From Kiloniella sp. EL199 (GTDB taxonomy: Bacteria > Pseudomonadota > Alphaproteobacteria > Kiloniellales > Kiloniellaceae): a DNA stretch of 64,000 nucleotides. The notes beneath the pieces are model-generated. The model was not told the origin of the DNA and searched no databases. It saw only the letters and a list, made by a program, of their open reading frames with translations. Shown here piece by piece: positions 1 through 64,000 of the stretch. Location of the stretch: the NCBI RefSeq assembly GCF_900313065.1, contig NZ_OMPU01000013.1, forward strand, positions 248,001 to 312,000. Direction: 5' to 3'. Made by a program: the position numbers and the translations under genes. Every line of letters starts with the position of its first letter. The stretch's first letter is position 1.

Positions 1-85
1 GCTCTTGCCCGAATTGGTATTTAGTTACATTAATTAAACCAATTCATGCTGACCGAAATAGTAGAGTCCGAGGTTAAGAGTTCAC

Positions 86-1399
86 GTGATAACAAGACAG
101 TTTGTTGATCGACAAAAATTACAGGAATTTCATCCCTTTACCCGTCTTCGTACCCTACTCGGAGACCTTCCGGTTGGCCGATCATGTCTTGAAGATGGAC
201 AGGTGATCAATCTGTCTATCGGTGAACCACAGACACAGCCACCGGCATTTGTTGCCGAAGAAATCGAAAAAGCAGCTAAAGGCTGGTCAAAATACCCCCT
301 GTCAAAGGGGACAGCAGAATATCTTTCTGCCAGTGCTAACTGGCTGGAACAACGTTACAACTTACCGCAAAATTTTATTGATCCAAACAAACATATTCTG
401 GCTGTGCCTGGTACTCGTGAAGGACTCTTCATGACCGCCCTTACTGTACTCTCTACGCCCAAAAAGGGAGAAGAAGCCCCCGTATTCCTTACTCCCAACC
501 CCTGTTATCATGTTTATACTGGGGCAGCCGCAGCTGCAGCAGCCGAAGTTGTTACCGTCAGCGCAACCAAAGAAAGCGGCTACCTGCCTGATTATACGAC
601 TATTCCCAAAGATATCTTAAAACGGACCGAACTTTGCGTACTTTGCAGCCCCTCTAACCCCGAAGGAGCGGTCGCTGATCCACAGCGTATTAAAGATCTG
701 ATCTCTCTGGCTCGAAAGTACAACTTCGTTGTTGTTTTTGATGAATGTTATGCCGAAATCTATAACGATACGCCTCCCCATTCAGCCCTAGAAATAGCCG
801 GGGAAATAGCCGGGGAAATAGCAGCAGAAACGGACGCAAATCTTTCGAATAGTTCTCAGGCAGATCCTTTAGCCAATATTCTGGTTTTTCATTCTCTTTC
901 CAAAAGATCAAGTGCTGCTGGCCTTCGTTGTGGTTTCATTGCCGGTGATGAGAAATGGATTTCCATGATCAACACAACCTGTCAGGTTGGGGGCGCAGGC
1001 GTTCCAATTCCTGTGCAAGCAGCAGGAACACGGTTATGGCAAGATGAAGAGCACGTAGAGGTTAACCGCAAGCTCTATAAGAAGAATTTCGACCTTGCAC
1101 AAAAAATTCTCGGGAAAAGAATACCCGTGGAAATTCCTGCTGGCGGATTTTGTTTATGGCTAGAAGTCGGCGATGGTATAGAAGTTACAAAGCGGCTTTG
1201 GCAGGAAGCAGGTATCCGTGTCATGCCCGGTGCTTACATGAGCCACGCCAACAGTACAGGATCGTCACCAGGAGATCGTTATATCCGCCTTGCCTTGGTA
1301 TATGATCCTGACTTCATGGAAAGGACTCTCGAAAGTATTCGCGACCTGCTCGACAGTATGAATAATTCTACAGCAAACGATTTGGGGGCCCGTAATTAA
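86..1399 (+). CDS. PLP-dependent aminotransferase, class I/II (DapC-like)
   Basis: Fold-type I aminotransferase of 437 residues that would transfer amino groups between an amino acid and a 2-oxo acid in the cytoplasm. The internal aldimine lysine is K273 in the SLSKR motif. The N191-P-E-G motif and the D219/Y222 pair that hold the PLP ring are also present. The start is a GTG with a weak AGG-rich stretch about 10 bases upstream. The gene ends one base into ftsK, so the two are probably co-transcribed. The closest family by eye is the succinyl-diaminopimelate aminotransferase-like group, but the substrate cannot be settled from sequence. An in-frame tandem 12-bp repeat at 791-826 adds an EIAG/EIAG/EIAA stretch in a variable loop. 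The fold assignment is firm and the DapC role is inference. Confidence 0.85.
   Translation: MITRQFVDRQKLQEFHPFTRLRTLLGDLPVGRSCLEDGQVINLSIGEPQTQPPAFVAEEIEKAAKGWSKYPLSKGTAEYLSASANWLEQRYNLPQNFIDPNKHILAVPGTREGLFMTALTVLSTPKKGEEAPVFLTPNPCYHVYTGAAAAAAAEVVTVSATKESGYLPDYTTIPKDILKRTELCVLCSPSNPEGAVADPQRIKDLISLARKYNFVVVFDECYAEIYNDTPPHSALEIAGEIAGEIAAETDANLSNSSQADPLANILVFHSLSKRSSAAGLRCGFIAGDEKWISMINTTCQVGGAGVPIPVQAAGTRLWQDEEHVEVNRKLYKKNFDLAQKILGKRIPVEIPAGGFCLWLEVGDGIEVTKRLWQEAGIRVMPGAYMSHANSTGSSPGDRYIRLALVYDPDFMERTLESIRDLLDSMNNSTANDLGARN
791..826 (+). repeat. In-frame 12-bp tandem repeat inside the aminotransferase
   Basis: Two exact copies of GAAATAGCCGGG (791-802 and 803-814) are followed by a third copy that diverges in its last four bases (815-826). 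It encodes EIAG-EIAG-EIAA and lengthens a surface loop without breaking the frame. Replication slippage could change the copy number. Confidence 0.8.
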
Positions 1400-3783
1400 T
1401 GGCACGATCAGCCAAATCAGATAAAGTTCAACTGCTTCCTCAGGGCACTGGCGTCTTTTTCCAAAAGCGTCTTATAGAATGCCTGGGTGTCATACTGTTG
1501 CTTACAGGAATCGCGCTATTCCTGTCTTTGGTGAGTTACAGCCCCACAGATCCCGGCTTTAACAGGGCCACAGATGGTATTGCAGAGAACTTGTTAGGTA
1601 TCTATGGCGCACAAATTGCTAGCTTCTTGCTCCCTTTTGTAGGCTTATCCGTATATTGCCTGCCGCTTATACTTACCGCCTGGTGCTGGAGATGCTTCAA
1701 AGATCATAGCCTTAGCCATCCCTGGACCAGAGTTATGACTCTCCCCCTGTTAATCATCACACTCTTTGTCGCCTGTGCATGGCTCCCGCAAGCAGAAGGA
1801 TGGTTAGGGCTGGGTCAGACATCCAATCTGGGTGGCACTTTCGGACAGTTGGCCCTTAACGAGTCACAGCCTTATTTAGGTGACTTGTCTTGGGCACTTT
1901 CCCTGGCTTCATTCCTTATTTCCATTCCTCTTTTCCTCTATGCTATCGCCCTCAGGAAAGAAGAATGGCAAACAATAGGGCGCGGATTAAAGTTTGGCTT
2001 TTCCGCAGCGGGGCAAATCAAACATATCTTCAATGCGCCCAACCCATTCAAAAGTAATCGTGACGACAATGATGCAACACCGGATATCCGGGGAAAAAGA
2101 GATCAAGCAATCCGCAGACGGGCAAAGAAAGATAGAATTGAACCGACCCTGGAAGACGAAAAGATCACCAATGCTCGTGTTGAAACATCTGCAAAACCGG
2201 CCAAACCAAGCAAGCGGATAAAAGCGGAAGAACAAGGACGCCTCAATCTGGAAACCGTTGATGGTGAATATGAGTTGCCTCCGATTTCCATACTCAACGA
2301 TCCGCCCAGCGATACAGGGAAAAACAGCCTAAGCAAAGACGCGTTGGAGAAAACAGCACGCTTGCTGGAAACTGTTCTTGATGATTTTGGCGTCAAAGGA
2401 GAGATTGTTACAATTCGCCCCGGCCCCGTTGTCACACGCTATGAACTGGAACCCGCCCCCGGCACCAAAACAAGTCGGGTTGTTGGCCTTGCCGATGATG
2501 TCGCGAGATCAATGTCAGCAATTTCGGTACGTGTCGCTGTTGTTCCCGGATCAACAACAATTGGTATAGAGCTGCCAAACAGCAAACGACAAACCGTCTA
2601 TCTGCAAGAATTAATGGGATCCAGCGACTACGACAAAGACAAAGGCAAACTTCCCATTATCCTCGGGAAAGATATCGGTGGCATTCCATCCATTGTGGAT
2701 CTTGCACGCATGCCACACTTGCTGATCGCAGGAACCACAGGATCAGGTAAATCAGTGGCTGTAAACGCCATGATCCTCTCGCTACTATACCGCTTTACAC
2801 CTGATGAATGTAAATTCATCATGATCGACCCCAAAATGCTGGAGTTATCCGTCTACGACAATATTCCGCACCTGTTGGCACCTGTAGTGACAGAACCCAA
2901 AAAGGCTGTCGTTGCCCTCAAGTGGACTGTACGTGAAATGGAAGACCGTTATCGCGCTATGTCCAAACTAGGAGTCCGAAACATCGACGGCTATAACGCC
3001 CGCATGGCAGAAGCCCGCAAGAACGGTGAAATTCTGACACGTAAAGTCCAGACAGGGTTTGACCCAGAAACCGGACAGCCAATCCACGAAGAACAACCGT
3101 TTGATATGAACGCTCTGCCTTACATCGTCGTCGTTGTCGATGAAATGGCCGATCTTATGCTTGTGGCTGGCAAGGACATCGAAGCTGCTATTCAACGACT
3201 CGCACAAATGGCCCGTGCCGCGGGTATTCACATTATGATGGCAACGCAGCGTCCATCTGTTGATGTTATTACCGGTACAATCAAAGCTAACTTCCCGACA
3301 CGTATAAGCTTCCATGTCACATCAAAAATCGACAGCCGAACGATCCTTGGTGAACAGGGTGCAGAACAGCTTCTTGGGCAAGGTGATATGCTTTACATGG
3401 GTCAGGGCGGCAGAATTCAACGTGTCCACGGCCCACTGGTAACAGATGAAGAGGTCGAGGAAGTCGTTAACTGGCTGAAGAAACAGGCCATGCCAAACTA
3501 CATCGAATCAGTAACAACCGAAGACTCTGAAAGTCCTGATTTTGACGCTGCTGCACCATCCAGCAGTGGCGGGAACAGCAGCAAGGCGGATGAACTTTAT
3601 GACCGAGCAGTTGCAGAAGTGATTAAAAGCCGAAAAGCATCAACCAGCTACGTTCAGCGCCGCCTTCAAATAGGATACAACAGGGCCGCAACAATTATTG
3701 AAAGAATGGAAGATGAAGGCGTTATTTCATCAGCCAATCACGTAGGAAAGCGCGAAGTACTGGTTCCGGACAGAAATGAATAG
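1399..3783 (+). CDS. ftsK: DNA translocase FtsK
   Basis: Septum-anchored hexameric DNA pump that moves chromosome termini and activates XerCD recombination during division. The 794-residue protein has four predicted membrane helices (about residues 27-47, 71-95, 110-130 and 163-184). A fairly short charged linker (about 190-300) follows, then the alpha/beta motor. The Walker A motif GTTGSGKS is at 445-452 and the Walker B VVVVDE ends near residue 582. The C-terminal winged-helix gamma domain (about 725-794, with SYVQRRLQIGYNRAA) reads KOPS sequences. The start overlaps the last base of the upstream aminotransferase gene. Length and domain order are normal for alphaproteobacterial FtsK. Confidence 0.97.
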   Translation: MARSAKSDKVQLLPQGTGVFFQKRLIECLGVILLLTGIALFLSLVSYSPTDPGFNRATDGIAENLLGIYGAQIASFLLPFVGLSVYCLPLILTAWCWRCFKDHSLSHPWTRVMTLPLLIITLFVACAWLPQAEGWLGLGQTSNLGGTFGQLALNESQPYLGDLSWALSLASFLISIPLFLYAIALRKEEWQTIGRGLKFGFSAAGQIKHIFNAPNPFKSNRDDNDATPDIRGKRDQAIRRRAKKDRIEPTLEDEKITNARVETSAKPAKPSKRIKAEEQGRLNLETVDGEYELPPISILNDPPSDTGKNSLSKDALEKTARLLETVLDDFGVKGEIVTIRPGPVVTRYELEPAPGTKTSRVVGLADDVARSMSAISVRVAVVPGSTTIGIELPNSKRQTVYLQELMGSSDYDKDKGKLPIILGKDIGGIPSIVDLARMPHLLIAGTTGSGKSVAVNAMILSLLYRFTPDECKFIMIDPKMLELSVYDNIPHLLAPVVTEPKKAVVALKWTVREMEDRYRAMSKLGVRNIDGYNARMAEARKNGEILTRKVQTGFDPETGQPIHEEQPFDMNALPYIVVVVDEMADLMLVAGKDIEAAIQRLAQMARAAGIHIMMATQRPSVDVITGTIKANFPTRISFHVTSKIDSRTILGEQGAEQLLGQGDMLYMGQGGRIQRVHGPLVTDEEVEEVVNWLKKQAMPNYIESVTTEDSESPDFDAAAPSSSGGNSSKADELYDRAVAEVIKSRKASTSYVQRRLQIGYNRAATIIERMEDEGVISSANHVGKREVLVPDRNE

Positions 3784-3867
3784 AATACGTAGAGCTACGA
3801 CCTTGTTTTTAATCAAGGTACAGCGCACAAACCTATTATTGAATTATTGATTTATAAGGATCAAGCT

Positions 3868-4569
3868 TTGATCAAGATCGCACAAATATTTTCAGTTAAA
3901 ACCTTACTGACAGTTGCCCTGACATTATCTCTGTTCGCCGGGACGCTATCGCTTGGCAATTCCATAGCTCATGCCGATTCAAATGCATCAAGTGAACCTA
4001 ATGGGCTACAAGGGCTTTCCCCCGATGAGGTGTCTATCGTCCGTCGTGTGGAAGGTTATTTGAACGACTTAAAATCCGTATCTGCACGTTTTATACAAAT
4101 TTCCAGCAATGGCAGTTTATCGGAAGGAAAAGTCAACATTCAACGGCCAGGGCAAATGCGTTTTGAATACGATCCGCCTGTTCCCATTGTCATGGTTGCC
4201 AACGGTGCAACCCTGCTTTATTTCGATAAAAAACTAAAGCAATCAACTTACCTTCCCCTTTGGAAAACCCCTCTATGGTTTTTAATTAGAGAAAAGGTTG
4301 AGTTACACAAGGATATCCAAATTCTTCGTGCTCAAGAATCTGACAGCACAATTCAACTGGAATTGAAAGCAGAAGGCGAGTCAGATGGAACACAAATGAC
4401 ACTTTTATTTAGTGACAACCCAATTTCTCTTAAAAAGTGGGAAGTTGTTGATGCGCAAGGCATTACAACACAGGTGTCTTTGATAAACCCCGTCTACGAT
4501 ACCAAAATTGATGAAGCCATTTTTAAAACAGATGATTTGGACCTAAAGAGACAAAACCCTGAAAAATAA
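3868..4569 (+). CDS. lolA: Outer-membrane lipoprotein carrier protein LolA
   Basis: Periplasmic chaperone that takes lipoproteins from LolCDE and hands them to the outer membrane. I place the start at TTG 3868 because AAGGA lies seven bases upstream (3856-3860); an in-frame TTG at 3847 is possible but has no such site. The protein is then 233 residues, with a hydrophobic signal peptide and a likely cleavage after AHA. The mature part shows the LolA pattern: a central segment like GQMRFEYDPPVPIVMVANG, then hydrophobic beta strands and a C-terminal region ending near VSLINPVYDTKIDEAIF. The position directly after ftsK is common in alphaproteobacteria and supports the call. No LolB is seen here, as is usual for this class. 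Confidence 0.93.
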   Translation: MIKIAQIFSVKTLLTVALTLSLFAGTLSLGNSIAHADSNASSEPNGLQGLSPDEVSIVRRVEGYLNDLKSVSARFIQISSNGSLSEGKVNIQRPGQMRFEYDPPVPIVMVANGATLLYFDKKLKQSTYLPLWKTPLWFLIREKVELHKDIQILRAQESDSTIQLELKAEGESDGTQMTLLFSDNPISLKKWEVVDAQGITTQVSLINPVYDTKIDEAIFKTDDLDLKRQNPEK

Positions 4570-4600
4570 ATAATCAAGCGCAGCAAGATTGAACTTATTA

Positions 4601-4647
4601 GTATGATTTTCAGGATATTAAATAAAAATTATCCCTGAAAATCATAC
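4601..4647. terminator. Inverted repeat between convergent lolA and lysR
   Basis: A perfect 14-bp stem (4601-4614 with 4634-4647, starting GTATGATTTTCAGG) encloses a 19-base AT-rich loop. It lies between the convergent ends of lolA and the LysR gene, so a bidirectional terminator is the simplest reading. The loop is long and there is no run of T after it, so function is uncertain. Confidence 0.5.
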
Positions 4648-4732
4648 ACATAATAAAGAGATCCTGTTTTATATGCTTCAGGACAAAATCATATTTTGCG
4701 GCACACTAGCACTTTTAACTAAGAGAACTTTT

Positions 4733-5653
4733 TTAATCAGAACTAAAAAGGGCTTGCGCCTGTTCTGCTATAAGATTCCGGAACCATTGGTCTGCTTTAC
4801 TTTGATTTCGAGCACCATGCCAAACTGCGTCAATAGAATATTCCTCCAGTTTTACTGGTGGTATAAATGTCTTGAGGCCATATGTACTAGAAAAACATTT
4901 GGCGACATAGTCTGGAATTGTCGCAATCATATCTGTTTGTTGCAAAATCGTTGGAAGAGTCGCAAATCTTGGAACAACAACACTAATGGTTCTTTTCATT
5001 TCTATGAAACGCAGTGCATCATCAACGATACCATTAGCATCTCCCAGAATAGAAACAAGAATATGCGGGTGTTGAAGATAAATCTCTAAAGTGGAGGGAG
5101 CATTTGCTATTCGGTTAGGACAATACAATCCAGTAAAGCCAGTATTTCCCAAAGAAGCTTTTCTTAGCCAAGATGGAATCTCATCATCAGTTACAGTGAC
5201 TGCTAAATCTACGATGTTACTATCCAAGCTACTCGAAAAAGTCTCATAATCTATAGATTTTACAATCAATTGAGCTTGTGGAGCTTCTTCCGATAAAGCA
5301 CGAATAACAAGTGGCAAAAGAGTAACTTCCAAATCATCTGGCAAACCTAGACGAAATGTGCGTGTTGTTGTCTGTGGGATAAAGCTTTCTTTTGTATGAA
5401 GTATGTTGGAAATCTGATCCAGTAATGGACGGATATTACGTAATAATTCTTCAGCCCGAGGTGTCGCCGTCATTTCCCGGCCAGATCGAACAAGTAGTTC
5501 ATCAACCACGATTTCTCTTAATCGGGCAAGAGAACTGCTGGCTGCTGACTGGCCTCGACTTAATCTTTCACCCGCTTTCGTAACATTCTTTTCTTCAACA
5601 AGCGCAACCAGTGCTTTGAGAAGATTAAGGTCAACATTCTTAAGATCATCCAT
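4733..5653 (-). CDS. LysR-family transcriptional regulator (NodD/PhaN-like group)
   Basis: DNA-binding regulator of 306 residues. I take the start at the ATG giving MDDLKNVDLNLLKAL, which matches the usual LysR N-terminus; an upstream in-frame start at 5689 would add 12 hydrophobic residues. The winged helix-turn-helix covers about residues 5-65 (VTKAGERLSRGQSAASSSLARLR), and the effector-binding domain follows from about residue 90. The gene is divergent from the SnoaL-SDR-azoreductase operon, with 96 bases between starts. That arrangement suggests it controls the operon and itself. The shared intergenic region contains alternating ATCAAT/ATTGAT hexamers that could be its operator. The effector is unknown. 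Confidence 0.9.
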   Translation of the reverse strand: MDDLKNVDLNLLKALVALVEEKNVTKAGERLSRGQSAASSSLARLREIVVDELLVRSGREMTATPRAEELLRNIRPLLDQISNILHTKESFIPQTTTRTFRLGLPDDLEVTLLPLVIRALSEEAPQAQLIVKSIDYETFSSSLDSNIVDLAVTVTDDEIPSWLRKASLGNTGFTGLYCPNRIANAPSTLEIYLQHPHILVSILGDANGIVDDALRFIEMKRTISVVVPRFATLPTILQQTDMIATIPDYVAKCFSSTYGLKTFIPPVKLEEYSIDAVWHGARNQSKADQWFRNLIAEQAQALFSSD

Positions 5654-5749
5654 ATCAATTACTATTATCAATACAATTGATTTTATCAATATATAATCTT
5701 CATGCTAACCACAAGGCAGAAAGTAACAAATGATATGGAGAAATGATTT
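5654..5749. promoter_or_regulatory. Divergent LysR control region with nested palindromes
   Basis: Three alternating hexamers with three-base spacers, ATCAAT (5667-5672), ATTGAT (5676-5681) and ATCAAT (5685-5690), create two overlapping perfect palindromes. A further ATCAAT sits at 5654-5659 next to the LysR start. The T-N11-A style symmetry and the divergent layout fit a LysR binding site. A GGAG at about 5735 serves the rightward gene. Confidence 0.5.
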
Positions 5750-6124
5750 ATGACTGAACTTGAACTTGTCCGGCATTGGTACGAAACACGCGACCCAAAA
5801 CTGTTCTCTCATGATGTGAAATTTACAATCTGTAAAACTTTCCCTTATTCAGGCACTTACCATGGAGCTAAAGCTATATATGAAGATTTTTTTGGTAAAT
5901 TGCTATCACGTTTTGCCGAATTCCGGGTAGAACGGGATCTTGAGCTACAAGACGGCATGACAGTAATCATTGTCGGACGTTATGTGGGGAAGGTAACCGT
6001 TGCCAGTTCCGAGTTTGAGGTTCCCTTCACCCATGTATGGCAAGTAAAAGACGGCATGGTCCTATCCGTACAGCAACATGCAGAAACCGCTCTCCTTAAC
6101 CATGCTTTTGACGCTGCCGCATAA
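5750..6124 (+). CDS. SnoaL-like / nuclear transport factor 2 family protein
   Basis: Small cytoplasmic protein of 124 residues with the cone-shaped alpha+beta fold pattern of the SnoaL/NTF2 superfamily. An N-terminal helix with LVRHWYETRDPKLFS is followed by the YHGAKAIYEDFFGKLL segment, and then strands ending with FTHVWQVKDGMV. Members include polyketide cyclases, isomerases and proteins of unknown role, so no reaction can be assigned. It is the first gene of a three-gene operon with an SDR oxidoreductase 42 bases downstream and an azoreductase-like flavoprotein. Such trios are often linked to detoxification of reactive carbonyls or quinones; that link is inference. Confidence 0.8.
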   Translation: MTELELVRHWYETRDPKLFSHDVKFTICKTFPYSGTYHGAKAIYEDFFGKLLSRFAEFRVERDLELQDGMTVIIVGRYVGKVTVASSEFEVPFTHVWQVKDGMVLSVQQHAETALLNHAFDAAA

Positions 6125-6166
6125 CAACATTTTAGCCAGCTACCGAATTATTACAGGATAGATATC

Positions 6167-6955
6167 ATGTCCGAGATTTATACTTCTCATCCTTCCCCTT
6201 TTGCTCGCCCGCTGGAAGGTAGAATAGCTTTAGTTACAGGTGCTGCCAGAAATCTAGGAGCAGGTTTTGTAGAGGGGCTCGCTCAAGCCGGGGCTGTTAC
6301 AATCATTCACTATAATAGCCCATCATCTGAAACAGAAGCTAAACACTTACTCAAAACCGTGACTCAAACAGGTGGTAAAGGAATGGTCGTGCAATCTGAC
6401 CTTACTTCTTGTGAAGAAATAAAGTTACTGTTTGATACCATAGAAAAAGAACAGGGTGGCGTTGATATTGTCGTTAACAATGCAGGACGTATGCATAAGG
6501 CACCTGTGAGCGATACTTTGGAAAGTGAATTTAATGAAGTTTTCGCACTGAATACAAAAGCTGCTTTTTTCGTTATGAAGGAAGCTGGGAACCGTATACG
6601 CGCTGGCGGAAGTATTATAAATATCGGTACAAGTTTGCTGAGTGCTTTCACAGGACATTACGCAGCTTATGCGGGATCAAAAGCTCCTTTGGAAGATTTT
6701 ACCCGGGCTTTAGCAAAAGAAATTGGTCATCGCGGAGTGGCGGTTAATACAATTTGCCCCGGACCAGTTGAAACATCATTTTTAACTTCTGCAGAAACAC
6801 CTGAAACATTGAACTGGTTAGCCCAGGCAAGTGTTAGCGGCCGGTTGGGCCAAATAGAAGATATTGTGCCCTGGGTCGTTTTCCTTGCAACACCAGCTTC
6901 AACCTGGGCAACAGGCCAAACCTTTTTTGTAAACGGCGGCTTTACAGCACGCTAA
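6167..6955 (+). CDS. SDR-family NAD(P)-dependent oxidoreductase
   Basis: Classical short-chain dehydrogenase/reductase of 262 residues. The cofactor motif appears as TGAARNLGAG (about residues 24-33) and the NNAG motif near residue 106. The catalytic Y168-x3-K172 pair lies in YAGSK, preceded by serines in the GTSLLS segment. The C-terminus ends in the usual TGQTFFVNGGF pattern. It probably reduces a carbonyl or oxidises an alcohol using NAD(P)H in the cytoplasm; the substrate is unknown. It is the middle gene of the operon controlled from the divergent LysR. The TGxxxxxG spacing resembles FabG-like enzymes acting on 3-oxo compounds. Confidence 0.92.
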   Translation: MSEIYTSHPSPFARPLEGRIALVTGAARNLGAGFVEGLAQAGAVTIIHYNSPSSETEAKHLLKTVTQTGGKGMVVQSDLTSCEEIKLLFDTIEKEQGGVDIVVNNAGRMHKAPVSDTLESEFNEVFALNTKAAFFVMKEAGNRIRAGGSIINIGTSLLSAFTGHYAAYAGSKAPLEDFTRALAKEIGHRGVAVNTICPGPVETSFLTSAETPETLNWLAQASVSGRLGQIEDIVPWVVFLATPASTWATGQTFFVNGGFTAR

Positions 6956-6993
6956 TAAAAATAATTCTATTAGAAAAAGCGGAATGAAAAGTT

Positions 6994-7575
6994 ATGAAAG
7001 TTTTACATATTGATACATCTGCAAGATCAAAAGGATCAGTCACTCGCGACTTGAGTCAAATGGTTGTCTCTCGTCTTGAAGAAAATGATATTAGCCAAAC
7101 AAAAAAGAGAGATCTTGGTACTGGAGCAACTATTCCTTTTATCAACGAAGACTGGTTGCAGCAAAAGGTAGATGCATTAAGCTGGAGCGAAGAACTAATC
7201 GGAGAAGTGGAATGGGCAGATGCTTTGGTAATTGGGCTTCCAATCTATAACTTCAGTGTACCTGCTGTATTCAAGGCCTGGTTTGATCAGATTGCTATCG
7301 CACAAAGAACTTTCCATTATGTTGAAGGGTGGCCAGTCGGGCTTCTAAAAAATCGCCCCTGCTGGATTGTAATTGCATCTGATGGAGTAGAGGTCTCATC
7401 AGATTATGACCATGCTATGCCGTGGATACGTACATCATTAAATATGATTGGGCTTAAGGATTTACATTTTATCATTGCTGATCAACTTCTAATTGATGAG
7501 ACTAGAATTAATCAAGCCATAGCCACTATTGCCAATAGTAACTTTTGTTCAACGGAGGCTCAAAATCATATTTAA
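6994..7575 (+). CDS. FMN-dependent NADH-azoreductase-like flavodoxin-fold protein
   Basis: Flavoprotein of 193 residues resembling AzoR, which reduces quinones and azo dyes with NADH. The N-terminal phosphate-binding loop reads DTSARSKGSVTRDLS. The flavin-contacting segment PIYNFSVPAVFKAWFDQIA (about residues 86-104) is diagnostic of the family, and TFHYVEGWPVGLL corresponds to the next conserved block. The protein is slightly shorter than E. coli AzoR. It closes the SnoaL-SDR operon, 38 bases after the SDR gene. A conserved hairpin repeat, also present 11 kb away, begins five bases after its stop codon. Confidence 0.88.
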   Translation: MKVLHIDTSARSKGSVTRDLSQMVVSRLEENDISQTKKRDLGTGATIPFINEDWLQQKVDALSWSEELIGEVEWADALVIGLPIYNFSVPAVFKAWFDQIAIAQRTFHYVEGWPVGLLKNRPCWIVIASDGVEVSSDYDHAMPWIRTSLNMIGLKDLHFIIADQLLIDETRINQAIATIANSNFCSTEAQNHI

Positions 7576-7579
7576 GAGG

Positions 7580-7632
7580 CTGAATCTCCTCCGACTAAAA
7601 TCGGAGGATTTAGCCAACTTGTGAAAACAAAA
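7580..7632 (+). repeat. Dispersed hairpin repeat, copy A
   Basis: A 53-bp sequence matching copy B at 18972-19024 with about five mismatches. It contains a perfect 8-bp stem TCCTCCGA / TCGGAGGA around the loop CTAAAA, then a conserved tail CCAACTTGTG. It follows directly after a stop codon, as copy B does. It resembles the subterminal hairpins of IS200/IS605-type elements and may be the relic of such an end or a short mobile repeat; it might also act as a terminator. Confidence 0.75.
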
Positions 7633-7659
7633 GTGTAAAAGTTCGGACTTGATCTGACA
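7633..7659 (-). mobile_element. IS481-like terminal inverted repeat, orphan
   Basis: Read on the minus strand from 7659 this starts TGTCAGATCAAGTCCGAACT. The same TGTCAGATCA start occurs at 7684 and at 14315 on the plus strand. It points away from the transposase fragment next to it, so it belongs to a second, lost element copy or a rearranged end. Confidence 0.55.
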
Positions 7660-7683
7660 GTTGTCCGTTTTACGGTGATGATC

Positions 7684-7852
7684 TGTCAGATCAGATTTGA
7701 TTTACAAACTTTTCTTTCCAGATTTGTTTCCCCTCAATCATAGTTTCGAAGGGTGTTCTTCCGCAACAGATTTTACCTTGGTGGGTGCGTTGCGTGTTGT
7801 AATGATATATCCATTCATCAAGATCCGCTTGTAGTTGTTCAATGCTTTCATT
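7684..7852 (-). mobile_element. IS481-family element remnant (3' end of transposase plus terminal repeat)
   Basis: The terminal repeat begins TGTCAGATCA at 7684, and the transposase stop codon lies inside it at 7691. The coding remnant (about 7691-7852) covers only the last ~54 residues of an IS481-type transposase, with the hallmark HYNTQRTHQGKICCGRTPF followed by an IWKEKF tail. The DDE catalytic core and the helix-turn-helix are missing. The boundary at about 7852 is estimated from where the protein stops resembling a transposase. Confidence 0.7.
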
Positions 7853-8568
7853 CAGGTCCTCCAGCACATCTGGATTCCAGACAAACCTCTTCTTGTCTAA
7901 CCATCTTGGATTTTTGCTACTTGACCTCACATCCAAACCAAGTTCTTGAATCGCAGAATACGCGAGATTAATGGCAATTGAAGTTCCAACATGTGCCGAA
8001 AAATCAGGGCTGTGCTTCTGAAAAACTTGCCCATGTTTTGGATGCATCGAATGTGGTGAAACGCTCTGTGTCATAATGCTTTGTGCTAGCTTGTGAATCG
8101 CATAAGTTAGACTCCTGTCTGACCATGCCTTCGCAGCCACCGCTACAGGAAGTGTTTGTCGAAAGGTGAATTGTTCAAAATTATCCAGTTGTGCGGAATA
8201 GCAGCTCAAATGTTTCTTCGCGTTCAATTAGGTCGTCAGAAATCTTAAACCCGTGCCCACTTGGGCTAAACCGATCTGGAAACCCCTCCAAGACCAAATT
8301 TGCTGCGCGTATGAGCTTATGATGTTATTGGCTTCATCCTGCCCAGCCTCAAAGATAAGCACTTGCCCATACTCTTCTCCTTCACGAAGACCATCATACA
8401 TGGACAAGACTGGCGCCTGAGAATTTCACTCATCCCTGCAGCGGAAAACCTGTATCTCATTGAAGGATCAATAATACCGTAAACAGACCGACCTACTTCA
8501 GTGCAAACTGATCGAACAAGTTCAAATTCGTCCCGCCTAAATACAAGAAAACTGCAAATTGAAGTCAC
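7691..8568 (-). pseudogene. Broken gene of unknown function fused to an IS481 transposase tail
   Basis: An open frame (7691-8227) reads as an unknown protein for about 125 residues and then runs into the transposase tail. Upstream (8228-8568) the same protein seems to continue with a stop codon in frame near 8229 and a frame change near 8400-8420: one frame gives EEYGQVLIFEAGQDEANNII, the other gives the more N-terminal RRDEFELVRSVCTEVGRSVY. The best explanation is a gene truncated at its 3' end by the insertion sequence and then decayed by a stop and a frameshift. The original family was not recognised; the FVWNPDVLEDL segment near the fusion is conserved-looking. No functional product is expected. 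Confidence 0.6.
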
Positions 8569-9183
8569 TCACATATCCCGATAATTGATTTGGGTTGAGG
8601 TTAGAAGGCTGACCCGTTCAGTGCAATTGAATACTGCCTGCTTTGAAGCATCTGTTACGAGAAAGCTTGTGGGGCTTCAATGTCAGCTTAGGGCCGAGAA
8701 CGTCGAATGGCACGATCAATTGAACTCGTTCTGTCAATCTTCTGCTTCGAACCCAGAGTGACCTATACTCCGGCTGTCACTGATGACCGCGCGTTGACAT
8801 TGCATTTCAAGCTGTGCTGAGGAATAGTTGTGGGAGATCGCATATTTTTAGGACGCTTGAAAGGTTTCTTGAAAACAATGAATAGACTAAGTGCTCTATT
8901 AATTTCCTATGCTTATTTGGTGCGGAACAAGCTCTTGCCGACTCTCCATATTACACGCAAATCGAACAAATACAGGTGAATGAAAGCGAGTCCTTTTCAG
9001 TCAAACTTTTGCATGGCGATGGAGTGTTCCCCGTCAGATTGTAGTAAAACATACGTTCATCTCGAAGAATGCTTTGTTACAGATACGAGAGAGGTTGCCG
9101 CGAAGGTTTCACCAACTGTTTACCTGGGCATAGATTATGCTTTTATATGGGACATGCATTTATCATCAGCAGGAATTATGAAC
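8569..9183. other. Non-coding gap, probably decayed sequence
   Basis: About 615 bases without a convincing gene. An open frame runs from 8980 into the response regulator, but the translated 68 residues are unlike any receiver-domain N-terminus, so it is treated as upstream sequence. No clear promoter, hairpin or repeat is seen apart from the AGGA serving the start at 9184. The region follows the insertion-sequence scar and is likely leftover material from the same rearrangement. Confidence 0.5.
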
Positions 9184-9867
9184 ATGACATCATCAGCCAA
9201 TATTATGGTTCTATTGATTGAAGATGATATGGATATCGCCGGAACCGTCAGTGATTACCTAGAACTGGAAGGTGTCGAATGTGATCACGCTTTTGATGGG
9301 ATACGGGGTTTTGAGCTTGCTCAACAGAGCAATTACGACGTTATCTTGCTTGATGTGATGCTGCCCTTTCGCGATGGGATGAGTATTTGTGAAGAGTTAA
9401 GAGCTAATGGTGTGGACACCCCAATCCTAATGTTTACAGCCAGAGATACCTTGGAGGACAAGCTTCAAGGCTTTCAAGCAGGTGCTGATGATTATTTGAT
9501 CAAACCGTTTGCAATGGAAGAACTCCTGATGCGCACCCGGGTTTTATCCCGCAGACGAAGCGGAGAATTCAAGAAGTTCAATCTGCTTGATCTGTCGGTC
9601 GATTTTGACAAACGCGTTGTCACCCGTGCCGGAAAAGACATCAAGGTGTCACCGACAGGTTGGACGATCCTTGAGGTCTTGTCACAAAACAGTCCCAAGC
9701 TGGTTTCCCGTTCTCGTCTGGAGGTGGCCCTGTGGCAGGGGCAACCGCCAGATACAAATGCTCTTAAAACGCATCTTTACAAGTTACGTCAACGAATTGA
9801 CAAGCCGTTTCAACATGACCTTATACACACTGTTGCCGGACAAGGCGTGGCTTTGAGGGAGGCGTAA
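9184..9867 (+). CDS. Two-component response regulator, OmpR/PhoB family
   Basis: Transcription factor of 227 residues. I choose the ATG at 9184, with AGGA nine bases upstream, because the receiver domain then begins normally (NIMVLLIEDD). The acidic pocket is E13/D14/D15, the phosphorylated aspartate is D57 in VILLDVML, and the conserved lysine lies in LIKPF. The C-terminal winged helix covers about residues 128-225 and ends in HTVAGQGVALRE. It is three bases ahead of the partner kinase gene and therefore forms an operon with it. The next genes downstream encode a molybdenum hydroxylase, which may be its target; that is inference from position only. Confidence 0.93.
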   Translation: MTSSANIMVLLIEDDMDIAGTVSDYLELEGVECDHAFDGIRGFELAQQSNYDVILLDVMLPFRDGMSICEELRANGVDTPILMFTARDTLEDKLQGFQAGADDYLIKPFAMEELLMRTRVLSRRRSGEFKKFNLLDLSVDFDKRVVTRAGKDIKVSPTGWTILEVLSQNSPKLVSRSRLEVALWQGQPPDTNALKTHLYKLRQRIDKPFQHDLIHTVAGQGVALREA

Positions 9868-9870
9868 GGT

Positions 9871-11184
9871 ATGGAACAAAAGCTTCGGACTTTTCCCAAA
9901 GTTATAAGAAGATATATTCTGTGGTGCCTCGGCTTTATTTTACTTTTTTACACCATCATTTTGATTTTTTATCTGATTCATGGCGCGTATATAGCGACTT
10001 CTTTTGGAATTGAATTGTACGGGCTTCAATATGAAAGGGATTTGACTGCGGATCCCCAAGCGCCACCTCCTGATAGTTTTAATATTACGACATATGAAAC
10101 ATTTGAGGATATTCCGGAACAAATACGGGGGGAAATTCCAAAAAATAAAATCAAGCCAGGAAAACTTTTCGATGTGCAACTAAAAAGCTTCGAGAAACAA
10201 ATAAAATCCGGAGAGAAACGCCTGGATTTGCTCTATATGATCCTCCCCTATGAACTCAATGACGGCAGGATCCTCTTTATTGTCCAGAATTTTAATCAGG
10301 ATGATAAAAACAGTGTTTTCTTCAGAGAAATCATAAATTTCTCTCTTGTTACGTTGCCTATTGCAGGCGGAGTTATCATTCTTTTCTTGATAATTACAGG
10401 ACTCCTGGGAAAGCGATTGGCCGATCCGGCACAAGAATTAGCGTTATGGGCACAAAACCTGAAATCGGAAAACCTGCATCACCCTATCCCCAACTTCGGT
10501 TTTATCGAACTGAATAGCGTCGCAAACGAACTTCATGGCTCCCTCGTTCGCCTTGATGAGTTTGTCATCAGGGAACGGGAATTTTTGCAACATGCCAGCC
10601 ACGAGTTACGGACCCCAGTTACTGTCGTGAGTGGGAATATCGTGCTTCTGGCAAAGCACGATCTCACGACCAAGCAAATCAAAATCGTAGACCGCATCAA
10701 TCGTGCTTCAAAAAACATGAAACAATTGATTGAAACCTTGTTGTGGCTGGGACGAGAACGTGAGCCTGACCTGATCAAAGAAGAGGTTGATTATCCCGCC
10801 TTGCTGTCAGACGTATTGGATGATTTGTCCTATCTTTCCCAAAGTGAAAATATAGAGCATCAGGTCAAGATGAAGAATACGAATTCAGTGGCGGCTTCTC
10901 CTGCCGCGCTTTATATCGTGGTTTCAAACCTGATCCGTAACGCATTCCAACACACCCCGAAAGGGCGCGTTAATGTACAACTTGAAAACAATGTGCTGAC
11001 AATTGAAAATTTTCTGGATACGCAATCCCCCCAACTTTCCAACGAACAGGGAGAGGGCGTGGGCGTGGGCGTGGGATTGAACCTGGTTCAACGTATATGT
11101 ACGCGATGTAGTTGGCTCTGTGAGACTACACCCCTTGAGAATGGTGGAATGCGTGCCGTTCTTTCTTTGACCAAAAAAAATTAG
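9871..11184 (+). CDS. Sensor histidine kinase
   Basis: Inner-membrane kinase of 437 residues. One membrane helix is near the N-terminus (about 14-37), a periplasmic sensing domain of roughly 110 residues follows, and a second helix lies at about 152-176. A short linker leads to the dimerisation helix, where H244 in HASHELRTPVTVV is the phosphorylated histidine. The N-box reads NLIRNAFQHTP. The usual DxGxG motif is not evident; the ATP lid region instead contains a GEGVGVGVGLNLV stretch made by a 6-bp tandem repeat at about 11056-11076. It pairs with the response regulator immediately upstream. The signal is unknown. Confidence 0.92.
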   Translation: MEQKLRTFPKVIRRYILWCLGFILLFYTIILIFYLIHGAYIATSFGIELYGLQYERDLTADPQAPPPDSFNITTYETFEDIPEQIRGEIPKNKIKPGKLFDVQLKSFEKQIKSGEKRLDLLYMILPYELNDGRILFIVQNFNQDDKNSVFFREIINFSLVTLPIAGGVIILFLIITGLLGKRLADPAQELALWAQNLKSENLHHPIPNFGFIELNSVANELHGSLVRLDEFVIREREFLQHASHELRTPVTVVSGNIVLLAKHDLTTKQIKIVDRINRASKNMKQLIETLLWLGREREPDLIKEEVDYPALLSDVLDDLSYLSQSENIEHQVKMKNTNSVAASPAALYIVVSNLIRNAFQHTPKGRVNVQLENNVLTIENFLDTQSPQLSNEQGEGVGVGVGLNLVQRICTRCSWLCETTPLENGGMRAVLSLTKKN

Positions 11185-11265
11185 AAAAGCCAAATTCCGG
11201 TTACCTCTTGGACACCCTGCTCGTTGGTATTGTTGCGTAAGTCAATATCAATCAATAGGTTTCCA

Positions 11266-11379
11266 ATGCATATCAAATTCCTAGCAGATACGTCTATCGT
11301 GCCGATGCTGGTTGCGATGTCCCCGGTTGTTTTTGCCAATGAAGAAGAACAAAAAACGGCAAATCGGGGAGATTTCTAA
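11266..11379 (+). CDS. Possible 37-residue signal-peptide-like leader ORF
   Basis: A short frame translating to a hydrophobic N-terminal stretch with a possible cleavage after VFA, then a charged tail. Its stop codon overlaps the start of the 2Fe-2S subunit gene (TAATG), so it may couple translation. It looks like the remnant of an exported protein, perhaps the cytochrome c that often accompanies this enzyme type. An AGG lies upstream. It may be a relic without function. Confidence 0.4.
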   Translation: MHIKFLADTSIVPMLVAMSPVVFANEEEQKTANRGDF

Positions 11380-11849
11380 TGCAACTCAAGATCAACGGCG
11401 CAACGTATGAAGTTGAGGATGTATGGAGCGAAGAAACGCTTCTAACTGTATTACGGGAAAGATTGGGTTTTGTCGGTGCTAAATTCGGCTGCGGCCATGG
11501 CGATTGCGGTGCTTGCACCGTTCATGTCGACGGCCTTCCAACGCGGAGCTGCTATATAAGCGCACAGGATGTCGAAACAAACGAAATCGTCACTATCGAA
11601 GGCCTGAGCAGTCCGCAAACACAATTGCATCCCGTACAACAGGCATGGCTTGATGAGCGTGTTGCACAATGCGGCTACTGTCAGGCTGGTCAGATCATGC
11701 AAGCGGCGGCTCTTCTTGCAGAAAATCCAGCGCCAGATGACCAAGCGATCAACGAATTTATGCGAGACAATCTATGCCGGTGTGGCACTCAAGCGCGCGT
11801 TCGAAAAGCAATCCATCGCGCCGCCAGTCAGATGCGAGGTCAATCATGA
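11379..11849 (+). CDS. (2Fe-2S) subunit of molybdenum hydroxylase (isoquinoline 1-oxidoreductase alpha-like)
   Basis: Electron-transfer subunit of a xanthine-oxidase-family hydroxylase, 156 residues. The plant-type ferredoxin cluster is bound by C38, C43, C46 and C58 (CGHGDCGACTVHVDG). The second, helical 2Fe-2S domain uses C98, C101, C133 and C135 (CGYCQAGQ and CRCGT). The length fits IorA-like small subunits. The stop overlaps the start of the large-subunit gene (ATGA), so the pair is translationally coupled. The partner flavin subunit of three-subunit hydroxylases is absent, as is normal for the two-subunit IorAB type, which passes electrons to a cytochrome. Confidence 0.93.
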   Translation: MQLKINGATYEVEDVWSEETLLTVLRERLGFVGAKFGCGHGDCGACTVHVDGLPTRSCYISAQDVETNEIVTIEGLSSPQTQLHPVQQAWLDERVAQCGYCQAGQIMQAAALLAENPAPDDQAINEFMRDNLCRCGTQARVRKAIHRAASQMRGQS

Positions 11850-14059
11850 GCAATGCAAAGTCAAAACCCCGCTTCACTAGGCGTGGCTTCCTCAAAGGGG
11901 CTGGTTATGCAGCGGCAGGTCTAACGGTCACTTATCTGGTCGGCCGCAATTTTGCACCGATCCTGCCATCTCTCGCTACACCCGAAATCAAGGGTGAAGC
12001 ATGGATCACTGTTAGCCCAGACGGAAAAGTCTCGATGTTGAGCCCGGTGCATGAAATGGGTCAAGGATCCTCTCTTGGGTTGGCGCAAATTGTTGCCGAA
12101 GAACTCAATGTCGATATCGCGACAATTACCGTTAAGTTCCCGTCGACACGCGATATACCGCATATGCGGTTTACAACAGGCAGTGAGGCCATAGCGCTAC
12201 ATGCACGTCCTGTCGCTGAAGCGGCGGCTAGTCTGCGTGAAGAACTCAGGCGAAAAGCGGCAGTGATTACTGGCCTCAACCCAGAGGCACTCAAAGATAC
12301 AACAGGCGGCTTTACTACAGAGGAAGATCGTTATTTGACCTATGCTGACATCGTGGGAGGCTCTGAGTTAACACTTGCCGAGGATAATCTGCCCGCAAGT
12401 CATGCCTACACCTTCGATGCCAGTCGCAAGAAACGGCAGATCGGACGCACCGCTTTGCAAGTCCAGGCCCTTGAGATTGTTACCGGTGGGCCAATATTTG
12501 CAGGTGATATACGCCGCCCAAATATGGCATTCGGACGCGCTGTTCAAGCACCGGCCCCCGATGCACGGATCATTGAGATCCATGACGGCGGAGCAGATAC
12601 GATGCCAGGAGTCATCCAGGTTGTCATCGACGTGCCACGAGGCCTGGTTGGAGTTGTTGCGGAAACACCCGGCGCGCTCGACAATGCACTTGAGCAAATT
12701 GAAGTGAAATGGGATAGACCAGGAAGCTTTTCGGCTGAAGATATCGCTGCGCAGGTTGATGTCGATACAGCTCTTTCTAGCGGGAGGCTGGAACATTCGA
12801 TTGTCGATGACGATATCAATACATCAGAGGCCTGGACAGTCGATATGCGGTTTGACCTGCCTATCCTGCATCATGCGACGCAGGAACCGCGCACAGCTGT
12901 GGCAGAGTTCAGCCTGCGCAACGGACAAGAAGTCGTCGACATATGGACAGGTACACAGGATATTTTCGTCAACCAGAAAAAAGCTGCCGCTGATCTTGAC
13001 TGGTCGCCAGACAGGGTAACTATTCATGCAATGCGCGTTGGCGGCGGTTTTGGCGGACGCGTACTCTACGATGTCGTCCGCGAGGCTGTGCTCCTCGCCC
13101 AACATGTAAAACGTCCGGTCAAAGTGCACTGGTCACGGCGTGATGAATTTCTCGCAGACAGAACGCGACCACCTTCCTCTCATCGTGTTCAAATTCGAAC
13201 GGATACGGTTGGTCACATTACGGATTGGCGGCACGCCTGTGTTAGTGGTCATGTTTTGCTTACTGAACTTATGGCACCGCAACCGCTGCTTTCCGTAATG
13301 CGTATGGCGATGCATGATTTCGGGGCGTCTCGTGAATTGGTAGCACCCTATAATGCACAGCATCGGCGCATCGAGATGAGCGATGTCGAGCTGCCCTTTC
13401 ATGCCGGTGAATGGCGCTCGCTCGGGGCCTGTCCCAATGTCTTCGCAATCGAGAGCGCCATTGATGAACTCGCGCGAAAACTCGGCAAGAATCCGGTTGA
13501 ATTCCGGCTTCAAAACCTCGGATCAAGCAGAGTCCGCCTTAAAAACTGCCTGAGCAGAGTCAAGGCGATGTGCGATACTCACCCACACCAAAGCATCCCT
13601 GGAATTGGACGGGGATTTGCCTGCGGAATTTATCAGGAACACAGCTATGTTGCAGCGGCCTTTGATGTTGTCGTTGACTATGAGCAACAGGAAATCCGCG
13701 CTGAACGGTGTTATGTCGCACTGGATGTCGGCCTAGCCATCAGTCCAGATCAGATTAAAGCGCAGATTGAAGGATGTGCAATGATGGCCATCGGCCAATT
13801 GCTTATGGAAACAGCCCCAATCGACGATAGCGGTTTGGCATCGATCAGCTTTAGCGATTACCCAACACCGTTGATGGGTGATACACCAGAGTTTGAAATT
13901 GAAATAATCGACAACAGTTCAATCCCGCCTGCCGGCGTTGGGCAAGCCCCGATTATTGCGACTGTCCCCGCACTTGCAAACGCCATCCGGGACGCGACCG
14001 GCTATCGAACACTGAAATTACCTGTCAGCTTCGACGATCTCCCCATCCCCGATGAATAA
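11846..14059 (+). CDS. Molybdopterin-binding aldehyde/heterocycle dehydrogenase large subunit (IorB-like), Tat-exported
   Basis: Catalytic subunit of 737 residues that would oxidise an aldehyde or hydroxylate an N-heterocycle at a molybdenum cytosine dinucleotide centre. The ATG at 11846 gives a twin-arginine signal (RR at 12-13, RRGFLKGAG) followed by a hydrophobic stretch, so the folded complex is exported to the periplasm together with the small subunit. Cofactor-contacting motifs include VGGGFGGR in the middle and GVGQAP near the C-terminus. The N-terminal half carries the IorB-type insert with EMGQGSSLGLAQI. It lies downstream of a two-component pair. The substrate is unknown and no maturation factor is in the window. 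Confidence 0.9.
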   Translation: MSNAKSKPRFTRRGFLKGAGYAAAGLTVTYLVGRNFAPILPSLATPEIKGEAWITVSPDGKVSMLSPVHEMGQGSSLGLAQIVAEELNVDIATITVKFPSTRDIPHMRFTTGSEAIALHARPVAEAAASLREELRRKAAVITGLNPEALKDTTGGFTTEEDRYLTYADIVGGSELTLAEDNLPASHAYTFDASRKKRQIGRTALQVQALEIVTGGPIFAGDIRRPNMAFGRAVQAPAPDARIIEIHDGGADTMPGVIQVVIDVPRGLVGVVAETPGALDNALEQIEVKWDRPGSFSAEDIAAQVDVDTALSSGRLEHSIVDDDINTSEAWTVDMRFDLPILHHATQEPRTAVAEFSLRNGQEVVDIWTGTQDIFVNQKKAAADLDWSPDRVTIHAMRVGGGFGGRVLYDVVREAVLLAQHVKRPVKVHWSRRDEFLADRTRPPSSHRVQIRTDTVGHITDWRHACVSGHVLLTELMAPQPLLSVMRMAMHDFGASRELVAPYNAQHRRIEMSDVELPFHAGEWRSLGACPNVFAIESAIDELARKLGKNPVEFRLQNLGSSRVRLKNCLSRVKAMCDTHPHQSIPGIGRGFACGIYQEHSYVAAAFDVVVDYEQQEIRAERCYVALDVGLAISPDQIKAQIEGCAMMAIGQLLMETAPIDDSGLASISFSDYPTPLMGDTPEFEIEIIDNSSIPPAGVGQAPIIATVPALANAIRDATGYRTLKLPVSFDDLPIPDE

Positions 14060-14110
14060 TCGCTGATGCGATGAAACACCTATTGATTTGGAAAACAAAG
14101 GAAAACCTTG

Positions 14111-14314
14111 ATGAAAAAGACGAAATATTTGATTGCCTCCTTGGCAATAAGCCTCACCGTCTCTATCGCGGCGGCACAAGCGGTCACCCTTAAAGTTGTG
14201 GTCACCGGCACGCCAAATGCTAAGGGTATGGTCAGCACCACCATCAAAACGGATAACCACTCTCTCTTGCAAGAGATGCGCTGCTGCCAATTCACTCCGG
14301 TGAAAAGGCGGTAG
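14111..14314 (+). pseudogene. Truncated DUF2141-like exported protein
   Basis: A 67-residue frame beginning with a clear signal peptide (MKKTKYLIASLAISLTVSIA, cleavage after AQA). A short beta-strand region VTLKVVVTGTPNAKGMV follows, like the start of DUF2141 domains, which normally run about 130 residues. The frame then ends within one base of a TGTCAGATCAAGTC sequence like the IS481-type ends near 7.7 kb. Truncation by an insertion sequence explains the abnormal positively charged tail. Probably not functional. Confidence 0.5.
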
Positions 14315-14603
14315 TGTCAGATCAAGTCAAGACTTCTACAACTAAAGTCATTATCCTTTTCTAATATTTCTGTTTACACCAAATAACATTTATCAATTAT
14401 AGCGAAAAAATATGTCACTCTAGATGAGTTTCTCTCGGTACAGCTTTCATCACTCCAAAATCTTTTGACGCTACACAAGCCGGTTTTTATGAGACATAAA
14501 TCCAAGGATAGGTTTTTACCAAATAGTTTAATTTTCAGTGGTCAAGATAATGACATCATTCAAGTATTTCCCTGCCTAGATCGAATAAAATTCAAAATCG
14601 ACC
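14315..14603. mobile_element. IS481-like left end and otherwise empty sequence
   Basis: The first ~20 bases (TGTCAGATCAAGTCAAGACT) repeat the insertion-sequence end seen at 7659 on the other strand. No transposase coding sequence follows. The rest is AT-rich and shows no gene. It is likely what remains after loss of an element. Confidence 0.45.
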
Positions 14604-15512
14604 CTAACGATTTCCTGCACCGTCATTAACCTGCATCTGATACAAAGTATTAATATCTTCTACAATTTTTATTTCCTGCTCCCCAAGTCCAGAAATACGC
14701 GCATTAACGCGATCTCCTACACAAAGATATGAAAGATCTGCCTGTCCTATTGAGCAGCCATGAGGGGTACCCGTTAGTATCAAATCACCGGCCTCTAACG
14801 TCATAAAAGTGCTAATATATTCAATTAACCGGAAGGGTGAAAAGAGCATATCACTGACCTTTGCATTCTGGCGAATTACTCCATTCACCGACAACATAAG
14901 CTCTAAATCATCAATACTCTGCCCTTCCTCAGGAGTGACCAAAAAGGGGCCAACAGGGCAAAATCCGTCTGCACTTTTCCCCTTGGTCCATTGCCCACCT
15001 CTTTCCAGCTGGGCACTTCGATCAGAAAGATCATTCACGACAACATAACCAAGTATATAGTTTTGCGCATATTCCCGGCTAACATTCTTTGCCTTACGCC
15101 CAATCACAACCCCAAGCTCAACTTCCCAATCAAGCTTCTCAGCCCAGACTGGCTTAATCACATCTTGGTTTGGCCCACATATGGAAGTTGGTGATTTTAG
15201 AAAAACGAGTGGTTCAGCCGGACATTCATGACCGACTTCTGCCGAATGTGAAGAATAGTTCAGCCCGATACATACTATTTTACCCGGCGTTGGTATAGGT
15301 TGATGAAATCCTGTTTTGACTGAAATTATCGGCATTTGATAAAAATCTTCAGCTTCTATACGGGAAAAGTTATCAACTGTTAAATCTTCCGCATTTTCCC
15401 ATTTTATGTATTTAGAAGCATCTCTCCACTCTCTGCCATCAACTGAAAGTATTAACTTCAACCCAAAGTCATGATAAATTTGGGCAATTTTCAAACTTTG
15501 AATATTTTTCAT
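14604..15512 (-). CDS. Fumarylacetoacetate hydrolase (FAH) family protein
   Basis: Metal-dependent hydrolase, decarboxylase or hydratase of 302 residues, acting on a C-C bond or 2-oxo-enol acid in the cytoplasm. The C-terminal FAH domain carries the metal ligands E130, E132 and D161 (DWEVELGVVIGRKAKN and VVNDLSDR), and the LTGTPHGC motif is at about residue 245. It matches the fumarylpyruvate hydrolase/ureidoglycolate lyase-like branch. The N-terminal ~70 residues are the usual small accessory domain. Its start overlaps the end of the aminotransferase gene by four bases. It is the last gene of the three-gene operon divergent from a LysR regulator. Confidence 0.9.
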   Translation of the reverse strand: MKNIQSLKIAQIYHDFGLKLILSVDGREWRDASKYIKWENAEDLTVDNFSRIEAEDFYQMPIISVKTGFHQPIPTPGKIVCIGLNYSSHSAEVGHECPAEPLVFLKSPTSICGPNQDVIKPVWAEKLDWEVELGVVIGRKAKNVSREYAQNYILGYVVVNDLSDRSAQLERGGQWTKGKSADGFCPVGPFLVTPEEGQSIDDLELMLSVNGVIRQNAKVSDMLFSPFRLIEYISTFMTLEAGDLILTGTPHGCSIGQADLSYLCVGDRVNARISGLGEQEIKIVEDINTLYQMQVNDGAGNR

Positions 15513-16708
15513 GACAACTGACTAACCGCTTTAGTAATCCTAGCAATTGCTTCATCTAATACTTTTTCTTTGAGTGCAAAGTTCATCCGAAAGTACCCAG
15601 GAAGCCCCAAAGCTGTTCCAGGAACGGTACTAACGCCTGCATTAAAGATCAGATACTCGCAGAAATCGATATCAGTTACGATTTTCTTGCGATTGGGTTG
15701 TCTTGTACCAAGTAGCTGTTTGCAACGAGGAAAAACATACATTGCCCCATCAGGTGTTCCACATTCCAAACCGTTTATATCATTAAGTTTTCGAAGAACA
15801 TCGTTACGACGAAATTCTAGAATCCTGGACTGTTTCTTCAAATCAACAAGCGGTGTATCCAGGGCTTTTAAAGCAGCGATCTGGCTAACTGATGAAGGGC
15901 TGGAAGTAGATGCTGACCGGTATAGTTTCATTGCATTTATAAGTTCGACAGGCCCTATTCCATAGCCAATTCTCCACCCGGTCATAGAATACGATTTAGA
16001 TACACCATTAACCAAAAGAACCCGCTCTTTAAGGTCGGGGCGAATATTGAGTATGTTTTGATGAACTTTATTATCAAACAGCATGTGTTCATAGATTTCG
16101 TCAAACATAACCAGCAGGTTTGGGTAACGATCTAAAACAAGACATATTTCGTGTAACTCCTCGGCACTGTAATATCCCCCTGCAGGATTTCCTGGTGAAT
16201 TCAAAATCAGCCATTTAGTTTTGGATGAAATATGATGTTCAAGCTGTTGTGCATCAAATTTAAAACCTGTTTCCAAAGCCGTTTCGATAAAGATCGGCTT
16301 TCCATTATTAACCTGAATACCTTGAACAAAACTTGGCCAGTAAGGAGTTGGAACAATTACCTCATCACCAGCTGATAGGGTAACAGCTAAAGCTTCAAAG
16401 ATAATTTGGCTACCACCTGCACCAACAGATATCCTTTCCTGTTTTACATCCAGATTATTCTCTCTCTGATATTTAGCCGCAATTTTGGCTTTCAGTTCAG
16501 TTAACCCATCAATTGTGGTATAGTGAACTGGTTTTTCTTTTATAAAATTTTGCGCTTCTTTCTTAACGGCATCTGGAGGTTGAAAGTCGGCTTGCCCTTG
16601 TTCTAGTGATATTATTTCCCCATCAACACCAGACAAGTTACGTGCGATCTGGGCAAACTGAAATATTAATGGCAGTTCGGCACCTTTGAAATTTGATCTT
16701 AACATCAT
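15509..16708 (-). CDS. PLP-dependent aminotransferase, class I (aspartate aminotransferase-like)
   Basis: Cytoplasmic transaminase of 399 residues, fold type I. The PLP lysine is K238 in NGVSKSYSMTGWR. The NSPGNPAGG motif is at about 170-178, and D203/Y206 hold the cofactor. The C-terminal arginine that binds the alpha-carboxylate lies in YFRMNFA. It resembles the type I-beta aspartate/aromatic aminotransferases. In this operon it probably starts the breakdown of an amino acid or amine-containing compound, with the FAH hydrolase acting later; this order is inference. The start is 26 bases downstream of the alcohol-dehydrogenase-like gene. Confidence 0.9.
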   Translation of the reverse strand: MMLRSNFKGAELPLIFQFAQIARNLSGVDGEIISLEQGQADFQPPDAVKKEAQNFIKEKPVHYTTIDGLTELKAKIAAKYQRENNLDVKQERISVGAGGSQIIFEALAVTLSAGDEVIVPTPYWPSFVQGIQVNNGKPIFIETALETGFKFDAQQLEHHISSKTKWLILNSPGNPAGGYYSAEELHEICLVLDRYPNLLVMFDEIYEHMLFDNKVHQNILNIRPDLKERVLLVNGVSKSYSMTGWRIGYGIGPVELINAMKLYRSASTSSPSSVSQIAALKALDTPLVDLKKQSRILEFRRNDVLRKLNDINGLECGTPDGAMYVFPRCKQLLGTRQPNRKKIVTDIDFCEYLIFNAGVSTVPGTALGLPGYFRMNFALKEKVLDEAIARITKAVSQLS

Positions 16709-16734
16709 TTTACTTTTGGCCTTTTCCTTACTAA

Positions 16735-17754
16735 CTACACATCCACACCCTCAAGTGTTACCTTTCCGATCATCCGCCCACTTTCCACCAGAGCATGTGC
16801 CTTGGCAATTGAGCTTGCTGATATCTTCCCGGCACTTTTGGTTTTGGTATGCGTAATAATGCCCGCATCTACTAATTCAGAGATATGTCGTAGCACTTCA
16901 CCTTGTCTCGGCATGTTATTTGTGGAAAAAAGCGATCTTGTAAACATAAGCTCCCAATTGATTTGAACACTTTTTTTCATGAAAAGATCCAGATCCAGCT
17001 TTGCCTTTGTACTCGCTACCAAACAGATTGAACCTTCGGGAGAGATAATCTCGCTCATCGTTTCCCAATAAGGTGCATTATTACTGCAATTCAAAATATA
17101 AGGGACTGTATTAAAGCCAAGCTGATTCAGCTGTTCTCTTAAATCTTTGGAATGATCGATTACGTGATGCGCACCCATTTTAAGGCACCATCGCCGACTC
17201 TCTTCTCTGGAAGCCGTTGCAACAACAGTGCAATTAGAAAGTTGCCGAGCAAGCTGAACAGCCATCGATCCTAATCCACCAGCACCGCCTATAATCAGAA
17301 TGACCTGTTTTTGAGTCGAGGTTCTATCGATTTTTAATCGATCAAATAATCCTTCCCAAGCCGCTAATGAGGTTAAGGGAAGAGAGGCTGCTTCCTCTTC
17401 AGTCAGCTTATCTGGTTTAGGCCCAACCACCCTCTCATCAACAAGCTGAGTTTGCGCGTAACAACCAGGACGAGTAATATCTCCGGCATAAATTACACGA
17501 TCACCAGGTTTATAGTTTTCGACATCATTCCCTACAGAAATAACCTCACCACAAGCATCCCACCCAAGAATACGCGGTTCAGACAAGCGATCTTCAATCA
17601 ATTGCCTCTGCTTACAATCAACCGGGTTTACAGATATCCCATCAATCCTGACAAACAAATCACGCCCTTCCGGGACATTCGTATTCAGTTCACCCTCAAT
17701 GAAACAGTTTTGGTGATCTGTAGGCAGGCTTTCCTGGACATAGACAGCTTTCAT
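16735..17754 (-). CDS. Zinc-type alcohol dehydrogenase / quinone oxidoreductase family protein
   Basis: MDR-superfamily oxidoreductase of 339 residues. I use the ATG that gives MKAVYVQESLP, the usual start; an in-frame start nine residues earlier is less likely. The N-terminal GroES-like domain has GWDACGEVISVGNDVENYKPGDRV. The Rossmann fold has GGAGGLGSMAVQLARQL for NAD(P) binding. The cysteine/histidine ligands of the structural zinc lobe are not evident, which fits the ZADH group that reduces activated double bonds or quinones. First gene of the operon facing the LysR gene at 18055. The exact substrate is unknown. Confidence 0.88.
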   Translation of the reverse strand: MKAVYVQESLPTDHQNCFIEGELNTNVPEGRDLFVRIDGISVNPVDCKQRQLIEDRLSEPRILGWDACGEVISVGNDVENYKPGDRVIYAGDITRPGCYAQTQLVDERVVGPKPDKLTEEEAASLPLTSLAAWEGLFDRLKIDRTSTQKQVILIIGGAGGLGSMAVQLARQLSNCTVVATASREESRRWCLKMGAHHVIDHSKDLREQLNQLGFNTVPYILNCSNNAPYWETMSEIISPEGSICLVASTKAKLDLDLFMKKSVQINWELMFTRSLFSTNNMPRQGEVLRHISELVDAGIITHTKTKSAGKISASSIAKAHALVESGRMIGKVTLEGVDV

Positions 17755-18054
17755 AATATTCAACCCTATCTCTATATTCATTAGTACTCAAGAAATAGGC
17801 ATAGAGCATAAACAGGCATAAATGACCTCACTAAATACTCACTCTACCAATAGTTATTCTAATTGCAGAATGAGTCCTTTCATATTTAATTGTTTATTTT
17901 CAAATAGATATATTAATTCGAAGGCAAATTCACTCCTTTACCATTCGTTTTAATTTAGCTAAAATTAATTAGAGAAACTTGACTCAAACTCTACCATTAC
18001 TGTTTATTTGCATGTGTATATTTTGAAGATTCAATAATCGGTAGAACGATCATT
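17755..18054. promoter_or_regulatory. Divergent control region with AT-rich palindrome
   Basis: Three hundred AT-rich bases between the leftward ADH-aminotransferase-FAH operon and the rightward LysR gene. A near-perfect palindrome TTAATTT-AGCT-AAAATTAA spans about 17950-17968 and is a candidate LysR binding site. Nothing else is recognised. Confidence 0.4.
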
Positions 18055-18975
18055 ATGAGAAAGCTCCCTCCACTGAATTCACTTCGTGCATTTGATGCAG
18101 TTGCACGAAATGGCAGCTTTTCAAAAGCAGCAGCAGAGCTGTGTGTTAGTGCTTCTGCCGTAAGTCAACAAATCTCTCTTTTGGAAGATTGGATGGGAGT
18201 TAAATTTTTAAAAAGATTATCTAATAAGACAATATTAACCCCAGAAGGCATTCTATTTTCCAGTCAATTAAATCGTTTATTTGATTCCCTTGAAGAAAAT
18301 GTTTTCTACACAAAAAACCGCCCAAACAACAATGAAATCCGGCTTAGTATCCTCCCTTCTCTCGCCTCACGATGGCTAATCAGTCGGTTGCCCACTTACT
18401 CTAACAACTATTCTCAAAACAGGGTTATGGTAGAGGCATCCTTTGATATAAAGGATTTTAATCATGAAGAATTTACTGTCGCAATAAGATCAGGTATTGG
18501 TTCATACACGGGATGCCATTCAACAAAATTATTTGACGAATATGTGATGCCTGTTTGTAGTCCAGACTATTGGGCAAAAAACACTGTTTCTTTGGCTGAT
18601 ATTGGCAAATGCACTCTCCTTGCGGACCACACATTTGGAAAAGAAAAAACAAATCTTAATTGGAATACATGGATAGTCCGGGAAAACATCAAACTTTCAA
18701 AAAGCTTAGTCCCAAGCCAATCATATACTGACAGCAACTTGACTATCCAAGCAGCTGTTAATGGGGAAGGCTTTATGCTTGGCAGAAGTATCCTTATAAA
18801 TGAAGAGATTAAAAGAGGTACGTTAATAGCACCATTTAAACGTAAACAAATATCTGATTGGCCATATTTTATAGTGTATCCAAAAATGCATCACCCGCCA
18901 AGAAACCCACTCCGCTCTTTTATTAATTGGCTTTATGAAGAGGCAAAGACTACTCCTGGAATTGCGGAAAACTGA
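18055..18975 (+). CDS. LysR-family transcriptional regulator, GcvA-like
   Basis: Regulator of 306 residues with the classic GcvA-type N-terminus (LPPLNSLRAFDAVARNGSFS). The helix-turn-helix is at about residues 20-42 (SKAAAELCVSASAVSQQI). The effector domain spans about 90-295 and includes the NLTIQAAVNGEGFMLGRS signature of this subgroup. It is divergent from the aminotransferase/FAH/ADH operon and is its likely regulator. The stop codon lies inside copy B of the dispersed hairpin repeat, so the last residues may be altered by insertion of that repeat. Confidence 0.92.
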   Translation: MRKLPPLNSLRAFDAVARNGSFSKAAAELCVSASAVSQQISLLEDWMGVKFLKRLSNKTILTPEGILFSSQLNRLFDSLEENVFYTKNRPNNNEIRLSILPSLASRWLISRLPTYSNNYSQNRVMVEASFDIKDFNHEEFTVAIRSGIGSYTGCHSTKLFDEYVMPVCSPDYWAKNTVSLADIGKCTLLADHTFGKEKTNLNWNTWIVRENIKLSKSLVPSQSYTDSNLTIQAAVNGEGFMLGRSILINEEIKRGTLIAPFKRKQISDWPYFIVYPKMHHPPRNPLRSFINWLYEEAKTTPGIAEN

Positions 18976-19024
18976 ACCTCCTCCGACTAAAATCGGAGGA
19001 CTTAACCAACTTGTGGAAACTAAA
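18972..19024 (+). repeat. Dispersed hairpin repeat, copy B
   Basis: Matches copy A (7580-7632) over 53 bases with about five mismatches, none in the 8-bp stem (18979-18986 with 18993-19000) or the CTAAAA loop. The LysR stop codon TGA is part of it. Sequences beyond the 53 bases do not match between the copies. Confidence 0.75.
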
Positions 19025-19149
19025 CTCGGGATCTGCACTTCGTAATATTACACGGTCTGTTGAAGAAAGCCCCCGGCAAGAAACCACCTGCTACTAAAAA
19101 CCAGTCTTTACAGCTATTCCTTTAACTAACATATTACTTTGCCCGGACT

Positions 19150-20079
19150 TCAAAGGTTTTTTAAGCGAAGGCGTTTGGGAGTTATATCGAATTTATTTTT
19201 AAATTGGGCTATGAAGTGGGATGTATTTGCGTATCCAATTTCCAGCCCAATTTCTGTTATAGACATATCTGACATCAGTATCATATTGTACGCGCGATCA
19301 AGCCGGGCATTAATTAGCCAGCGACTTGGGGAAGTGCCAAACTGTCGATTAAATTCTCTGTTAAATGCTGATACTGATCTGCCAGATAATTGAGCATAAT
19401 CATTTACATTCAAATTATGAGCTTCATGCTTTTTCATAAGGTACCGAATGTTCCGTCTACCACTGTCAGAGCTATTTTCATACAGAAATGATTGTAAGCG
19501 TTGGGGATTGTCTACTGCTGCAATAAGATACAAAAGCTCCATCATTTTTGTATGTAAAAGATCACGCGTACCTTTTATATTCTGATAAATTCCAAGTATT
19601 GATTGCATATAAGCCGTCAGGCTGCCGTGTGACGATATTTTATAGGCGCCCGTTCCAGGCAGAGGATTAGAAGAAAACGCTCTGTTTTGCTGCTCAAATT
19701 CTGAAATAACGCCATGATCAAAGAAAAATAATAGAGCCTCTAGCGGACCTTCTCTATTTGAAAAATTGGATACCATGAATACATTGCGCGGCAACATAAT
19801 CATTTCCCCTTCATGTACGACAATTTCCTCTTCTCTAGATGTTATGAAGGTCTCTTTCCCTTTTACAACAAAACACAGGCTGGCTACATTGTTGAAAAAT
19901 TCGACATTCATAGCGCTTGACTTAATTTGTTTGTGATAAATAGATTTTTGATCGTATTTCATCACGATCTGTACATCCAAAAATTCTGACAAACCCTCGG
20001 GAATAACCAAACTTTGATCCTTCCACAAACCAAATTCCGCGAGTTTTGGTTTTGGTTTTGGTTTGAGTTTAGATAACAT
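19150..20079 (-). CDS. AraC-family transcriptional regulator (ExsA-like N-terminal domain)
   Basis: DNA-binding protein of 309 residues. The C-terminal ~100 residues contain two helix-turn-helix motifs typical of AraC/XylS, including NVNDYAQLSGRSVSAFNREF and SITEIGLEIGYANTSHFIAQ, and end with a PKRLR pattern. The N-terminal half is a cupin-like sensing domain with FNNVASLCFVVKGKETF, closest in style to AraC_E/ExsA regulators. A short Lys-Pro repeat near the N-terminus (KPKPKPK) comes from a simple DNA repeat. It is divergent from the monooxygenase-fold gene at 20245, which it probably controls. Confidence 0.9.
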   Translation of the reverse strand: MLSKLKPKPKPKLAEFGLWKDQSLVIPEGLSEFLDVQIVMKYDQKSIYHKQIKSSAMNVEFFNNVASLCFVVKGKETFITSREEEIVVHEGEMIMLPRNVFMVSNFSNREGPLEALLFFFDHGVISEFEQQNRAFSSNPLPGTGAYKISSHGSLTAYMQSILGIYQNIKGTRDLLHTKMMELLYLIAAVDNPQRLQSFLYENSSDSGRRNIRYLMKKHEAHNLNVNDYAQLSGRSVSAFNREFNRQFGTSPSRWLINARLDRAYNMILMSDMSITEIGLEIGYANTSHFIAQFKNKFDITPKRLRLKNL

Positions 20080-20244
20080 AAAACTTTTCCTTATTTATAT
20101 TGACTATTTTCTTTATTCTGGAATGTCAGCATGACAAGATAGGATAGTATAAATTGTGCGCGATTTCCGGCATTTTTAACTTATCTCAGATATCCCCCCA
20201 TATCCAGAACGTTTAAAAGAATTCATACAATTTAGGAGGTAATT

Positions 20245-20535
20245 ATGAGTATTTGGGTAACATTGGAAATGACAGTGCGTGACGGTGCTTACGCTGATTT
20301 ACATACATTTTTGGAGGAAAAGCTGCCTGCTGTTCGTGGTTTTGCAGGTGCACTCTCTGTATCAATTCTCTTTAATGAAGAAACAAACAAGCTATTGATT
20401 CTTGAAGAGTGGAAATCCCAGAAACATCATCAAGCATATATTGCTGCGATTAAGGAAAACGGTGTCATGGAACAACTTGTATCTTTCATGACCTCACCAC
20501 CAGAAGTGCAATATTTCGAACGCATTATGATATGA
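20245..20535 (+). CDS. Antibiotic biosynthesis monooxygenase (ABM) domain protein
   Basis: Single-domain protein of 96 residues with the dimeric alpha/beta barrel pattern of the ABM/YgiN family: strand MSIWVTLEMTVRDG, then a helix with HTFLEEKLPAVRGF, then ILEEWKSQKHHQAY. Such proteins act as cofactor-free quinol monooxygenases or small-molecule binders; the reaction here is not known. It has a strong AGGAGG six to eight bases before the ATG. The downstream Tat-signal gene overlaps by four bases. It is divergent from the AraC-family regulator. Confidence 0.85.
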   Translation: MSIWVTLEMTVRDGAYADLHTFLEEKLPAVRGFAGALSVSILFNEETNKLLILEEWKSQKHHQAYIAAIKENGVMEQLVSFMTSPPEVQYFERIMI

Positions 20536-20837
20536 CAAGTGAAAGATTCATGGAACCTACTCGCAGAGAAGTCTTAAGCATGATAGCGGCAGGGGCTGTG
20601 ATCATGTCCATGCCGAAGTCACTAAACGCAAAATCACTAGCCAAACCTTTTGTGACTAAGACAATTATAACAGAGCCTATATCTGATAATTTATTCGCAA
20701 AGATTGTTGCACGGCGTTCACAAAAGGGACTCATTTCCCAGAAAATCTTACAGAATGAGTCAAGCACGACACTTATAGAGGAATGGAACACACCAGCATC
20801 GCAAGGCGCTAATTGCTATCATCGAAAAGAAATTTGA
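20532..20837 (+). CDS. Small twin-arginine signal protein, possibly truncated ABM-like
   Basis: A 101-residue protein whose start overlaps the ABM gene stop (ATGA), so it is translationally coupled. The N-terminus has a twin-arginine pattern (TRREVLSMIAAGAVIMSM) followed by a small cleavage-like site after LNA. The mature part is only ~70 residues; a stretch like QNESSTTLIEEWNTP recalls the ABM core strand of its neighbour, so it may be a shortened, exported ABM paralogue. No known family was recognised with certainty. A perfect 16-bp hairpin follows 12 bases after the stop. Confidence 0.6.
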   Translation: MTSERFMEPTRREVLSMIAAGAVIMSMPKSLNAKSLAKPFVTKTIITEPISDNLFAKIVARRSQKGLISQKILQNESSTTLIEEWNTPASQGANCYHRKEI

Positions 20838-20849
20838 GAGTAGCAAATA

Positions 20850-20887
20850 AAACCAAGGCTCTTTGCTAAATCAAAGAGCCTTGGTTT
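20850..20887. terminator. Bidirectional terminator hairpin
   Basis: A 16-bp perfect stem (AACCAAGGCTCTTTG and its complement) with the loop CTAAAT lies between the convergent Tat-signal gene and hydroxylase gene. A-rich sequence on the left and T-rich sequence within the right arm allow it to work in both directions, although the trailing T run is short. Confidence 0.75.
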
Positions 20888-20950
20888 ACATACCCAAAAA
20901 ATTCATATCCGCTTCAAAACAGTAATAAGCAAATTTTCCTTATTACTATT

Positions 20951-21754
20951 TCATTTGTACCATAAAACCTTTTTAAAAGGTCTAATTAACAACTGAAGAA
21001 ACCCTTTATCTTGTGCTCCTTCAACACCGATTGGCATGCCAATTGTTCTTTGCCCTTTGCTTTTTGAGCGAAAAATCCTATCCCAAAAGCTAAACACTGT
21101 TCCATAATTACTATCCGTATCGTGGCGAAGCGCGTGATGATGTACCCAGTGAATAGCCGGTGTGATAATGACCAATGATAAAACTTTCTCAAGCTTTTCT
21201 GGTAATTGCACATTAGAATGGTGAAAAAGCGTAGAAATCAATAAAATGGTTTCAAATATTATGACAGACACTAACGGTATATCAAAAACGATAACCACAA
21301 AGACTCTCATGAAAGCAGACAGCAAAACCTCGCCAAAATGAAAGCGAAGTGCCGAAGTTGTATCCAAATTTGTATCCAGATGGTGTATTTCATGAAAACG
21401 CCAGAGAAACGGGGTTTCATGATTGAGACGATGCCACCAATAAATCAATCCATCCAAAAGAATAAGATCAAATATAATACCTGCACTGCCTGACAAAAAA
21501 TCTGGTCGCCAACCAATAGCATGAGACGTTGCCCAAGCCGTTAGCGGTATAACAACCAGCGGAGAAAGAATTAAATTACAAAACCATAGGCCAATGTTTC
21601 GCCTGACTCTAGCGGGAAAGAACTTCTCAAACCATCCACCTATTTTTATCAGAGGTTCCGCAGGAAAAGCTCGCTCTAATACAAAAAAAACTAAGAGCCA
21701 TAGAAAGACAAGCCCTCCTTTATAGGCCAGTAATACCTCTTCTAGTGTTTCCAT
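20951..21754 (-). CDS. Sterol desaturase / fatty acid hydroxylase family membrane protein
   Basis: Inner-membrane di-iron enzyme of 267 residues that would hydroxylate or desaturate a lipid. Histidine clusters that bind the iron pair are visible: HRLNH, HEIHH (with a long HHLDTNLD continuation) and WVHHH further on. Four to five hydrophobic segments lie between about residues 10 and 180. The bacterial members often modify lipids or carotenoids. It is transcribed alone, convergent with the Tat-signal gene and divergent from the amidotransferase at 21927. The lipid substrate is unknown. Confidence 0.88.
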   Translation of the reverse strand: METLEEVLLAYKGGLVFLWLLVFFVLERAFPAEPLIKIGGWFEKFFPARVRRNIGLWFCNLILSPLVVIPLTAWATSHAIGWRPDFLSGSAGIIFDLILLDGLIYWWHRLNHETPFLWRFHEIHHLDTNLDTTSALRFHFGEVLLSAFMRVFVVIVFDIPLVSVIIFETILLISTLFHHSNVQLPEKLEKVLSLVIITPAIHWVHHHALRHDTDSNYGTVFSFWDRIFRSKSKGQRTIGMPIGVEGAQDKGFLQLLIRPFKKVLWYK

Positions 21755-21926
21755 TTACACATCACACAACATTACGTTCATTGTCAGGTCATCATTCTCA
21801 TAATTTCACTGTTCACTTACCTGGTTATTTTCTTTCTTCGCAAAACCAGAACAGACTTGCACTGAATAGCCTAAATAGTACCATCACAAATCAAGTTTTC
21901 ATGAACATATTTGATTTAAAAGCCCA

Positions 21927-22682
21927 ATGACGAATTCAGTACTGCCAATTGTTGGTGTATCTGCCTGTCTTTACAAAGCTGATACTCCCAAACCCTATCA
22001 CGCGGTTGATGATAAATATTTACGCGCTGTTGCTGTGTCCTCAAATACAATGCCGGTAATCATCCCCGCTCTTGGTAATCTGTTGGATATACCCAAGCTG
22101 GTTTCAAAGTTAGACGGTATTATGTTAACCGGCAGTGCCAGCAACGTTCACCCTGATCGCTATAATACACAGCCATCCCCCGAAGCTGAGCCCTATGATC
22201 CCATGCGTGATCAGACCACCTTTGCTTTGATTAATGAAGCCTTGAAGCAGGAGGTACCTCTTTTAGCTATCTGTAGAGGGTTTCAGGAGCTGAACGTAGC
22301 TCTGGGTGGCAGCTTGCATCCTCAGGTCAGCAAGATCCCCGGGCGCATGGACCACAGTAGTCCGGATACAAAAGACATGGATATCGATTATGGTCCTAAT
22401 CATACGATCTCTATCGCACAAAATGGATGTTTATTTAGTATCCTGAAAAGCAATGAAGCAAAGGTAAACTCACTCCATTATCAAGCCATAAATCAACTTG
22501 GCAATGGTTTGGTCGCTGATGCCATAGCCAAGGATGGAACAGTTGAAGCTATTTCCATGCCTGAACAAAATTCTTTTGTATTGGGCGTTCAATGGCATCC
22601 AGAATACAAGGCCGCAGATAACAATGTGTCAAAAGATATCTTCAAGGCTTTTGGGAACGCTGTCAGTCATAGAGTAAAATAA
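21927..22682 (+). CDS. Class I glutamine amidotransferase-like hydrolase (PuuD family)
   Basis: Gamma-glutamyl-gamma-aminobutyrate hydrolase-like enzyme of 251 residues. The nucleophile is C116 in AICRGFQE, and H224/E226 in VQWHPE complete the catalytic triad. The N-terminal part has the peptidase C26 features GIMLTGSASNVHP. PuuD frees GABA from gamma-glutamyl-GABA during putrescine breakdown; other puu genes are not present here, so the substrate could be a different gamma-glutamyl compound. It is divergent from the hydroxylase gene and followed by a 550-base gene-free stretch. Confidence 0.9.
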   Translation: MTNSVLPIVGVSACLYKADTPKPYHAVDDKYLRAVAVSSNTMPVIIPALGNLLDIPKLVSKLDGIMLTGSASNVHPDRYNTQPSPEAEPYDPMRDQTTFALINEALKQEVPLLAICRGFQELNVALGGSLHPQVSKIPGRMDHSSPDTKDMDIDYGPNHTISIAQNGCLFSILKSNEAKVNSLHYQAINQLGNGLVADAIAKDGTVEAISMPEQNSFVLGVQWHPEYKAADNNVSKDIFKAFGNAVSHRVK

Positions 22683-22900
22683 TTTCAAGTCTATATTAAC
22701 TCGCTCCAGGAAGTTTATATTACTTCAGTCTCTGACAGGCTTTCTTTTTTGCCTGTTACAAAAATCTTTATTTTCTGTGGAGTCCCTGACGATAGTTTCA
22801 ATTTTAACGACAAATTATTAATTATTACAGGAATATGTGCTTATTAGTATAAGTATATTAAGAATATAATCCTGTAACTTAAATTTTATCCACAGGTTTA

Positions 22901-22928
22901 TTGAAATCCCTACTGGATGGCTTATCTT
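22901..22928 (+). promoter_or_regulatory. Promoter of the candidate small RNA
   Basis: TTGAAA (22901-22906) and TATCTT (22923-22928) are separated by 16 bases, a reasonable sigma-70 promoter. Transcription would begin near 22935, a couple of bases before the first hairpin of the RNA. Confidence 0.5.
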
Positions 22929-22934
22929 AGAATC

Positions 22935-23060
22935 ATGTCGCCTCCTACCTCACTCATGGCGACGTTAAAGGAACTGGAATCCCCCCTCCGGTTCCTTGAA
23001 ACTCTGCGAAGAAGCGGGAACACCTGGTTAATCCCCCCAATCAGGTGTTCCTTTCTTTTA
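22935..23060 (+). ncRNA. Candidate small RNA with twin AAUCCCCCC loops
   Basis: Three hairpins in a row. Hairpin 1: stem GTCGCC (22937-22942) with GGCGAC (22958-22963) and a CCU-rich loop. Hairpin 2: a 10-bp stem (22968-22977 with 22988-22997) around the loop AATCCCCCCT. Hairpin 3: a 13-bp stem (23017-23029 with 23039-23051) around the loop AATCCCCCC, followed by TTTCTTTTATTTTT, an intrinsic terminator. No open frame fits. C-rich loops of this kind are known in alphaproteobacterial regulatory RNAs that bind Shine-Dalgarno sequences (for example the CCUCCUCCC-loop families). The loop sequence is exactly complementary to the GGGGGGATT ribosome sites of parA and yggS in this window. Expression and targets are inference. 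Confidence 0.7.
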
Positions 23061-23062
23061 TT
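23016..23062 (+). terminator. Intrinsic terminator ending the candidate small RNA
   Basis: Strong stem of 13 base pairs (one G-T pair) with a nine-base C-rich loop, directly followed by a T-rich tail. It is also hairpin 3 of the RNA. Confidence 0.85.
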
Positions 23063-23140
23063 TTTACAATCTGTATGGTAAAGTTTTTAAAGTTCTGCAT
23101 TTATAATGCTGATCTTGTTCAATCAAATCACTCTTCATTT

Positions 23141-23206
23141 CGCATTCGAAACAAAAAATAAAAATTATTCCGCATTCGAAACAAATTCATATCGAATGCG
23201 GAATAA
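23141..23206. repeat. Operator-like repeat cluster upstream of xthA
   Basis: CGCATTCGAAACAAA occurs at 23141-23155 and again at 23171-23185, exactly 30 bases apart. The second copy also forms a perfect 15-bp inverted repeat (23165-23179 with 23192-23206, TTATTCCGCATTCGA). The spacing of three helical turns and the symmetry suggest cooperative protein binding. The cluster ends 26 bases before the xthA start, so it may be its operator; the inverted repeat could also form a hairpin in RNA. Confidence 0.6.
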
Positions 23207-23232
23207 AATCATTACGTGCATGGAATAAATTT

Positions 23233-24030
23233 ATGTCCCTTCGTATTGCTACTTGGAATATCAATTCAATCAGACAACGTTTAGGTCACCTCAAAGACTT
23301 TACCGATAGCCATAATCCAGACGTTCTCTGCCTGCAAGAAACAAAGGTACAAGATAGTGAATTCCCACTATCAGATATAAAATCAATGGGTTATGAAGAA
23401 GTCTTTTTCCATGGACAAAAAAGCTATAACGGCGTTGCTATCCTGTGCAAAAACGCTGTTGAAAAAAATGAAAAAATCGTTTGGTGCGAAAAAGATGATC
23501 GCAGACATCTATCAGTTACGTTAAAAAATGGCTTGGAAGTGCATAATTTTTATGTTCCGTCAGGCGGCCCCATTCCGGATCCGGAACAAAATGATAAATT
23601 TGCTCATAAACTTCAATTCCTCAAAGAAATGGCAAAGTGGGTCAAAAATCCTGATACAAAAGAGAAAAAACTAATCCTTGTTGGCGATCTTAATGTCGCC
23701 CCATTGGAAAAGGATGTCTGGAATCACAAAAAGCTCCTAAAATCTGTTGGGCATACTCCTTTGGAGAGTGAATTGATGGCAAAACTTAGAAAATCGGGTG
23801 ATTTAATTGATGTTGGCCGTCACTTTGTTCCTGATGATCAGCCTCTCTACAGTTGGTGGGGATATCGTTATAAACCCTCTTTTGAAAAAGATTACGGCTG
23901 GCGGCTAGATCACATTCTAGCAACTCAAAGTCTGAAATCCGCTTTGAAGAATTTTGAAGTTGTCAGGCATACACGTGGTTGGGAAAAACCCTCTGATCAC
24001 GTTCCAAATATCGTGGATATTGATATCTAA
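23233..24030 (+). CDS. xthA: Exodeoxyribonuclease III
   Basis: Base-excision repair enzyme of 265 residues that cuts at abasic sites and degrades 3' ends. The endonuclease/exonuclease/phosphatase fold is complete: ATWNINSIRQRL near the N-terminus, metal ligand E36 in CLQETKVQD, GDLNVAP in the middle, SWWGYR, then WRLDHILAT and the catalytic SDHVP close to the end. The length is standard. It is preceded by the CGCATTCGAA repeat cluster, which may control it. No other repair gene is adjacent. Confidence 0.96.
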   Translation: MSLRIATWNINSIRQRLGHLKDFTDSHNPDVLCLQETKVQDSEFPLSDIKSMGYEEVFFHGQKSYNGVAILCKNAVEKNEKIVWCEKDDRRHLSVTLKNGLEVHNFYVPSGGPIPDPEQNDKFAHKLQFLKEMAKWVKNPDTKEKKLILVGDLNVAPLEKDVWNHKKLLKSVGHTPLESELMAKLRKSGDLIDVGRHFVPDDQPLYSWWGYRYKPSFEKDYGWRLDHILATQSLKSALKNFEVVRHTRGWEKPSDHVPNIVDIDI

Positions 24031-24154
24031 TTTTTCGACATCAGAGGATTTATAACTCACTTAGCACAGGTTCACGGGGAAGTAGCTCGTGCCAAAGTGG
24101 ATACCCCAGTAGAAGATTGGGCCATCAAATAAAACACGAAACAATAGTTATCAT

Positions 24155-24619
24155 TTAACCCGTTTTTTCTGCCAATGCATTCCGAGCTTCAGTCAATTGG
24201 CTAGTCGTATGATCAATACGATGTGCCAGCACTCGCATGACCTCGACACCCATTTCCGGGAAGTCCATTACCATATTGAAAAAGAGTTCTTTGGTAATCT
24301 TTAATGTTATCAGCTCTGATTTGGCTTTAATGGTCGCTGTCCTTGGCACATCACAAAGAATTGCAATCTCGCCAACAAAATCGTTTTTCCCAAAAGAAGC
24401 AACAACAAGGGGCCCGTCATCAGTGTCAACAATGACATCCGCTTCTCCCTCGATAAAGATGTAGGCGGCATCTCCTGCATCCCCCTGATGGAAAAGCTCT
24501 TTTCCTTCTTTAAAAATCAGGCGTTCACTCGCAAAAGCCATAAGCTTTAACCTTGAGGGATCAATATTCGCAAAAAGCGGAATATTCTTTAGGGCTTCAA
24601 CTTCTTGTTCAATCGACAT
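24155..24619 (-). CDS. Cyclic nucleotide-binding domain protein
   Basis: Single-domain protein of 154 residues related to the sensor half of Crp. The beta-roll has LFHQGDAGDAAYIFIEGEADV, and the phosphate-binding cassette reads FVGEIAILCDVPRTATIKA, with the conserved glutamate and arginine that contact cyclic nucleotide. No DNA-binding domain follows; the remaining C-terminal helix (LAHRIDHTTSQLTEARNAL) is probably a coiled coil or docking helix. The gene starts 21 bases after the ABC exporter gene, so the two form an operon. It may make the exporter responsive to cAMP or cGMP; a nucleotide cyclase is encoded at 39340. That link is inference. Confidence 0.9.
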   Translation of the reverse strand: MSIEQEVEALKNIPLFANIDPSRLKLMAFASERLIFKEGKELFHQGDAGDAAYIFIEGEADVIVDTDDGPLVVASFGKNDFVGEIAILCDVPRTATIKAKSELITLKITKELFFNMVMDFPEMGVEVMRVLAHRIDHTTSQLTEARNALAEKTG

Positions 24620-24640
24620 CTATTTTACATCCCTGTGACT

Positions 24641-27358
24641 TTATTCGTCATCAATAAGGCTTTTTAAAACCTTACCATCCTTGTTTAATTCGTCGAAACG
24701 ACCACTCTCGACAACTTTTCCATTCTGCATGACAATGACATATTCAAAATGTTGCGACAGACTTGCCCTTTGCAATGTCCAGCAAATCCCTCGATCTTCC
24801 TGAGCTTCCATAATAGAAGGCACCAGTCTGTTCTGGCTTTGGGAATCCATAACAGCTGCTGCTTCATTCAAAATGAGCAGATCAGGACGCTTGATCAGTG
24901 ATCGGGCCAAAGCTAGCTTTTGGCGCTGAACACTACTCAAACGATTTCCGGCAATACCGACATTAAATTCAAGTCCAACTTCTATGACTTCGGATCGCAA
25001 CCCCAGATCATCGAGAAGCTCTGTCATAACCCGACCTATTGTCGCACCTGCTTCGGCACGCCCATAAGCCAAACGACCAAAAAGGATATTATCCTGGATA
25101 CTCGCTGCAGAGTTATAATTATCGGGGTCATAAAACTCTACCGCATTCGGATCACGGCTTTCCAGCTTTTCAGCAAAGATCTTCCGGGCTTTAAGAATTT
25201 TCTCTTCAACATCTTTAGTCACAAGTCCAAGACGATGGCGAGCCTCGACATAATCGAAAGGCAGATACATCAAAGCTTCCCGGTCAGAATCCGAAATATC
25301 AGAAAAACTGCTCTTGTCCGCACGTTTAACAATTTTATCGAATTCAGGCAGATCGTCAGCGGATATAAAACTGAACTGCTCAAAGAATTGATGAGACGGT
25401 GGAAGCCCCATAAAGAGTTCAACCATCGTACGGGCAATAGAAAGGCCCATATTATAGATGCGATCTCTTAAATCTGCCTCTTCTACTGACTCCCTGAGAA
25501 TAGGCATGGCCAGTAAATTATTGCCCGCGTATTGTTTTTTACGTGGTGTACCAAACAAGAGATTTTCACGTAACGTTGCATTATTGTTATAGCTTTCGGG
25601 ATCAAAAGCGATAACGAGATCTTCCTCACCAGTCGCTTTCAGATGTTCCTTCAGCGCAATTCGTGCCCCCAGAATACTTTCCGCGATATCCGGGCGATTC
25701 TCACTGTCCACAATCCCGCTCAACCCAAAGCGGTATACATCCTCTTCCAGATCCACATGCCTTAAAACCTCTGTTACACGCGGGATCAATTCCGATGATT
25801 CACAGATCCCAGCAGAAACAAAATCAACCCATTCTCCCTTTGGGTTGAGCACTGTATTCCCCGTACGCAATGCTTCTTGCTTTTCACGAACGAATTCTGC
25901 CTCTGAATTTGGTAACCGGGACGGATCATTTATCATCCAGTTCCGCAAGCCATAAAAAAGGTTATCCATAACAGACAAGGGAAAAAGATAAGCCTCTGAC
26001 CCTACATAGGAAATGCGACGCCCGGTTATCGCCGAAGGTAACTTTGCTATCGGTTGCCCACCTATTTTAACCGATCCCGAGGACGATTTAACCAAGTTAG
26101 CCAATACAAGCCCTAAATATTCCTTACCGCTGCTTGCATTTCCAACAACTGCAATTTTTTTATCAACCCCAATGGTAAAGCTAATACCTTCCAAAAGCTT
26201 GTTTTCACTCTCGTCTATCAGGTTAAGATTGCTTGCAACGATATCCCCTGTAAGTGCAGGACTGTGTCCCTCCTCAAGGCGTTGCATTTCTGCTTCGATC
26301 ATACCACTTGGCTGAAATTGCTCTGCGACCTGCTCGTACTTGATCTGTACATCATTTCGTTGCTGATCCCAGTTAATGAGATCTTTGATAGGAGGAGGCA
26401 AATCTTTGTAAGCAGCAAGAACAGCCACAAGAGTACCAATCTCGAACTGCCCTGTAATAACCAGATATCCGCCCCCCAGGTAGAATATAAAAGGTGTTAT
26501 CTGTGCCAGTAAGTTGTTTAAAAATTTAACAAAAAACTTTCGTTGATATATTTCATATCTGATTTTGAAAATCTTACCCAACCGGCTAGATATTTCGGCA
26601 CGTTCATAATTACTGGTATCATGTGCCTGAATTTCTACAGCACCTTCGACCAGTTCACTAACGCGCCCCGCCAAGGCACGTGCCGTCATTTGACGTTGCC
26701 GCCCAAGATTTAGGATACGTTTGCGGAGTTTAGGGATAAGAAACGCCTGGACGAGAACAATACTCATGGCAACAATGCCAAGCCATACGTTCTGAACCAT
26801 AATAAAGATCAGCGCCGTAAGCGCCTGCCCACCAAGGAAGAACGGCGTTACGATAGCATCCCCGATAAACCCGCCAAGAGGTTCAACTTCATCTTTCAGC
26901 ATTGTTGCAATTTCCGCCTGCTTAACGCGGCGGCTGTGCATGACTGGGAAACGAAGAATACGATCCGTTAACTCATAACGCAGTCTTCGGAGCATCCGTT
27001 CGCCTAACCGACCTTTCAAGGTATTAATGACAAACTTAAAAAGTCCATTCACCAATACCAATCCCAGAAAAGAAAAGCATAAAGCAATTAACAAAGAGAT
27101 TTGCGTTAAATCAAAACCTTCAAACAAAACAACTGTATGGCCAAAAATTTCTTCACCAAAAGGAAGCTCAAATCGCATGAAAGACAACGTCGAATTGATG
27201 TCAGCGAAATTCTGAGAGTCAACCGCGCGATTTATGATACTTTTGGGTAAATCCAGCGAAAGGAAATAAAAGGGCATCGATGCCAACACTAGAAACAGGA
27301 TCTTTAACTGATCTTGTTTGCTATGTTTCCAAATATACTTGAAAAGTCGTTGTTCCAT
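24641..27358 (-). CDS. Unusual ABC exporter with degenerate ATPase domain and three Q-loop-like segments
   Basis: Membrane protein of 905 residues, counted from ATG 27358 (a GTG seven codons earlier is the alternative). The N-terminal ~330 residues form an ABC exporter-type membrane domain. The nucleotide-binding domain is atypical. Walker A reads GNASSGKE (406-413) with altered glycine and serine positions. Three successive segments resemble the Q-loop and following helix: YLFPLSVMDNLFYG (about 457-470), YNNNATLRENLLFG (590-603) and YNSAASIQDNILFG (748-761). The single signature is LSSVQRQ (807-813), Walker B ends LNE instead of LDE, and the H-loop histidine appears replaced. Usual half-transporters are ~600 residues, so ~300 extra residues lie between Walker A and the signature. 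It may hydrolyse ATP poorly or in a regulated way. Divergent from the glycosyltransferase operon; substrate unknown. Confidence 0.85.
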   Translation of the reverse strand: MEQRLFKYIWKHSKQDQLKILFLVLASMPFYFLSLDLPKSIINRAVDSQNFADINSTLSFMRFELPFGEEIFGHTVVLFEGFDLTQISLLIALCFSFLGLVLVNGLFKFVINTLKGRLGERMLRRLRYELTDRILRFPVMHSRRVKQAEIATMLKDEVEPLGGFIGDAIVTPFFLGGQALTALIFIMVQNVWLGIVAMSIVLVQAFLIPKLRKRILNLGRQRQMTARALAGRVSELVEGAVEIQAHDTSNYERAEISSRLGKIFKIRYEIYQRKFFVKFLNNLLAQITPFIFYLGGGYLVITGQFEIGTLVAVLAAYKDLPPPIKDLINWDQQRNDVQIKYEQVAEQFQPSGMIEAEMQRLEEGHSPALTGDIVASNLNLIDESENKLLEGISFTIGVDKKIAVVGNASSGKEYLGLVLANLVKSSSGSVKIGGQPIAKLPSAITGRRISYVGSEAYLFPLSVMDNLFYGLRNWMINDPSRLPNSEAEFVREKQEALRTGNTVLNPKGEWVDFVSAGICESSELIPRVTEVLRHVDLEEDVYRFGLSGIVDSENRPDIAESILGARIALKEHLKATGEEDLVIAFDPESYNNNATLRENLLFGTPRKKQYAGNNLLAMPILRESVEEADLRDRIYNMGLSIARTMVELFMGLPPSHQFFEQFSFISADDLPEFDKIVKRADKSSFSDISDSDREALMYLPFDYVEARHRLGLVTKDVEEKILKARKIFAEKLESRDPNAVEFYDPDNYNSAASIQDNILFGRLAYGRAEAGATIGRVMTELLDDLGLRSEVIEVGLEFNVGIAGNRLSSVQRQKLALARSLIKRPDLLILNEAAAVMDSQSQNRLVPSIMEAQEDRGICWTLQRASLSQHFEYVIVMQNGKVVESGRFDELNKDGKVLKSLIDDE

Positions 27359-27736
27359 TGCGTCCCAGATCCCCCGCACCCGGCTTTAAATGAATTAAAA
27401 CCATAGCCAATACATTTGTATTTCAAACAGGTTACAAAATAAGCCTTAAACTCTAATGAGTAAACAAACTACAAAATTTAATACTTGAGATCACCCAGCC
27501 TAGCCGAAGTACAAATCGGGGTAAACTCACAGAGATAAACACATTGTTATTCGTTGTGTAATGCTCAAAGCAAAAAACCATATTAACCTGATAAAACTGG
27601 ATATGTGGAATTATTAAGTATACCTCTCTGACAAAAGAATTTTTAATAACAAATGATTACATTAAGCTTGATTTAACCACCTAAGAAAAATTATATCAAA
27701 AAGCTCTATTCGCACATTCTTTCTTGGGTCCTGGGA
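27359..27736. promoter_or_regulatory. Divergent intergenic region, exporter versus glycosyltransferases
   Basis: About 380 AT-rich bases between the leftward ABC exporter gene and the rightward glycosyltransferase. It must carry both promoters, but no clear hexamer pair, palindrome or RNA structure stands out. GGGGGAT lies 15-21 bases upstream of the exporter ATG and overlaps part of the sequence complementary to the candidate small RNA loops. Confidence 0.5.
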
Positions 27737-29035
27737 ATGAAATGTGGCATAGTCGCCAACATTACCGAGGGGAGCAAAACCATTACACAAGACAGCACAC
27801 ATATTGTTGATGACCATAAAAGCACACGTGTCCTGATTTATAGTCACGATAGCTTTGGTCTGGGCCATTTACGGCGCTGTCGAGAAATTGCCCATACTTT
27901 GGTAGAAGAGCATAAGAACCTATCTGTTCTGATTTTATCCGGTTCACCAATCATCGGATCTTTTGGATTTAAAGCCCGTGTTGACTTTGTCCGTATTCCC
28001 GGAGTCATTAAACTCAGAAATGGCGATTATACTTCGCTCAACCTTCATATTGATATTGAACAAACCCTGAGTATCAGATCATCCATTATCAAACATACCG
28101 CAGAATTTTATGATCCGGATCTCTTCATTGTAGATAAGGAACCACTGGGGCTAAGAGGTGAAGTAGAAGACACACTTCGCCTGCTAAAAAGCCGCGGTAC
28201 TCCTTGTGTGCTTGGTCTCAGAGATGTCATGGATGATCCAGATCTTCTTTCAAATGAGTGGGAGCGTAAAAATACAGCACCTGCCTTGTCAGAATACTAT
28301 GATGACATATGGGTCTATGGCCTGCCGCAAATATGCGACCCGCTGGACGGTATTGATCTCCCCCCATCCGTCCAAAGAAAAATGACCTATACTGGCTATC
28401 TGCGTCGGACCGGGGGCAATGATGTTCCCATGCCCGTACTTGAAAAAATCGACGAAGAAACGCCTTATTTACTCGTAACTGTCGGTGGTGGTGGTGATGG
28501 TGAAGAAATCATTGATTGGGTCCTTTCTGCCTATGAAAGTGACCCAAATCTTCCTTATCCAGCACTGATTGCTCTTGGTCCTTTTATGAATAGTGACCTT
28601 CAGCATGACTTTCAGGTTCGCGCCAGCAAGTTACCTAATGTTGAAGCCATAACCTTTAACGCCCAGTTCGAAAGCCTTGTCGATAGAGCCATCGGCATCG
28701 TCGGCATGGGTGGATACAATACATTCTGCGAGATCCTTTCCTACGACAAGCGTGCACTCATCGTGCCAAGGACTGTGCCCAGAATGGAACAGTACATCCG
28801 GGCCAGCCGTGCCCAGGAACTGGGTTTGGTTTGTATGCTCGAAAATGATGGCAAACGCGATCCACAAAAAATGGCCACTGCCTTAAGGAATTTGCCTCAA
28901 CAACATTTACCATCTGATGTCGTTGTCCCGGGTTTGCTTGATGGCCAGAAAAACGTCATCAAACTTGCTGATCACTGCTTCAAAGCCAAACTTTCGAAAC
29001 TGGGATTGATCGACAAGCTATCAAAAACAAATTAA
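27737..29035 (+). CDS. Glycosyltransferase, GT28/COG4671-like (GLGHLRR type)
   Basis: Predicted GT-B fold glycosyltransferase of 432 residues. The N-terminal domain opens with VLIYSHDSFGLGHLRRCREI, the glycine-rich acceptor-side loop of MurG-like enzymes. The C-terminal domain has VTVGGGGDGEEIIDWVL and VGMGGYNTFCEILSYDKRALIVPR, the nucleotide-sugar binding region. The first ~28 residues are unlike the family, so translation may start later. It is the first gene of the glycan cluster and is divergent from the ABC exporter. The sugar and acceptor are unknown. Two related enzymes lie at 31545 and 33387. Confidence 0.85.
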   Translation: MKCGIVANITEGSKTITQDSTHIVDDHKSTRVLIYSHDSFGLGHLRRCREIAHTLVEEHKNLSVLILSGSPIIGSFGFKARVDFVRIPGVIKLRNGDYTSLNLHIDIEQTLSIRSSIIKHTAEFYDPDLFIVDKEPLGLRGEVEDTLRLLKSRGTPCVLGLRDVMDDPDLLSNEWERKNTAPALSEYYDDIWVYGLPQICDPLDGIDLPPSVQRKMTYTGYLRRTGGNDVPMPVLEKIDEETPYLLVTVGGGGDGEEIIDWVLSAYESDPNLPYPALIALGPFMNSDLQHDFQVRASKLPNVEAITFNAQFESLVDRAIGIVGMGGYNTFCEILSYDKRALIVPRTVPRMEQYIRASRAQELGLVCMLENDGKRDPQKMATALRNLPQQHLPSDVVVPGLLDGQKNVIKLADHCFKAKLSKLGLIDKLSKTN

Positions 29036-29117
29036 CCCCACCTGCTGGATTATGCTCTTCATCAAAATATTTCTCTCCCAAAAGCATACAGCAGCAAAAG
29101 AGATATAATCCAACGGT

Positions 29118-30341
29118 ATGAAAAAAATAGCCGTAATCCTAAAGGGTTACCCACGCCTTTCTGAAACATTTATCGCACAAGAACTTCTGGCTCTGGAACA
29201 ACGCGGGCTAGACTTGTCATTGGTCTCATTGCGCCACCCTACGGATACGTCCACACACCCTATTCATCAGGAAATCAAGGCACCTATTCGTTATCTGCCC
29301 GAATATGTCTATCAAGAACCTTTACGAGTTTTACAAAGCTGGTGGAAGGTTCGAAAGTTGGCCGGGTATAAAAAGGCCTTTTCCCTGTTCATCAAAGACT
29401 TAAAACGCGACCGAACGCCAAATCGGATAAGACGTTTTGCCCAAGCCTGTGTTCTTGCCGCTGAATTACCAGAGGAGGTCGATTGGCTCTATGCACACTT
29501 TTTACACACCCCCTCCTCTGTAACGCGCTATGCATCCTTTATGCGGGGTATTCCCTGGTGTGGATCAGCCCATGCCAAGGATATATGGACATCACCAGAA
29601 TGGGAACTTAGAGAAAAGCTGTCTGACATTAAGTGGTTAGCGACCTGTACAAAGTTTAACGTGGACTATTTACGAGGCTTAACCACCGACAAAAGCCGTG
29701 TAGACCTAGTCTATCACGGTCTTGATTTTGACCGTTTTGATAAAACAGCGAACAGCCACTCTCTGAATGACGGAAGTTCAAAAGATAAAAGCGTGACCTT
29801 GATATCCGTCGGGCGGGCGGTTGCCAAAAAAGGCTACGACGATCTACTGAAAGCTCTTTCCCTTTTACCACCAACCTTACATTGGCACTTCATCCATATC
29901 GGAGGTGGAACATTAAGTAAGGATCTGAAAAAACAAGCTGAATCACTAGGTATTAACGATAAAATCACCTGGATGGGTGCTCAACCTCAGGAGGTTGTTC
30001 TGGAACAATATCGAAAAGCAGATCTTTTCGTATTAGCGTCCAGAATCACCGAAGATGGTGATCGTGACGGCATGCCAAATGTGCTTATGGAAGCACAAAG
30101 TCAAGCTCTGGCCTGCCTTTCAACGAATATATCTGCTATACCTGAGCTTATTGTTAACAACGAAACGGGTATACTGGTTCCACCAGAGACCCCGGATGCT
30201 TTAGGTGATGTCCTCCAGAAACTCATCGAAGATCCCGCACTCAGGGAAAAACTGGGGAAAGCCGGAGCAAAGCGCGTGAGAGGTGAGTTTTCCATGAAAC
30301 AAGGCATAGATCAGCTTTTTAACCGGTTCACGGCACAATAG
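29118..30341 (+). CDS. Glycosyltransferase family 4 protein
   Basis: GT-B retaining glycosyltransferase of 407 residues. The N-terminal domain begins with VILKGYPRLSETFIAQEL, a pattern typical of GT4 enzymes of exopolysaccharide clusters. The C-terminal domain has SVGRAVAKKGYDDLLKAL and, near residue 305-330, DGMPNVLMEAQSQAL, followed by AIPELIVNNETGILVPP, the donor-binding region with the conserved glutamates. It probably adds a hexose to a lipid-linked or surface glycan at the inner face of the membrane. The next gene starts 13 bases after its stop. The precise sugar cannot be assigned. Confidence 0.9.
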   Translation: MKKIAVILKGYPRLSETFIAQELLALEQRGLDLSLVSLRHPTDTSTHPIHQEIKAPIRYLPEYVYQEPLRVLQSWWKVRKLAGYKKAFSLFIKDLKRDRTPNRIRRFAQACVLAAELPEEVDWLYAHFLHTPSSVTRYASFMRGIPWCGSAHAKDIWTSPEWELREKLSDIKWLATCTKFNVDYLRGLTTDKSRVDLVYHGLDFDRFDKTANSHSLNDGSSKDKSVTLISVGRAVAKKGYDDLLKALSLLPPTLHWHFIHIGGGTLSKDLKKQAESLGINDKITWMGAQPQEVVLEQYRKADLFVLASRITEDGDRDGMPNVLMEAQSQALACLSTNISAIPELIVNNETGILVPPETPDALGDVLQKLIEDPALREKLGKAGAKRVRGEFSMKQGIDQLFNRFTAQ

Positions 30342-30354
30342 TCAGGCGATAGAA

Positions 30355-31542
30355 ATGCGGATTGCTTTTTACGCCCCTCTAAAATCACCCCGCCACCCTA
30401 CGCCATCGGGCGATCGCCACGTTGCCAGATTACTTATCCAAGCCTTGGAAACACAAGGGCACGAGGTTGAAATAGCGTCTCATCTACGAAGTAGAGACGC
30501 AACAGGCGATCAAAATCGCCAAGCCAGACTAAAGAAGATAGGCAAAAAACTTGCCGCGAGATACATAAAGAAAATCCAAAATAAACCAGAAAACCAGCGT
30601 CCTGATATCTGGATCACGTATCATCTTTATTACAAGGCGCCAGACTGGATTGGCCCCCTTGTATGTGATGCGCTCAATATTCCCTACATTCCCATCGAAG
30701 CATCTATCGCCAACAAACGGGCAAATGGTCCTTGGGATTTAAGTCACCAAGCCGTTGTCGCAGCAGTAAATCAGGCAGAGTGTGTCATCAGCCTTAATCC
30801 ACATGATACGCACTGCCTGCCTGAAAATATAAGAAACTGGTCCCTGCCACCCTTTATTGTTCCCGACCCAATTATAGCAAAGCGGGAAAATTGGTCACAA
30901 TGCCGAAAAACTGTTGCCGAACAATATGAGCTTGATCCGCATAAACAATGGTTACTCGCAATTGCCATGATGCGCCCGGGAGACAAACTGGAATCATACA
31001 AGGTGTTATCGAAAGCCTTGCGCGGTCTTCCAGACTTGTCCTGGCAATTGATTATTGTAGGAGATGGGCAGGCGAGACCTGACGTGGAAGCTAGCTTTAT
31101 ATGGGTACCAAAGACCAAAATCACCTATACTGGTCAGCTTGATTCCAATGAACTGGCAACAATCATTCCGGCGTGTGATATCTATACCTGGCCTGCGGTT
31201 AATGAAGCTTATGGTCTGGCTTTTCTTGAGGCTCAGGCTGGTGGATTACCTGTCATTGCGGGAAATACAGGCGGGGTGCCAGCAGTGGTTGCAGATGGCG
31301 AAACTGGCCTGCTGACAACACCGGGAGACCCCGTAGCATTTGCCGCAGCGCTTAGAAGTTTACTAACCGCCCCCGTTCGTCGTAGAGAGATGGGGAAATC
31401 TGCCGCACAAAAAGTCGAAGCAATGCATAGTCTGATGACAGCCGGGCAACGATTGGATGCAATCCTGGCGACATCCAGAAAAGGTTATATAGAACCCGGG
31501 TTACCTCTGTTGGATTATGCAAAGAAAAACAAGACATTATAA
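30355..31542 (+). CDS. Glycosyltransferase family 4 protein
   Basis: Second GT4 enzyme, 395 residues. The N-terminus has YAPLKSPRHPTPSGDRHVARLL, with the Gly/Arg-containing loop after the first strand. The C-terminal donor domain shows WPAVNEAYGLAFLEAQAGG (about residues 280-298) and VIAGNTGGVPAVV, the EX7E-like region. GT4 proteins with this PSGDR loop are found in glycan clusters beside COG4671-like enzymes. The gene lies in a tight row: 13 bases from the upstream GT4 gene and 2 bases from the next glycosyltransferase. It probably acts on the same glycan. Confidence 0.9.
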   Translation: MRIAFYAPLKSPRHPTPSGDRHVARLLIQALETQGHEVEIASHLRSRDATGDQNRQARLKKIGKKLAARYIKKIQNKPENQRPDIWITYHLYYKAPDWIGPLVCDALNIPYIPIEASIANKRANGPWDLSHQAVVAAVNQAECVISLNPHDTHCLPENIRNWSLPPFIVPDPIIAKRENWSQCRKTVAEQYELDPHKQWLLAIAMMRPGDKLESYKVLSKALRGLPDLSWQLIIVGDGQARPDVEASFIWVPKTKITYTGQLDSNELATIIPACDIYTWPAVNEAYGLAFLEAQAGGLPVIAGNTGGVPAVVADGETGLLTTPGDPVAFAAALRSLLTAPVRRREMGKSAAQKVEAMHSLMTAGQRLDAILATSRKGYIEPGLPLLDYAKKNKTL

Positions 31543-31544
31543 TC

Positions 31545-32750
31545 ATGACAACTGAAACCAAGAATTCTGTGAAACGCATTGACGTTCTTTTTTATGTTCA
31601 ACACCTTCTCGGCATTGGACATCAAAAAAGAGCAGCAACTCTCACCCGGGCTATGAACAAAGCCGGCCTTTCAGTAGCTTTTGTATCTGGTGGTATGGAA
31701 GTTCCCGGGCTGGATACAGGCAGTGCAGAGTTTTATCAACTGGAACCCGTTCGTGCTGATGGTATTCTATTTACAGAGTTACTTGATAAAAACGACCAAC
31801 CAATCGACAAGGCCTTCAAGGCCAAACGGGCCCGGGATCTTGTTGATATTTATCACGCGACAAAGCCACGGCTTGTACTGTTGGAGATGTTTCCCTTTGG
31901 CCGCCGGCAAATGCGCTTCGAACTTATTCCTTTACTCGAAGCTGCCAAAGCATCTGAGTTTTCGAGTAAGATTGTCTCATCTGTTCGGGATATTCTGGTC
32001 AAAGCACCAAAACCGGAACGTATTACCGAAATGCTTGCCTGGGTAGATACTCATTTCGACCATGTTCTTATTCACGGCGATCAAAATCTAATTCCCTTTG
32101 ATAAAACCTTTCACCCTGCCCGGGATATCGCCGATAAAATTCTCTATAGCGGCTATGTCGTTGATGAAAAAGTTGACGGCACTCCTCACCCGACAGATGG
32201 CATTGATGAAGTTCTGGTTTCAACTGGTGGCGGTGCTGTCAGCGAGCGCCTGATAGACGCGGCCTTGAGTGCGAGAAAACAAAGTATCTTGAAAGAAAAA
32301 CTTTGGCGCATACTTATTGGCCATAGCCTACCGGAAAAGTTGTTTGAAAAGTACAAAGCACAGTCAAATGACAACTTGATTGTTGAGCGTTCAAGGCCGG
32401 ATTTCACATCTCTTTTGGCTAACTGCGCCCTATCCATAAGTCAGGGCGGCTATAACACAGTTATGGAGGTTCTGCGTGCCGGGTGTCCCCGTGTCATTGT
32501 TCCCTATTCCGGTGGTCTTGAAACAGAACAGACTCTCAGGGCCAAGCTATTATCAGAACAAAACGCCCTTACCTATGTAGATGAAGAAACACTGACGTCC
32601 GAAAAACTGGCTACAGCCATAGAAAAAACATTACAAAACAAACAAAAGCCGCCATCCAGTCTTAATACAAATGGCGCTGAAAACACAGCGACAATTCTCT
32701 CTAACATTTTGAATGATAACCCCCTGCAACAGTTTTTGAAAAATGGCTGA
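31545..32750 (+). CDS. Glycosyltransferase, COG4671-like (GIGHQKR type), paralogue 1
   Basis: Predicted GT-B glycosyltransferase of 401 residues. It begins with VQHLLGIGHQKRAATLTRAM and has the distinctive LLEMFPFGRRQMRFEL block at about residues 108-123. The donor domain contains SISQGGYNTVMEVLRAG and an ETEQTLRAKLL segment. It is a clear paralogue of the protein at 33387, which shares the EMFPFGRRQMRFEL block almost exactly. The histidine phosphatase gene overlaps its last eight bases. Reaction and sugar are unknown; the family is described only as predicted glycosyltransferase. Confidence 0.85.
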   Translation: MTTETKNSVKRIDVLFYVQHLLGIGHQKRAATLTRAMNKAGLSVAFVSGGMEVPGLDTGSAEFYQLEPVRADGILFTELLDKNDQPIDKAFKAKRARDLVDIYHATKPRLVLLEMFPFGRRQMRFELIPLLEAAKASEFSSKIVSSVRDILVKAPKPERITEMLAWVDTHFDHVLIHGDQNLIPFDKTFHPARDIADKILYSGYVVDEKVDGTPHPTDGIDEVLVSTGGGAVSERLIDAALSARKQSILKEKLWRILIGHSLPEKLFEKYKAQSNDNLIVERSRPDFTSLLANCALSISQGGYNTVMEVLRAGCPRVIVPYSGGLETEQTLRAKLLSEQNALTYVDEETLTSEKLATAIEKTLQNKQKPPSSLNTNGAENTATILSNILNDNPLQQFLKNG

Positions 32751-33390
32751 ACTCTTGATCTTCAGGCATGGGCCAACCATTTGGAATGCTGAAAAAAGAA
32801 TGCAGGGAAGGTCTGATATTTCCCTTTCTGAACAAGGCATCGAAACAGTTCAAAAGTGGCAGCTTCCAGATGAATGGATGGAAGTGCCCTGGTATGTCAG
32901 CCCTTTGCAACGCGCCCGACAAACAGCAGAACTGCTAGGGCAAAAGAAGTTTGAAATTGTTCCTCTATTAATCGAGATGTCCTGGGGAAGTTGGGAAGGA
33001 CAGAGATTACCGGAATTGAGGGAAAAGCTGGGGCCAGAAATGCAAAAAATGGAAGCCCTTGGGCTTGATCTTTGCCCCCCCGGGGGTGAAAGCCCGAGAG
33101 ATGTCCAAATACGCCTGAAACCTTTTCTAAACACAATAGCCAAATCAAATAAATCATTTGTGGCTGTAGCTCATAAAGGCGTCCTCAGAGCCATTTATGC
33201 TGCCGCAACAGATTGGGACATGCTTGGCAAACCAAAAGAAAAAATCAGAGATAACTGTGCTCATCTTTTTCAGATTTCCCCTATCGGTGAAATCAGTGTA
33301 AAAGCAATGAATATCAGCCTGTTATCACTCACTGATGGCTTTCCACTACCTGTTAACTCTTCCACATCTTCCAAAGAAACGGCCAGATGA
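32743..33390 (+). CDS. Histidine phosphatase (phosphoglycerate mutase-like) superfamily protein
   Basis: Cytoplasmic phosphatase of 215 residues. The catalytic histidine H9 lies in FRHGPTIWNAEKRMQGRSD. The second half has the conserved SPLQRARQTAELL with its arginines, the acid residue in EMSWGSWEGQ, and the second histidine in VAVAHKGVLRAI. It overlaps the upstream glycosyltransferase by eight bases and the downstream one by four bases, so it is embedded between two paralogous enzymes. This suggests it removes a phosphate from a sugar-phosphate intermediate or product of the same pathway; that role is inference. Confidence 0.9.
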   Translation: MAELLIFRHGPTIWNAEKRMQGRSDISLSEQGIETVQKWQLPDEWMEVPWYVSPLQRARQTAELLGQKKFEIVPLLIEMSWGSWEGQRLPELREKLGPEMQKMEALGLDLCPPGGESPRDVQIRLKPFLNTIAKSNKSFVAVAHKGVLRAIYAAATDWDMLGKPKEKIRDNCAHLFQISPIGEISVKAMNISLLSLTDGFPLPVNSSTSSKETAR

Positions 33391-34607
33391 CGATAAAAAA
33401 AAGTACGGTTAATATTTTTATCTATGTTCAGCATCTTCTGGGTATTGGGCACCTTAGACGTGCTTCTTTACTTGCAAAAGCAATGGAAAACGCAGGAATG
33501 TCTGTTGTTTTTGCATCAGGCGGACGCCCCGTTTCTTATCTTGATATTGGTGATGCCGACTTTCTTCAGCTTCCCGCACTTCATGCCTCGGATAACAGCT
33601 TTAAAATTCTAAAGAACATTGAAGGATCTGTTGTTGATGATACGTGGAAAGAACAACGAAAAGAACTTTTGTTATCGGCTTTTCGCGAAGCTGCACCAGA
33701 TGTTCTTCTGATCGAGATGTTTCCCTTTGGCAGGCGCCAGATGCGATTCGAGTTAGATCCCTTGATCGATCTGGCCAAATCCATGAACATCCCGGTTATC
33801 AGTTCTATCCGGGATATACTCACAACGCATAAAACCCCCGGGAAAAGTGAATGGATTATTGATCGGGTTCAGAAAGATATCGATCACGTTCTGGTACATG
33901 GTGATCCCGACTTTATGCCTCTTGAAGACAGCTTCCCGCTCGCTGCTAAAATTAAGGATAAAATCGTTTATACCGGGTATGTCGTTGAACATGACATCGA
34001 AAGTCCAGATACCCGTTCAGCAACGAAACGAGAGGGTGTACTTATCTCTGGTGGGGGCGGTGCCGTAGCCTTGCCCTTGGCTGAAGCAACAATCAAAGCC
34101 AAGGATTTTTCCACTTTAAAAAATGTGCCTTGGCGATTGCTTCTGGGAACCAATCTACCCGACCAAGAGTTCAACGACATCGTCAAACGTGCACCTGACG
34201 GATTAAGTGTTGAACGAAATCGGTCGGATTTTTATACGCTTCTCTCCAAAGCACAGCTTTCAATTAGTCAGGCCGGGTATAATACCGTTATGGAAACACT
34301 TATGACCGAAACACCGGCAATTGTTGTTCCCTTTTCAGCTGATGGTCAAAGTGAACAAACGGATCGTGCAAAAAAACTTGCAAAAGCTGGCGTGCTGTCA
34401 CTGTTATCAGAAGCAAATCTAACCCCGGAAAATCTGGCCCAAAAAATAGATGATGTTGTGCAAAAATCCCAAACTCAAAAATCCAACACACAAAAACCTG
34501 GATCAAAAATAAAAGTCGATGTTCGCGGCACACAAAAAACAGCACTTTTTATCAAAGATCTAATCGAGAAAAGACACAATAAGCGAGACATACTGTGCCC
34601 CAAATAA
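33387..34607 (+). CDS. Glycosyltransferase, COG4671-like (GIGHLRR type), paralogue 2
   Basis: Predicted GT-B glycosyltransferase of 406 residues, paralogous to the gene at 31545. It has VQHLLGIGHLRRASLLAKAM at the N-terminus and LIEMFPFGRRQMRFEL at about 110-125. Its C-terminal domain contains SISQAGYNTVMETLMTE, then IVVPFSADGQSEQTDRAKKL. A low-complexity lysine/serine/glutamine run (SQTQKSNTQKPGSK) lies near residue 360. The start overlaps the phosphatase stop (ATGA) and the end overlaps the next gene by 13 bases. The two paralogues may add successive residues or form a pair. Confidence 0.85.
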   Translation: MTIKKSTVNIFIYVQHLLGIGHLRRASLLAKAMENAGMSVVFASGGRPVSYLDIGDADFLQLPALHASDNSFKILKNIEGSVVDDTWKEQRKELLLSAFREAAPDVLLIEMFPFGRRQMRFELDPLIDLAKSMNIPVISSIRDILTTHKTPGKSEWIIDRVQKDIDHVLVHGDPDFMPLEDSFPLAAKIKDKIVYTGYVVEHDIESPDTRSATKREGVLISGGGGAVALPLAEATIKAKDFSTLKNVPWRLLLGTNLPDQEFNDIVKRAPDGLSVERNRSDFYTLLSKAQLSISQAGYNTVMETLMTETPAIVVPFSADGQSEQTDRAKKLAKAGVLSLLSEANLTPENLAQKIDDVVQKSQTQKSNTQKPGSKIKVDVRGTQKTALFIKDLIEKRHNKRDILCPK

Positions 34608-35146
34608 CTCCGCAAAGTTTTAAATACCCTCTTTTTGATATTTATCTCGATTACCTAAAAACAGCTTTCGGTTTATCAATTGGTCTTGGCGGGCTGATTT
34701 ATGGTCTGAATAATACCTTTTCCCAGATCTGTTTTAGCGCGATCCTTATTATCTTTATACTATTTGGATTTCATTCCCTTCGACGCCACAAAACGTGCGT
34801 AACCGTGGATAGTGAACAGGTTGAGATTACAGACTTCAAACAACGAAAAATTCTATTTAAAAATATAGAAAACATAGAGTTACGCTATTACGGACGTCCC
34901 GTGAAAGACAAAGACAATGACCAAAAACCCAAAGGTGTCTTACATCTGGTTTTAAAAGACAAAGAGCAAAAAATTACTTTAGATTCCAACTTATATGGCT
35001 TCAGATATCTGGTCTGGTCAGCCATACTATTTGCGAAAGAGTGTAACCTGCCGCTTGACCCAAGCACCATTGGCAATATGCTAGATATTGGACTTGATCC
35101 AGAAGGCAGCAGTGAAATGCCGGATCCAAAAATGTCGGGAATTTAA
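34595..35146 (+). CDS. Small membrane protein of unknown function, end of the glycan operon
   Basis: Protein of 183 residues, start GTG, overlapping the glycosyltransferase by 13 bases. Two closely spaced hydrophobic segments (about residues 24-43 and 45-62) form a membrane hairpin. A soluble ~120-residue domain follows, rich in beta strands at first (CVTVDSEQVEITDFKQRKILF), similar in style to PH-like membrane-associated domains; no family was recognised firmly. Translational coupling with the glycosyltransferases suggests a helper role in the same membrane process. The YejF gene begins 55 bases downstream. Confidence 0.7.
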   Translation: MPQITPQSFKYPLFDIYLDYLKTAFGLSIGLGGLIYGLNNTFSQICFSAILIIFILFGFHSLRRHKTCVTVDSEQVEITDFKQRKILFKNIENIELRYYGRPVKDKDNDQKPKGVLHLVLKDKEQKITLDSNLYGFRYLVWSAILFAKECNLPLDPSTIGNMLDIGLDPEGSSEMPDPKMSGI

Positions 35147-35201
35147 GAAGATATAAAAAGATCAAGCCAACAGGGTTTAACAACGGGGCCAGAGTATAAT
35201 C

Positions 35202-37118
35202 GTGGACGATCTGTTACAGGTCAAAGACCTCCGTGTCGCATTCAAGCTTCCAGAAGGCACTTTGAACGCCGTCAAGGGCGTATCCTTTCGTATCCCAAGG
35301 GGAAAAACAGTTTCTCTGGTCGGTGAATCAGGGTCAGGAAAATCGGTTGTCAGTCAAGCAATCATGGGAATTTTACCCAAAGTAGCTGAAATTGCAGGCG
35401 GGGAGATTCTTTTTTCCGATCCGGAAAAACAGGGTGAAATCCTGAATCTGGCAAGGATCAAACCTGATAGCAGGCAAATGAGGCAGATCCGCGGTGGTCG
35501 AATCTCTATGGTTTTTCAGGAGCCCATGACCTCGCTTTCGCCAGTACACACCGTTGGTAACCAAATCTGCGAGGCCCTGGAGCTGCATCGCGATATTACC
35601 TCGGCTCAAGCACTGGAACTTGCAACCGACATGTTACGTATGGTGGGGTTCCCCGACCCAGCCCGCGCAATGCGTACCTATCCCTTTGAACTTTCAGGCG
35701 GTTTACGTCAGCGCGCCGTTATTGCAATGGCACTGGTATGCCACCCCGCCCTGCTAATTGCCGACGAACCCACCACGGCTCTGGACGTCACCATTCAGGC
35801 ACAAATTCTAAAGCTCATCAAAGATTTACAGAGCGAGCTAGATATGTCCGTTCTCATGATCACACACGACCTTGGCGTTGTTGCCAATATGGCCGATGAA
35901 GTCGTGGTCATGTACCACGGCGAGGTTATGGAGAGCGGTACTCTGGAAGATATTTTCAGAAAAGCAGAACACCCTTACCTCAAGGCCTTGCTTCACGCGG
36001 TTCCACGTTTTGATATGAAGCCTAATGAACGGCTCAAGCCAATTCGTGAAATTGAACACCACCCGGACAATCCCATTCTCAAAGCAAAGAGACAAAGACG
36101 AAAAATCTGTAAAGATGATCCCCCTTTGCTTGAGGTAAATAACATCTCAAAATCTTTTTCGATCAGAAAAGGGGGGTTTTTCTCTCAAAGATCAGCGGAA
36201 AAAGCACTCGCCGTTGATGATATCAGCTTTTTTGTCAATCGTGGGGAATGTCTCGGTTTGGTTGGGGAAAGCGGGTGCGGGAAAACCACCCTGTCAAAAA
36301 TTATCATGCGCGCCCTGAGGCCTGATCAGGGATCAATTATTTTCCGGGATCAGGATAATAATCCGACGGATGTTCTTGCGCTGGAGAAAAAAGATCTCTT
36401 TGATTTTCGTGAACGTGTTCAGTTCATGTTCCAGGACCCTTATAGTTCACTTAATCCCCGTATGACGGTGCAAGAGTTAATCGGCGAACCTTTGTTGATA
36501 CATGGCATGAAAGACGCCAAAGAACGACGAAAGTACGTTGAAAGCCTGATGGACGTGGTTGGATTGGCACCAATGCATATAAATCGCTATCCGCATTCAT
36601 TTTCAGGGGGGCAGCGTCAACGTATCGGGATTGCCAGAGCATTGGCCCTACAACCCGACCTTTTGATCTGTGACGAGCCCGTATCAGCGTTGGATGTCTC
36701 TATTCAGGCACAAGTTCTTAACCTGCTGAAAGATTTAAAAGCAGCTTTGGGCCTGACCTATATCTTTATCAGTCACAATCTGGCGGTTATTGATTATATT
36801 GCTGATCGAATTATCGTCATGTGCAGAGGGCGATTGGTTGAAACCGCCCCGAAAGAACTACTCTTCAAAAATCCGGTTCATCCCTATACCCGGGCGTTGG
36901 TATCTGCAGTACCTGATCCCGATCTAGATCATCCGCTTGACTTAAAGGATTTACTGGAAGGAAAAGCCTCGGTACCGGAAAATTGGCCAGCGCCTTTTAC
37001 CGTAAATAATCAGCATGATATGGCCATGGTTGATTTGGGTGGTGGCCATTATGTTCGTGTTCATAAAGGTACTGGTAGCGATGCAATCCCTCAAACAGAT
37101 ATGAGGGAGAACGTATAA
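35202..37118 (+). CDS. yejF: Peptide ABC transporter ATPase, double-domain (YejF)
   Basis: Cytoplasmic ATPase of 638 residues with two complete nucleotide-binding domains. Domain 1: Walker A GESGSGKS (about 43-50), signature LSGGLRQR and Walker B LLIADEP. Domain 2: Walker A GESGCGKTT, signature FSGGQRQR and Walker B LLICDEP. Each domain ends in an oligopeptide/dipeptide-type C-terminal extension. It would drive import of peptides such as microcin C with YejB and YejE, which follow directly: the stop overlaps yejB by one base. Start is GTG at 35202. No YejA solute-binding gene lies in the window. Confidence 0.93.
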   Translation: MDDLLQVKDLRVAFKLPEGTLNAVKGVSFRIPRGKTVSLVGESGSGKSVVSQAIMGILPKVAEIAGGEILFSDPEKQGEILNLARIKPDSRQMRQIRGGRISMVFQEPMTSLSPVHTVGNQICEALELHRDITSAQALELATDMLRMVGFPDPARAMRTYPFELSGGLRQRAVIAMALVCHPALLIADEPTTALDVTIQAQILKLIKDLQSELDMSVLMITHDLGVVANMADEVVVMYHGEVMESGTLEDIFRKAEHPYLKALLHAVPRFDMKPNERLKPIREIEHHPDNPILKAKRQRRKICKDDPPLLEVNNISKSFSIRKGGFFSQRSAEKALAVDDISFFVNRGECLGLVGESGCGKTTLSKIIMRALRPDQGSIIFRDQDNNPTDVLALEKKDLFDFRERVQFMFQDPYSSLNPRMTVQELIGEPLLIHGMKDAKERRKYVESLMDVVGLAPMHINRYPHSFSGGQRQRIGIARALALQPDLLICDEPVSALDVSIQAQVLNLLKDLKAALGLTYIFISHNLAVIDYIADRIIVMCRGRLVETAPKELLFKNPVHPYTRALVSAVPDPDLDHPLDLKDLLEGKASVPENWPAPFTVNNQHDMAMVDLGGGHYVRVHKGTGSDAIPQTDMRENV

Positions 37119-38116
37119 TGTTGACCTATATCGTCAATCGTATTTTGGCTATGGTGCCAACACTGCTTATTATTTCAGCTGTGATCTTTACTTTAATTCA
37201 GTTGCCGCCCGGGGATTATCTGGAAACACAGATTGCCGAAATGCAGGCACAGGGTGAAAACGTCGATCAGGAAAAAATTGATTATCTCCGCACCGAATAC
37301 GGTTTGGACAAGCCCATGTATGAACAATATTTCGACTGGGTTTTTGGGCTTTTACAAGGTGATCTTGGCTATTCATTCGAACATGAATTACCTGTAACTG
37401 AAGTTATTGGCGATCGGATCACACTAACGATTGTGCTCGCCCTTGCCGCAACACTCTTTACCTATGTCCTTTCCTTCCCGATAGGTATCTACACCGCCGT
37501 AAAACAATACTCTGTCGGTGATTACGTTTTCAGTTTTGTTGGCTTCATTGGCCTCGCAACACCTAATTTTTTACTAGCTTTGGTTTTACTCTATTTTGCC
37601 AATGTCTGGTTCGGTACTTCTATTGGCGGCCTGATGGACGACGAATTTATCGGTAAGCCGTGGAGTATGGATAAAGCTTTGTCCGTCATGGAACATCTAT
37701 GGGTTCCCGTTGTGGTCATTGGAACTTCCGGTACCGCCGGTATGATAAGGCGGCTACGAGCCAACATGCTGGACGAGCTATCAAAACAATATGTCATTAC
37801 AGCAAAAGCCAAAGGTCAGACACCCCTAAAAATCCTTATGAAGTACCCGCTTCGTTTGGCAATAAATCCCTTTATCGCGGATATTGGATCTATTCTGCCT
37901 GATTTACTTTCCGGATCTGTGCTGGTTGCCGTGGTTATGGGATTGGAGACAACAGGCCCGATGCTGGTTGATTCACTCTTGAGCCAAGATATGTATCTGG
38001 CGGGATCATTCCTGATCATCGAAGCATCATTGGTCGTTATCGGGGTCTTTATTTCAGACCTGATTCTTGCTGCGATCGACCCGAGAATTCGTCTGGGCGG
38101 GGGAGCTGAAAAATGA
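37118..38116 (+). CDS. yejB: Peptide ABC transporter permease YejB
   Basis: Inner-membrane permease of 332 residues with about six helices, of the DppB/OppB type. The N-terminus (YIVNRILAMVPTLLIISAVIF) and the long periplasmic loop with QLPPGDYLE are typical of YejB. The EAA cytoplasmic loop that contacts the ATPase lies in the LSKQYVITAKAKGQ segment. It is co-translated with yejF (one-base overlap) and yejE (four-base overlap). Confidence 0.94.
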   Translation: MLTYIVNRILAMVPTLLIISAVIFTLIQLPPGDYLETQIAEMQAQGENVDQEKIDYLRTEYGLDKPMYEQYFDWVFGLLQGDLGYSFEHELPVTEVIGDRITLTIVLALAATLFTYVLSFPIGIYTAVKQYSVGDYVFSFVGFIGLATPNFLLALVLLYFANVWFGTSIGGLMDDEFIGKPWSMDKALSVMEHLWVPVVVIGTSGTAGMIRRLRANMLDELSKQYVITAKAKGQTPLKILMKYPLRLAINPFIADIGSILPDLLSGSVLVAVVMGLETTGPMLVDSLLSQDMYLAGSFLIIEASLVVIGVFISDLILAAIDPRIRLGGGAEK

Positions 38117-39300
38117 GTAAAAACACAACAGATCATCAGCATCCAATTCGACCTATGGAACATTACGTCAATCCAGCGCCATTTGATCCACAGTCAGTAA
38201 CGAAACTAACGCCACAGCAAGAGCGCTATTTCACTGCATCACAATGGCAGATCATGTGGTGGAAATTCAAGAAACACAAACTTGCGGTTTATTCCGGCGT
38301 TATTTTGCTCTGTATGTACATTGTTGCGATTCTGGCGGAACTTGTGGCCCCCTATAATTTACATAACAGGGAAACAAAGTTTATCTATGCCCCGCCGCAG
38401 GCCATTCACTTTTTCCATGAAGACGAGTTTATAGGCCCCTTTGTCTATGGCTTTGATTACAACCTCAATATGGAAAATTTGAAACGGGAATACACGCCGA
38501 ACACATCTGATATTCAGAAGCTAAGTTTCTTTTGCCGTAGCGATCAGGAGTATGATTATCTTGGCCTGATCAGTGGAGACTTTCATTTCGTCTGTCCGGC
38601 AGAAAACGGTACCCTTTTCATTTGGGGAACAGATCGATTGGGACGAGATGTCTTTAGCCGCATTATTTATGGTTCAAGAATTTCTCTGACCATTGGTTTG
38701 ATTGGTGTTGCCATTAGCTTTGTACTCGGCACTTTCTTTGGCGGTTTGGCCGGATACTTTGGTGGTCTCGTCGATAATTTCGTTCTGCGAGCTATTGAAA
38801 TACTCAAGTCCTTTCCAAGCCTGCCATTATTTATGACACTTTCCGCCCTTTTGCCTGTTACCTGGAGCCCCCTTGGCGTTTTCTTTGGGATATCAATTAT
38901 TCAAGGCTTTCTGGATTGGCCGGGATTAGCCCGTGCCGTCAGGTCCAAATTGTTGAGTTTGCGTGAAGAGGACTTCACCACAGCAGCACAGTTAATGGGC
39001 GCTTCACATGCAAGAATTATTGGCAAACACCTTTTACCTTCGTTCAGCAGTCATCTCATCGCCTCTGCAACTCTTGCCATTCCCATGATGATATTGGGCG
39101 AAACTAGCTTGTCTTTCCTAGGCTTGGGACTAAGAGCGCCGATCACATCATGGGGTGTGCTACTCAACGAAGCGCAAAATATCAGCGCCGTTGTTTTATA
39201 TCCATGGCTGCTATTACCCGTACAACCCGTTGTTTTGGTTGTGCTTTGCTATAACTTTTTAGGTGATGGACTGCGTGATGCTGCGGATCCCTATAAATAA
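38113..39300 (+). CDS. yejE: Peptide ABC transporter permease YejE
   Basis: Inner-membrane permease of 395 residues, longer than DppC because of a periplasmic insertion after the first helix, which is a mark of YejE. The N-terminal region has QWQIMWWKFKKHKLAVYSG. The GTDRLGRDVFSR motif and the EAA loop (REEDFTTAAQLMGASHARI) follow. The C-terminus reads FLGDGLRDAADPYK, as in this subfamily. It is the last gene of the yejFBE operon and is convergent with the cyclase gene 40 bases away. Confidence 0.94.
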   Translation: MSKNTTDHQHPIRPMEHYVNPAPFDPQSVTKLTPQQERYFTASQWQIMWWKFKKHKLAVYSGVILLCMYIVAILAELVAPYNLHNRETKFIYAPPQAIHFFHEDEFIGPFVYGFDYNLNMENLKREYTPNTSDIQKLSFFCRSDQEYDYLGLISGDFHFVCPAENGTLFIWGTDRLGRDVFSRIIYGSRISLTIGLIGVAISFVLGTFFGGLAGYFGGLVDNFVLRAIEILKSFPSLPLFMTLSALLPVTWSPLGVFFGISIIQGFLDWPGLARAVRSKLLSLREEDFTTAAQLMGASHARIIGKHLLPSFSSHLIASATLAIPMMILGETSLSFLGLGLRAPITSWGVLLNEAQNISAVVLYPWLLLPVQPVVLVVLCYNFLGDGLRDAADPYK

Positions 39301-39339
39301 ACCGTTTATGGAAAGAAGAGAGTTTATTCTAACCACAAA

Positions 39340-40662
39340 CTAATCAGCAACTACGACAAGATCCATGGCACCAGAAACACCCACGACCTGACTCTTCTCC
39401 AACACTTTGCGCTCTAACAAAGGTTGGTACCCCTGTTCAACAGCTTTTTTGTAGGTCGTTTGATCAGCAAGAGCACGCACACCAACATCCTTATTATGCT
39501 TTTCAAGCTTTGCCGATAGATTAACCGCATCGCCAATCACAGTGTATTCCAGACGCGTATCATCACCAACAGCCCCGAAGAGAACAGGCCCAACGGCAAC
39601 TGACCCATTAACCAGCGGCGCCTCTTCACCGTTGTCTCTTTGCCATGATGCCGTTACATCCATTACTTCATCCATGGCTCTTAAAGCGTCCGCAGCATAG
39701 GTTTCAGAGGGAACAGAGGCCCCAAAAGTTGCCATGATGCCGTCCCCCATAAACTTGTCAATTGATCCGCCATGCTTTTGGATAATTGGAACACAAAGTT
39801 GCTGGTATTCGGCCAAAGTACCCATAACAATCTCTGCCGATTCAACAGCAGCCAGCTTGGTAAACCCACGCATATCCAAGTTCATAATCGCTGCTTCACG
39901 CCTTTCGGCGCTTCCCACCATTATTTTATCTTTTGAATGCGCAATCTTTTTGGCGACCTCAGGCGAAAAGAAGCGCGAAAGTTCCTGCGCCGCTTGTCGT
40001 TCTGAGACTGAATTAATCAATAAAGCCCGGGCACGGACCAATGCAACAGCCAGAATAAGCGTCACAACCACAATAGAGATTATCTTGTCAAATTCTGCGC
40101 CGAGAAGAATGGAATTTGATGTCATGTAGTGCACATAATCACGCGTGATCATACTGTCCATTGAATCAAAAGACACAACATACATAATCATCATCCCCCA
40201 CCCCAGAGCCGCAAATAATCCGGCAATGACAACGAATTTGGCTTCAAATCTCAAAGCTCTGATTGCGATGAAAATAAAAACATAAAGAAGGGTTGGGACT
40301 TTTAGATAAAAACTTGGAGGTTGATTGTACTGAACATGAAAGCTCCAGATCAAAACCATTAGGAGCGTCATATCAAAAAGCGCAGAAAAGGCTAGCGACC
40401 AGTCAGGCATATGAAAATTATAGGCCCAGACGATACGTATCAATGTCAGTACCAGATAAATGCTCAAGGCCCAAGGGACCGGCGCAAAGGTCACATCTTC
40501 ATTGAAGGTTTTAGGGGATATAAGGTAAAGAGAACCGAAAATAGAAACCACAGCAAGCTGAATCCAGCCGATCAACCGTTCTGTTTTATCTTCCTGCTCA
40601 TGAATGGCCCTAAGTACCCGCTCTGGCAAAGCTGTCTCATTAACCGAGCTAAACCATTTCAT
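39340..40662 (-). CDS. Membrane-bound class III adenylate/guanylate cyclase
   Basis: Protein of 440 residues with about six membrane helices in the first ~220 residues, a short linker and a C-terminal class III cyclase domain (about 250-435). Metal-binding aspartates are visible in MNLDMRGFTK and in DKFMGDGIMATFG, and the region with YTVIGDAVNLSAKLE is a conserved family mark. It would make cAMP or cGMP from ATP or GTP at the membrane, in response to a membrane or periplasmic cue. It is in the same direction as an MBL-fold hydrolase gene and a response regulator gene upstream. It may supply the nucleotide sensed by the protein at 24155; this is inference. Confidence 0.92.
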   Translation of the reverse strand: MKWFSSVNETALPERVLRAIHEQEDKTERLIGWIQLAVVSIFGSLYLISPKTFNEDVTFAPVPWALSIYLVLTLIRIVWAYNFHMPDWSLAFSALFDMTLLMVLIWSFHVQYNQPPSFYLKVPTLLYVFIFIAIRALRFEAKFVVIAGLFAALGWGMMIMYVVSFDSMDSMITRDYVHYMTSNSILLGAEFDKIISIVVVTLILAVALVRARALLINSVSERQAAQELSRFFSPEVAKKIAHSKDKIMVGSAERREAAIMNLDMRGFTKLAAVESAEIVMGTLAEYQQLCVPIIQKHGGSIDKFMGDGIMATFGASVPSETYAADALRAMDEVMDVTASWQRDNGEEAPLVNGSVAVGPVLFGAVGDDTRLEYTVIGDAVNLSAKLEKHNKDVGVRALADQTTYKKAVEQGYQPLLERKVLEKSQVVGVSGAMDLVVVAD

Positions 40663-40800
40663 TTTTATAATCCCAAGCTGCTCCTAAATCACACTGCGAT
40701 CTGCCCGCATGTTATATCTAAATAAGCTTTAGCTGTTATTAATTCTACAGGTACTTTGATCAAGCCATGGTCAGAATTCCGTGATCAAAACCGGAGCGAC

Positions 40801-41640
40801 TTATAAATTAAGAACAAGGCCTTCTTTTGCAAACAAAGTGCCCGGACGTGCTTTCTCTGCCTTTTCGGACTCAATATCCAGGAAATCATCGTTGTGACAA
40901 GGGTCATGATGGAAAGCAATTAACTGTTTCACGTCTGCCAAATCACATAAACGCACCCCTTCCTGCCACGTTGAATGCCCCCAATCCTTAAATTTGGGGA
41001 ATTCTTCATCCGTATAGCTACTGTCATAAACCATGCAGTCAGCACCTTGGACCAGCTCAATTATTTGACGATCAGGGACCCCCGGAGTGTGCTCTGTATC
41101 AGTAATATAACAAAAGGATTTACCTTTGTATTCAAGGCGGTATCCTGTCGCCCCATTGGGATGGTTTAAAGGCGTTGTACGAATCTTAAGGCCGGGATAG
41201 GGCTCCAGGGTTTCACCGCTATGAAAATCATGGAACGTTACGTTTGCTGAAAATATTTTAGGCGGAACCGGAAACAAAGGTTCAGCCATATAGCGACATA
41301 GAATTTCATGCAAATTACTCTGCTGTTCCAATAAATGGCCTGCCCACAACCGCACCTTGTTTTTGGGGTAAAAGTTCGGACCAAAGAACGGCATGCCCAT
41401 AATGTGGTCGTGATGAGTATGAGAGAAAAAGATATCGATTTGCTGTTTATCACTCGCAGAACAAATATTATTTCCCAGAGATCTGATACCTGTACCTGCA
41501 TCGAATATAAAATGGTGATCTCCACAGCGAACCTCTACGCATGACGTATTTCCGCCATAACGTCTGTGGCTATTTTCTGGACAAGGGATTGATCCCCTTA
41601 CTCCCCAGAATTTTACTGTAAAATCACTCGTTGCCGACAC
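40801..41640 (-). CDS. MBL-fold metallo-hydrolase
   Basis: Protein of 279 residues with the metallo-beta-lactamase fold. The dinuclear metal site is seen in FSHTHHDHIMG (about residues 70-80), with a further aspartate in CYITDTEHTPG and histidine in AFHHDPCHNDDF. The N-terminal FWGVRGSIPCPE is typical of a subgroup of phosphodiesterase-like MBL enzymes often found beside signalling genes. It may cleave a cyclic nucleotide or another phosphodiester. It lies 138 bases upstream of the cyclase gene on the same strand, so a make-and-break pair is possible, but unproven. Confidence 0.87.
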   Translation of the reverse strand: MSATSDFTVKFWGVRGSIPCPENSHRRYGGNTSCVEVRCGDHHFIFDAGTGIRSLGNNICSASDKQQIDIFFSHTHHDHIMGMPFFGPNFYPKNKVRLWAGHLLEQQSNLHEILCRYMAEPLFPVPPKIFSANVTFHDFHSGETLEPYPGLKIRTTPLNHPNGATGYRLEYKGKSFCYITDTEHTPGVPDRQIIELVQGADCMVYDSSYTDEEFPKFKDWGHSTWQEGVRLCDLADVKQLIAFHHDPCHNDDFLDIESEKAEKARPGTLFAKEGLVLNL

Positions 41641-41705
41641 GTTTCATAATCTCCCGGCCACTAGACAGCCAAATGCAAAATTCACAGATCTTTACTGAGC
41701 TATTT

Positions 41706-42401
41706 TTAAGGTACTAAACGATAGCCACCAGTCTCTGTTACTAATAACTTTGCATTCGATGGGTCGATTTCAATCTTTTGTCGCAATCTATAGACATGAG
41801 TTTCCAGTGTATGGGTGGTTACACCAGCGTTATACCCCCAAACTTCGTTGAGTAGGGTATCCCTGCCAACAACTTGAGACCCTTTACGATACAAATACTT
41901 AAGGATAGACGTTTCCTTTTCAGTCAGGCGAATTTTCTTTTGCGTTTCACCTTCAATAAGAATTTTACCACTGGGTTGGAAAGTATAGGGCCCAATGGTG
42001 AAAACGGCATCTTCGCTTTGTTCATGCTGACGAAGTTGTGCGCGCAATCGTGCTAGAAGGACACCCAAACGGAATGGCTTGGTTATATAATCGTTAGCTC
42101 CAGCGTCCAGACCAAGAATAGTATCAGCATCTGATTCAGCCGCCGTTAACATGATAATAGGGCTTTTGACACCTGCGCGTCTCATTAAACGACAAACTTC
42201 ACGCCCATCCATATCGGGAAGACCAACATCCAGCAAAATCGCATCATAGTAATCGTCTTTGGCCTTATCCAGACCTTCCATACCATTAACGGCTTCTGTT
42301 GTTTCAAACTCTTCGTGTAGATGTAGTTGCTCTCTTAATGAAGAACGCAGTGCATCATCATCGTCAACAAGCAATATTCTACGGCCATTTGAAGTCGTCA
42401 T
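41706..42401 (-). CDS. Two-component response regulator, OmpR/PhoB family
   Basis: Transcription factor of 231 residues. The receiver domain begins ILLVDDDDALRSSLREQL, the phosphorylated aspartate is D58 in AILLDVGLPDMDG, and the switch lysine lies in ITKPFRLG. The DNA-binding winged helix (about 130-229) has LTEKETSILKYLYRKG and ends LVTETGGYRLVP. No kinase gene is adjacent; the kinase must be elsewhere. It is an orphan regulator placed 65 bases before the MBL-fold gene, in the same direction. Confidence 0.93.
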   Translation of the reverse strand: MTTSNGRRILLVDDDDALRSSLREQLHLHEEFETTEAVNGMEGLDKAKDDYYDAILLDVGLPDMDGREVCRLMRRAGVKSPIIMLTAAESDADTILGLDAGANDYITKPFRLGVLLARLRAQLRQHEQSEDAVFTIGPYTFQPSGKILIEGETQKKIRLTEKETSILKYLYRKGSQVVGRDTLLNEVWGYNAGVTTHTLETHVYRLRQKIEIDPSNAKLLVTETGGYRLVP

Positions 42402-43062
42402 CCCATAGGCCCCTTATTCTGTTTCCCTGTTTTACGTCACAATGTTTATTTCGCAACGTTTATTACTCAACATTCATTTCAGCGACAGATTTTATAATCC
42501 GATTGCGTTATTCCTACAGATATCAAGTAACCAGCTTTTATCTAAAAATAACACTTATTTAGATAGCATTGGCACAATGGACATTCAAGTTCACCCGCAC
42601 AACCTGTAAAACAGAACTTTTGGCAAAGGCTATAAACAAAGAAAGTTACACTTTAGCTGTCAGATTTAGTCATGTTCTTTTATATATCGTGAAATCTACA
42701 GAGTATTTCAAATCGTAACTGATAAAAAAATTTGTGTAATGAAAGCATAAAAGCTAACTATCTGGATTTTCTATATTATCTTGAAGAGATGATTAAGTTG
42801 CCAAGGGGAAAGAAACAGAGTCTTACAGTCAGCAGCTAAACAACAAATCCTGTCTTCTGTCGCAAACCCTTCTCGTAACTTCGTATTTTCGCTCTTTCCA
42901 ACTGACGTACTTTGCTATAATTCAGCAATGGCTTTTAGACATTTATCTGGAATGTCAGAACCGTGTTCCCTAAATAATGATCGAATCATTGTTTAGAGGT
43001 GATATACATTACCAAAAGCTACGATTACCAAATGTAACCAAGCCGGACGAAAGAACAGATCA
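42402..43062. other. Long gap upstream of ribA with promoter and palindrome
   Basis: 660 bases without a gene. An extended -10 element TGCTATAAT lies at 42913-42921 and could start the ribA transcript. A 25-base dyad (42971-42995) lies downstream of it. I do not see the conserved helices of an FMN riboswitch. The left half shows nothing beyond AT-rich sequence. Confidence 0.5.
42971..42995. promoter_or_regulatory. Imperfect 25-base palindrome in the ribA leader
   Basis: TAAATAATGAT and ATCATTGTTTA are separated by CGA. The arms pair with a single mismatch (a T-G pair). It lies about 50 bases after the TGCTATAAT element and about 70 bases before the GTG of ribA. Candidate operator or RNA hairpin. 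Confidence 0.45.
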
Positions 43063-44196
43063 GTGCCAGCGCTAGAAGAAAATGCCGCAAGGATCCTCCC
43101 TGCTGTTGAGCGAGCTATTGCAGAATTGCGCCGTGGAGCAGCCGTTATTGTACAGCGCCCGGACGGACAGTCTGCCTTAATTCAGGCATCTGAAACTTCA
43201 TCTGATGAAAGCCTGAATAGACTCCGGAATATCAGCAATGCGGAACCCTGCCTTCTTTTAACCGCTCGACGTGCAGCAGCAATTGGTATCAACGAAGCAG
43301 AACCGCTTATCAATACGACCGAGGTTATTGCTTTTGCCTTGGACGGAATGTCACCAGAAGCCGCAGCTTATCTTGCTGATCCCGTACATGATCCCTTGGG
43401 CATCAACCTACGGCATGACAACTTTCTGACCACAGAAGTCCCCGAAATCCTGGCACGTAATGCCGTTCTTTTAACAAAACTGGCGTGCCTGCTTCCTGCA
43501 GCTCTGTTTGTGAATCTGCCTGATGGTGCAGACACAGAACTTGCAAAAGAACATAATCTCTTAATCGTTTCAGCAGATGACATTGCAAGCTATCGGAGTA
43601 CAGCAGCTTATAGTCTGAAAAAAGTTGCCTCTGCTCAAGTTCCATTGGAAGTGGCTGAAAAGACCACCGTTGTTGCCTTTCGCCCCAAAGACGGTGGTAC
43701 AGAACATCTTGCACTCGTTATCGGAGACCCTGACCCGAATCAACCAACGCTGATCCGTTTGCATTCCGAATGTTTTACCGGCGATCTACTTGGCAGTTTA
43801 CGGTGTGATTGCGGCGACCAACTTCGCGGTGCCGTTAGTCTTATGGAAGAACAGGGTGGCGGCATCCTGCTCTATCTCTCACAAGAAGGTCGTGGTATAG
43901 GTCTGATGAACAAGCTCAGAGCCTATGAACTGCAGGATAGAGGTGCCGATACGTCTGATGCAAATGAACTCGTCGGTTTTGATCCTGATGAACGCGTGTA
44001 TATTCCTGCCGCAGAAATGCTACGACAATTAGGATATGATGAAGTCAGGCTTCTCACCAACAATCCGGAAAAAGCTAACTCTTTAATAGAATGTGGCATA
44101 GAGGTCATTGAAATGGTCCCACACCACTTCCCTTCAAACGGCCACAATGAATTTTATCTGAAAACCAAAGCAACGCGCTTCGGACACAAGCTCTGA
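43063..44196 (+). CDS. ribA: GTP cyclohydrolase II with N-terminal extension
   Basis: First committed enzyme of riboflavin synthesis, opening the ring of GTP; 377 residues from a GTG start. The C-terminal ~200 residues form the GTP cyclohydrolase II domain. Zinc ligands are C237, C248 and C250 (SECFTGDLLG and RCDCGDQL), followed by QEGRGIGLMNKLRAYELQD. The N-terminal ~170 residues are an alphaproteobacterial extension that looks like a worn relic of the RibB (DHBP synthase) fold and is probably not catalytic. The upstream leader carries a palindrome. Stands alone. Confidence 0.92.
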   Translation: MPALEENAARILPAVERAIAELRRGAAVIVQRPDGQSALIQASETSSDESLNRLRNISNAEPCLLLTARRAAAIGINEAEPLINTTEVIAFALDGMSPEAAAYLADPVHDPLGINLRHDNFLTTEVPEILARNAVLLTKLACLLPAALFVNLPDGADTELAKEHNLLIVSADDIASYRSTAAYSLKKVASAQVPLEVAEKTTVVAFRPKDGGTEHLALVIGDPDPNQPTLIRLHSECFTGDLLGSLRCDCGDQLRGAVSLMEEQGGGILLYLSQEGRGIGLMNKLRAYELQDRGADTSDANELVGFDPDERVYIPAAEMLRQLGYDEVRLLTNNPEKANSLIECGIEVIEMVPHHFPSNGHNEFYLKTKATRFGHKL

Positions 44197-44376
44197 TAAA
44201 ACAGGCACTCAAAGCATTGAATTTGAGGGATATATAATCACTGTCATCGGCAAGCCTTTCCTCATTCCGGGAAAAGTATTCCCACCAAGTTGATCAAAGT
44301 GAACCAAAAACACTGAAATAAAGACCTAAATTAATTGGCCCAATCATTGCATTAATATACCTGAATTAACGATCAG

Positions 44377-45480
44377 GTGATTATCAGGCTTATGTTGGAT
44401 CAGCTCTATTCTCAAAAAATTACCCCAAAAGGACAGATCAGTCCTGCCAATAATCATGGCCAAAATAATAATTTGAGATCAGGTAGTGTTGCGCTTGGAA
44501 CAATTCCGGATTCTATCAAAAAAGAGAATGAGACGGGACTAAAAACCGCTTCTGTCACGAAATCAACACAAGAACACCAATTCAAAAACGAACTTGAAAA
44601 AGCAAATACGGCAAAAACAAATACGACAGAGAAGAAAGACTGGCCTGTTAAGCATAAGACACCGGACCCAAAAAGTTCTGAGCAAGAAGAACAAACTTTC
44701 GGGTTCTTTGATTTCCTGGATGTTATAAATCCACTTCAACACATTCCAGTGATTTCAACTCTGTACAGAGAGATCACTGGCGACGAAATCCAGCCAGCCG
44801 CACGGATTGCCGGCGGTATGATTTTTGGTGGACCAACAGGATTTATTACTGCCATTGCAAACTCAGTTTCAGAAGAGACCACTGGCAAAGATATTGGTGA
44901 AAATATATTAGAAGCTTTTCTTGGACCAAATGAACTAGATGAAGAAAGTCCCATTCAAACTGCCGCGTTAGAAACGTCATCCCAGAATGTAACAACTCCG
45001 TTATTTTCCCAACTGGCACCTGTTATCCCGCCAGCGCCCGTTCAGCAGCCAAAGCCAGAAAATGCAATCGTCTCAAATAACCCGGGTTCAACATCATCAC
45101 CACTTGAAGGAAAAGCAGCGCTGACAGCCCTGTATAATGACCTGGCAAAACCTAAAGCCACAGAACCTGTTTCACAGGAAATTAGAGCATCGAATGCAAG
45201 TTTGGATATCCAACAGGAAGCCCCACGACCTCTACCAGCATCAAAGCCGGGAAAATGGTTTCCCCTATCTGGCGGTAATGTGCTGATCGCGCAAACCTCA
45301 CATCTTCCGCAAACAAGACCATCCAAACCAGTATCACAGCCAATAGAATCCACAACGACATTACCAAAAACAGACAATGCACCATCGGCTGAGGAAACCA
45401 TTGCATCTATCGAAAGTGATTTCGCACAAAATCTGTTAAACGGGCTTGATAAATATCAACAGTTAAAAAGCAATAATTGA
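44377..45480 (+). CDS. Conserved hypothetical protein with a central Gly-rich hydrophobic motif
   Basis: Protein of 367 residues; GTG 44377 is the first start, but ATG 44392 is also possible. The N- and C-terminal thirds are low-complexity, polar and proline/serine-rich, suggesting disorder. The central block (about residues 105-175) is well ordered and appears conserved in relatives: NPLQHIPVISTLYREITGDE, then AARIAGGMIFGGPTGFITAI with a glycine-zipper pattern that could insert into or lie on a membrane. No function is known to me. It is followed closely by an L,D-transpeptidase gene and a lipoprotein gene, so an envelope role is possible. Confidence 0.75.
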   Translation: MIIRLMLDQLYSQKITPKGQISPANNHGQNNNLRSGSVALGTIPDSIKKENETGLKTASVTKSTQEHQFKNELEKANTAKTNTTEKKDWPVKHKTPDPKSSEQEEQTFGFFDFLDVINPLQHIPVISTLYREITGDEIQPAARIAGGMIFGGPTGFITAIANSVSEETTGKDIGENILEAFLGPNELDEESPIQTAALETSSQNVTTPLFSQLAPVIPPAPVQQPKPENAIVSNNPGSTSSPLEGKAALTALYNDLAKPKATEPVSQEIRASNASLDIQQEAPRPLPASKPGKWFPLSGGNVLIAQTSHLPQTRPSKPVSQPIESTTTLPKTDNAPSAEETIASIESDFAQNLLNGLDKYQQLKSNN

Positions 45481-45507
45481 AGCCTCGACAATCCAGACTG
45501 AATATGT

Positions 45508-46083
45508 ATGTTTGGCCCAGCTTATCTCAAAGGACTGATCTCGGGTACGAACATGGATATCATCGTTCAATCAATTAATGGCAAGTGGCAAGCATCTTTC
45601 GGTGACAAAATCTGGCCCTGTGCTATTGGTAAAAATGGCATCGTTCCAGCAAATGAAAAAGTTGAAGGTGATGGCAAAACACCAATTGGAAGCTGGGATT
45701 TAACAAAAGTTCTTTATCGCGCAGATCGTATATCTCTGGAGCAAAGAAAAGAAATAGGCAAAGCCATTGAGATAGCACCCTTATGCCAAAGAGATGGCTG
45801 GTGTGATGAACCAGAAGATCCCTATTACAATCAAGCTGTTATCGTTCCCTACACATCTCGCTACGAAGTCTTGTGGAAAGATCAGGAAAACACCTACGAT
45901 CTCATCGGACTCCTCAGTCATAATGCTGATCCGGTGATTCCAAGCCGGGGATCTGCGATATTTCTTCATGTGGCCAAGCCTGACCTGACACCAACAGAAG
46001 GCTGTGTTGCTCTTGAACTCAATGACCTCTTGAAGCTACTATCATTCATGAAAGAACAAACAAAAATTACCATACAGGGTTAG
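45508..46083 (+). CDS. L,D-transpeptidase (YkuD) family protein
   Basis: Protein of 191 residues; the more likely start is ATG 45553 (176 residues), giving MDIIVQSINGKWQ. The YkuD catalytic region lies near the C-terminus: histidine in IFLHVAK and the nucleophilic cysteine in TPTEGCVALE, about 13 residues later. The GKTPIGSWDL segment matches the family's substrate-loop region. It belongs to the short cytoplasm- or periplasm-facing subgroup without an obvious signal peptide. It would cross-link or trim peptidoglycan stems, or act on lipoprotein attachment. It sits between the hypothetical protein and a lipoprotein gene. Confidence 0.85.
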   Translation: MFGPAYLKGLISGTNMDIIVQSINGKWQASFGDKIWPCAIGKNGIVPANEKVEGDGKTPIGSWDLTKVLYRADRISLEQRKEIGKAIEIAPLCQRDGWCDEPEDPYYNQAVIVPYTSRYEVLWKDQENTYDLIGLLSHNADPVIPSRGSAIFLHVAKPDLTPTEGCVALELNDLLKLLSFMKEQTKITIQG

Positions 46084-46091
46084 TTCTGTAT

Positions 46092-46655
46092 ATGTTAAAG
46101 AGACTTGTATCACCGCTCATATTTGCACTTTTTACCACTTCTTGCATAAGTTCCGGGGATTTGACTTTGGTCAGGACGGCAACTTATGGAGCTTATACAT
46201 CCGGCGACGCCGTTCTTGCCGCTAATCATTCCCCCATAAAAATAACTCTGCAAGAAAATGTCTCTTCTCCTGAACCAGGTAAAGCAATCGCATCCGCAAT
46301 GGAACAATATGGTCCAAAATGGTTCAGAGCTAACTACAGCTCAACAATGACAGATCATAAAACGCAAGGGTACGAACTGCGTTGGTTTTATAACGCCCCG
46401 ATCAACGCAAATGAAGATCGCCTTTGCGACGATGACTATGCCAACTCTTTGGAAGAATCCGAAGCGCCAACACATATTTTGCTGGGTGCCTTTTGTCGGA
46501 AATCAACATTTCTCTCCAGTATTCGTGCAACCATCGTTGAAGACTTTAACACTGATAAATTCAGAAGAACAGTTGGGTATATGGGGTGGAAGTTGATGCC
46601 GATCAGGAATCCTGATCGGATTGAAAACTGTAAAAAAATAGAAGAGTGCCTGTAA
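46092..46655 (+). CDS. Putative lipoprotein of unknown function
   Basis: Protein of 187 residues with a lipoprotein signal peptide: a short positive start, a hydrophobic core, then the lipobox FTTSC, so C18 would be lipid-modified. The mature part (about 165 residues) contains four further cysteines that may form disulfides. It has TLVRTATYGAYTSGD near the start and a RRTVGYMGW motif later. No family was recognised. It starts eight bases after the transpeptidase gene and is probably co-transcribed. Confidence 0.75.
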   Translation: MLKRLVSPLIFALFTTSCISSGDLTLVRTATYGAYTSGDAVLAANHSPIKITLQENVSSPEPGKAIASAMEQYGPKWFRANYSSTMTDHKTQGYELRWFYNAPINANEDRLCDDDYANSLEESEAPTHILLGAFCRKSTFLSSIRATIVEDFNTDKFRRTVGYMGWKLMPIRNPDRIENCKKIEECL

Positions 46656-46658
46656 AAT

Positions 46659-46686
46659 CCCTATAGTCTCAGCCCTATAGTCTCAG
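46659..46686. repeat. Short tandem repeat after the lipoprotein gene
   Basis: CCCTATAGTCTCAG occurs twice in direct succession, just after the lipoprotein stop codon and before the convergent yggS gene. No stem-loop is evident. It may reflect slippage. Confidence 0.5.
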
Positions 46687-46693
46687 GGTGAGC

Positions 46694-47362
46694 TCAGATT
46701 TTATTGCGTTCCCCAAAAATACTGGATCCAACACGGACATCTGTGGCCCCGAACCGCACAGCTTTTTCAAAATCGGCACTCATTCCCATAGAAATGCGCT
46801 GAAGATTATGTTTCTGTGCCAATTCATATAGAAAAGAAAAATGGGTTGCAGCTTCTTCATCAACCGGGGGAATACACATCAATCCGATAACAGGTAGCCC
46901 CTGTTCTTTTGAAAAGGAAATCAAGCTGTCCAGATCTTTTGGCAAGACGCCTGCTTTTTGCTCTTCCTCACCAGTATTCACCTGAATAAAACAGTCCGGC
47001 CAGCGATCCTGTTTTTTCATTTCCTTGATAAGCGCACTTACAAGCTTTGGCCTGTCTACAGATTCAATAACATCAAACAGGGAAACAGCTTCCTTGGCCT
47101 TATTGGTTTGCAAGGGACCGATAAGATGTACTTCAATATCACTGTGCTGATCTTTTAAGTCACGAAACTTGGATAGGGCTTCCTGGACCTTGTTTTCACC
47201 AAAAACCTTCTGGCCTGCCGCATAAGCTTCCTCTACAGCCTCCAAAGGTTTTGTTTTACTAACAGCAATCAAATTAACATCGCCCTGATTCATAAAGGAT
47301 GTTTTAACAGCTGTATCGATTTTCTCTTTTATGGAGAGCAAGTTTTCAGCAATAAGAGACAT
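46694..47362 (-). CDS. yggS: YggS/PLPBP family pyridoxal phosphate-binding protein
   Basis: PLP homeostasis protein of 222 residues with a single TIM-barrel domain. The PLP lysine lies in IAVSKTKP near residue 33. The GENKVQE motif and HLIGPLQTNKAKEA are signatures, as is the C-terminal SMGMSADFEKAVRFGATDVRVG. I choose ATG 47362 over TTG 47368 because an ideal GGGGGG stands in front of it. The sequence GGGGGGATT just before the start is exactly complementary to the two loops of the candidate small RNA near 23.0 kb. The sulfotransferase gene lies 12 bases upstream in the same direction. Confidence 0.95.
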   Translation of the reverse strand: MSLIAENLLSIKEKIDTAVKTSFMNQGDVNLIAVSKTKPLEAVEEAYAAGQKVFGENKVQEALSKFRDLKDQHSDIEVHLIGPLQTNKAKEAVSLFDVIESVDRPKLVSALIKEMKKQDRWPDCFIQVNTGEEEQKAGVLPKDLDSLISFSKEQGLPVIGLMCIPPVDEEAATHFSFLYELAQKHNLQRISMGMSADFEKAVRFGATDVRVGSSIFGERNKI

Positions 47363-47374
47363 CTTCAATCCCCC

Positions 47375-48190
47375 CTAAAGATAGCCAAAACGTTTCATCT
47401 GTTGGCCATGATCTTTTTCAATCTGCTTAATCTGCTTATTGGTCAGAACGGTTTTCCATTGTTCTGATTTACCTGATCGGAAAAAGCGTTCGCTATTTTT
47501 AGATTTTTCAGTGAAGCCCTGTTTTTGCTCGAGCTCCTGAAGGGTTTTAAAGGAAGAATGTTTGATCGCACGCTGGATTCTATCATCATCTCTGGTGATA
47601 CCCAACTTCTTGGAGATAGCCCCAAAAATTTCGGTTGGTTTTTCCAGCATATCTTCATATCGATGAACCAGAAGGGTTTTATGTGGAATCTGCGTCCAGG
47701 ATTTCACATGGTTAGACCAGCTATTATAAACTTCATATAGAACTTTATCAGATTTCGACGTTTCTTTCGCCATAATTTCAATAGACTCATCTATCGAAAC
47801 ACCAAAATGGTCTGCAGCGGAAATCACGACATCTCTTGGATCTCTGACTATATATATAGCAGCACCTGTTGCATCCATAGCAACAAGGGGCTTGCCAAGA
47901 TATTCGCCGAGAAAGTTATGGGTTTTGAGAATTAAGATATTTTTACTGCGTCTGGATATTTCGCGTTGAACATCTGCGCGGATATTAGCAAGATCACTTT
48001 CGCTAGCTTGTTCCAATGGTTTGTTGAAAGCATTTTTATACCAAAGGGAATTAGCTTCGCCTGAACATATTTCGCTAATTTTATTAACTGGTAATGGCTC
48101 TTTAGAATCAGAAATTAAATTCGCTAAAAAAGTACGCATCCACGTATTTCCAGATTTTGGATAAGACGCGAGCCACAAAATTCCAGGCAT
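47375..48190 (-). CDS. Sulfotransferase domain protein
   Basis: Transferase of 271 residues that would move a sulfate group from PAPS to an alcohol, amine or sugar. The 5'-phosphosulfate loop is SYPKSGNTWMRTFL at about residues 9-22. The 3'-phosphate binding region is YIVRDPRDVVISAADHFG. The C-terminal half has KTLLVHRYEDMLEKP, as in the cytosolic sulfotransferase-like family. The fold is soluble and there is no signal peptide. The acceptor is unknown; surface glycans or lipids are possible. It forms an operon with yggS, 12 bases downstream. Confidence 0.88.
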   Translation of the reverse strand: MPGILWLASYPKSGNTWMRTFLANLISDSKEPLPVNKISEICSGEANSLWYKNAFNKPLEQASESDLANIRADVQREISRRSKNILILKTHNFLGEYLGKPLVAMDATGAAIYIVRDPRDVVISAADHFGVSIDESIEIMAKETSKSDKVLYEVYNSWSNHVKSWTQIPHKTLLVHRYEDMLEKPTEIFGAISKKLGITRDDDRIQRAIKHSSFKTLQELEQKQGFTEKSKNSERFFRSGKSEQWKTVLTNKQIKQIEKDHGQQMKRFGYL

Positions 48191-48605
48191 AGTAAAATAT
48201 TACTCCATAAGACATAGCTAAATATCATGACATCATAAATGTGATGCTTCAGACATAATCAACCAAACAAGGTACATCTAGCAGTTTCCTTATATATATA
48301 GCAATAAATGATGGAGTTCTGATTTTATGAGAGATAATGGAATCCAAACTAGACGATGTTGAGAAAACTGACCTTAAACCATTCTACCTCCCCCCCAAAG
48401 CATCTTATTCATTAATGAAATGCCTATTTTCTTTAACAAATATTGGGGTTAAATGGATAATTGTTGCATCAATGCCACAGTGATACTTAAAAACAATGCA
48501 CATCTGCCAACAGGGCTTGAGTTCCTGAAAAAAAGGGTGTTATCTGAGCACACTAATTTTGAGGGGGAGTATCCTCTTCATAAGTTTATCTTTTGGAGAT
48601 CGAAA
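48191..48605. promoter_or_regulatory. Porin upstream region
   Basis: About 415 bases between the divergent sulfotransferase and porin genes. GGAG lies six to ten bases before the porin ATG. An open frame from 48453 into the porin has no signal peptide character and is not considered translated. A long porin leader, often a target of small RNAs, is likely, but no defined promoter is picked out by eye. Confidence 0.5.
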
Positions 48606-49673
48606 ATGAAAAAATTCCTGCTTGCTAGCTCTGCAATGGTTGCAGCTACTGCAGTTTCCGCTCCAGCATTTGCTGAAGACGGAAAAATCAACCTGTCAGT
48701 ATTCACTCAGTTCCACGCTTCTTCTACAGATGCTGATAATGACACAAACAACACAGATAATGCTGGTTCAAACAACGGTCACGATTTCAACACAAACTCT
48801 GAAATCAAACTGACTGCTTCCAACACAGCTGACAACGGCCTGAAATACGGTCTTGTTATTGAGCTAGAAGCTGATCAGGGCGGCGATAACAACACAGATG
48901 AAAACTACATCTGGCTCGAAGGTGACTTTGGTCGCGTTGAACTTGGCGACCAGGATGGTGCAAACGGTCTGTTCGTTTCCGGTGCTGACGTTGGCCTAAT
49001 GTACGGTATGATCGATAACCCAACTGGTTCAGCTGTCAAATCTGGTGATGCTGATACTGCTGCTGATGTAGCAGACTCTGGCGATTCAACAAAAATCACA
49101 TACTACACACCTTCTTTTAACGGTTTCAAAGCTGGTCTAACGTATGCACCAGATGCTACCGAGGGTTCATCTGTTGCAAGACGTAAAACTGATCTTCAAA
49201 GAGAACAAACCGTTGAAGCTGGTCTAAATTATTCCGGTTCTTTCAATGATGTTTCTCTTGAAGTTGGTGCTTCAGCTGTTTGGGCTGATACTAATGGTAA
49301 AGGTGCTGGCGTTGACAGCAGTGACAACACTGTTTGGGGTGCTGGAATCGGTGGTAAAGTTGGCTTCGCTGGCTTCACAATCGGTACAGGTGTTTCTTAC
49401 GAAGACGGTGACGATGTATTTGACAACCAGCTAACTGTTGATGCTGGTATCAACTACACAACTGGTCCATGGCAGGTTGCTGTTGCTGGTGTTTGGTCTG
49501 AGCAAGAAGCAAACTCTGGTGGTACTGACGTAGAGAACTCAGCTATCTCCGCTGGTGTACAGTACGAAGTTGCTCCGGGTCTTTCCGTATACGGTTCTGC
49601 GATCACTGGTGATTATGAAGGTGGTTCTGAAGATTTCACATCAGTTCAGACTGGTGTTCTTGTAAGCTTCTAA
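48606..49673 (+). CDS. Outer-membrane porin, Rhodobacter/Porin_4 type
   Basis: Beta-barrel porin of 355 residues. The signal peptide (MKKFLLASSAMVAATAVSA) ends at a likely cleavage after AFA. The mature part has alternating strands rich in Gly, Asn and Asp, the loop with WLEGDFGRVELGDQDGA near residue 110, and FNGFKAGLTYAPD. The final residue is phenylalanine (VLVSF), needed for assembly by the Bam machinery. It forms a general diffusion channel as a trimer. Codon use looks highly biased (repeated GCT, GGT and AAC), which fits strong expression. A strong terminator follows the stop. Confidence 0.93.
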   Translation: MKKFLLASSAMVAATAVSAPAFAEDGKINLSVFTQFHASSTDADNDTNNTDNAGSNNGHDFNTNSEIKLTASNTADNGLKYGLVIELEADQGGDNNTDENYIWLEGDFGRVELGDQDGANGLFVSGADVGLMYGMIDNPTGSAVKSGDADTAADVADSGDSTKITYYTPSFNGFKAGLTYAPDATEGSSVARRKTDLQREQTVEAGLNYSGSFNDVSLEVGASAVWADTNGKGAGVDSSDNTVWGAGIGGKVGFAGFTIGTGVSYEDGDDVFDNQLTVDAGINYTTGPWQVAVAGVWSEQEANSGGTDVENSAISAGVQYEVAPGLSVYGSAITGDYEGGSEDFTSVQTGVLVSF

Positions 49674-49697
49674 TTTAAGCTTTCAATAAACAAAATG

Positions 49698-49737
49698 TAC
49701 TGCCAGTGCTAAAATTAGCACTGGCAGTATTTTTTTG
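49698..49737 (+). terminator. Strong intrinsic terminator after the porin
   Basis: Perfect 15-bp stem (TACTGCCAGTGCTAA and complement) with a tight loop, followed by eight T residues. It ends the porin transcript. Confidence 0.93.
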
Positions 49738-49794
49738 TGCTTTTTTTTATGGTAGCTATAGAGCCAATTTTAATAAGCTTCGAAAGAAACGTTC

Positions 49795-50331
49795 ATGTCG
49801 CTCAAGAGCTTTGCTTCCCGATACCTGATTATTCTGCTTTCTTTTCTTTTACTCACAGCCTGTGGTTTACAAGGCAGAGATAAAAAAATCGAAAACCAAA
49901 GTGATAAATATTACAAACAAACAGGTGGTTCGCTGCTCGGTGGAAAAGATGGTGGTATAAACCTTCTTGGTGGTGACGACAAAAATAAACCACAGGATGG
50001 CGGTGCAGGAATTGGGGTAAATTCTTTCCTTTGGCGCGCTTCACTGGATACCATAGCTTTCATGCCGCTAACCTCTGCTGATCCCTTCGGCGGTGTGATT
50101 ATTACAGATTGGTACAGCCCAGACGAAGCCAAGCCAGAGCGCTTTAAAGTTAACGTATTCATTCTTGGCCGTGATCTTCGCGCTGATGGCGTACGGGCTT
50201 CTGTTTTCAAACAACAACGTGACGTTACAGGTAGTTGGATTGACTCAAAAGTCGATCCTAAAACCGGGACAGAGTTGGAAGATGCAATTCTTACCCGTGC
50301 ACGCCAGTTACGCATTGCATCAAGTGAATAG
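49795..50331 (+). CDS. DUF3576 domain lipoprotein
   Basis: Protein of 178 residues with a lipoprotein signal: hydrophobic core SLLLSFLLL-type stretch and lipobox LLTAC. A low-complexity Gly/Asp/Lys linker (GGKDGGINLLGGDDKNK) leads to the DUF3576 domain, with NSFLWRASLDTIAFMPL and GGVIITDWYSP. DUF3576 proteins sit before leuS in many alphaproteobacteria, and this one does too. The function is unknown; it is thought to act at the outer membrane. Confidence 0.9.
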   Translation: MSLKSFASRYLIILLSFLLLTACGLQGRDKKIENQSDKYYKQTGGSLLGGKDGGINLLGGDDKNKPQDGGAGIGVNSFLWRASLDTIAFMPLTSADPFGGVIITDWYSPDEAKPERFKVNVFILGRDLRADGVRASVFKQQRDVTGSWIDSKVDPKTGTELEDAILTRARQLRIASSE

Positions 50332-50474
50332 ATCCGATTTTCCTCGTTCGTGGAAATTGGAACAATCCGTAATCAAGGCCGCAGAAATTGAACGACATTC
50401 ATCTGTGGCCTTTTACCCTTGTTAGTCACCAGCTTTTCACAAGCCCATATTATATATAAGTAAGTCTGAACATT

Positions 50475-53036
50475 ATGAGCCGTTACAACGTCAAGGAAAC
50501 CGAAACCAAATGGCAAAAAGCCTGGGTTGAGAACAATTGTTTTTCTGTCAAAACAGATACAAACAAACCCAAGTATTATGTCCTGGAAATGTTCCCCTAT
50601 CCTTCGGGCAGGATTCATATGGGGCACGTTCGGAACTATACAATTGGCGATGTAATCTCACGCTACAAAAAAGCCAAAGGTTTTAATGTTCTTCACCCCA
50701 TGGGGTGGGATGCCTTTGGTCTGCCAGCAGAAAACGCTGCCATGGCTCGCGGAGTCCATCCAGGTAAATGGACCTACGAAAACATTGCCGCTATGCGCGA
50801 ACAACTTAAATCCATGGGTCTTTCCATTGATTGGGATCGCGAAATAGCCACCTGCCATCCCCAATACTATAAACATGAACAAAAGATGTTCCTGGACTTC
50901 CTGAAAGCGGGTCTGGTTGAGCGTAAAGAGTCATGGGTGAACTGGGACCCCGTAGATCATACAGTGCTCGCCAATGAGCAGGTAATTGACGGTAAAGGCT
51001 GGCGATCCGGTGCCGAAGTTGAAAAGCGCAAGTTAAGCCAATGGTTCTTTAAAATCACTGACTTTGCTGACGAACTCTTAGAAGGCCTGGAAACACTTGA
51101 TCGTTGGCCTGATAAAGTCCGTACGATGCAACACAACTGGATCGGTAAATCCGAAGGGGCCAGAGTCTTTTTCAAAATAAAAGACTCCGATCAAGAGATT
51201 GAGGTTTATACTACACGCCCGGATACCTTGTTCGGTGCATCATTTTGTGCGATTTCAGCAAACCATCCCCTCACTGACCAGCTTTCTACTGATAATGCTG
51301 AGCTCAAAGCCTTTGTTGCCGAGTGCAACCAGATGGGTACATCTGAAGAAGCCATAGAAAAGGCAGAGAAAAAAGGCTTTGATACAGGTTTAAGAGTGAC
51401 CCACCCACTGGATTCTTCTATTGAGCTTCCCGTTTATGTCGCAAACTTCGTCCTCATGGACTATGGAACAGGCGCTGTCTTTGGCTGTCCCGCTCACGAT
51501 CAGCGTGATCTGGACTTTGCCCGAAAATACGATCTGAACGTCACACCTGTCGTCCTGCCAAAAGACGAAGATCCCAACACTTTCAATGTCGAAAACGAAG
51601 CCTATACAGGCGAAGGAACGCTATTTAATTCTCAGTTCCTTGATAGTTTGGACATTGCTGCTGCGAAGAAAAAGGTTATCAGTCATTTGGAAGACCTTGG
51701 CCACGGCAAAGGAACAACCCAATTCCGCCTGAGAGACTGGGGTGTATCCCGTCAACGCTATTGGGGCTGTCCAATTCCCATTATCTATTGTGATGATTGT
51801 GGCGCTGTTCCTGAGAAGGAAGAAAACCTGCCCGTTGAGTTGCCTGAAGATGTTGCCTTCGACAAACCAGGTAACCCCATTGCGCACCATCCGACGTGGA
51901 AACATACCGCGTGTCCTTGTTGTGGAAAAGCAGCCGTCAGAGAAACAGACACCTTTGATACCTTTATGGAATCTTCCTGGTATTTTGCGAGGTTTTGTAG
52001 CCCGAGAGATGACAATGCCTTTGATCGCAAGGATGTAGATTACTGGCTTCCCGTTGATCAGTATATCGGCGGTATTGAGCACGCTGTCCTTCACCTGCTC
52101 TATTCAAGGTTCTTCACCCGCGGGCTTGAGAAGTGTGGTTATCTGACTGCGAAAGAGCCCTTCAAGGGCCTCTTCACTCAGGGCATGATTTGCCATGAAA
52201 CCTATCAAAACGACAAAGGCGAATGGCTTTCCCCCGAAGAGATCGAGAAAAATGATAGTGGTAACTTTGTCACTTTAGATGGTGGCCCAGTAAACGTCGG
52301 TCCATCGATCAAGATGAGTAAATCAAAGAAAAATACCATCGATCCTGCCGATATTATTGGCAGCTATGGTTCTGATACAGCAAGATTTTTTATGCTTTCT
52401 GACAGCCCACCCGATCGTGATATGGAATGGACAGAATCCGGAATTGACGGGTCCTGGCGATTTACCCAACGTATGTGGCGTCTGATCACAACACAGTTGG
52501 ATAGCCTTCCTGCTGTCAATACGGCACAGCCAGATAAATTCAATGATCAAGCACTGGAACTAAGAAGAACGGTTCACAAGTCAATTGCATCCATAAGCGA
52601 GAATATTGAAAGCTTCCGCTTTAATGCTGCTGTCGCTAAAATATACGAGTTGACGAATGCTATTGGTCAATTCAAAGCAACGGAAGATAATGATTTCTGG
52701 GCTTTACGCGAAGCATTTGAAATTCTCGTTCGTCTTGTTTCGCCAATGATGCCACATATTTCCGAAGAGCTTTGGAATCAACTTGGCCATAGCGATCTTA
52801 TTGTTAATGTATCCTGGCCTGTTGCCGATGACAGCCTGATCGTAGACGACACTGTAAAACTTCCCGTTCAGGTTAACGGTAAGCTGCGCGCGACAATTTC
52901 ATTGCCTCTTGAAGCGACCGAAGATCAAATTAAAGAAGCTGCGCTGTCCGAAGCCGGGGTTCAAAGAGCAATTGATGACAAAGATATTCGGAAAGTTATT
53001 ATCGTCAAAAACCGTATCGTAAATATTGTTGTATAA
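50475..53036 (+). CDS. leuS: Leucyl-tRNA synthetase
   Basis: Class I aminoacyl-tRNA synthetase of 853 residues that charges tRNA-Leu. The HIGH motif appears as HMGHVRNY near residue 45, and the KMSKS loop as IKMSKSKKN near residue 613. The editing domain CP1 lies between about 220 and 420, with the TTRPDTLFG motif. A zinc-like CxxC cluster is visible (CDDCGA and CPCCGK). The C-terminus covers the anticodon domain with [12 protein letters not shown]. It begins the block leuS-lptE-holA. Confidence 0.97.
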
Positions 53037-53055
53037 ATCTGCTTTTAAGGCCCTG

Positions 53056-53580
53056 ATGATGCCCATTATTCTCAAAAAATTATGTATGCCAGTTGTGCTA
53101 ATTCTCGGCCTTATCAGCCTCACTGCCTGCGGATTTCAACCTGTTTACAAGAAGAGTGCAGAAACCGGGTACTCTTCACATCAGGCTTTGCAAACGATTA
53201 GAATTAGTCCCCTTCCCGATCGTCCGGGACAAATCCTTCACAACCTGTTGCGCGACAGAATGAATCCTCTGGGGCAACCCAGAAAACCGCTTTATGTTTT
53301 AAAAGCCACGATTACCGAAACGGAAAAGGATCTTGCTGTCCGTCTTGATAATACGACCTCCAGGACAAATTTGACTATAATGGTGAAATATTCGCTAATA
53401 AGCCTATCAAGCAATAATGCTGTTTTTTCTTCCATCGCAAGATCTACCAACAGCTTTGACAAGCTTGACGATCCCTATGCAAACCTTGTTGCTGAAGATA
53501 CCGCCCGTAATCGTGTATTACGTCAGGTCGCAGATGATATGGCTTTACAGCTTGGTGCCTACTTCAATAAATTACAGTAA
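53056..53580 (+). CDS. lptE: LPS assembly lipoprotein LptE
   Basis: Outer-membrane lipoprotein of 174 residues that plugs LptD during lipopolysaccharide export. I use ATG 53056, with AAGG five bases upstream, rather than the TTG 53026 that overlaps leuS. The signal peptide ends in the lipobox SLTACGFQP. The mature region has the LptE-like LPDRPGQILHNLLRDRM and SRTNLTIMVKYSLI. Position between leuS and holA is the conserved arrangement. Confidence 0.92.
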   Translation: MMPIILKKLCMPVVLILGLISLTACGFQPVYKKSAETGYSSHQALQTIRISPLPDRPGQILHNLLRDRMNPLGQPRKPLYVLKATITETEKDLAVRLDNTTSRTNLTIMVKYSLISLSSNNAVFSSIARSTNSFDKLDDPYANLVAEDTARNRVLRQVADDMALQLGAYFNKLQ

Positions 53581-53607
53581 GAAATAACCCTATAAGGCTT
53601 TAGATAC

Positions 53608-54642
53608 GTGAAAATACCTGCTGCCAAAGCTGATAGTTTTTCAAAGTCTCCTGACAGCAGCATAAAAGCTATACTGGTTTATGGTCCCGATGAGGGGCTG
53701 GTTTTAGAGCGAAGCCAAAACCTACTTCATTCAGTTGTTGATGATGCACAAGATCCCTTTCGTGTGGTCAACCTGGACAATGATGCTCTTAAAAAAGAAC
53801 CTTCATTGATCAGTGATGAAGCAGCGGCCATATCCATGATGGGTGGCAGACGTGTGATACGAATACGCTCAGCCAGTGATGCCTTAGCCCAAGTTTTTTC
53901 CGATTACTTTTCTGATCCGGTTGGCGATGCCCTCATCATTCTAGAAGGCGGAGATTTACCAGGAAGATCCAAACTCAGAAAAGTTTTTGAAACCGAAAAT
54001 CTTGCCGCAGCGATTGCCTGTTACAAAGATGACGAAAAAAACCTCCCAGGTCTAATTCGTCAAACCATTGAAAATGAAGGGTTTTCTCTTTCAAACGACG
54101 CTCTCGGCTTCCTCGTGGCAAATCTTGGTACAGATAGACGATTAACGCGCCGAGAATTACAGAAATTATGCCTATACAAAGGAAAAAATTCCTCTCCCAT
54201 TTCTCTTGAAGATGCGCAGGCTTGTATCGGTGATACCGCCACATTAACACTGGATGATTTAGCAATTGCCGTCGGAACAGGAAATATTCAAAAACTTGAA
54301 AAAAATCTGTTACGGGCACAACAGGAAAATCAGAATGCAATCACCATCCTGAGAGCCGTCACCAGACATTTTCAAAGATTGCATTTAACCGCCGGTCTTG
54401 TTGCACAAGGTGTCCCCATGGACAAAGCTGTATCTACACTTCGCCCACCCTTGTTCTGGAAAGTTGCTGACCCCTTTAAAGCCCAGGCAAGAAAATGGTC
54501 GCCAAACGCTCTGTCCAAATCACTCGGCATGCTTTTAGAGACTGAAGCAAATTGCAAAAAAACGGGCGCTCCGGCTGAAACCCTCTGCGCCAGAACACTT
54601 CTGGAAATTACAGCAAACGCCCCTACGCGCCGCCGCGCTTAA
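53608..54642 (+). CDS. holA: DNA polymerase III subunit delta
   Basis: Clamp-loader subunit of 344 residues, GTG start. The N-terminal domain begins with ILVYGPDEGLVLERSQNLL. The middle has GRRVIRIRSASDAL and ILEGGDLPGRSKLRK. The C-terminal collar domain contains VTRHFQRLHLTAGL. It opens the sliding clamp for replication. It follows lptE in the usual order, and its end converges on parB with 16 bases between. Confidence 0.95.
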   Translation: MKIPAAKADSFSKSPDSSIKAILVYGPDEGLVLERSQNLLHSVVDDAQDPFRVVNLDNDALKKEPSLISDEAAAISMMGGRRVIRIRSASDALAQVFSDYFSDPVGDALIILEGGDLPGRSKLRKVFETENLAAAIACYKDDEKNLPGLIRQTIENEGFSLSNDALGFLVANLGTDRRLTRRELQKLCLYKGKNSSPISLEDAQACIGDTATLTLDDLAIAVGTGNIQKLEKNLLRAQQENQNAITILRAVTRHFQRLHLTAGLVAQGVPMDKAVSTLRPPLFWKVADPFKAQARKWSPNALSKSLGMLLETEANCKKTGAPAETLCARTLLEITANAPTRRRA

Positions 54643-54658
54643 GCTCTTTAAAAGCCGT

Positions 54659-55591
54659 TTACTCAGAAGACTGGGTTAACCGATGCAGAACATTATCAAG
54701 CTGTTCCAGTGTATCGTATGAAATTTTAAGCGCCCCACCTTGCCCGTGGAAATCAATACTCACCTTTAGGCCTAACATATTTGAAAGATCACGCTCCAAG
54801 GCAAGGGTATCTGCGTCCTTTTGTGGCCCTGAACTCGGCTTAATCTTTGAGCTAGTGATAGGCTTTTTTAAATGAGCCTGATCATTTTCAGGTTCTTTCA
54901 ACTCATTCTTCATCGCTTTAGCCAGGCGTTCTGTCTCGCGAACAGAAAGGCCTTTTGAAGCTATTTCCTGAGCCAAATCAACCGCATCTTCAGCCCCAAC
55001 AAGTGCGCGGGCATGACCTGCGCTCAAATCACCCTTTTCAACAAGCTCCTGTACCTCATCCGGCAAGGATAGCAAACGCAGCATGTTTGCAATGTGGCTA
55101 CGGCTTTTCCCAATGATTTTAGCAACATCATCCTGTTTATGGCCAAATTCATCCATCAGGCGTCGATAACTCGTCGCTTCTTCGATCGGTGTCAGATCCT
55201 GACGCTGCACATTTTCAATAATGGCAACCTGAAGAACTTCCGCATCATTCAGTTCGCGAATAACAACCGGAATTTCATGTAACTGTGCCCGTTGAGAAGC
55301 CCGCCAACGGCGTTCCCCCGCAACAATCTCGTATTCAGAAGACAGTTCAGGGTGCCTTCGTACTAAAATAGGCTGTAATAATCCTGATTGTTCAATTGAA
55401 TCGGCAAGAGTCGCAAGTGCCTCTTCTTCAAAATGACGACGAGGCTGTTTTGTGTTGGGGTGAATATGCTCTATCGGAACCTGCTTTGTTGAACGTACTT
55501 TATCCAACGAAGCATAGTCTTCCGTCTCGTCCCCAAAAAGAGCAGCAAGACCGCGGCCTAAATTTTTCCGTTTATCCTGAGCTTCAGCCAC
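54659..55591 (-). CDS. parB: Chromosome partitioning protein ParB
   Basis: CTP-dependent clamp that loads at parS, 310 residues (GTG 55591; a TTG three bases earlier is possible). It begins with LGRGLAALFGDE, which contains the ParA-contacting motif. The nuclease-like N-domain has the GERRWRASQRA box for CTP. The helix-turn-helix with VAKIIGKSRSHIANMLRLL reads parS. The C-terminal dimer domain ends the protein. Four parS-like sites lie between 56.8 and 61.3 kb. parA is 59 bases upstream in the same operon. Confidence 0.97.
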   Translation of the reverse strand: MAEAQDKRKNLGRGLAALFGDETEDYASLDKVRSTKQVPIEHIHPNTKQPRRHFEEEALATLADSIEQSGLLQPILVRRHPELSSEYEIVAGERRWRASQRAQLHEIPVVIRELNDAEVLQVAIIENVQRQDLTPIEEATSYRRLMDEFGHKQDDVAKIIGKSRSHIANMLRLLSLPDEVQELVEKGDLSAGHARALVGAEDAVDLAQEIASKGLSVRETERLAKAMKNELKEPENDQAHLKKPITSSKIKPSSGPQKDADTLALERDLSNMLGLKVSIDFHGQGGALKISYDTLEQLDNVLHRLTQSSE

Positions 55592-55650
55592 CAATCGACC
55601 CTCTCAACTAATCCTGTTATCTACTCTATCCGGCGTATGACCGATTAATC

Positions 55651-56487
55651 CTACGCGACAGCTGGTGCTGTAATACGAACTTGTTCATTTCTAAGAATTT
55701 CCCCAGCCAGCTTGATATAGGCCTGAGATCCAGCACAGGCTACATCGTACAACAGGACCGGTTTGCCATGTGAAGGCGCCTCTGACACTCTGACATTTCG
55801 AGGAATAACTGTATTAAAAACCTTCTCTCCCAAGAAAGCCCGCACATCAGCAGCAACCATTTCACAGAGGTTATTCCTTCTGTCATACATGGTAAGGACA
55901 ACACCCTGAATTTGAAGACGACGATTAAGCCCCCTCTTCACGCGGTCAATAGTACGCAGGAGATGAGATAGTCCTTCAAGGGCATAGAACTCTGTCTGAA
56001 GAGGTACAAGAACAGCATCAGAAGCAACCAGCGCATTCAAGGTCAACAGACCAAGTGCTGGCGGGCAATCAATCAAAATGTAATCAAATTGATCCAGAAG
56101 TGGCCCAATAGCATTCACAAGTTTGAATTCGCGCTCTGCTAGACCTACGAGCTCAAGCTCAGCACCTGAAAGTTCCACACCAGAAGAAATAACATGCATC
56201 CGGGGAACATCTGTTGATCTGACGGCACGCGTAATAGGTAATCCCTCGATCATAACCTGATAAATACTTTGCTGACGGGCATCAGGCTCTACACCCAATC
56301 CTGTACTGGCATTGCCTTGAGGGTCCAGATCGATAATCAAAACCTTCTTTTTGCAAGCTGCAAGAGCAGTGGCCAAGTTTACCGTTGTTGTCGTTTTACC
56401 AACTCCACCCTTCTGATTTGCAATGGACCAGACTTTTGCTTCGCGTTTCTTTTTACTTGAAATTGAATCCATATCTTGTACTGACAT
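55651..56487 (-). CDS. parA: Chromosome partitioning ATPase ParA
   Basis: Deviant-Walker ATPase of 278 residues that positions the replication origin together with ParB. The P-loop is KGGVGKTTT near residue 25, with NQ before it. The switch regions include DLDPQGNAS and DCPPALGLLTLNAL. I take the start at ATG 56487, with a perfect GGGGGG eight bases upstream. The leader bases GGGGGGATTGATC include the 9-base complement of the candidate small RNA loops. rsmG ends 16 bases upstream. Confidence 0.97.
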   Translation of the reverse strand: MSVQDMDSISSKKKREAKVWSIANQKGGVGKTTTTVNLATALAACKKKVLIIDLDPQGNASTGLGVEPDARQQSIYQVMIEGLPITRAVRSTDVPRMHVISSGVELSGAELELVGLAEREFKLVNAIGPLLDQFDYILIDCPPALGLLTLNALVASDAVLVPLQTEFYALEGLSHLLRTIDRVKRGLNRRLQIQGVVLTMYDRRNNLCEMVAADVRAFLGEKVFNTVIPRNVRVSEAPSHGKPVLLYDVACAGSQAYIKLAGEILRNEQVRITAPAVA

Positions 56488-56503
56488 GATCAATCCCCCC
56501 AAG

Positions 56504-57136
56504 TTATAGAAGTTTGAGGTTCAATATTGCTGCATCATCATCAGACAAAGAATTGTACCTCGACACTTTCATAGTCCACTTTTTCTCTGCTTCGGTCAAT
56601 TCCTCATCTACATTTCGCCCTTTTAAAAGCAAAAATTCTGGATCTTTTTCAGCCTTTGAGACCTCCAAGAAGGGTTGGGAAAAGTTTATAATCTTGGTAA
56701 GTGGTGCAAAAGCGCGTGCTGTAAAAACATCAACGGCGAAAGGTTCGATCTTTTCAATACGGTTATTATGAACAGTTAAACCAGCATCTGTTTCACGTGA
56801 AACTTCACGTAAGAACATTGATTTCTTAAGATCTGATTCCATCGCATGCACATTCCCTGCCTCCAGAATGGCAAGAATAAGAGCTGGAAAACCTGCACCA
56901 CTGCCAAAATCGACAATTGTTTTTTTATGATCAGTCTCAGGAAGATATTTAATAAGCTGAGCTGAATCTAAAAAGTGGCGGGTCCATAAATCTGGTAAGG
57001 TATTTTTGCTCACCAGATTTATTGCCTTATTCCATTTAACAAGAAGATCTGCATAACATTTCAATTTATCCTCTGTTTCACGTGAAACAGGAATATGCTT
57101 TTTAAAACCATCAATTCCGGTAGTATCAGGCAACAT
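56504..57136 (-). CDS. rsmG: 16S rRNA (guanine527-N7)-methyltransferase RsmG
   Basis: Class I SAM-dependent methyltransferase of 210 residues that modifies G527 of 16S rRNA. The SAM loop is [16 protein letters not shown] at about residues 70-86. The segment with [10 protein letters not shown] and a C-terminal beta region complete the fold. The start overlaps the end of mnmG by 11 bases. Two parS sites lie inside this gene, at 57074 and 56789, and are partly why the codons there are constrained. Confidence 0.96.
56789..56804. other. parS site 1 (15 of 16)
   Basis: TGTTTCACGTGAAACT inside rsmG; the last base differs from the consensus TGTTTCACGTGAAACA. It is a ParB loading site by established consensus. 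Confidence 0.88.
57074..57089. other. parS site 2 (perfect)
   Basis: Exact TGTTTCACGTGAAACA inside the 5' part of rsmG. Perfect palindrome for ParB. Confidence 0.95.
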
Positions 57137-58994
57137 AATTTTTATCTAATTTTCTTACATATCTTAAGAGTGCAACCAAAGCTGCTGGTGTAACACCAGA
57201 AATACGTGATGCAGCGCCCAAGGTTTCCGGCTTTGATTGATTGAGTTTTTGAACTATCTCATTAGACAGACTTGGGACAGATGCATAATCAAAATTTTCA
57301 GGTAGCTTTAGGGCTTCATCTTTTCTAAAGGCTCTGATATCTGCATCTTGTCGCTCTATATAGCCAGCATAGCTAGCATCAATTTCAAGCTGTTCTACAA
57401 TGACCTGATCAAATTGTGAAAGCTCTGGCCATACTTTAGTTAGAACTTCTATAGTAACATCAGGGTAACGAAGTAAATCAAAAATGGATCTTCTTTGTCC
57501 ATCTTTGTTTACATTGATGTCATAGGAAATCAGCTCATTTGGTGTTGCAGAGTGTTCTTTTGCAAAAGCTCTTGCTTTTGAAAGCTTTGACATCTTATTT
57601 TTAAAGACAGAAGCTCTGTCTTCTCTAATACACCCTATATCAAGCCCAATTGGTGTCAGGCGTTGATCTGCATTATCTGCCCGAAGTTTTAAACGATACT
57701 CTGCCCGGCTGGTGAACATTCTATAAGGTTCAGTAACACCCAAACTCACCAGATCGTCAATCATGACACCCATGTAAGCATCAGCACGATCTAACACAAA
57801 ATCTCGCTCAGATCCTTGCGATTTCAAAGCAGCATTTACGCCAGCAATAAGGCCTTGAGCCCCGGCTTCTTCATATCCGGTCGTTCCGTTTATTTGGCCA
57901 GCAAAATATAGACCTTGGACTTTTCGAGTTTCCAAAGTTGGCCGCAGCTCACGTGGATCAACATAGTCATACTCAATAGCATAACCATGTTGAAGGATCT
58001 TTGCCTTCTCAAGTCCAGGGATTGTTTTCAGGAAGTCCTCTTGAACATCTTCGGGAAGAGAAGTTGATATGCCATTTGGATAGACATTTACATCATCCAG
58101 CCCTTCTGGCTCCAAAAAGATCTGATGGCGATCTTTTTCCTTAAATCGAACAACTTTATCTTCAATAGAGGGACAATAACGTGGACCCTTGCTTTCAATC
58201 TGTCCGGAATACATCGGAGATTGGTCTATATTTTTAGCAATAATATCGTGGGTATCAGTATTGGTATAGGTGATATGACAGGCTACCTGTTCCTGTGTAA
58301 TTTCCTTTGTCATATAGGAAAAAGGTTCAGGTGGTGTATCCCCTGGCTGAACAACCAGATTACTATAATCAATTGTCCGGGTATCCAACCGGGCCGGTGT
58401 GCCCGTTTTCAAGCGTCCTAATTCAAACCCAAAACGGGAAAGTGTCCTGGATAACCCGATAGCAGGTTCATCCCCTACTCGCCCGGCAGGAATTTGTTTT
58501 TTCCCAAGATGTATTAGACCGTTTAAAAAAGTTCCTGTTGTTAAAACAACACAGGAAGAAAAGATTTTTTCCCCAGACGCTGTGATCACCCCACAACAAA
58601 CATCATTCTTGTCCAGAATAAGATCTTCAACAGGCGTTTCAAGAATTGTCAGATTTTCCTGATCATCCAAGAGATCTTGAATGGCTTCTTTATATAATTT
58701 GCGATCAGCTTGTGCTCTTGGTCCACGGACAGCAGGACCCTTACTTCTATTTAAAACGCGAAACTGAATTCCGCCACGATCAATGGCTTTGCCCATCAAA
58801 CCGTCAAGCGCATCAATTTCTCTTACCAGATGCCCTTTGCCAAGACCGCCTATGGCAGGATTACAAGACATAACCCCAATAGTCGATTTTTTATGGGTGA
58901 CAAGAAGCGTCGCAGCCCCCATCCTGGCAGCAGCAGCAGCAGCTTCTGTTCCAGCGTGTCCGCCCCCAACAACAATAACATCATAGTTTTTCAT
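57126..58994 (-). CDS. mnmG: tRNA uridine 5-carboxymethylaminomethyl modification enzyme MnmG
   Basis: FAD-dependent enzyme of 622 residues that, with MnmE, modifies the wobble uridine of several tRNAs. The dinucleotide motif [19 protein letters not shown] lies at residues 7-25. [17 protein letters not shown] and the [11 protein letters not shown] motif follow. The C-terminal region contains [13 protein letters not shown], the tRNA-binding helical part. It is followed by rsmG with overlap. Positioned near the partition genes as is common in alphaproteobacteria. Confidence 0.97.
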
Positions 58995-59051
58995 AGCTGA
59001 TCGCTTTGCTATATTTTTGAATACAAAAAATACTCAGAACTAAGTTAAAGA

Positions 59052-59252
59052 CTATTTGCCCAGAGCATCTTTAATTTTTTGATCCGTCTTATATTGGCTC
59101 AAAGCATAAACAGACCAAATCGCAGCCACAGGCCATCCAATTAAGGTGAAAATAGTGGAGATTTGTAAAATAAAGCAAAAAATTCCGGCAATAGGTCTTC
59201 CTATTGTGAAGAACTGGAGCCATGGGATGATTATAGCCAATAGTAAACGCAT
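59052..59252 (-). CDS. Small membrane protein, YqaE/Pmp3-like
   Basis: Protein of 66 residues with two membrane helices separated by a short loop. The IGRPIAGIFCFILQISTIF and TLIGWPVAAIWSVYAL segments match the Pmp3/YqaE proteolipid pattern. Members are linked to stress or membrane potential, but the mechanism is not clear. It is monocistronic, between mnmE and mnmG. The ATG is preceded by AAGGG-like sequence. Confidence 0.75.
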   Translation of the reverse strand: MRLLLAIIIPWLQFFTIGRPIAGIFCFILQISTIFTLIGWPVAAIWSVYALSQYKTDQKIKDALGK

Positions 59253-59352
59253 TCTCTTTTCCCTTAAGAAATCTCTTCACACTTTTGATGAGTTAATAAT
59301 AAGCGATTTTATTCTCAACTTATTTTTCAGCCATATTCATAACTATATGGCC

Positions 59353-59368
59353 TGTTTCACGTGAAACA
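59353..59368. other. parS site 3 (perfect)
   Basis: Exact TGTTTCACGTGAAACA in the gap between mnmE and the small membrane protein gene. Confidence 0.95.
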
Positions 59369-59407
59369 TAATTCACAAAACACTTCACTTATGTAAGCTA
59401 AATCAGC

Positions 59408-60763
59408 CTATTTTCCAATGCAAAAATCACGGAAAATAACATCTAATAGCTCTTCAACATCTACTTTTCCTGTAATTCTACCAAGATAACGTGTAGCAAG
59501 ACGTAAATCTTCTGCACAAAGTTCTGGAAGATCTGTCAGAAGAGAACGATCAAGAGAGTCCAAACACTCTTGCAATGCCGATCTATGGCGTTGTCTCGTA
59601 ATACCGGACGAACTACCTGAGAGTCCCATATTAGCAACAACCCAGGTATTCAGCTTTTCTAAAAGGATACCAATACCCTCACCGGATTTGGTGGATATGC
59701 TAGTTACATCAAACCCAGGAACAAAAATAGTGTCTGAGAGATTTTCTTCAGTTTTGTCACATTTATTGATTGCTATAAAACTGTTATCGCTATCCAACAG
59801 CTTTAGAGTTTCTTGATCCAGATTATCTCTATCTTCAATATCAAAAACAGCCAGACATAAATCGGCGGACTCAGCATGTAATTTAGCTCGTCTTATTCCT
59901 TCTAGTTCAATTCCGTCTGTTGTGTTTTCTTCTATTTCTCTCAGGCCCGCTGTATCAGAGACAATAACGGGATAACCAGATAGGTCTAGATGTACTTCAA
60001 TAATATCTCTCGTTGTCCCGGCAACATCAGAAACAATAGCAACTTCACGTCGTGCCAAAGCATTTAGAAGTGACGATTTTCCCGCATTTGGTGGACCCAC
60101 AATTGCTATTTTTATTCCATTCCGTAATCGTTCGCCACGATGACTATCATCCAGATGATGTTTAATATCTTTCTTTAATTGCTCTATATTGTGTTTAACC
60201 TGATCAGAAATCCCCTCTTCCAGCTCTTCATCAGGAAAATCAATTTCAGCTTCCATATAGGCTAACATACGAACCAGACGATCTCTCCAACCTTCGACAA
60301 GATTGGAAAGTTCTCCATCCATTTGACGAATGGCCTGCTTCCTTTGCGCTTCGGTTTCAGCAGCAATGAGATCAGATAAACCCTCTACTTCTGTTAAATC
60401 GAGTTTATCATTGTCAAAAGCACGTCGGGTAAATTCACCAGCTTCCGCCGGACGAAAATTAGGCAATTTTGCCAAAGCTTCAATGGTACCATCAACAACT
60501 GCACGACCACCGTGAAGATGTAATTCCACAACATCTTCGCCTGTAAAACTAGCTGGACCAGGAAACCAAAGGGCCAAACAACGATCAAGTTCAGCTTTAT
60601 CTTCTGGATCAAACAACTTTATCAACGCTGCAACACGTGGCTCTGGAAAAGAGGATGACATCTTTTCCAAAACAGCTTTGGCATTGCTGCCTGATATTCT
60701 GATCACGGCAACACCGGCCTGTCCTGGCGCAGTTGATAAGGCAAAAATAGTGTCGGAAGCCAT
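59408..60763 (-). CDS. mnmE: tRNA modification GTPase MnmE
   Basis: GTPase of 451 residues that works with MnmG on tRNA wobble uridines. The N-terminal formyl-THF binding domain covers the first ~118 residues. The G domain is at about 220-380: GPPNAGKSSLLNAL (P-loop), DVAGTTRDII (G2), DTAGLRE (G3) and NKCDKTE (G4). The C-terminus ends in the essential cysteine motif FCIGK. It is one gene upstream of mnmG, with the small membrane protein between. The length is standard. Confidence 0.97.
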   Translation of the reverse strand: MASDTIFALSTAPGQAGVAVIRISGSNAKAVLEKMSSSFPEPRVAALIKLFDPEDKAELDRCLALWFPGPASFTGEDVVELHLHGGRAVVDGTIEALAKLPNFRPAEAGEFTRRAFDNDKLDLTEVEGLSDLIAAETEAQRKQAIRQMDGELSNLVEGWRDRLVRMLAYMEAEIDFPDEELEEGISDQVKHNIEQLKKDIKHHLDDSHRGERLRNGIKIAIVGPPNAGKSSLLNALARREVAIVSDVAGTTRDIIEVHLDLSGYPVIVSDTAGLREIEENTTDGIELEGIRRAKLHAESADLCLAVFDIEDRDNLDQETLKLLDSDNSFIAINKCDKTEENLSDTIFVPGFDVTSISTKSGEGIGILLEKLNTWVVANMGLSGSSSGITRQRHRSALQECLDSLDRSLLTDLPELCAEDLRLATRYLGRITGKVDVEELLDVIFRDFCIGK

Positions 60764-60945
60764 TTTGTCTAAACCAATAAGAGTTTCATGCTCAATTCAC
60801 TGGAATTCACATATAAGCGGAATTCGCACATTAGCCTCAGACAAACATCAGGTCAAAAACCTTTATGACATAGCAGAACTGCAGAAATTCTATCAAATCA
60901 CAGAATGAAACCAGTACTAATATCTAAAAGGAAAAATTAAGAGAG

Positions 60946-61197
60946 TTACTTATTTGTTTTTGTTGAATCATCTTGTGAAAATTGAGACCAAAACATCTTC
61001 TGCATCTGATCAAATCCTTGCATAGAAGCTGGCATCCAGGTTTTCATTAAAGCTTCGGGATCACTTGATTGAATAGTTTCCATCATTTTTTTCCTAACTT
61101 CTTCAATTGCATCTTTTTGAAGTTCAGAAACGTCTGGAAGCCCAAGAAACTGCCGTGCTTCTTCTGGGGTACAATCTATGTCAAAAGTGATTTTCAT
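60946..61197 (-). CDS. DUF6489 family protein
   Basis: Small soluble protein of 83 residues, with the DUF6489 features ITFDIDCTPEEARQFLGLPD and KMMETIQSSDPEALMKTWMP. The function is unknown. Helical and acidic throughout. The family is mostly restricted to alphaproteobacteria and is often near phasin- or phosphate-related genes. Here it stands between mnmE and a PAP2 phosphatase gene on the same strand. Confidence 0.78.
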   Translation of the reverse strand: MKITFDIDCTPEEARQFLGLPDVSELQKDAIEEVRKKMMETIQSSDPEALMKTWMPASMQGFDQMQKMFWSQFSQDDSTKTNK

Positions 61198-61282
61198 CGC
61201 GATTTCCTGCAGTTAGGTAATACTCTTTCAAATACCATACCTTACTTACAGGAAAAGAATTACAAGTTTTTATATAAGGTTT

Positions 61283-61298
61283 TGTTTCCCGTGAAACA
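61283..61298. other. parS-like site 4 (15 of 16)
   Basis: TGTTTCCCGTGAAACA differs from consensus by one base in the centre. It lies 19 bases beyond the PAP2 gene 3' end, in the gap before DUF6489. Confidence 0.75.
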
Positions 61299-61316
61299 TT
61301 ACCTTAACGAAACAAT

Positions 61317-62063
61317 TCAATTCCAGCTTTTACTAAAACTAACCAAGGGTTCTTTGGCAAAAATCCAGTGCACTGCCTTGCGCATTACATTGAGCATAGG
61401 AGTATAAATCAGCCAGATCGTAACCATAAAGGCCAAGAAAACACCGCCAATTGCAACATCACCAAACCAGTGCCCTCCCCCGACCAACCTGGGGCTTGCA
61501 TTTATAACCGCAAAAAAACTTACAAGAATTCCATAAGAAGTTCCAAAATATCGCCACATGAAAATAACAGAAATAAAAGAAATGGCGGCATGGTCACTAG
61601 GGAATGATTTTCGTGTCCCTGTTTTAACCTCTATCCAGGAAACAAGATCATTTATATTCACAAAAGGGATCAAAACCTGCGACGGACTTTGATGATAATA
61701 AAGCTCAAAACCACATGAAATTATTATCATGGTTAGAATAACAGCAACCACTAACAGAAAGACCCTTGAAAGGCGTTCTTGAAAACAGGCTGCTCTGTTG
61801 AACAATATATACCAAAGGCAAAGAGCAACCAGAAACAGACCACTTAAACTGTCAAAAATTTTGCTATTAGTGAAAGCCCAATAGTTATTCCAAAGAGTAC
61901 GACCTTCCTGCAAAGAACCATTCAAATAGAAAAATATCTGCTCATCCCAAGGCGTTTTAAAACCCTGGTCTATTGAAAAATAAACAACCAAGCCAACAAT
62001 AAGGTTTCCCAGAAACAGTTTCTTGAAATTCCATGCTGGCAAATTTTGATCAGAGTTATTCAC
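61317..62063 (-). CDS. PAP2-family phosphatase, membrane
   Basis: Integral membrane phosphatase of 248 residues with about six helices, related to undecaprenyl- or phosphatidic-acid phosphatases. The catalytic motifs are KTGTRKSFPSDHAAISF (with the PSDH histidine) and PRLVGGGHWFGDVAIGG (with the second histidine and the aspartate). It may recycle undecaprenyl pyrophosphate or act on lipid A or phospholipids. It is convergent with nothing; the next gene on the right is divergent. Substrate unknown. Confidence 0.88.
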   Translation of the reverse strand: MNNSDQNLPAWNFKKLFLGNLIVGLVVYFSIDQGFKTPWDEQIFFYLNGSLQEGRTLWNNYWAFTNSKIFDSLSGLFLVALCLWYILFNRAACFQERLSRVFLLVVAVILTMIIISCGFELYYHQSPSQVLIPFVNINDLVSWIEVKTGTRKSFPSDHAAISFISVIFMWRYFGTSYGILVSFFAVINASPRLVGGGHWFGDVAIGGVFLAFMVTIWLIYTPMLNVMRKAVHWIFAKEPLVSFSKSWN

Positions 62064-62216
62064 TATTGAACCCTTAAATATTTTAGCGGTTGGTATTCCT
62101 TACCAAATATCACTAAATATGCTGTTATAATATCGCGAAACAATAAAAAACGTTATAATGCAATTTACGCGTTTTCTCCTAATCCTATTACAAGCATCTG
62201 ACAACCGGGAACTGCA

Positions 62217-62711
62217 ATGTATCACTTAACCTTTTCTTCGCCACAAGGCTATCTGGATGTTGCAGAGGAAGATGGTAAAGTTATTCGATTGCAATGGATT
62301 AATAACAAAGATCTATATGAACAAACTCCTACTCCCCTGCTTTTAAAATGCAAAAAACAACTGGAAGAATACTTTGCCGGAAAACGGAATGATTTTGATG
62401 ACATTCCTTTGGCACCACAAGGAACAGACTTTCAAAAAAATGTATGGCAAGCCTTGTATCGAATTCCCTATGGAAAAGTTAAAACCTATGGGGATATTGC
62501 CCATGAGGTTGAATCAGTCGCCAGAGCAGTAGGCGGAGCCTGTGGTGCAAACCCTATTCCTATCATTATCCCTTGCCATCGTGTCATTGCAGGAAATCAG
62601 GCACTCGGTGGTTTTTCCGGTGGTGAAGGCGGAAAGTCTAAAAAAGAGCTCTTGTTTCTCGAAGGTTATAAACATTTTGAAGAAAACCAACCAAGTCTCC
62701 CCGGTCTTTAA
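62217..62711 (+). CDS. ogt: Methylated-DNA--protein-cysteine methyltransferase
   Basis: Suicide repair protein of 164 residues that removes alkyl groups from O6-guanine. The acceptor cysteine is C120 in IPCHRVI. The helix-turn-helix DNA-binding region includes YRIPYGKVKTYGDIA. The single-domain size fits Ogt/MGMT. It starts a two-gene unit with the quinone oxidoreductase gene 27 bases downstream. Confidence 0.95.
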   Translation: MYHLTFSSPQGYLDVAEEDGKVIRLQWINNKDLYEQTPTPLLLKCKKQLEEYFAGKRNDFDDIPLAPQGTDFQKNVWQALYRIPYGKVKTYGDIAHEVESVARAVGGACGANPIPIIIPCHRVIAGNQALGGFSGGEGGKSKKELLFLEGYKHFEENQPSLPGL

Positions 62712-62738
62712 TCCAATAATAACAAACACAGGTGAACC

Positions 62739-63722
62739 ATGAACAAAGGCGTTAAATTTTATGAGTATGGAGGGCCAGAAGTCCTACATTACGAAAACAT
62801 TGAGATTGGTAAACCAGGCAAAGGCGAAATAAGACTTAAACAAACAGCTATAGGGCTGAACTTCATTGATGTTTACCACAGAACTGGTCTGTACCCACAA
62901 CCATCACTTCCCTCTGGAATAGGTTTGGAAGCGGCTGGTATCATTGAGGATATTGGTCCTGGTGTTACCGATTTACATATTGGAGACAGAGTTGCTTATG
63001 GAACAGGCCCGATAGGATCTTATGCAGAACATAGGATAATCCCTGCAAATAAAGTTATTCTTATTCCTGAAAGAATATCTGATGAAGAAGCAGCATCTGT
63101 AATGCTACAGGGGATGACTGCTGAATATTTGATCAGACGCACCTATTGCGTCCAATCAGGTGATTATGTTCTTTTCCATGCCGCAGCTGGTGGCGTTGGA
63201 TCCCTTGCTATTCAATGGCTCAACGCATTGGGAGCAACAGTTATTGGTACAGTTGGTTCAGAAGAAAAGGCAGAAATAGCCAAAGCAAAAGGCTGTCATC
63301 ATACCATCAATTATAAAACTGAAAATTTTGTCGATCGGGTAAAGGACATTACAGATGGTAAGGGTGTAAATGTTGTTTACGATTCAGTAGGCAAAGACAC
63401 CTTCGAGGGATCCTTGGATTGCCTGAAAGTTCGTGGCACCATGGTAACTTTTGGAAATGCATCAGGCCCGGTCCCAGCTATAGAACCCCTCATTCTCAAT
63501 GCAAAAGGTGGAATTTACCTTACCCGTCCGAGTTTGGCACACTATTGTGGAACTCATGAAGAAATGACAGCTTCAGCAAACGCTTTGTTCCAGGCAATTT
63601 CTTCTGGCGCAATACAGATTGATGTCAACCAAAGCTATGCACTATACGATGCTCGCAAAGCACATGAAGACCTGGAAGCAAGGAAAACCACAGGATCAAC
63701 TATTTTGGTTCCTGCACATTAA
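62739..63722 (+). CDS. qor: NADPH:quinone oxidoreductase
   Basis: MDR-superfamily enzyme of 327 residues that reduces quinones. The N-terminal domain begins FYEYGGPEVLHYEN, and the NFIDVYHRTGLYP motif is diagnostic of Qor. NADPH binding is in HAAAGGVGSLAIQWL. No zinc ligands are present, as expected. It follows ogt on the same strand and converges on rho across a bidirectional terminator. Confidence 0.94.
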   Translation: MNKGVKFYEYGGPEVLHYENIEIGKPGKGEIRLKQTAIGLNFIDVYHRTGLYPQPSLPSGIGLEAAGIIEDIGPGVTDLHIGDRVAYGTGPIGSYAEHRIIPANKVILIPERISDEEAASVMLQGMTAEYLIRRTYCVQSGDYVLFHAAAGGVGSLAIQWLNALGATVIGTVGSEEKAEIAKAKGCHHTINYKTENFVDRVKDITDGKGVNVVYDSVGKDTFEGSLDCLKVRGTMVTFGNASGPVPAIEPLILNAKGGIYLTRPSLAHYCGTHEEMTASANALFQAISSGAIQIDVNQSYALYDARKAHEDLEARKTTGSTILVPAH

Positions 63723-63754
63723 AGCTGATTATCAATCCGAAATTAAAATAAAAT

Positions 63755-63792
63755 AAAAAAGGGCTACCATAGAAAACTGGCAGCCCTTTTTT
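63755..63792. terminator. Bidirectional terminator between qor and rho
   Basis: AAAAAAGGGCT and AGCCCTTTTTT flank a 16-base interior that also pairs in part (CCA with TGG). A runs on one side and T runs on the other let it serve both convergent genes. Confidence 0.85.
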
Positions 63793-63806
63793 GTTCACGA
63801 AACCAA

Positions 63807-64000
63807 TTATTGGTTCATTGAATCAAAGAATTCGTCATTATTTTTGGATGATTTCAGTTTATCAACCAAGAATTCAACAGAATCTGTTACGCCCATTGGT
63901 GTAAGAATACGGCGAAGAACCCACATTTTACTGAGTGTTGCCTTGTCTACGAGCAACTCTTCCTTACGGGTACCGGATTTACTGATATCAATCGCAGGAT
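63807..64000 (-). CDS. rho: Transcription termination factor Rho (C-terminal fragment)
   Basis: The window ends inside this gene; about 64 C-terminal residues are visible. They read [15 protein letters not shown], then [19 protein letters not shown] and a tail ending FFDSMNQ. This matches the Rho C-terminus, with the Q/R loop region just upstream. Rho is a hexameric RNA helicase that ends transcription. In alphaproteobacteria it lies near mnmE at the origin side, as here. Confidence 0.95.

Follow-up and report, generated by a model that had tools for sequence, protein, structure and literature searches.

The window analysed here is a stretch of 64,000 nucleotides (contig C3:248001-312000) from the genome (4.18 Mb) of a marine Kiloniella. 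Two unrelated neighbours in conserved synteny, the gene for a C26 peptidase / glutamine amidotransferase class I (21927..22682, + strand) and the xthA gene for exodeoxyribonuclease III (23233..24030, + strand), enclose a gap in which a small RNA gene is predicted at 22935..23063 on the + strand, its ends being set from the promoter and the terminal hairpin. The sigma70-type promoter consists of a -35 element TTGAAA (22901..22906, +) and a -10 element TATCTT (22923..22928, +) with a spacer of 16, and this arrangement (22901-22928) is kept in 8/8 Kiloniella genomes, in agreement with the original prediction of an RNA with a promoter of its own. The three hairpins of that prediction were likewise recovered: the locus folds with a minimum free energy of -52.7 kcal/mol (z -6.6 against shuffles), and none of the shuffles of the 130-nt stretch folds equally well.

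Hairpin 1 (22935..22965, +) is genus-specific and carries a 15-nt loop, CCUCCUACCUCACUC, which comes closer than the other two to an anti-Shine-Dalgarno (anti-SD) sequence and resembles that of 16S rRNA. Hairpin 2 (22968..22997, +) shows the loop AUCCCCCC with a closing A-U pair, and hairpin 3 (23016..23058, +), the most conserved element of the family, shows AAUCCCCCC. Both loops had been claimed to display one and the same motif; AATCCCCCC is indeed present twice, at 22978-22986 and 23030-23038, but the AAUCCCCCC of hairpin 2 has its first A in the closing pair, leaving 8/9 bases in the loop. The proposed intrinsic terminator was also upheld in part. Hairpin 3 is followed by a T-rich tail, TTTCTTTTATTTTT, but the tail is interrupted, the loop measures 9 nt and the hairpin was not listed by a consensus terminator scan, probably because the scan allows loops of at most 8 nt. 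Reading of the sequence and conservation make hairpin 3 the probable terminator. Between the RNA and xthA, at 23140-23230, lie nested repeats (TTCCGCATTCGAAACAAA / TTTCG..ATGGAATAA), with similar elements before xthA in other Kiloniella; they are possibly an operator or hairpins of xthA.

Conservation of the RNA within and beyond Kiloniella

The RNA is about 95% identical and occupies the same place in all eight near-complete Kiloniella genomes, while a ninth genome (77% complete) gave no match. The eight differ very little over the predicted transcript and some 60 bases of promoter, in contrast to the flanks, which diverge and are hard to align. With a covariance model built from the Kiloniella loci, homologs were detected in 18 of 23 genomes of the family, and the matches in other genera lie between C26 and xthA wherever the fetched DNA includes both genes. 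Sampling of eight families of the order showed the terminal hairpin, GGAACGCCCGG-N-CCCCCC-N-CCGGGCGTTCC, upstream of xthA in every one. A class-wide pattern search added further families, several of them with both neighbours or with C26; as these loci were picked by the terminal hairpin, independent evidence comes from their synteny and hairpin 2 only. Across the order and the further families of the class, the structural homologs are mostly situated in the C26-xthA gap, and a promoter motif, TTGNAN-N16-TANNN[TA], stands at equal distance upstream of hairpin 2 in homologs of many families. One single-contig genome (G025:C1) holds two copies of the stretch with the RNA and xthA, one at 27 kb and the other where the contig ends (4.6 Mb); the ends of a circular chromosome probably overlap in this assembly.

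The paired structure is conserved together with the position. Among 47 distinct homologs, 93% of the cells are paired against 80% in shuffles, and the covariation score is 0.40 against 0.16 in shuffles, falling to 0.09-0.18 when the partner is slid by one column; this alignment was fitted to the model and leans towards structure. A plain MAFFT alignment shows double-sided changes in 11/19 pairs, and in the wider alignment 8/8 model pairs of hairpin 2 vary on both sides. The features proposed for the family, namely a position between the two genes, a covarying hairpin 2 and terminal hairpin, and both C-rich loops, are all found in the Kiloniella RNA. Conservation of loops and stems in relatives, proposed at the outset as a check on the RNA gene, is thus borne out by the covariance search with strong covariation. 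The locus almost certainly encodes a functional small RNA.

The conserved core of the molecule is the two C-rich loops, which nearly every homolog shows. The terminal loop of the homologs ranges from C4 to C8, and the hairpin-2 loop, usually UCCCCUG, became AAUCCCCCC in Kiloniella. The AAU preceding the six C's is confined to Kiloniella, and the full AAUCCCCCC in loop 3 occurs in this genome only, by one extra A; the other seven Kiloniella carry UAUCCCCCC or UACCCCCCC. Since AAU is a late addition and the C-runs are conserved, the seed core is the C-run and not AAUCCCCCC. The RNA very probably acts through its C-rich loops on G-rich leaders.

Most bacterial trans-acting small RNAs are confined to close relatives. 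The RNA of the C26-xthA gap keeps its place, its promoter spacing and its two C-rich loops in at least eight families of the order and in several further families of the class, and offers a testable case of an old small RNA that holds its loop core constant while the edges of the loops and the targets move.

Predicted targets and a DnaA box beside the promoter

According to the mechanism that we propose, a trans-acting RNA of about 130 nt would start from a sigma70-type promoter of its own and terminate at hairpin 3, and its two C-rich loops, joined in Kiloniella by the anti-SD-like third, would pair with G-rich ribosome-binding sites and change the translation of several mRNAs. Most likely, a loop would nucleate pairing with the G-run of the ribosome site, and the resulting duplex would mask the SD sequence, so that translation falls.

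The foremost candidate is parA (AAA_31 ParA ATPase; 55651..56487, - strand), of which the leader site TTGGGGGGATT (56492..56502, -) overlaps the SD sequence and forms an 11-base complement of loop 3. The predicted 11-base match between parA and hairpin 3 is thus present, as is the 9-base complement GGGGGGATT predicted in the leaders of both parA (56492-56500) and yggS (47367-47375). The parA leader directly follows the rsmG stop codon and reads TTGGGGGGATTG in 7/8 Kiloniella species, the remaining one (G008) having TTGGGGGAATTG; the parA leaders of the other genera of the family contain no such G-run (G6). Candidate partners were ranked among the genes that a simple caller predicted in 1.24 Mb of this genome (about 30%) and in 0.4 Mb of K. 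laminariae (9%). Within these samples parA was rank 1 as loop-3 partner, both among 1097 genes here and among about 350 in K. laminariae, and it came first for loops 2 and 3 alike among 87 ortholog pairs with matching starts.

The second-best conserved loop-3 partner among the 87 pairs is an ABC exporter (24641-27358, - strand), which carries GGGGGAT in its leader at 27369..27375. The original prediction had treated this 7-base match before the start at 27358 as minor, yet it is kept in 7/8 Kiloniella. The exporter is a protein of 905 aa whose match to the ATPase domain is split in two (about 396-491 and 752-902), and it is followed by a small cNMP-binding protein at 24155-24619. In G008, the leaders of parA and the exporter both read GGGGGAATT instead of GGGGGAT(T), and the loops of its small RNA show no matching change.

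The third site did not hold. The yggS leader contains AGGGGGGATT (47367..47376, -), complementary to loop 2, but the K. spongiae ortholog, 92% identical, reads TTTAGGGGAATTGGGC, and the site is absent from the yggS leaders of the other Kiloniella species. Confined to this genome, yggS was rejected as a target; true control of this gene is very unlikely, and the suggested link to PLP homeostasis fails with it.

The weight of these matches depends on chance. The whole genome holds 46 copies of the word GGGGGGATT and 12 of its reversal, and the window holds 5 where 0.6 are expected. In the 1.24-Mb sample, 3/15 copies precede a start by no more than 25 nt, where 0.11 would be expected by chance. 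A count in start regions, suggested for the whole genome in the original prediction and made here on this sample, thus found the word commoner near starts, but ordinary SD words are similarly enriched there (AAGGAG 12-fold, AGGAGG 15-fold), and the enrichment alone does not show targeting. Exact complementarity was found equally insufficient as proof by a random-flank control. When random flanks were placed around C6, the best match in this genome was equally strong 57% of the time and the conserved pair 6.8% of the time, and parA was the best conserved pair for 68% of the random flanks. By this control the conserved G6 of parA is the real signal, to which the perfect 11-mer adds little; the signal consists mostly of the conserved GGGGGG, which could persist purely as a ribosome site. 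Close to the end of a gene at C17:81500-82200 of the same genome (G000), GGGGGGATT and AATCCCCCC are found facing one another at a distance of 63 bases.

The same control lends weight to a reading in which the RNA serves a broad, shifting regulon, its ancestral targets being other genes, and in which parA and the exporter match only incidentally, some G-rich SD sequence being available to any C6 loop. The C-run loops predate the parA match, since they are kept in homologs of the family and the order and the parA leaders of other genera lack G6, and the failure of yggS to be conserved points the same way. Against it, the 87 ortholog pairs contain no better conserved loop-3 matches than the G-runs of parA and the exporter, each of which is kept in 7/8 species. 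We regard such a broad regulon as a serious possibility, if somewhat short of an even chance. The reading that we prefer, judged from sequence, is a new and old family of C-rich-loop trans-acting RNAs that in Kiloniella probably controls parA and the exporter, and as a whole we consider it probable. For parA by itself, conservation of the leader match in 7/8 Kiloniella counts in favour and the ease with which random flanks match equally well counts against, so that the gene is a good candidate and a plausible prediction to which we give rather less than even chances; the exporter may be a true target too, though more tentatively. Pairing at the parA SD sequence would most simply block binding of the 30S subunit, lowering ParA and perhaps, through the shared operon, ParB.

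A perfect consensus DnaA box, TTATCCACA (22886..22894, +), precedes the -35 element by 6 nt and is identical in 8/8 Kiloniella. With 22 copies in 1.46 Mb of this genome, its chance occurrence is about 1e-3 per 60-bp stretch. Outside Kiloniella the box is not conserved, save for a looser TTTTGCACA in one sister genus, which lies further upstream at a different distance; the box was therefore rejected as a family-wide feature. Transcription of the Kiloniella RNA may respond to DnaA, although we hold this as a doubtful lead and not as a result. In a more ambitious reading, a DnaA-responsive RNA would repress parA in Kiloniella and thereby link segregation to the initiation of replication. The perfect box in 8/8 species and the conserved parA leader are consistent with it, but the box is absent in most families and the parA pairing is only predicted, and we consider it improbable. 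The full combination, an undescribed alphaproteobacterial family whose Kiloniella branch has come to be controlled by DnaA and silences parA through pairing of a loop with the SD sequence, is more improbable still; if true, a small RNA would time chromosome segregation with replication initiation.

Relation to known small RNAs

With Rfam 15, no gathering-level match was obtained in the window or in 20 related loci. The best match was a weak full-length alignment to alpha-r14 (RF02344; 26.7 bits against a cut-off of 58.8, E 0.0022). This alignment and the same three-hairpin layout would fit a canonical alpha-r14 (NfeR1) RNA, but the score lies far below the cut-off, the NfeR1 motif CCUCCUCCC is found in none of the three loops here, and only one of the ar14-scoring loci checked for neighbours lies in a C26-xthA gap. 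We rejected this assignment as most unlikely. In the homolog alignment, too, no hairpin 2 or 3 loop contains CCUCCUCCC. We find it least credible that the locus is a short protein gene or belongs to xthA as its leader or attenuator. The position of xthA downstream on the same strand and an open frame from an ATG at 22935 in this genome speak for such readings. Against them, the terminal hairpin with its T-rich tail intervenes, the distance to the xthA start is about 170 nt in this genome and reaches about 370 nt in relatives, C26 directly adjoins xthA without the RNA in some genomes, marking the RNA as a separate unit, and the coding gene is rejected since the ATG is ACG in most relatives, indels shift the frame and no conserved reading frame was found in the homolog comparison.

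Two other sets of loci carry similar loops. A second C-rich-loop hairpin, GAACAGGCCCCGGTACATCCCCCCACCGGGGCCTGTTC, is present in the same genome (L070, C19:438599-438688, - strand), just after an open frame ending ...QLGKEVEAFLSKVRVA; its score is 26.6 bits under the family model and 27.5 under that of ar14, and it is possibly a sibling or a 3'-UTR RNA. In two genomes of another family of the class (G079 and G307), tandem pairs of anti-SD-loop RNAs with CCUCCUCCC loops score near the ar14 cut-off.

A literature search, incomplete in its coverage, found no report of a small RNA at the C26-xthA locus, and four described systems invite comparison. The RNA shares with alpha-r14 / NfeR1 the general design of an alphaproteobacterial trans-acting RNA (about 123 nt in that case) with three hairpins, its own sigma70 promoter and pyrimidine-rich anti-SD loops predicted to act on ribosome sites; those of NfeR1 act on ntrB, where the SD sequence is masked (PMC10746234). 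It differs in its loops, AUCCCCCC/AAUCCCCCC and CCUCCUACC... in place of CCUCCUCCC three times, in its genomic place and in falling below the Rfam cut-off. The anti-SD-like pyrimidine core directed against many mRNAs is shared with alpha-R8 / MmgR / SisA-D (PMC12559287), but there the core, UUUCCUCCCU, is single-stranded instead of being displayed in loops, and the usual neighbour is an N-formylglutamate amidohydrolase gene. EcpR1, a cell-cycle RNA of Sinorhizobium, is likewise alphaproteobacterial and acts on dnaA and gcrA via a conserved loop (PMC4414408); it has two stem-loops, a GC-rich loop motif, a divK-pleD/rpmG locus, a distribution within Rhizobiales only and stringent-response control. 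If parA is a real target, chromosome partition would come under direct RNA control, for which EcpR1 on dnaA and gcrA is the closest precedent found.

GsrN, the general-stress RNA of Caulobacter, recognises G-rich mRNA by six tandem cytosines in a loop (PMC5869019), as loops 2 and 3 may do here. Its promoter is of the sigma-T/EcfG type, unlike the sigma70-type TTGAAA-N16-TATCTT, and it usually lies near general-stress genes (ecfG/nepR/phyR), whereas the neighbours here are the C26 peptidase and xthA. The six-C loop of GsrN activates katG (PMC5869019), whereas the SD pairing here suggests repression, and by that precedent the sign of regulation at parA is not certain. The RNA of the C26-xthA gap appears to belong to a new, old family of C-rich-loop trans-acting RNAs, which works like both NfeR1 and GsrN and is neither one.
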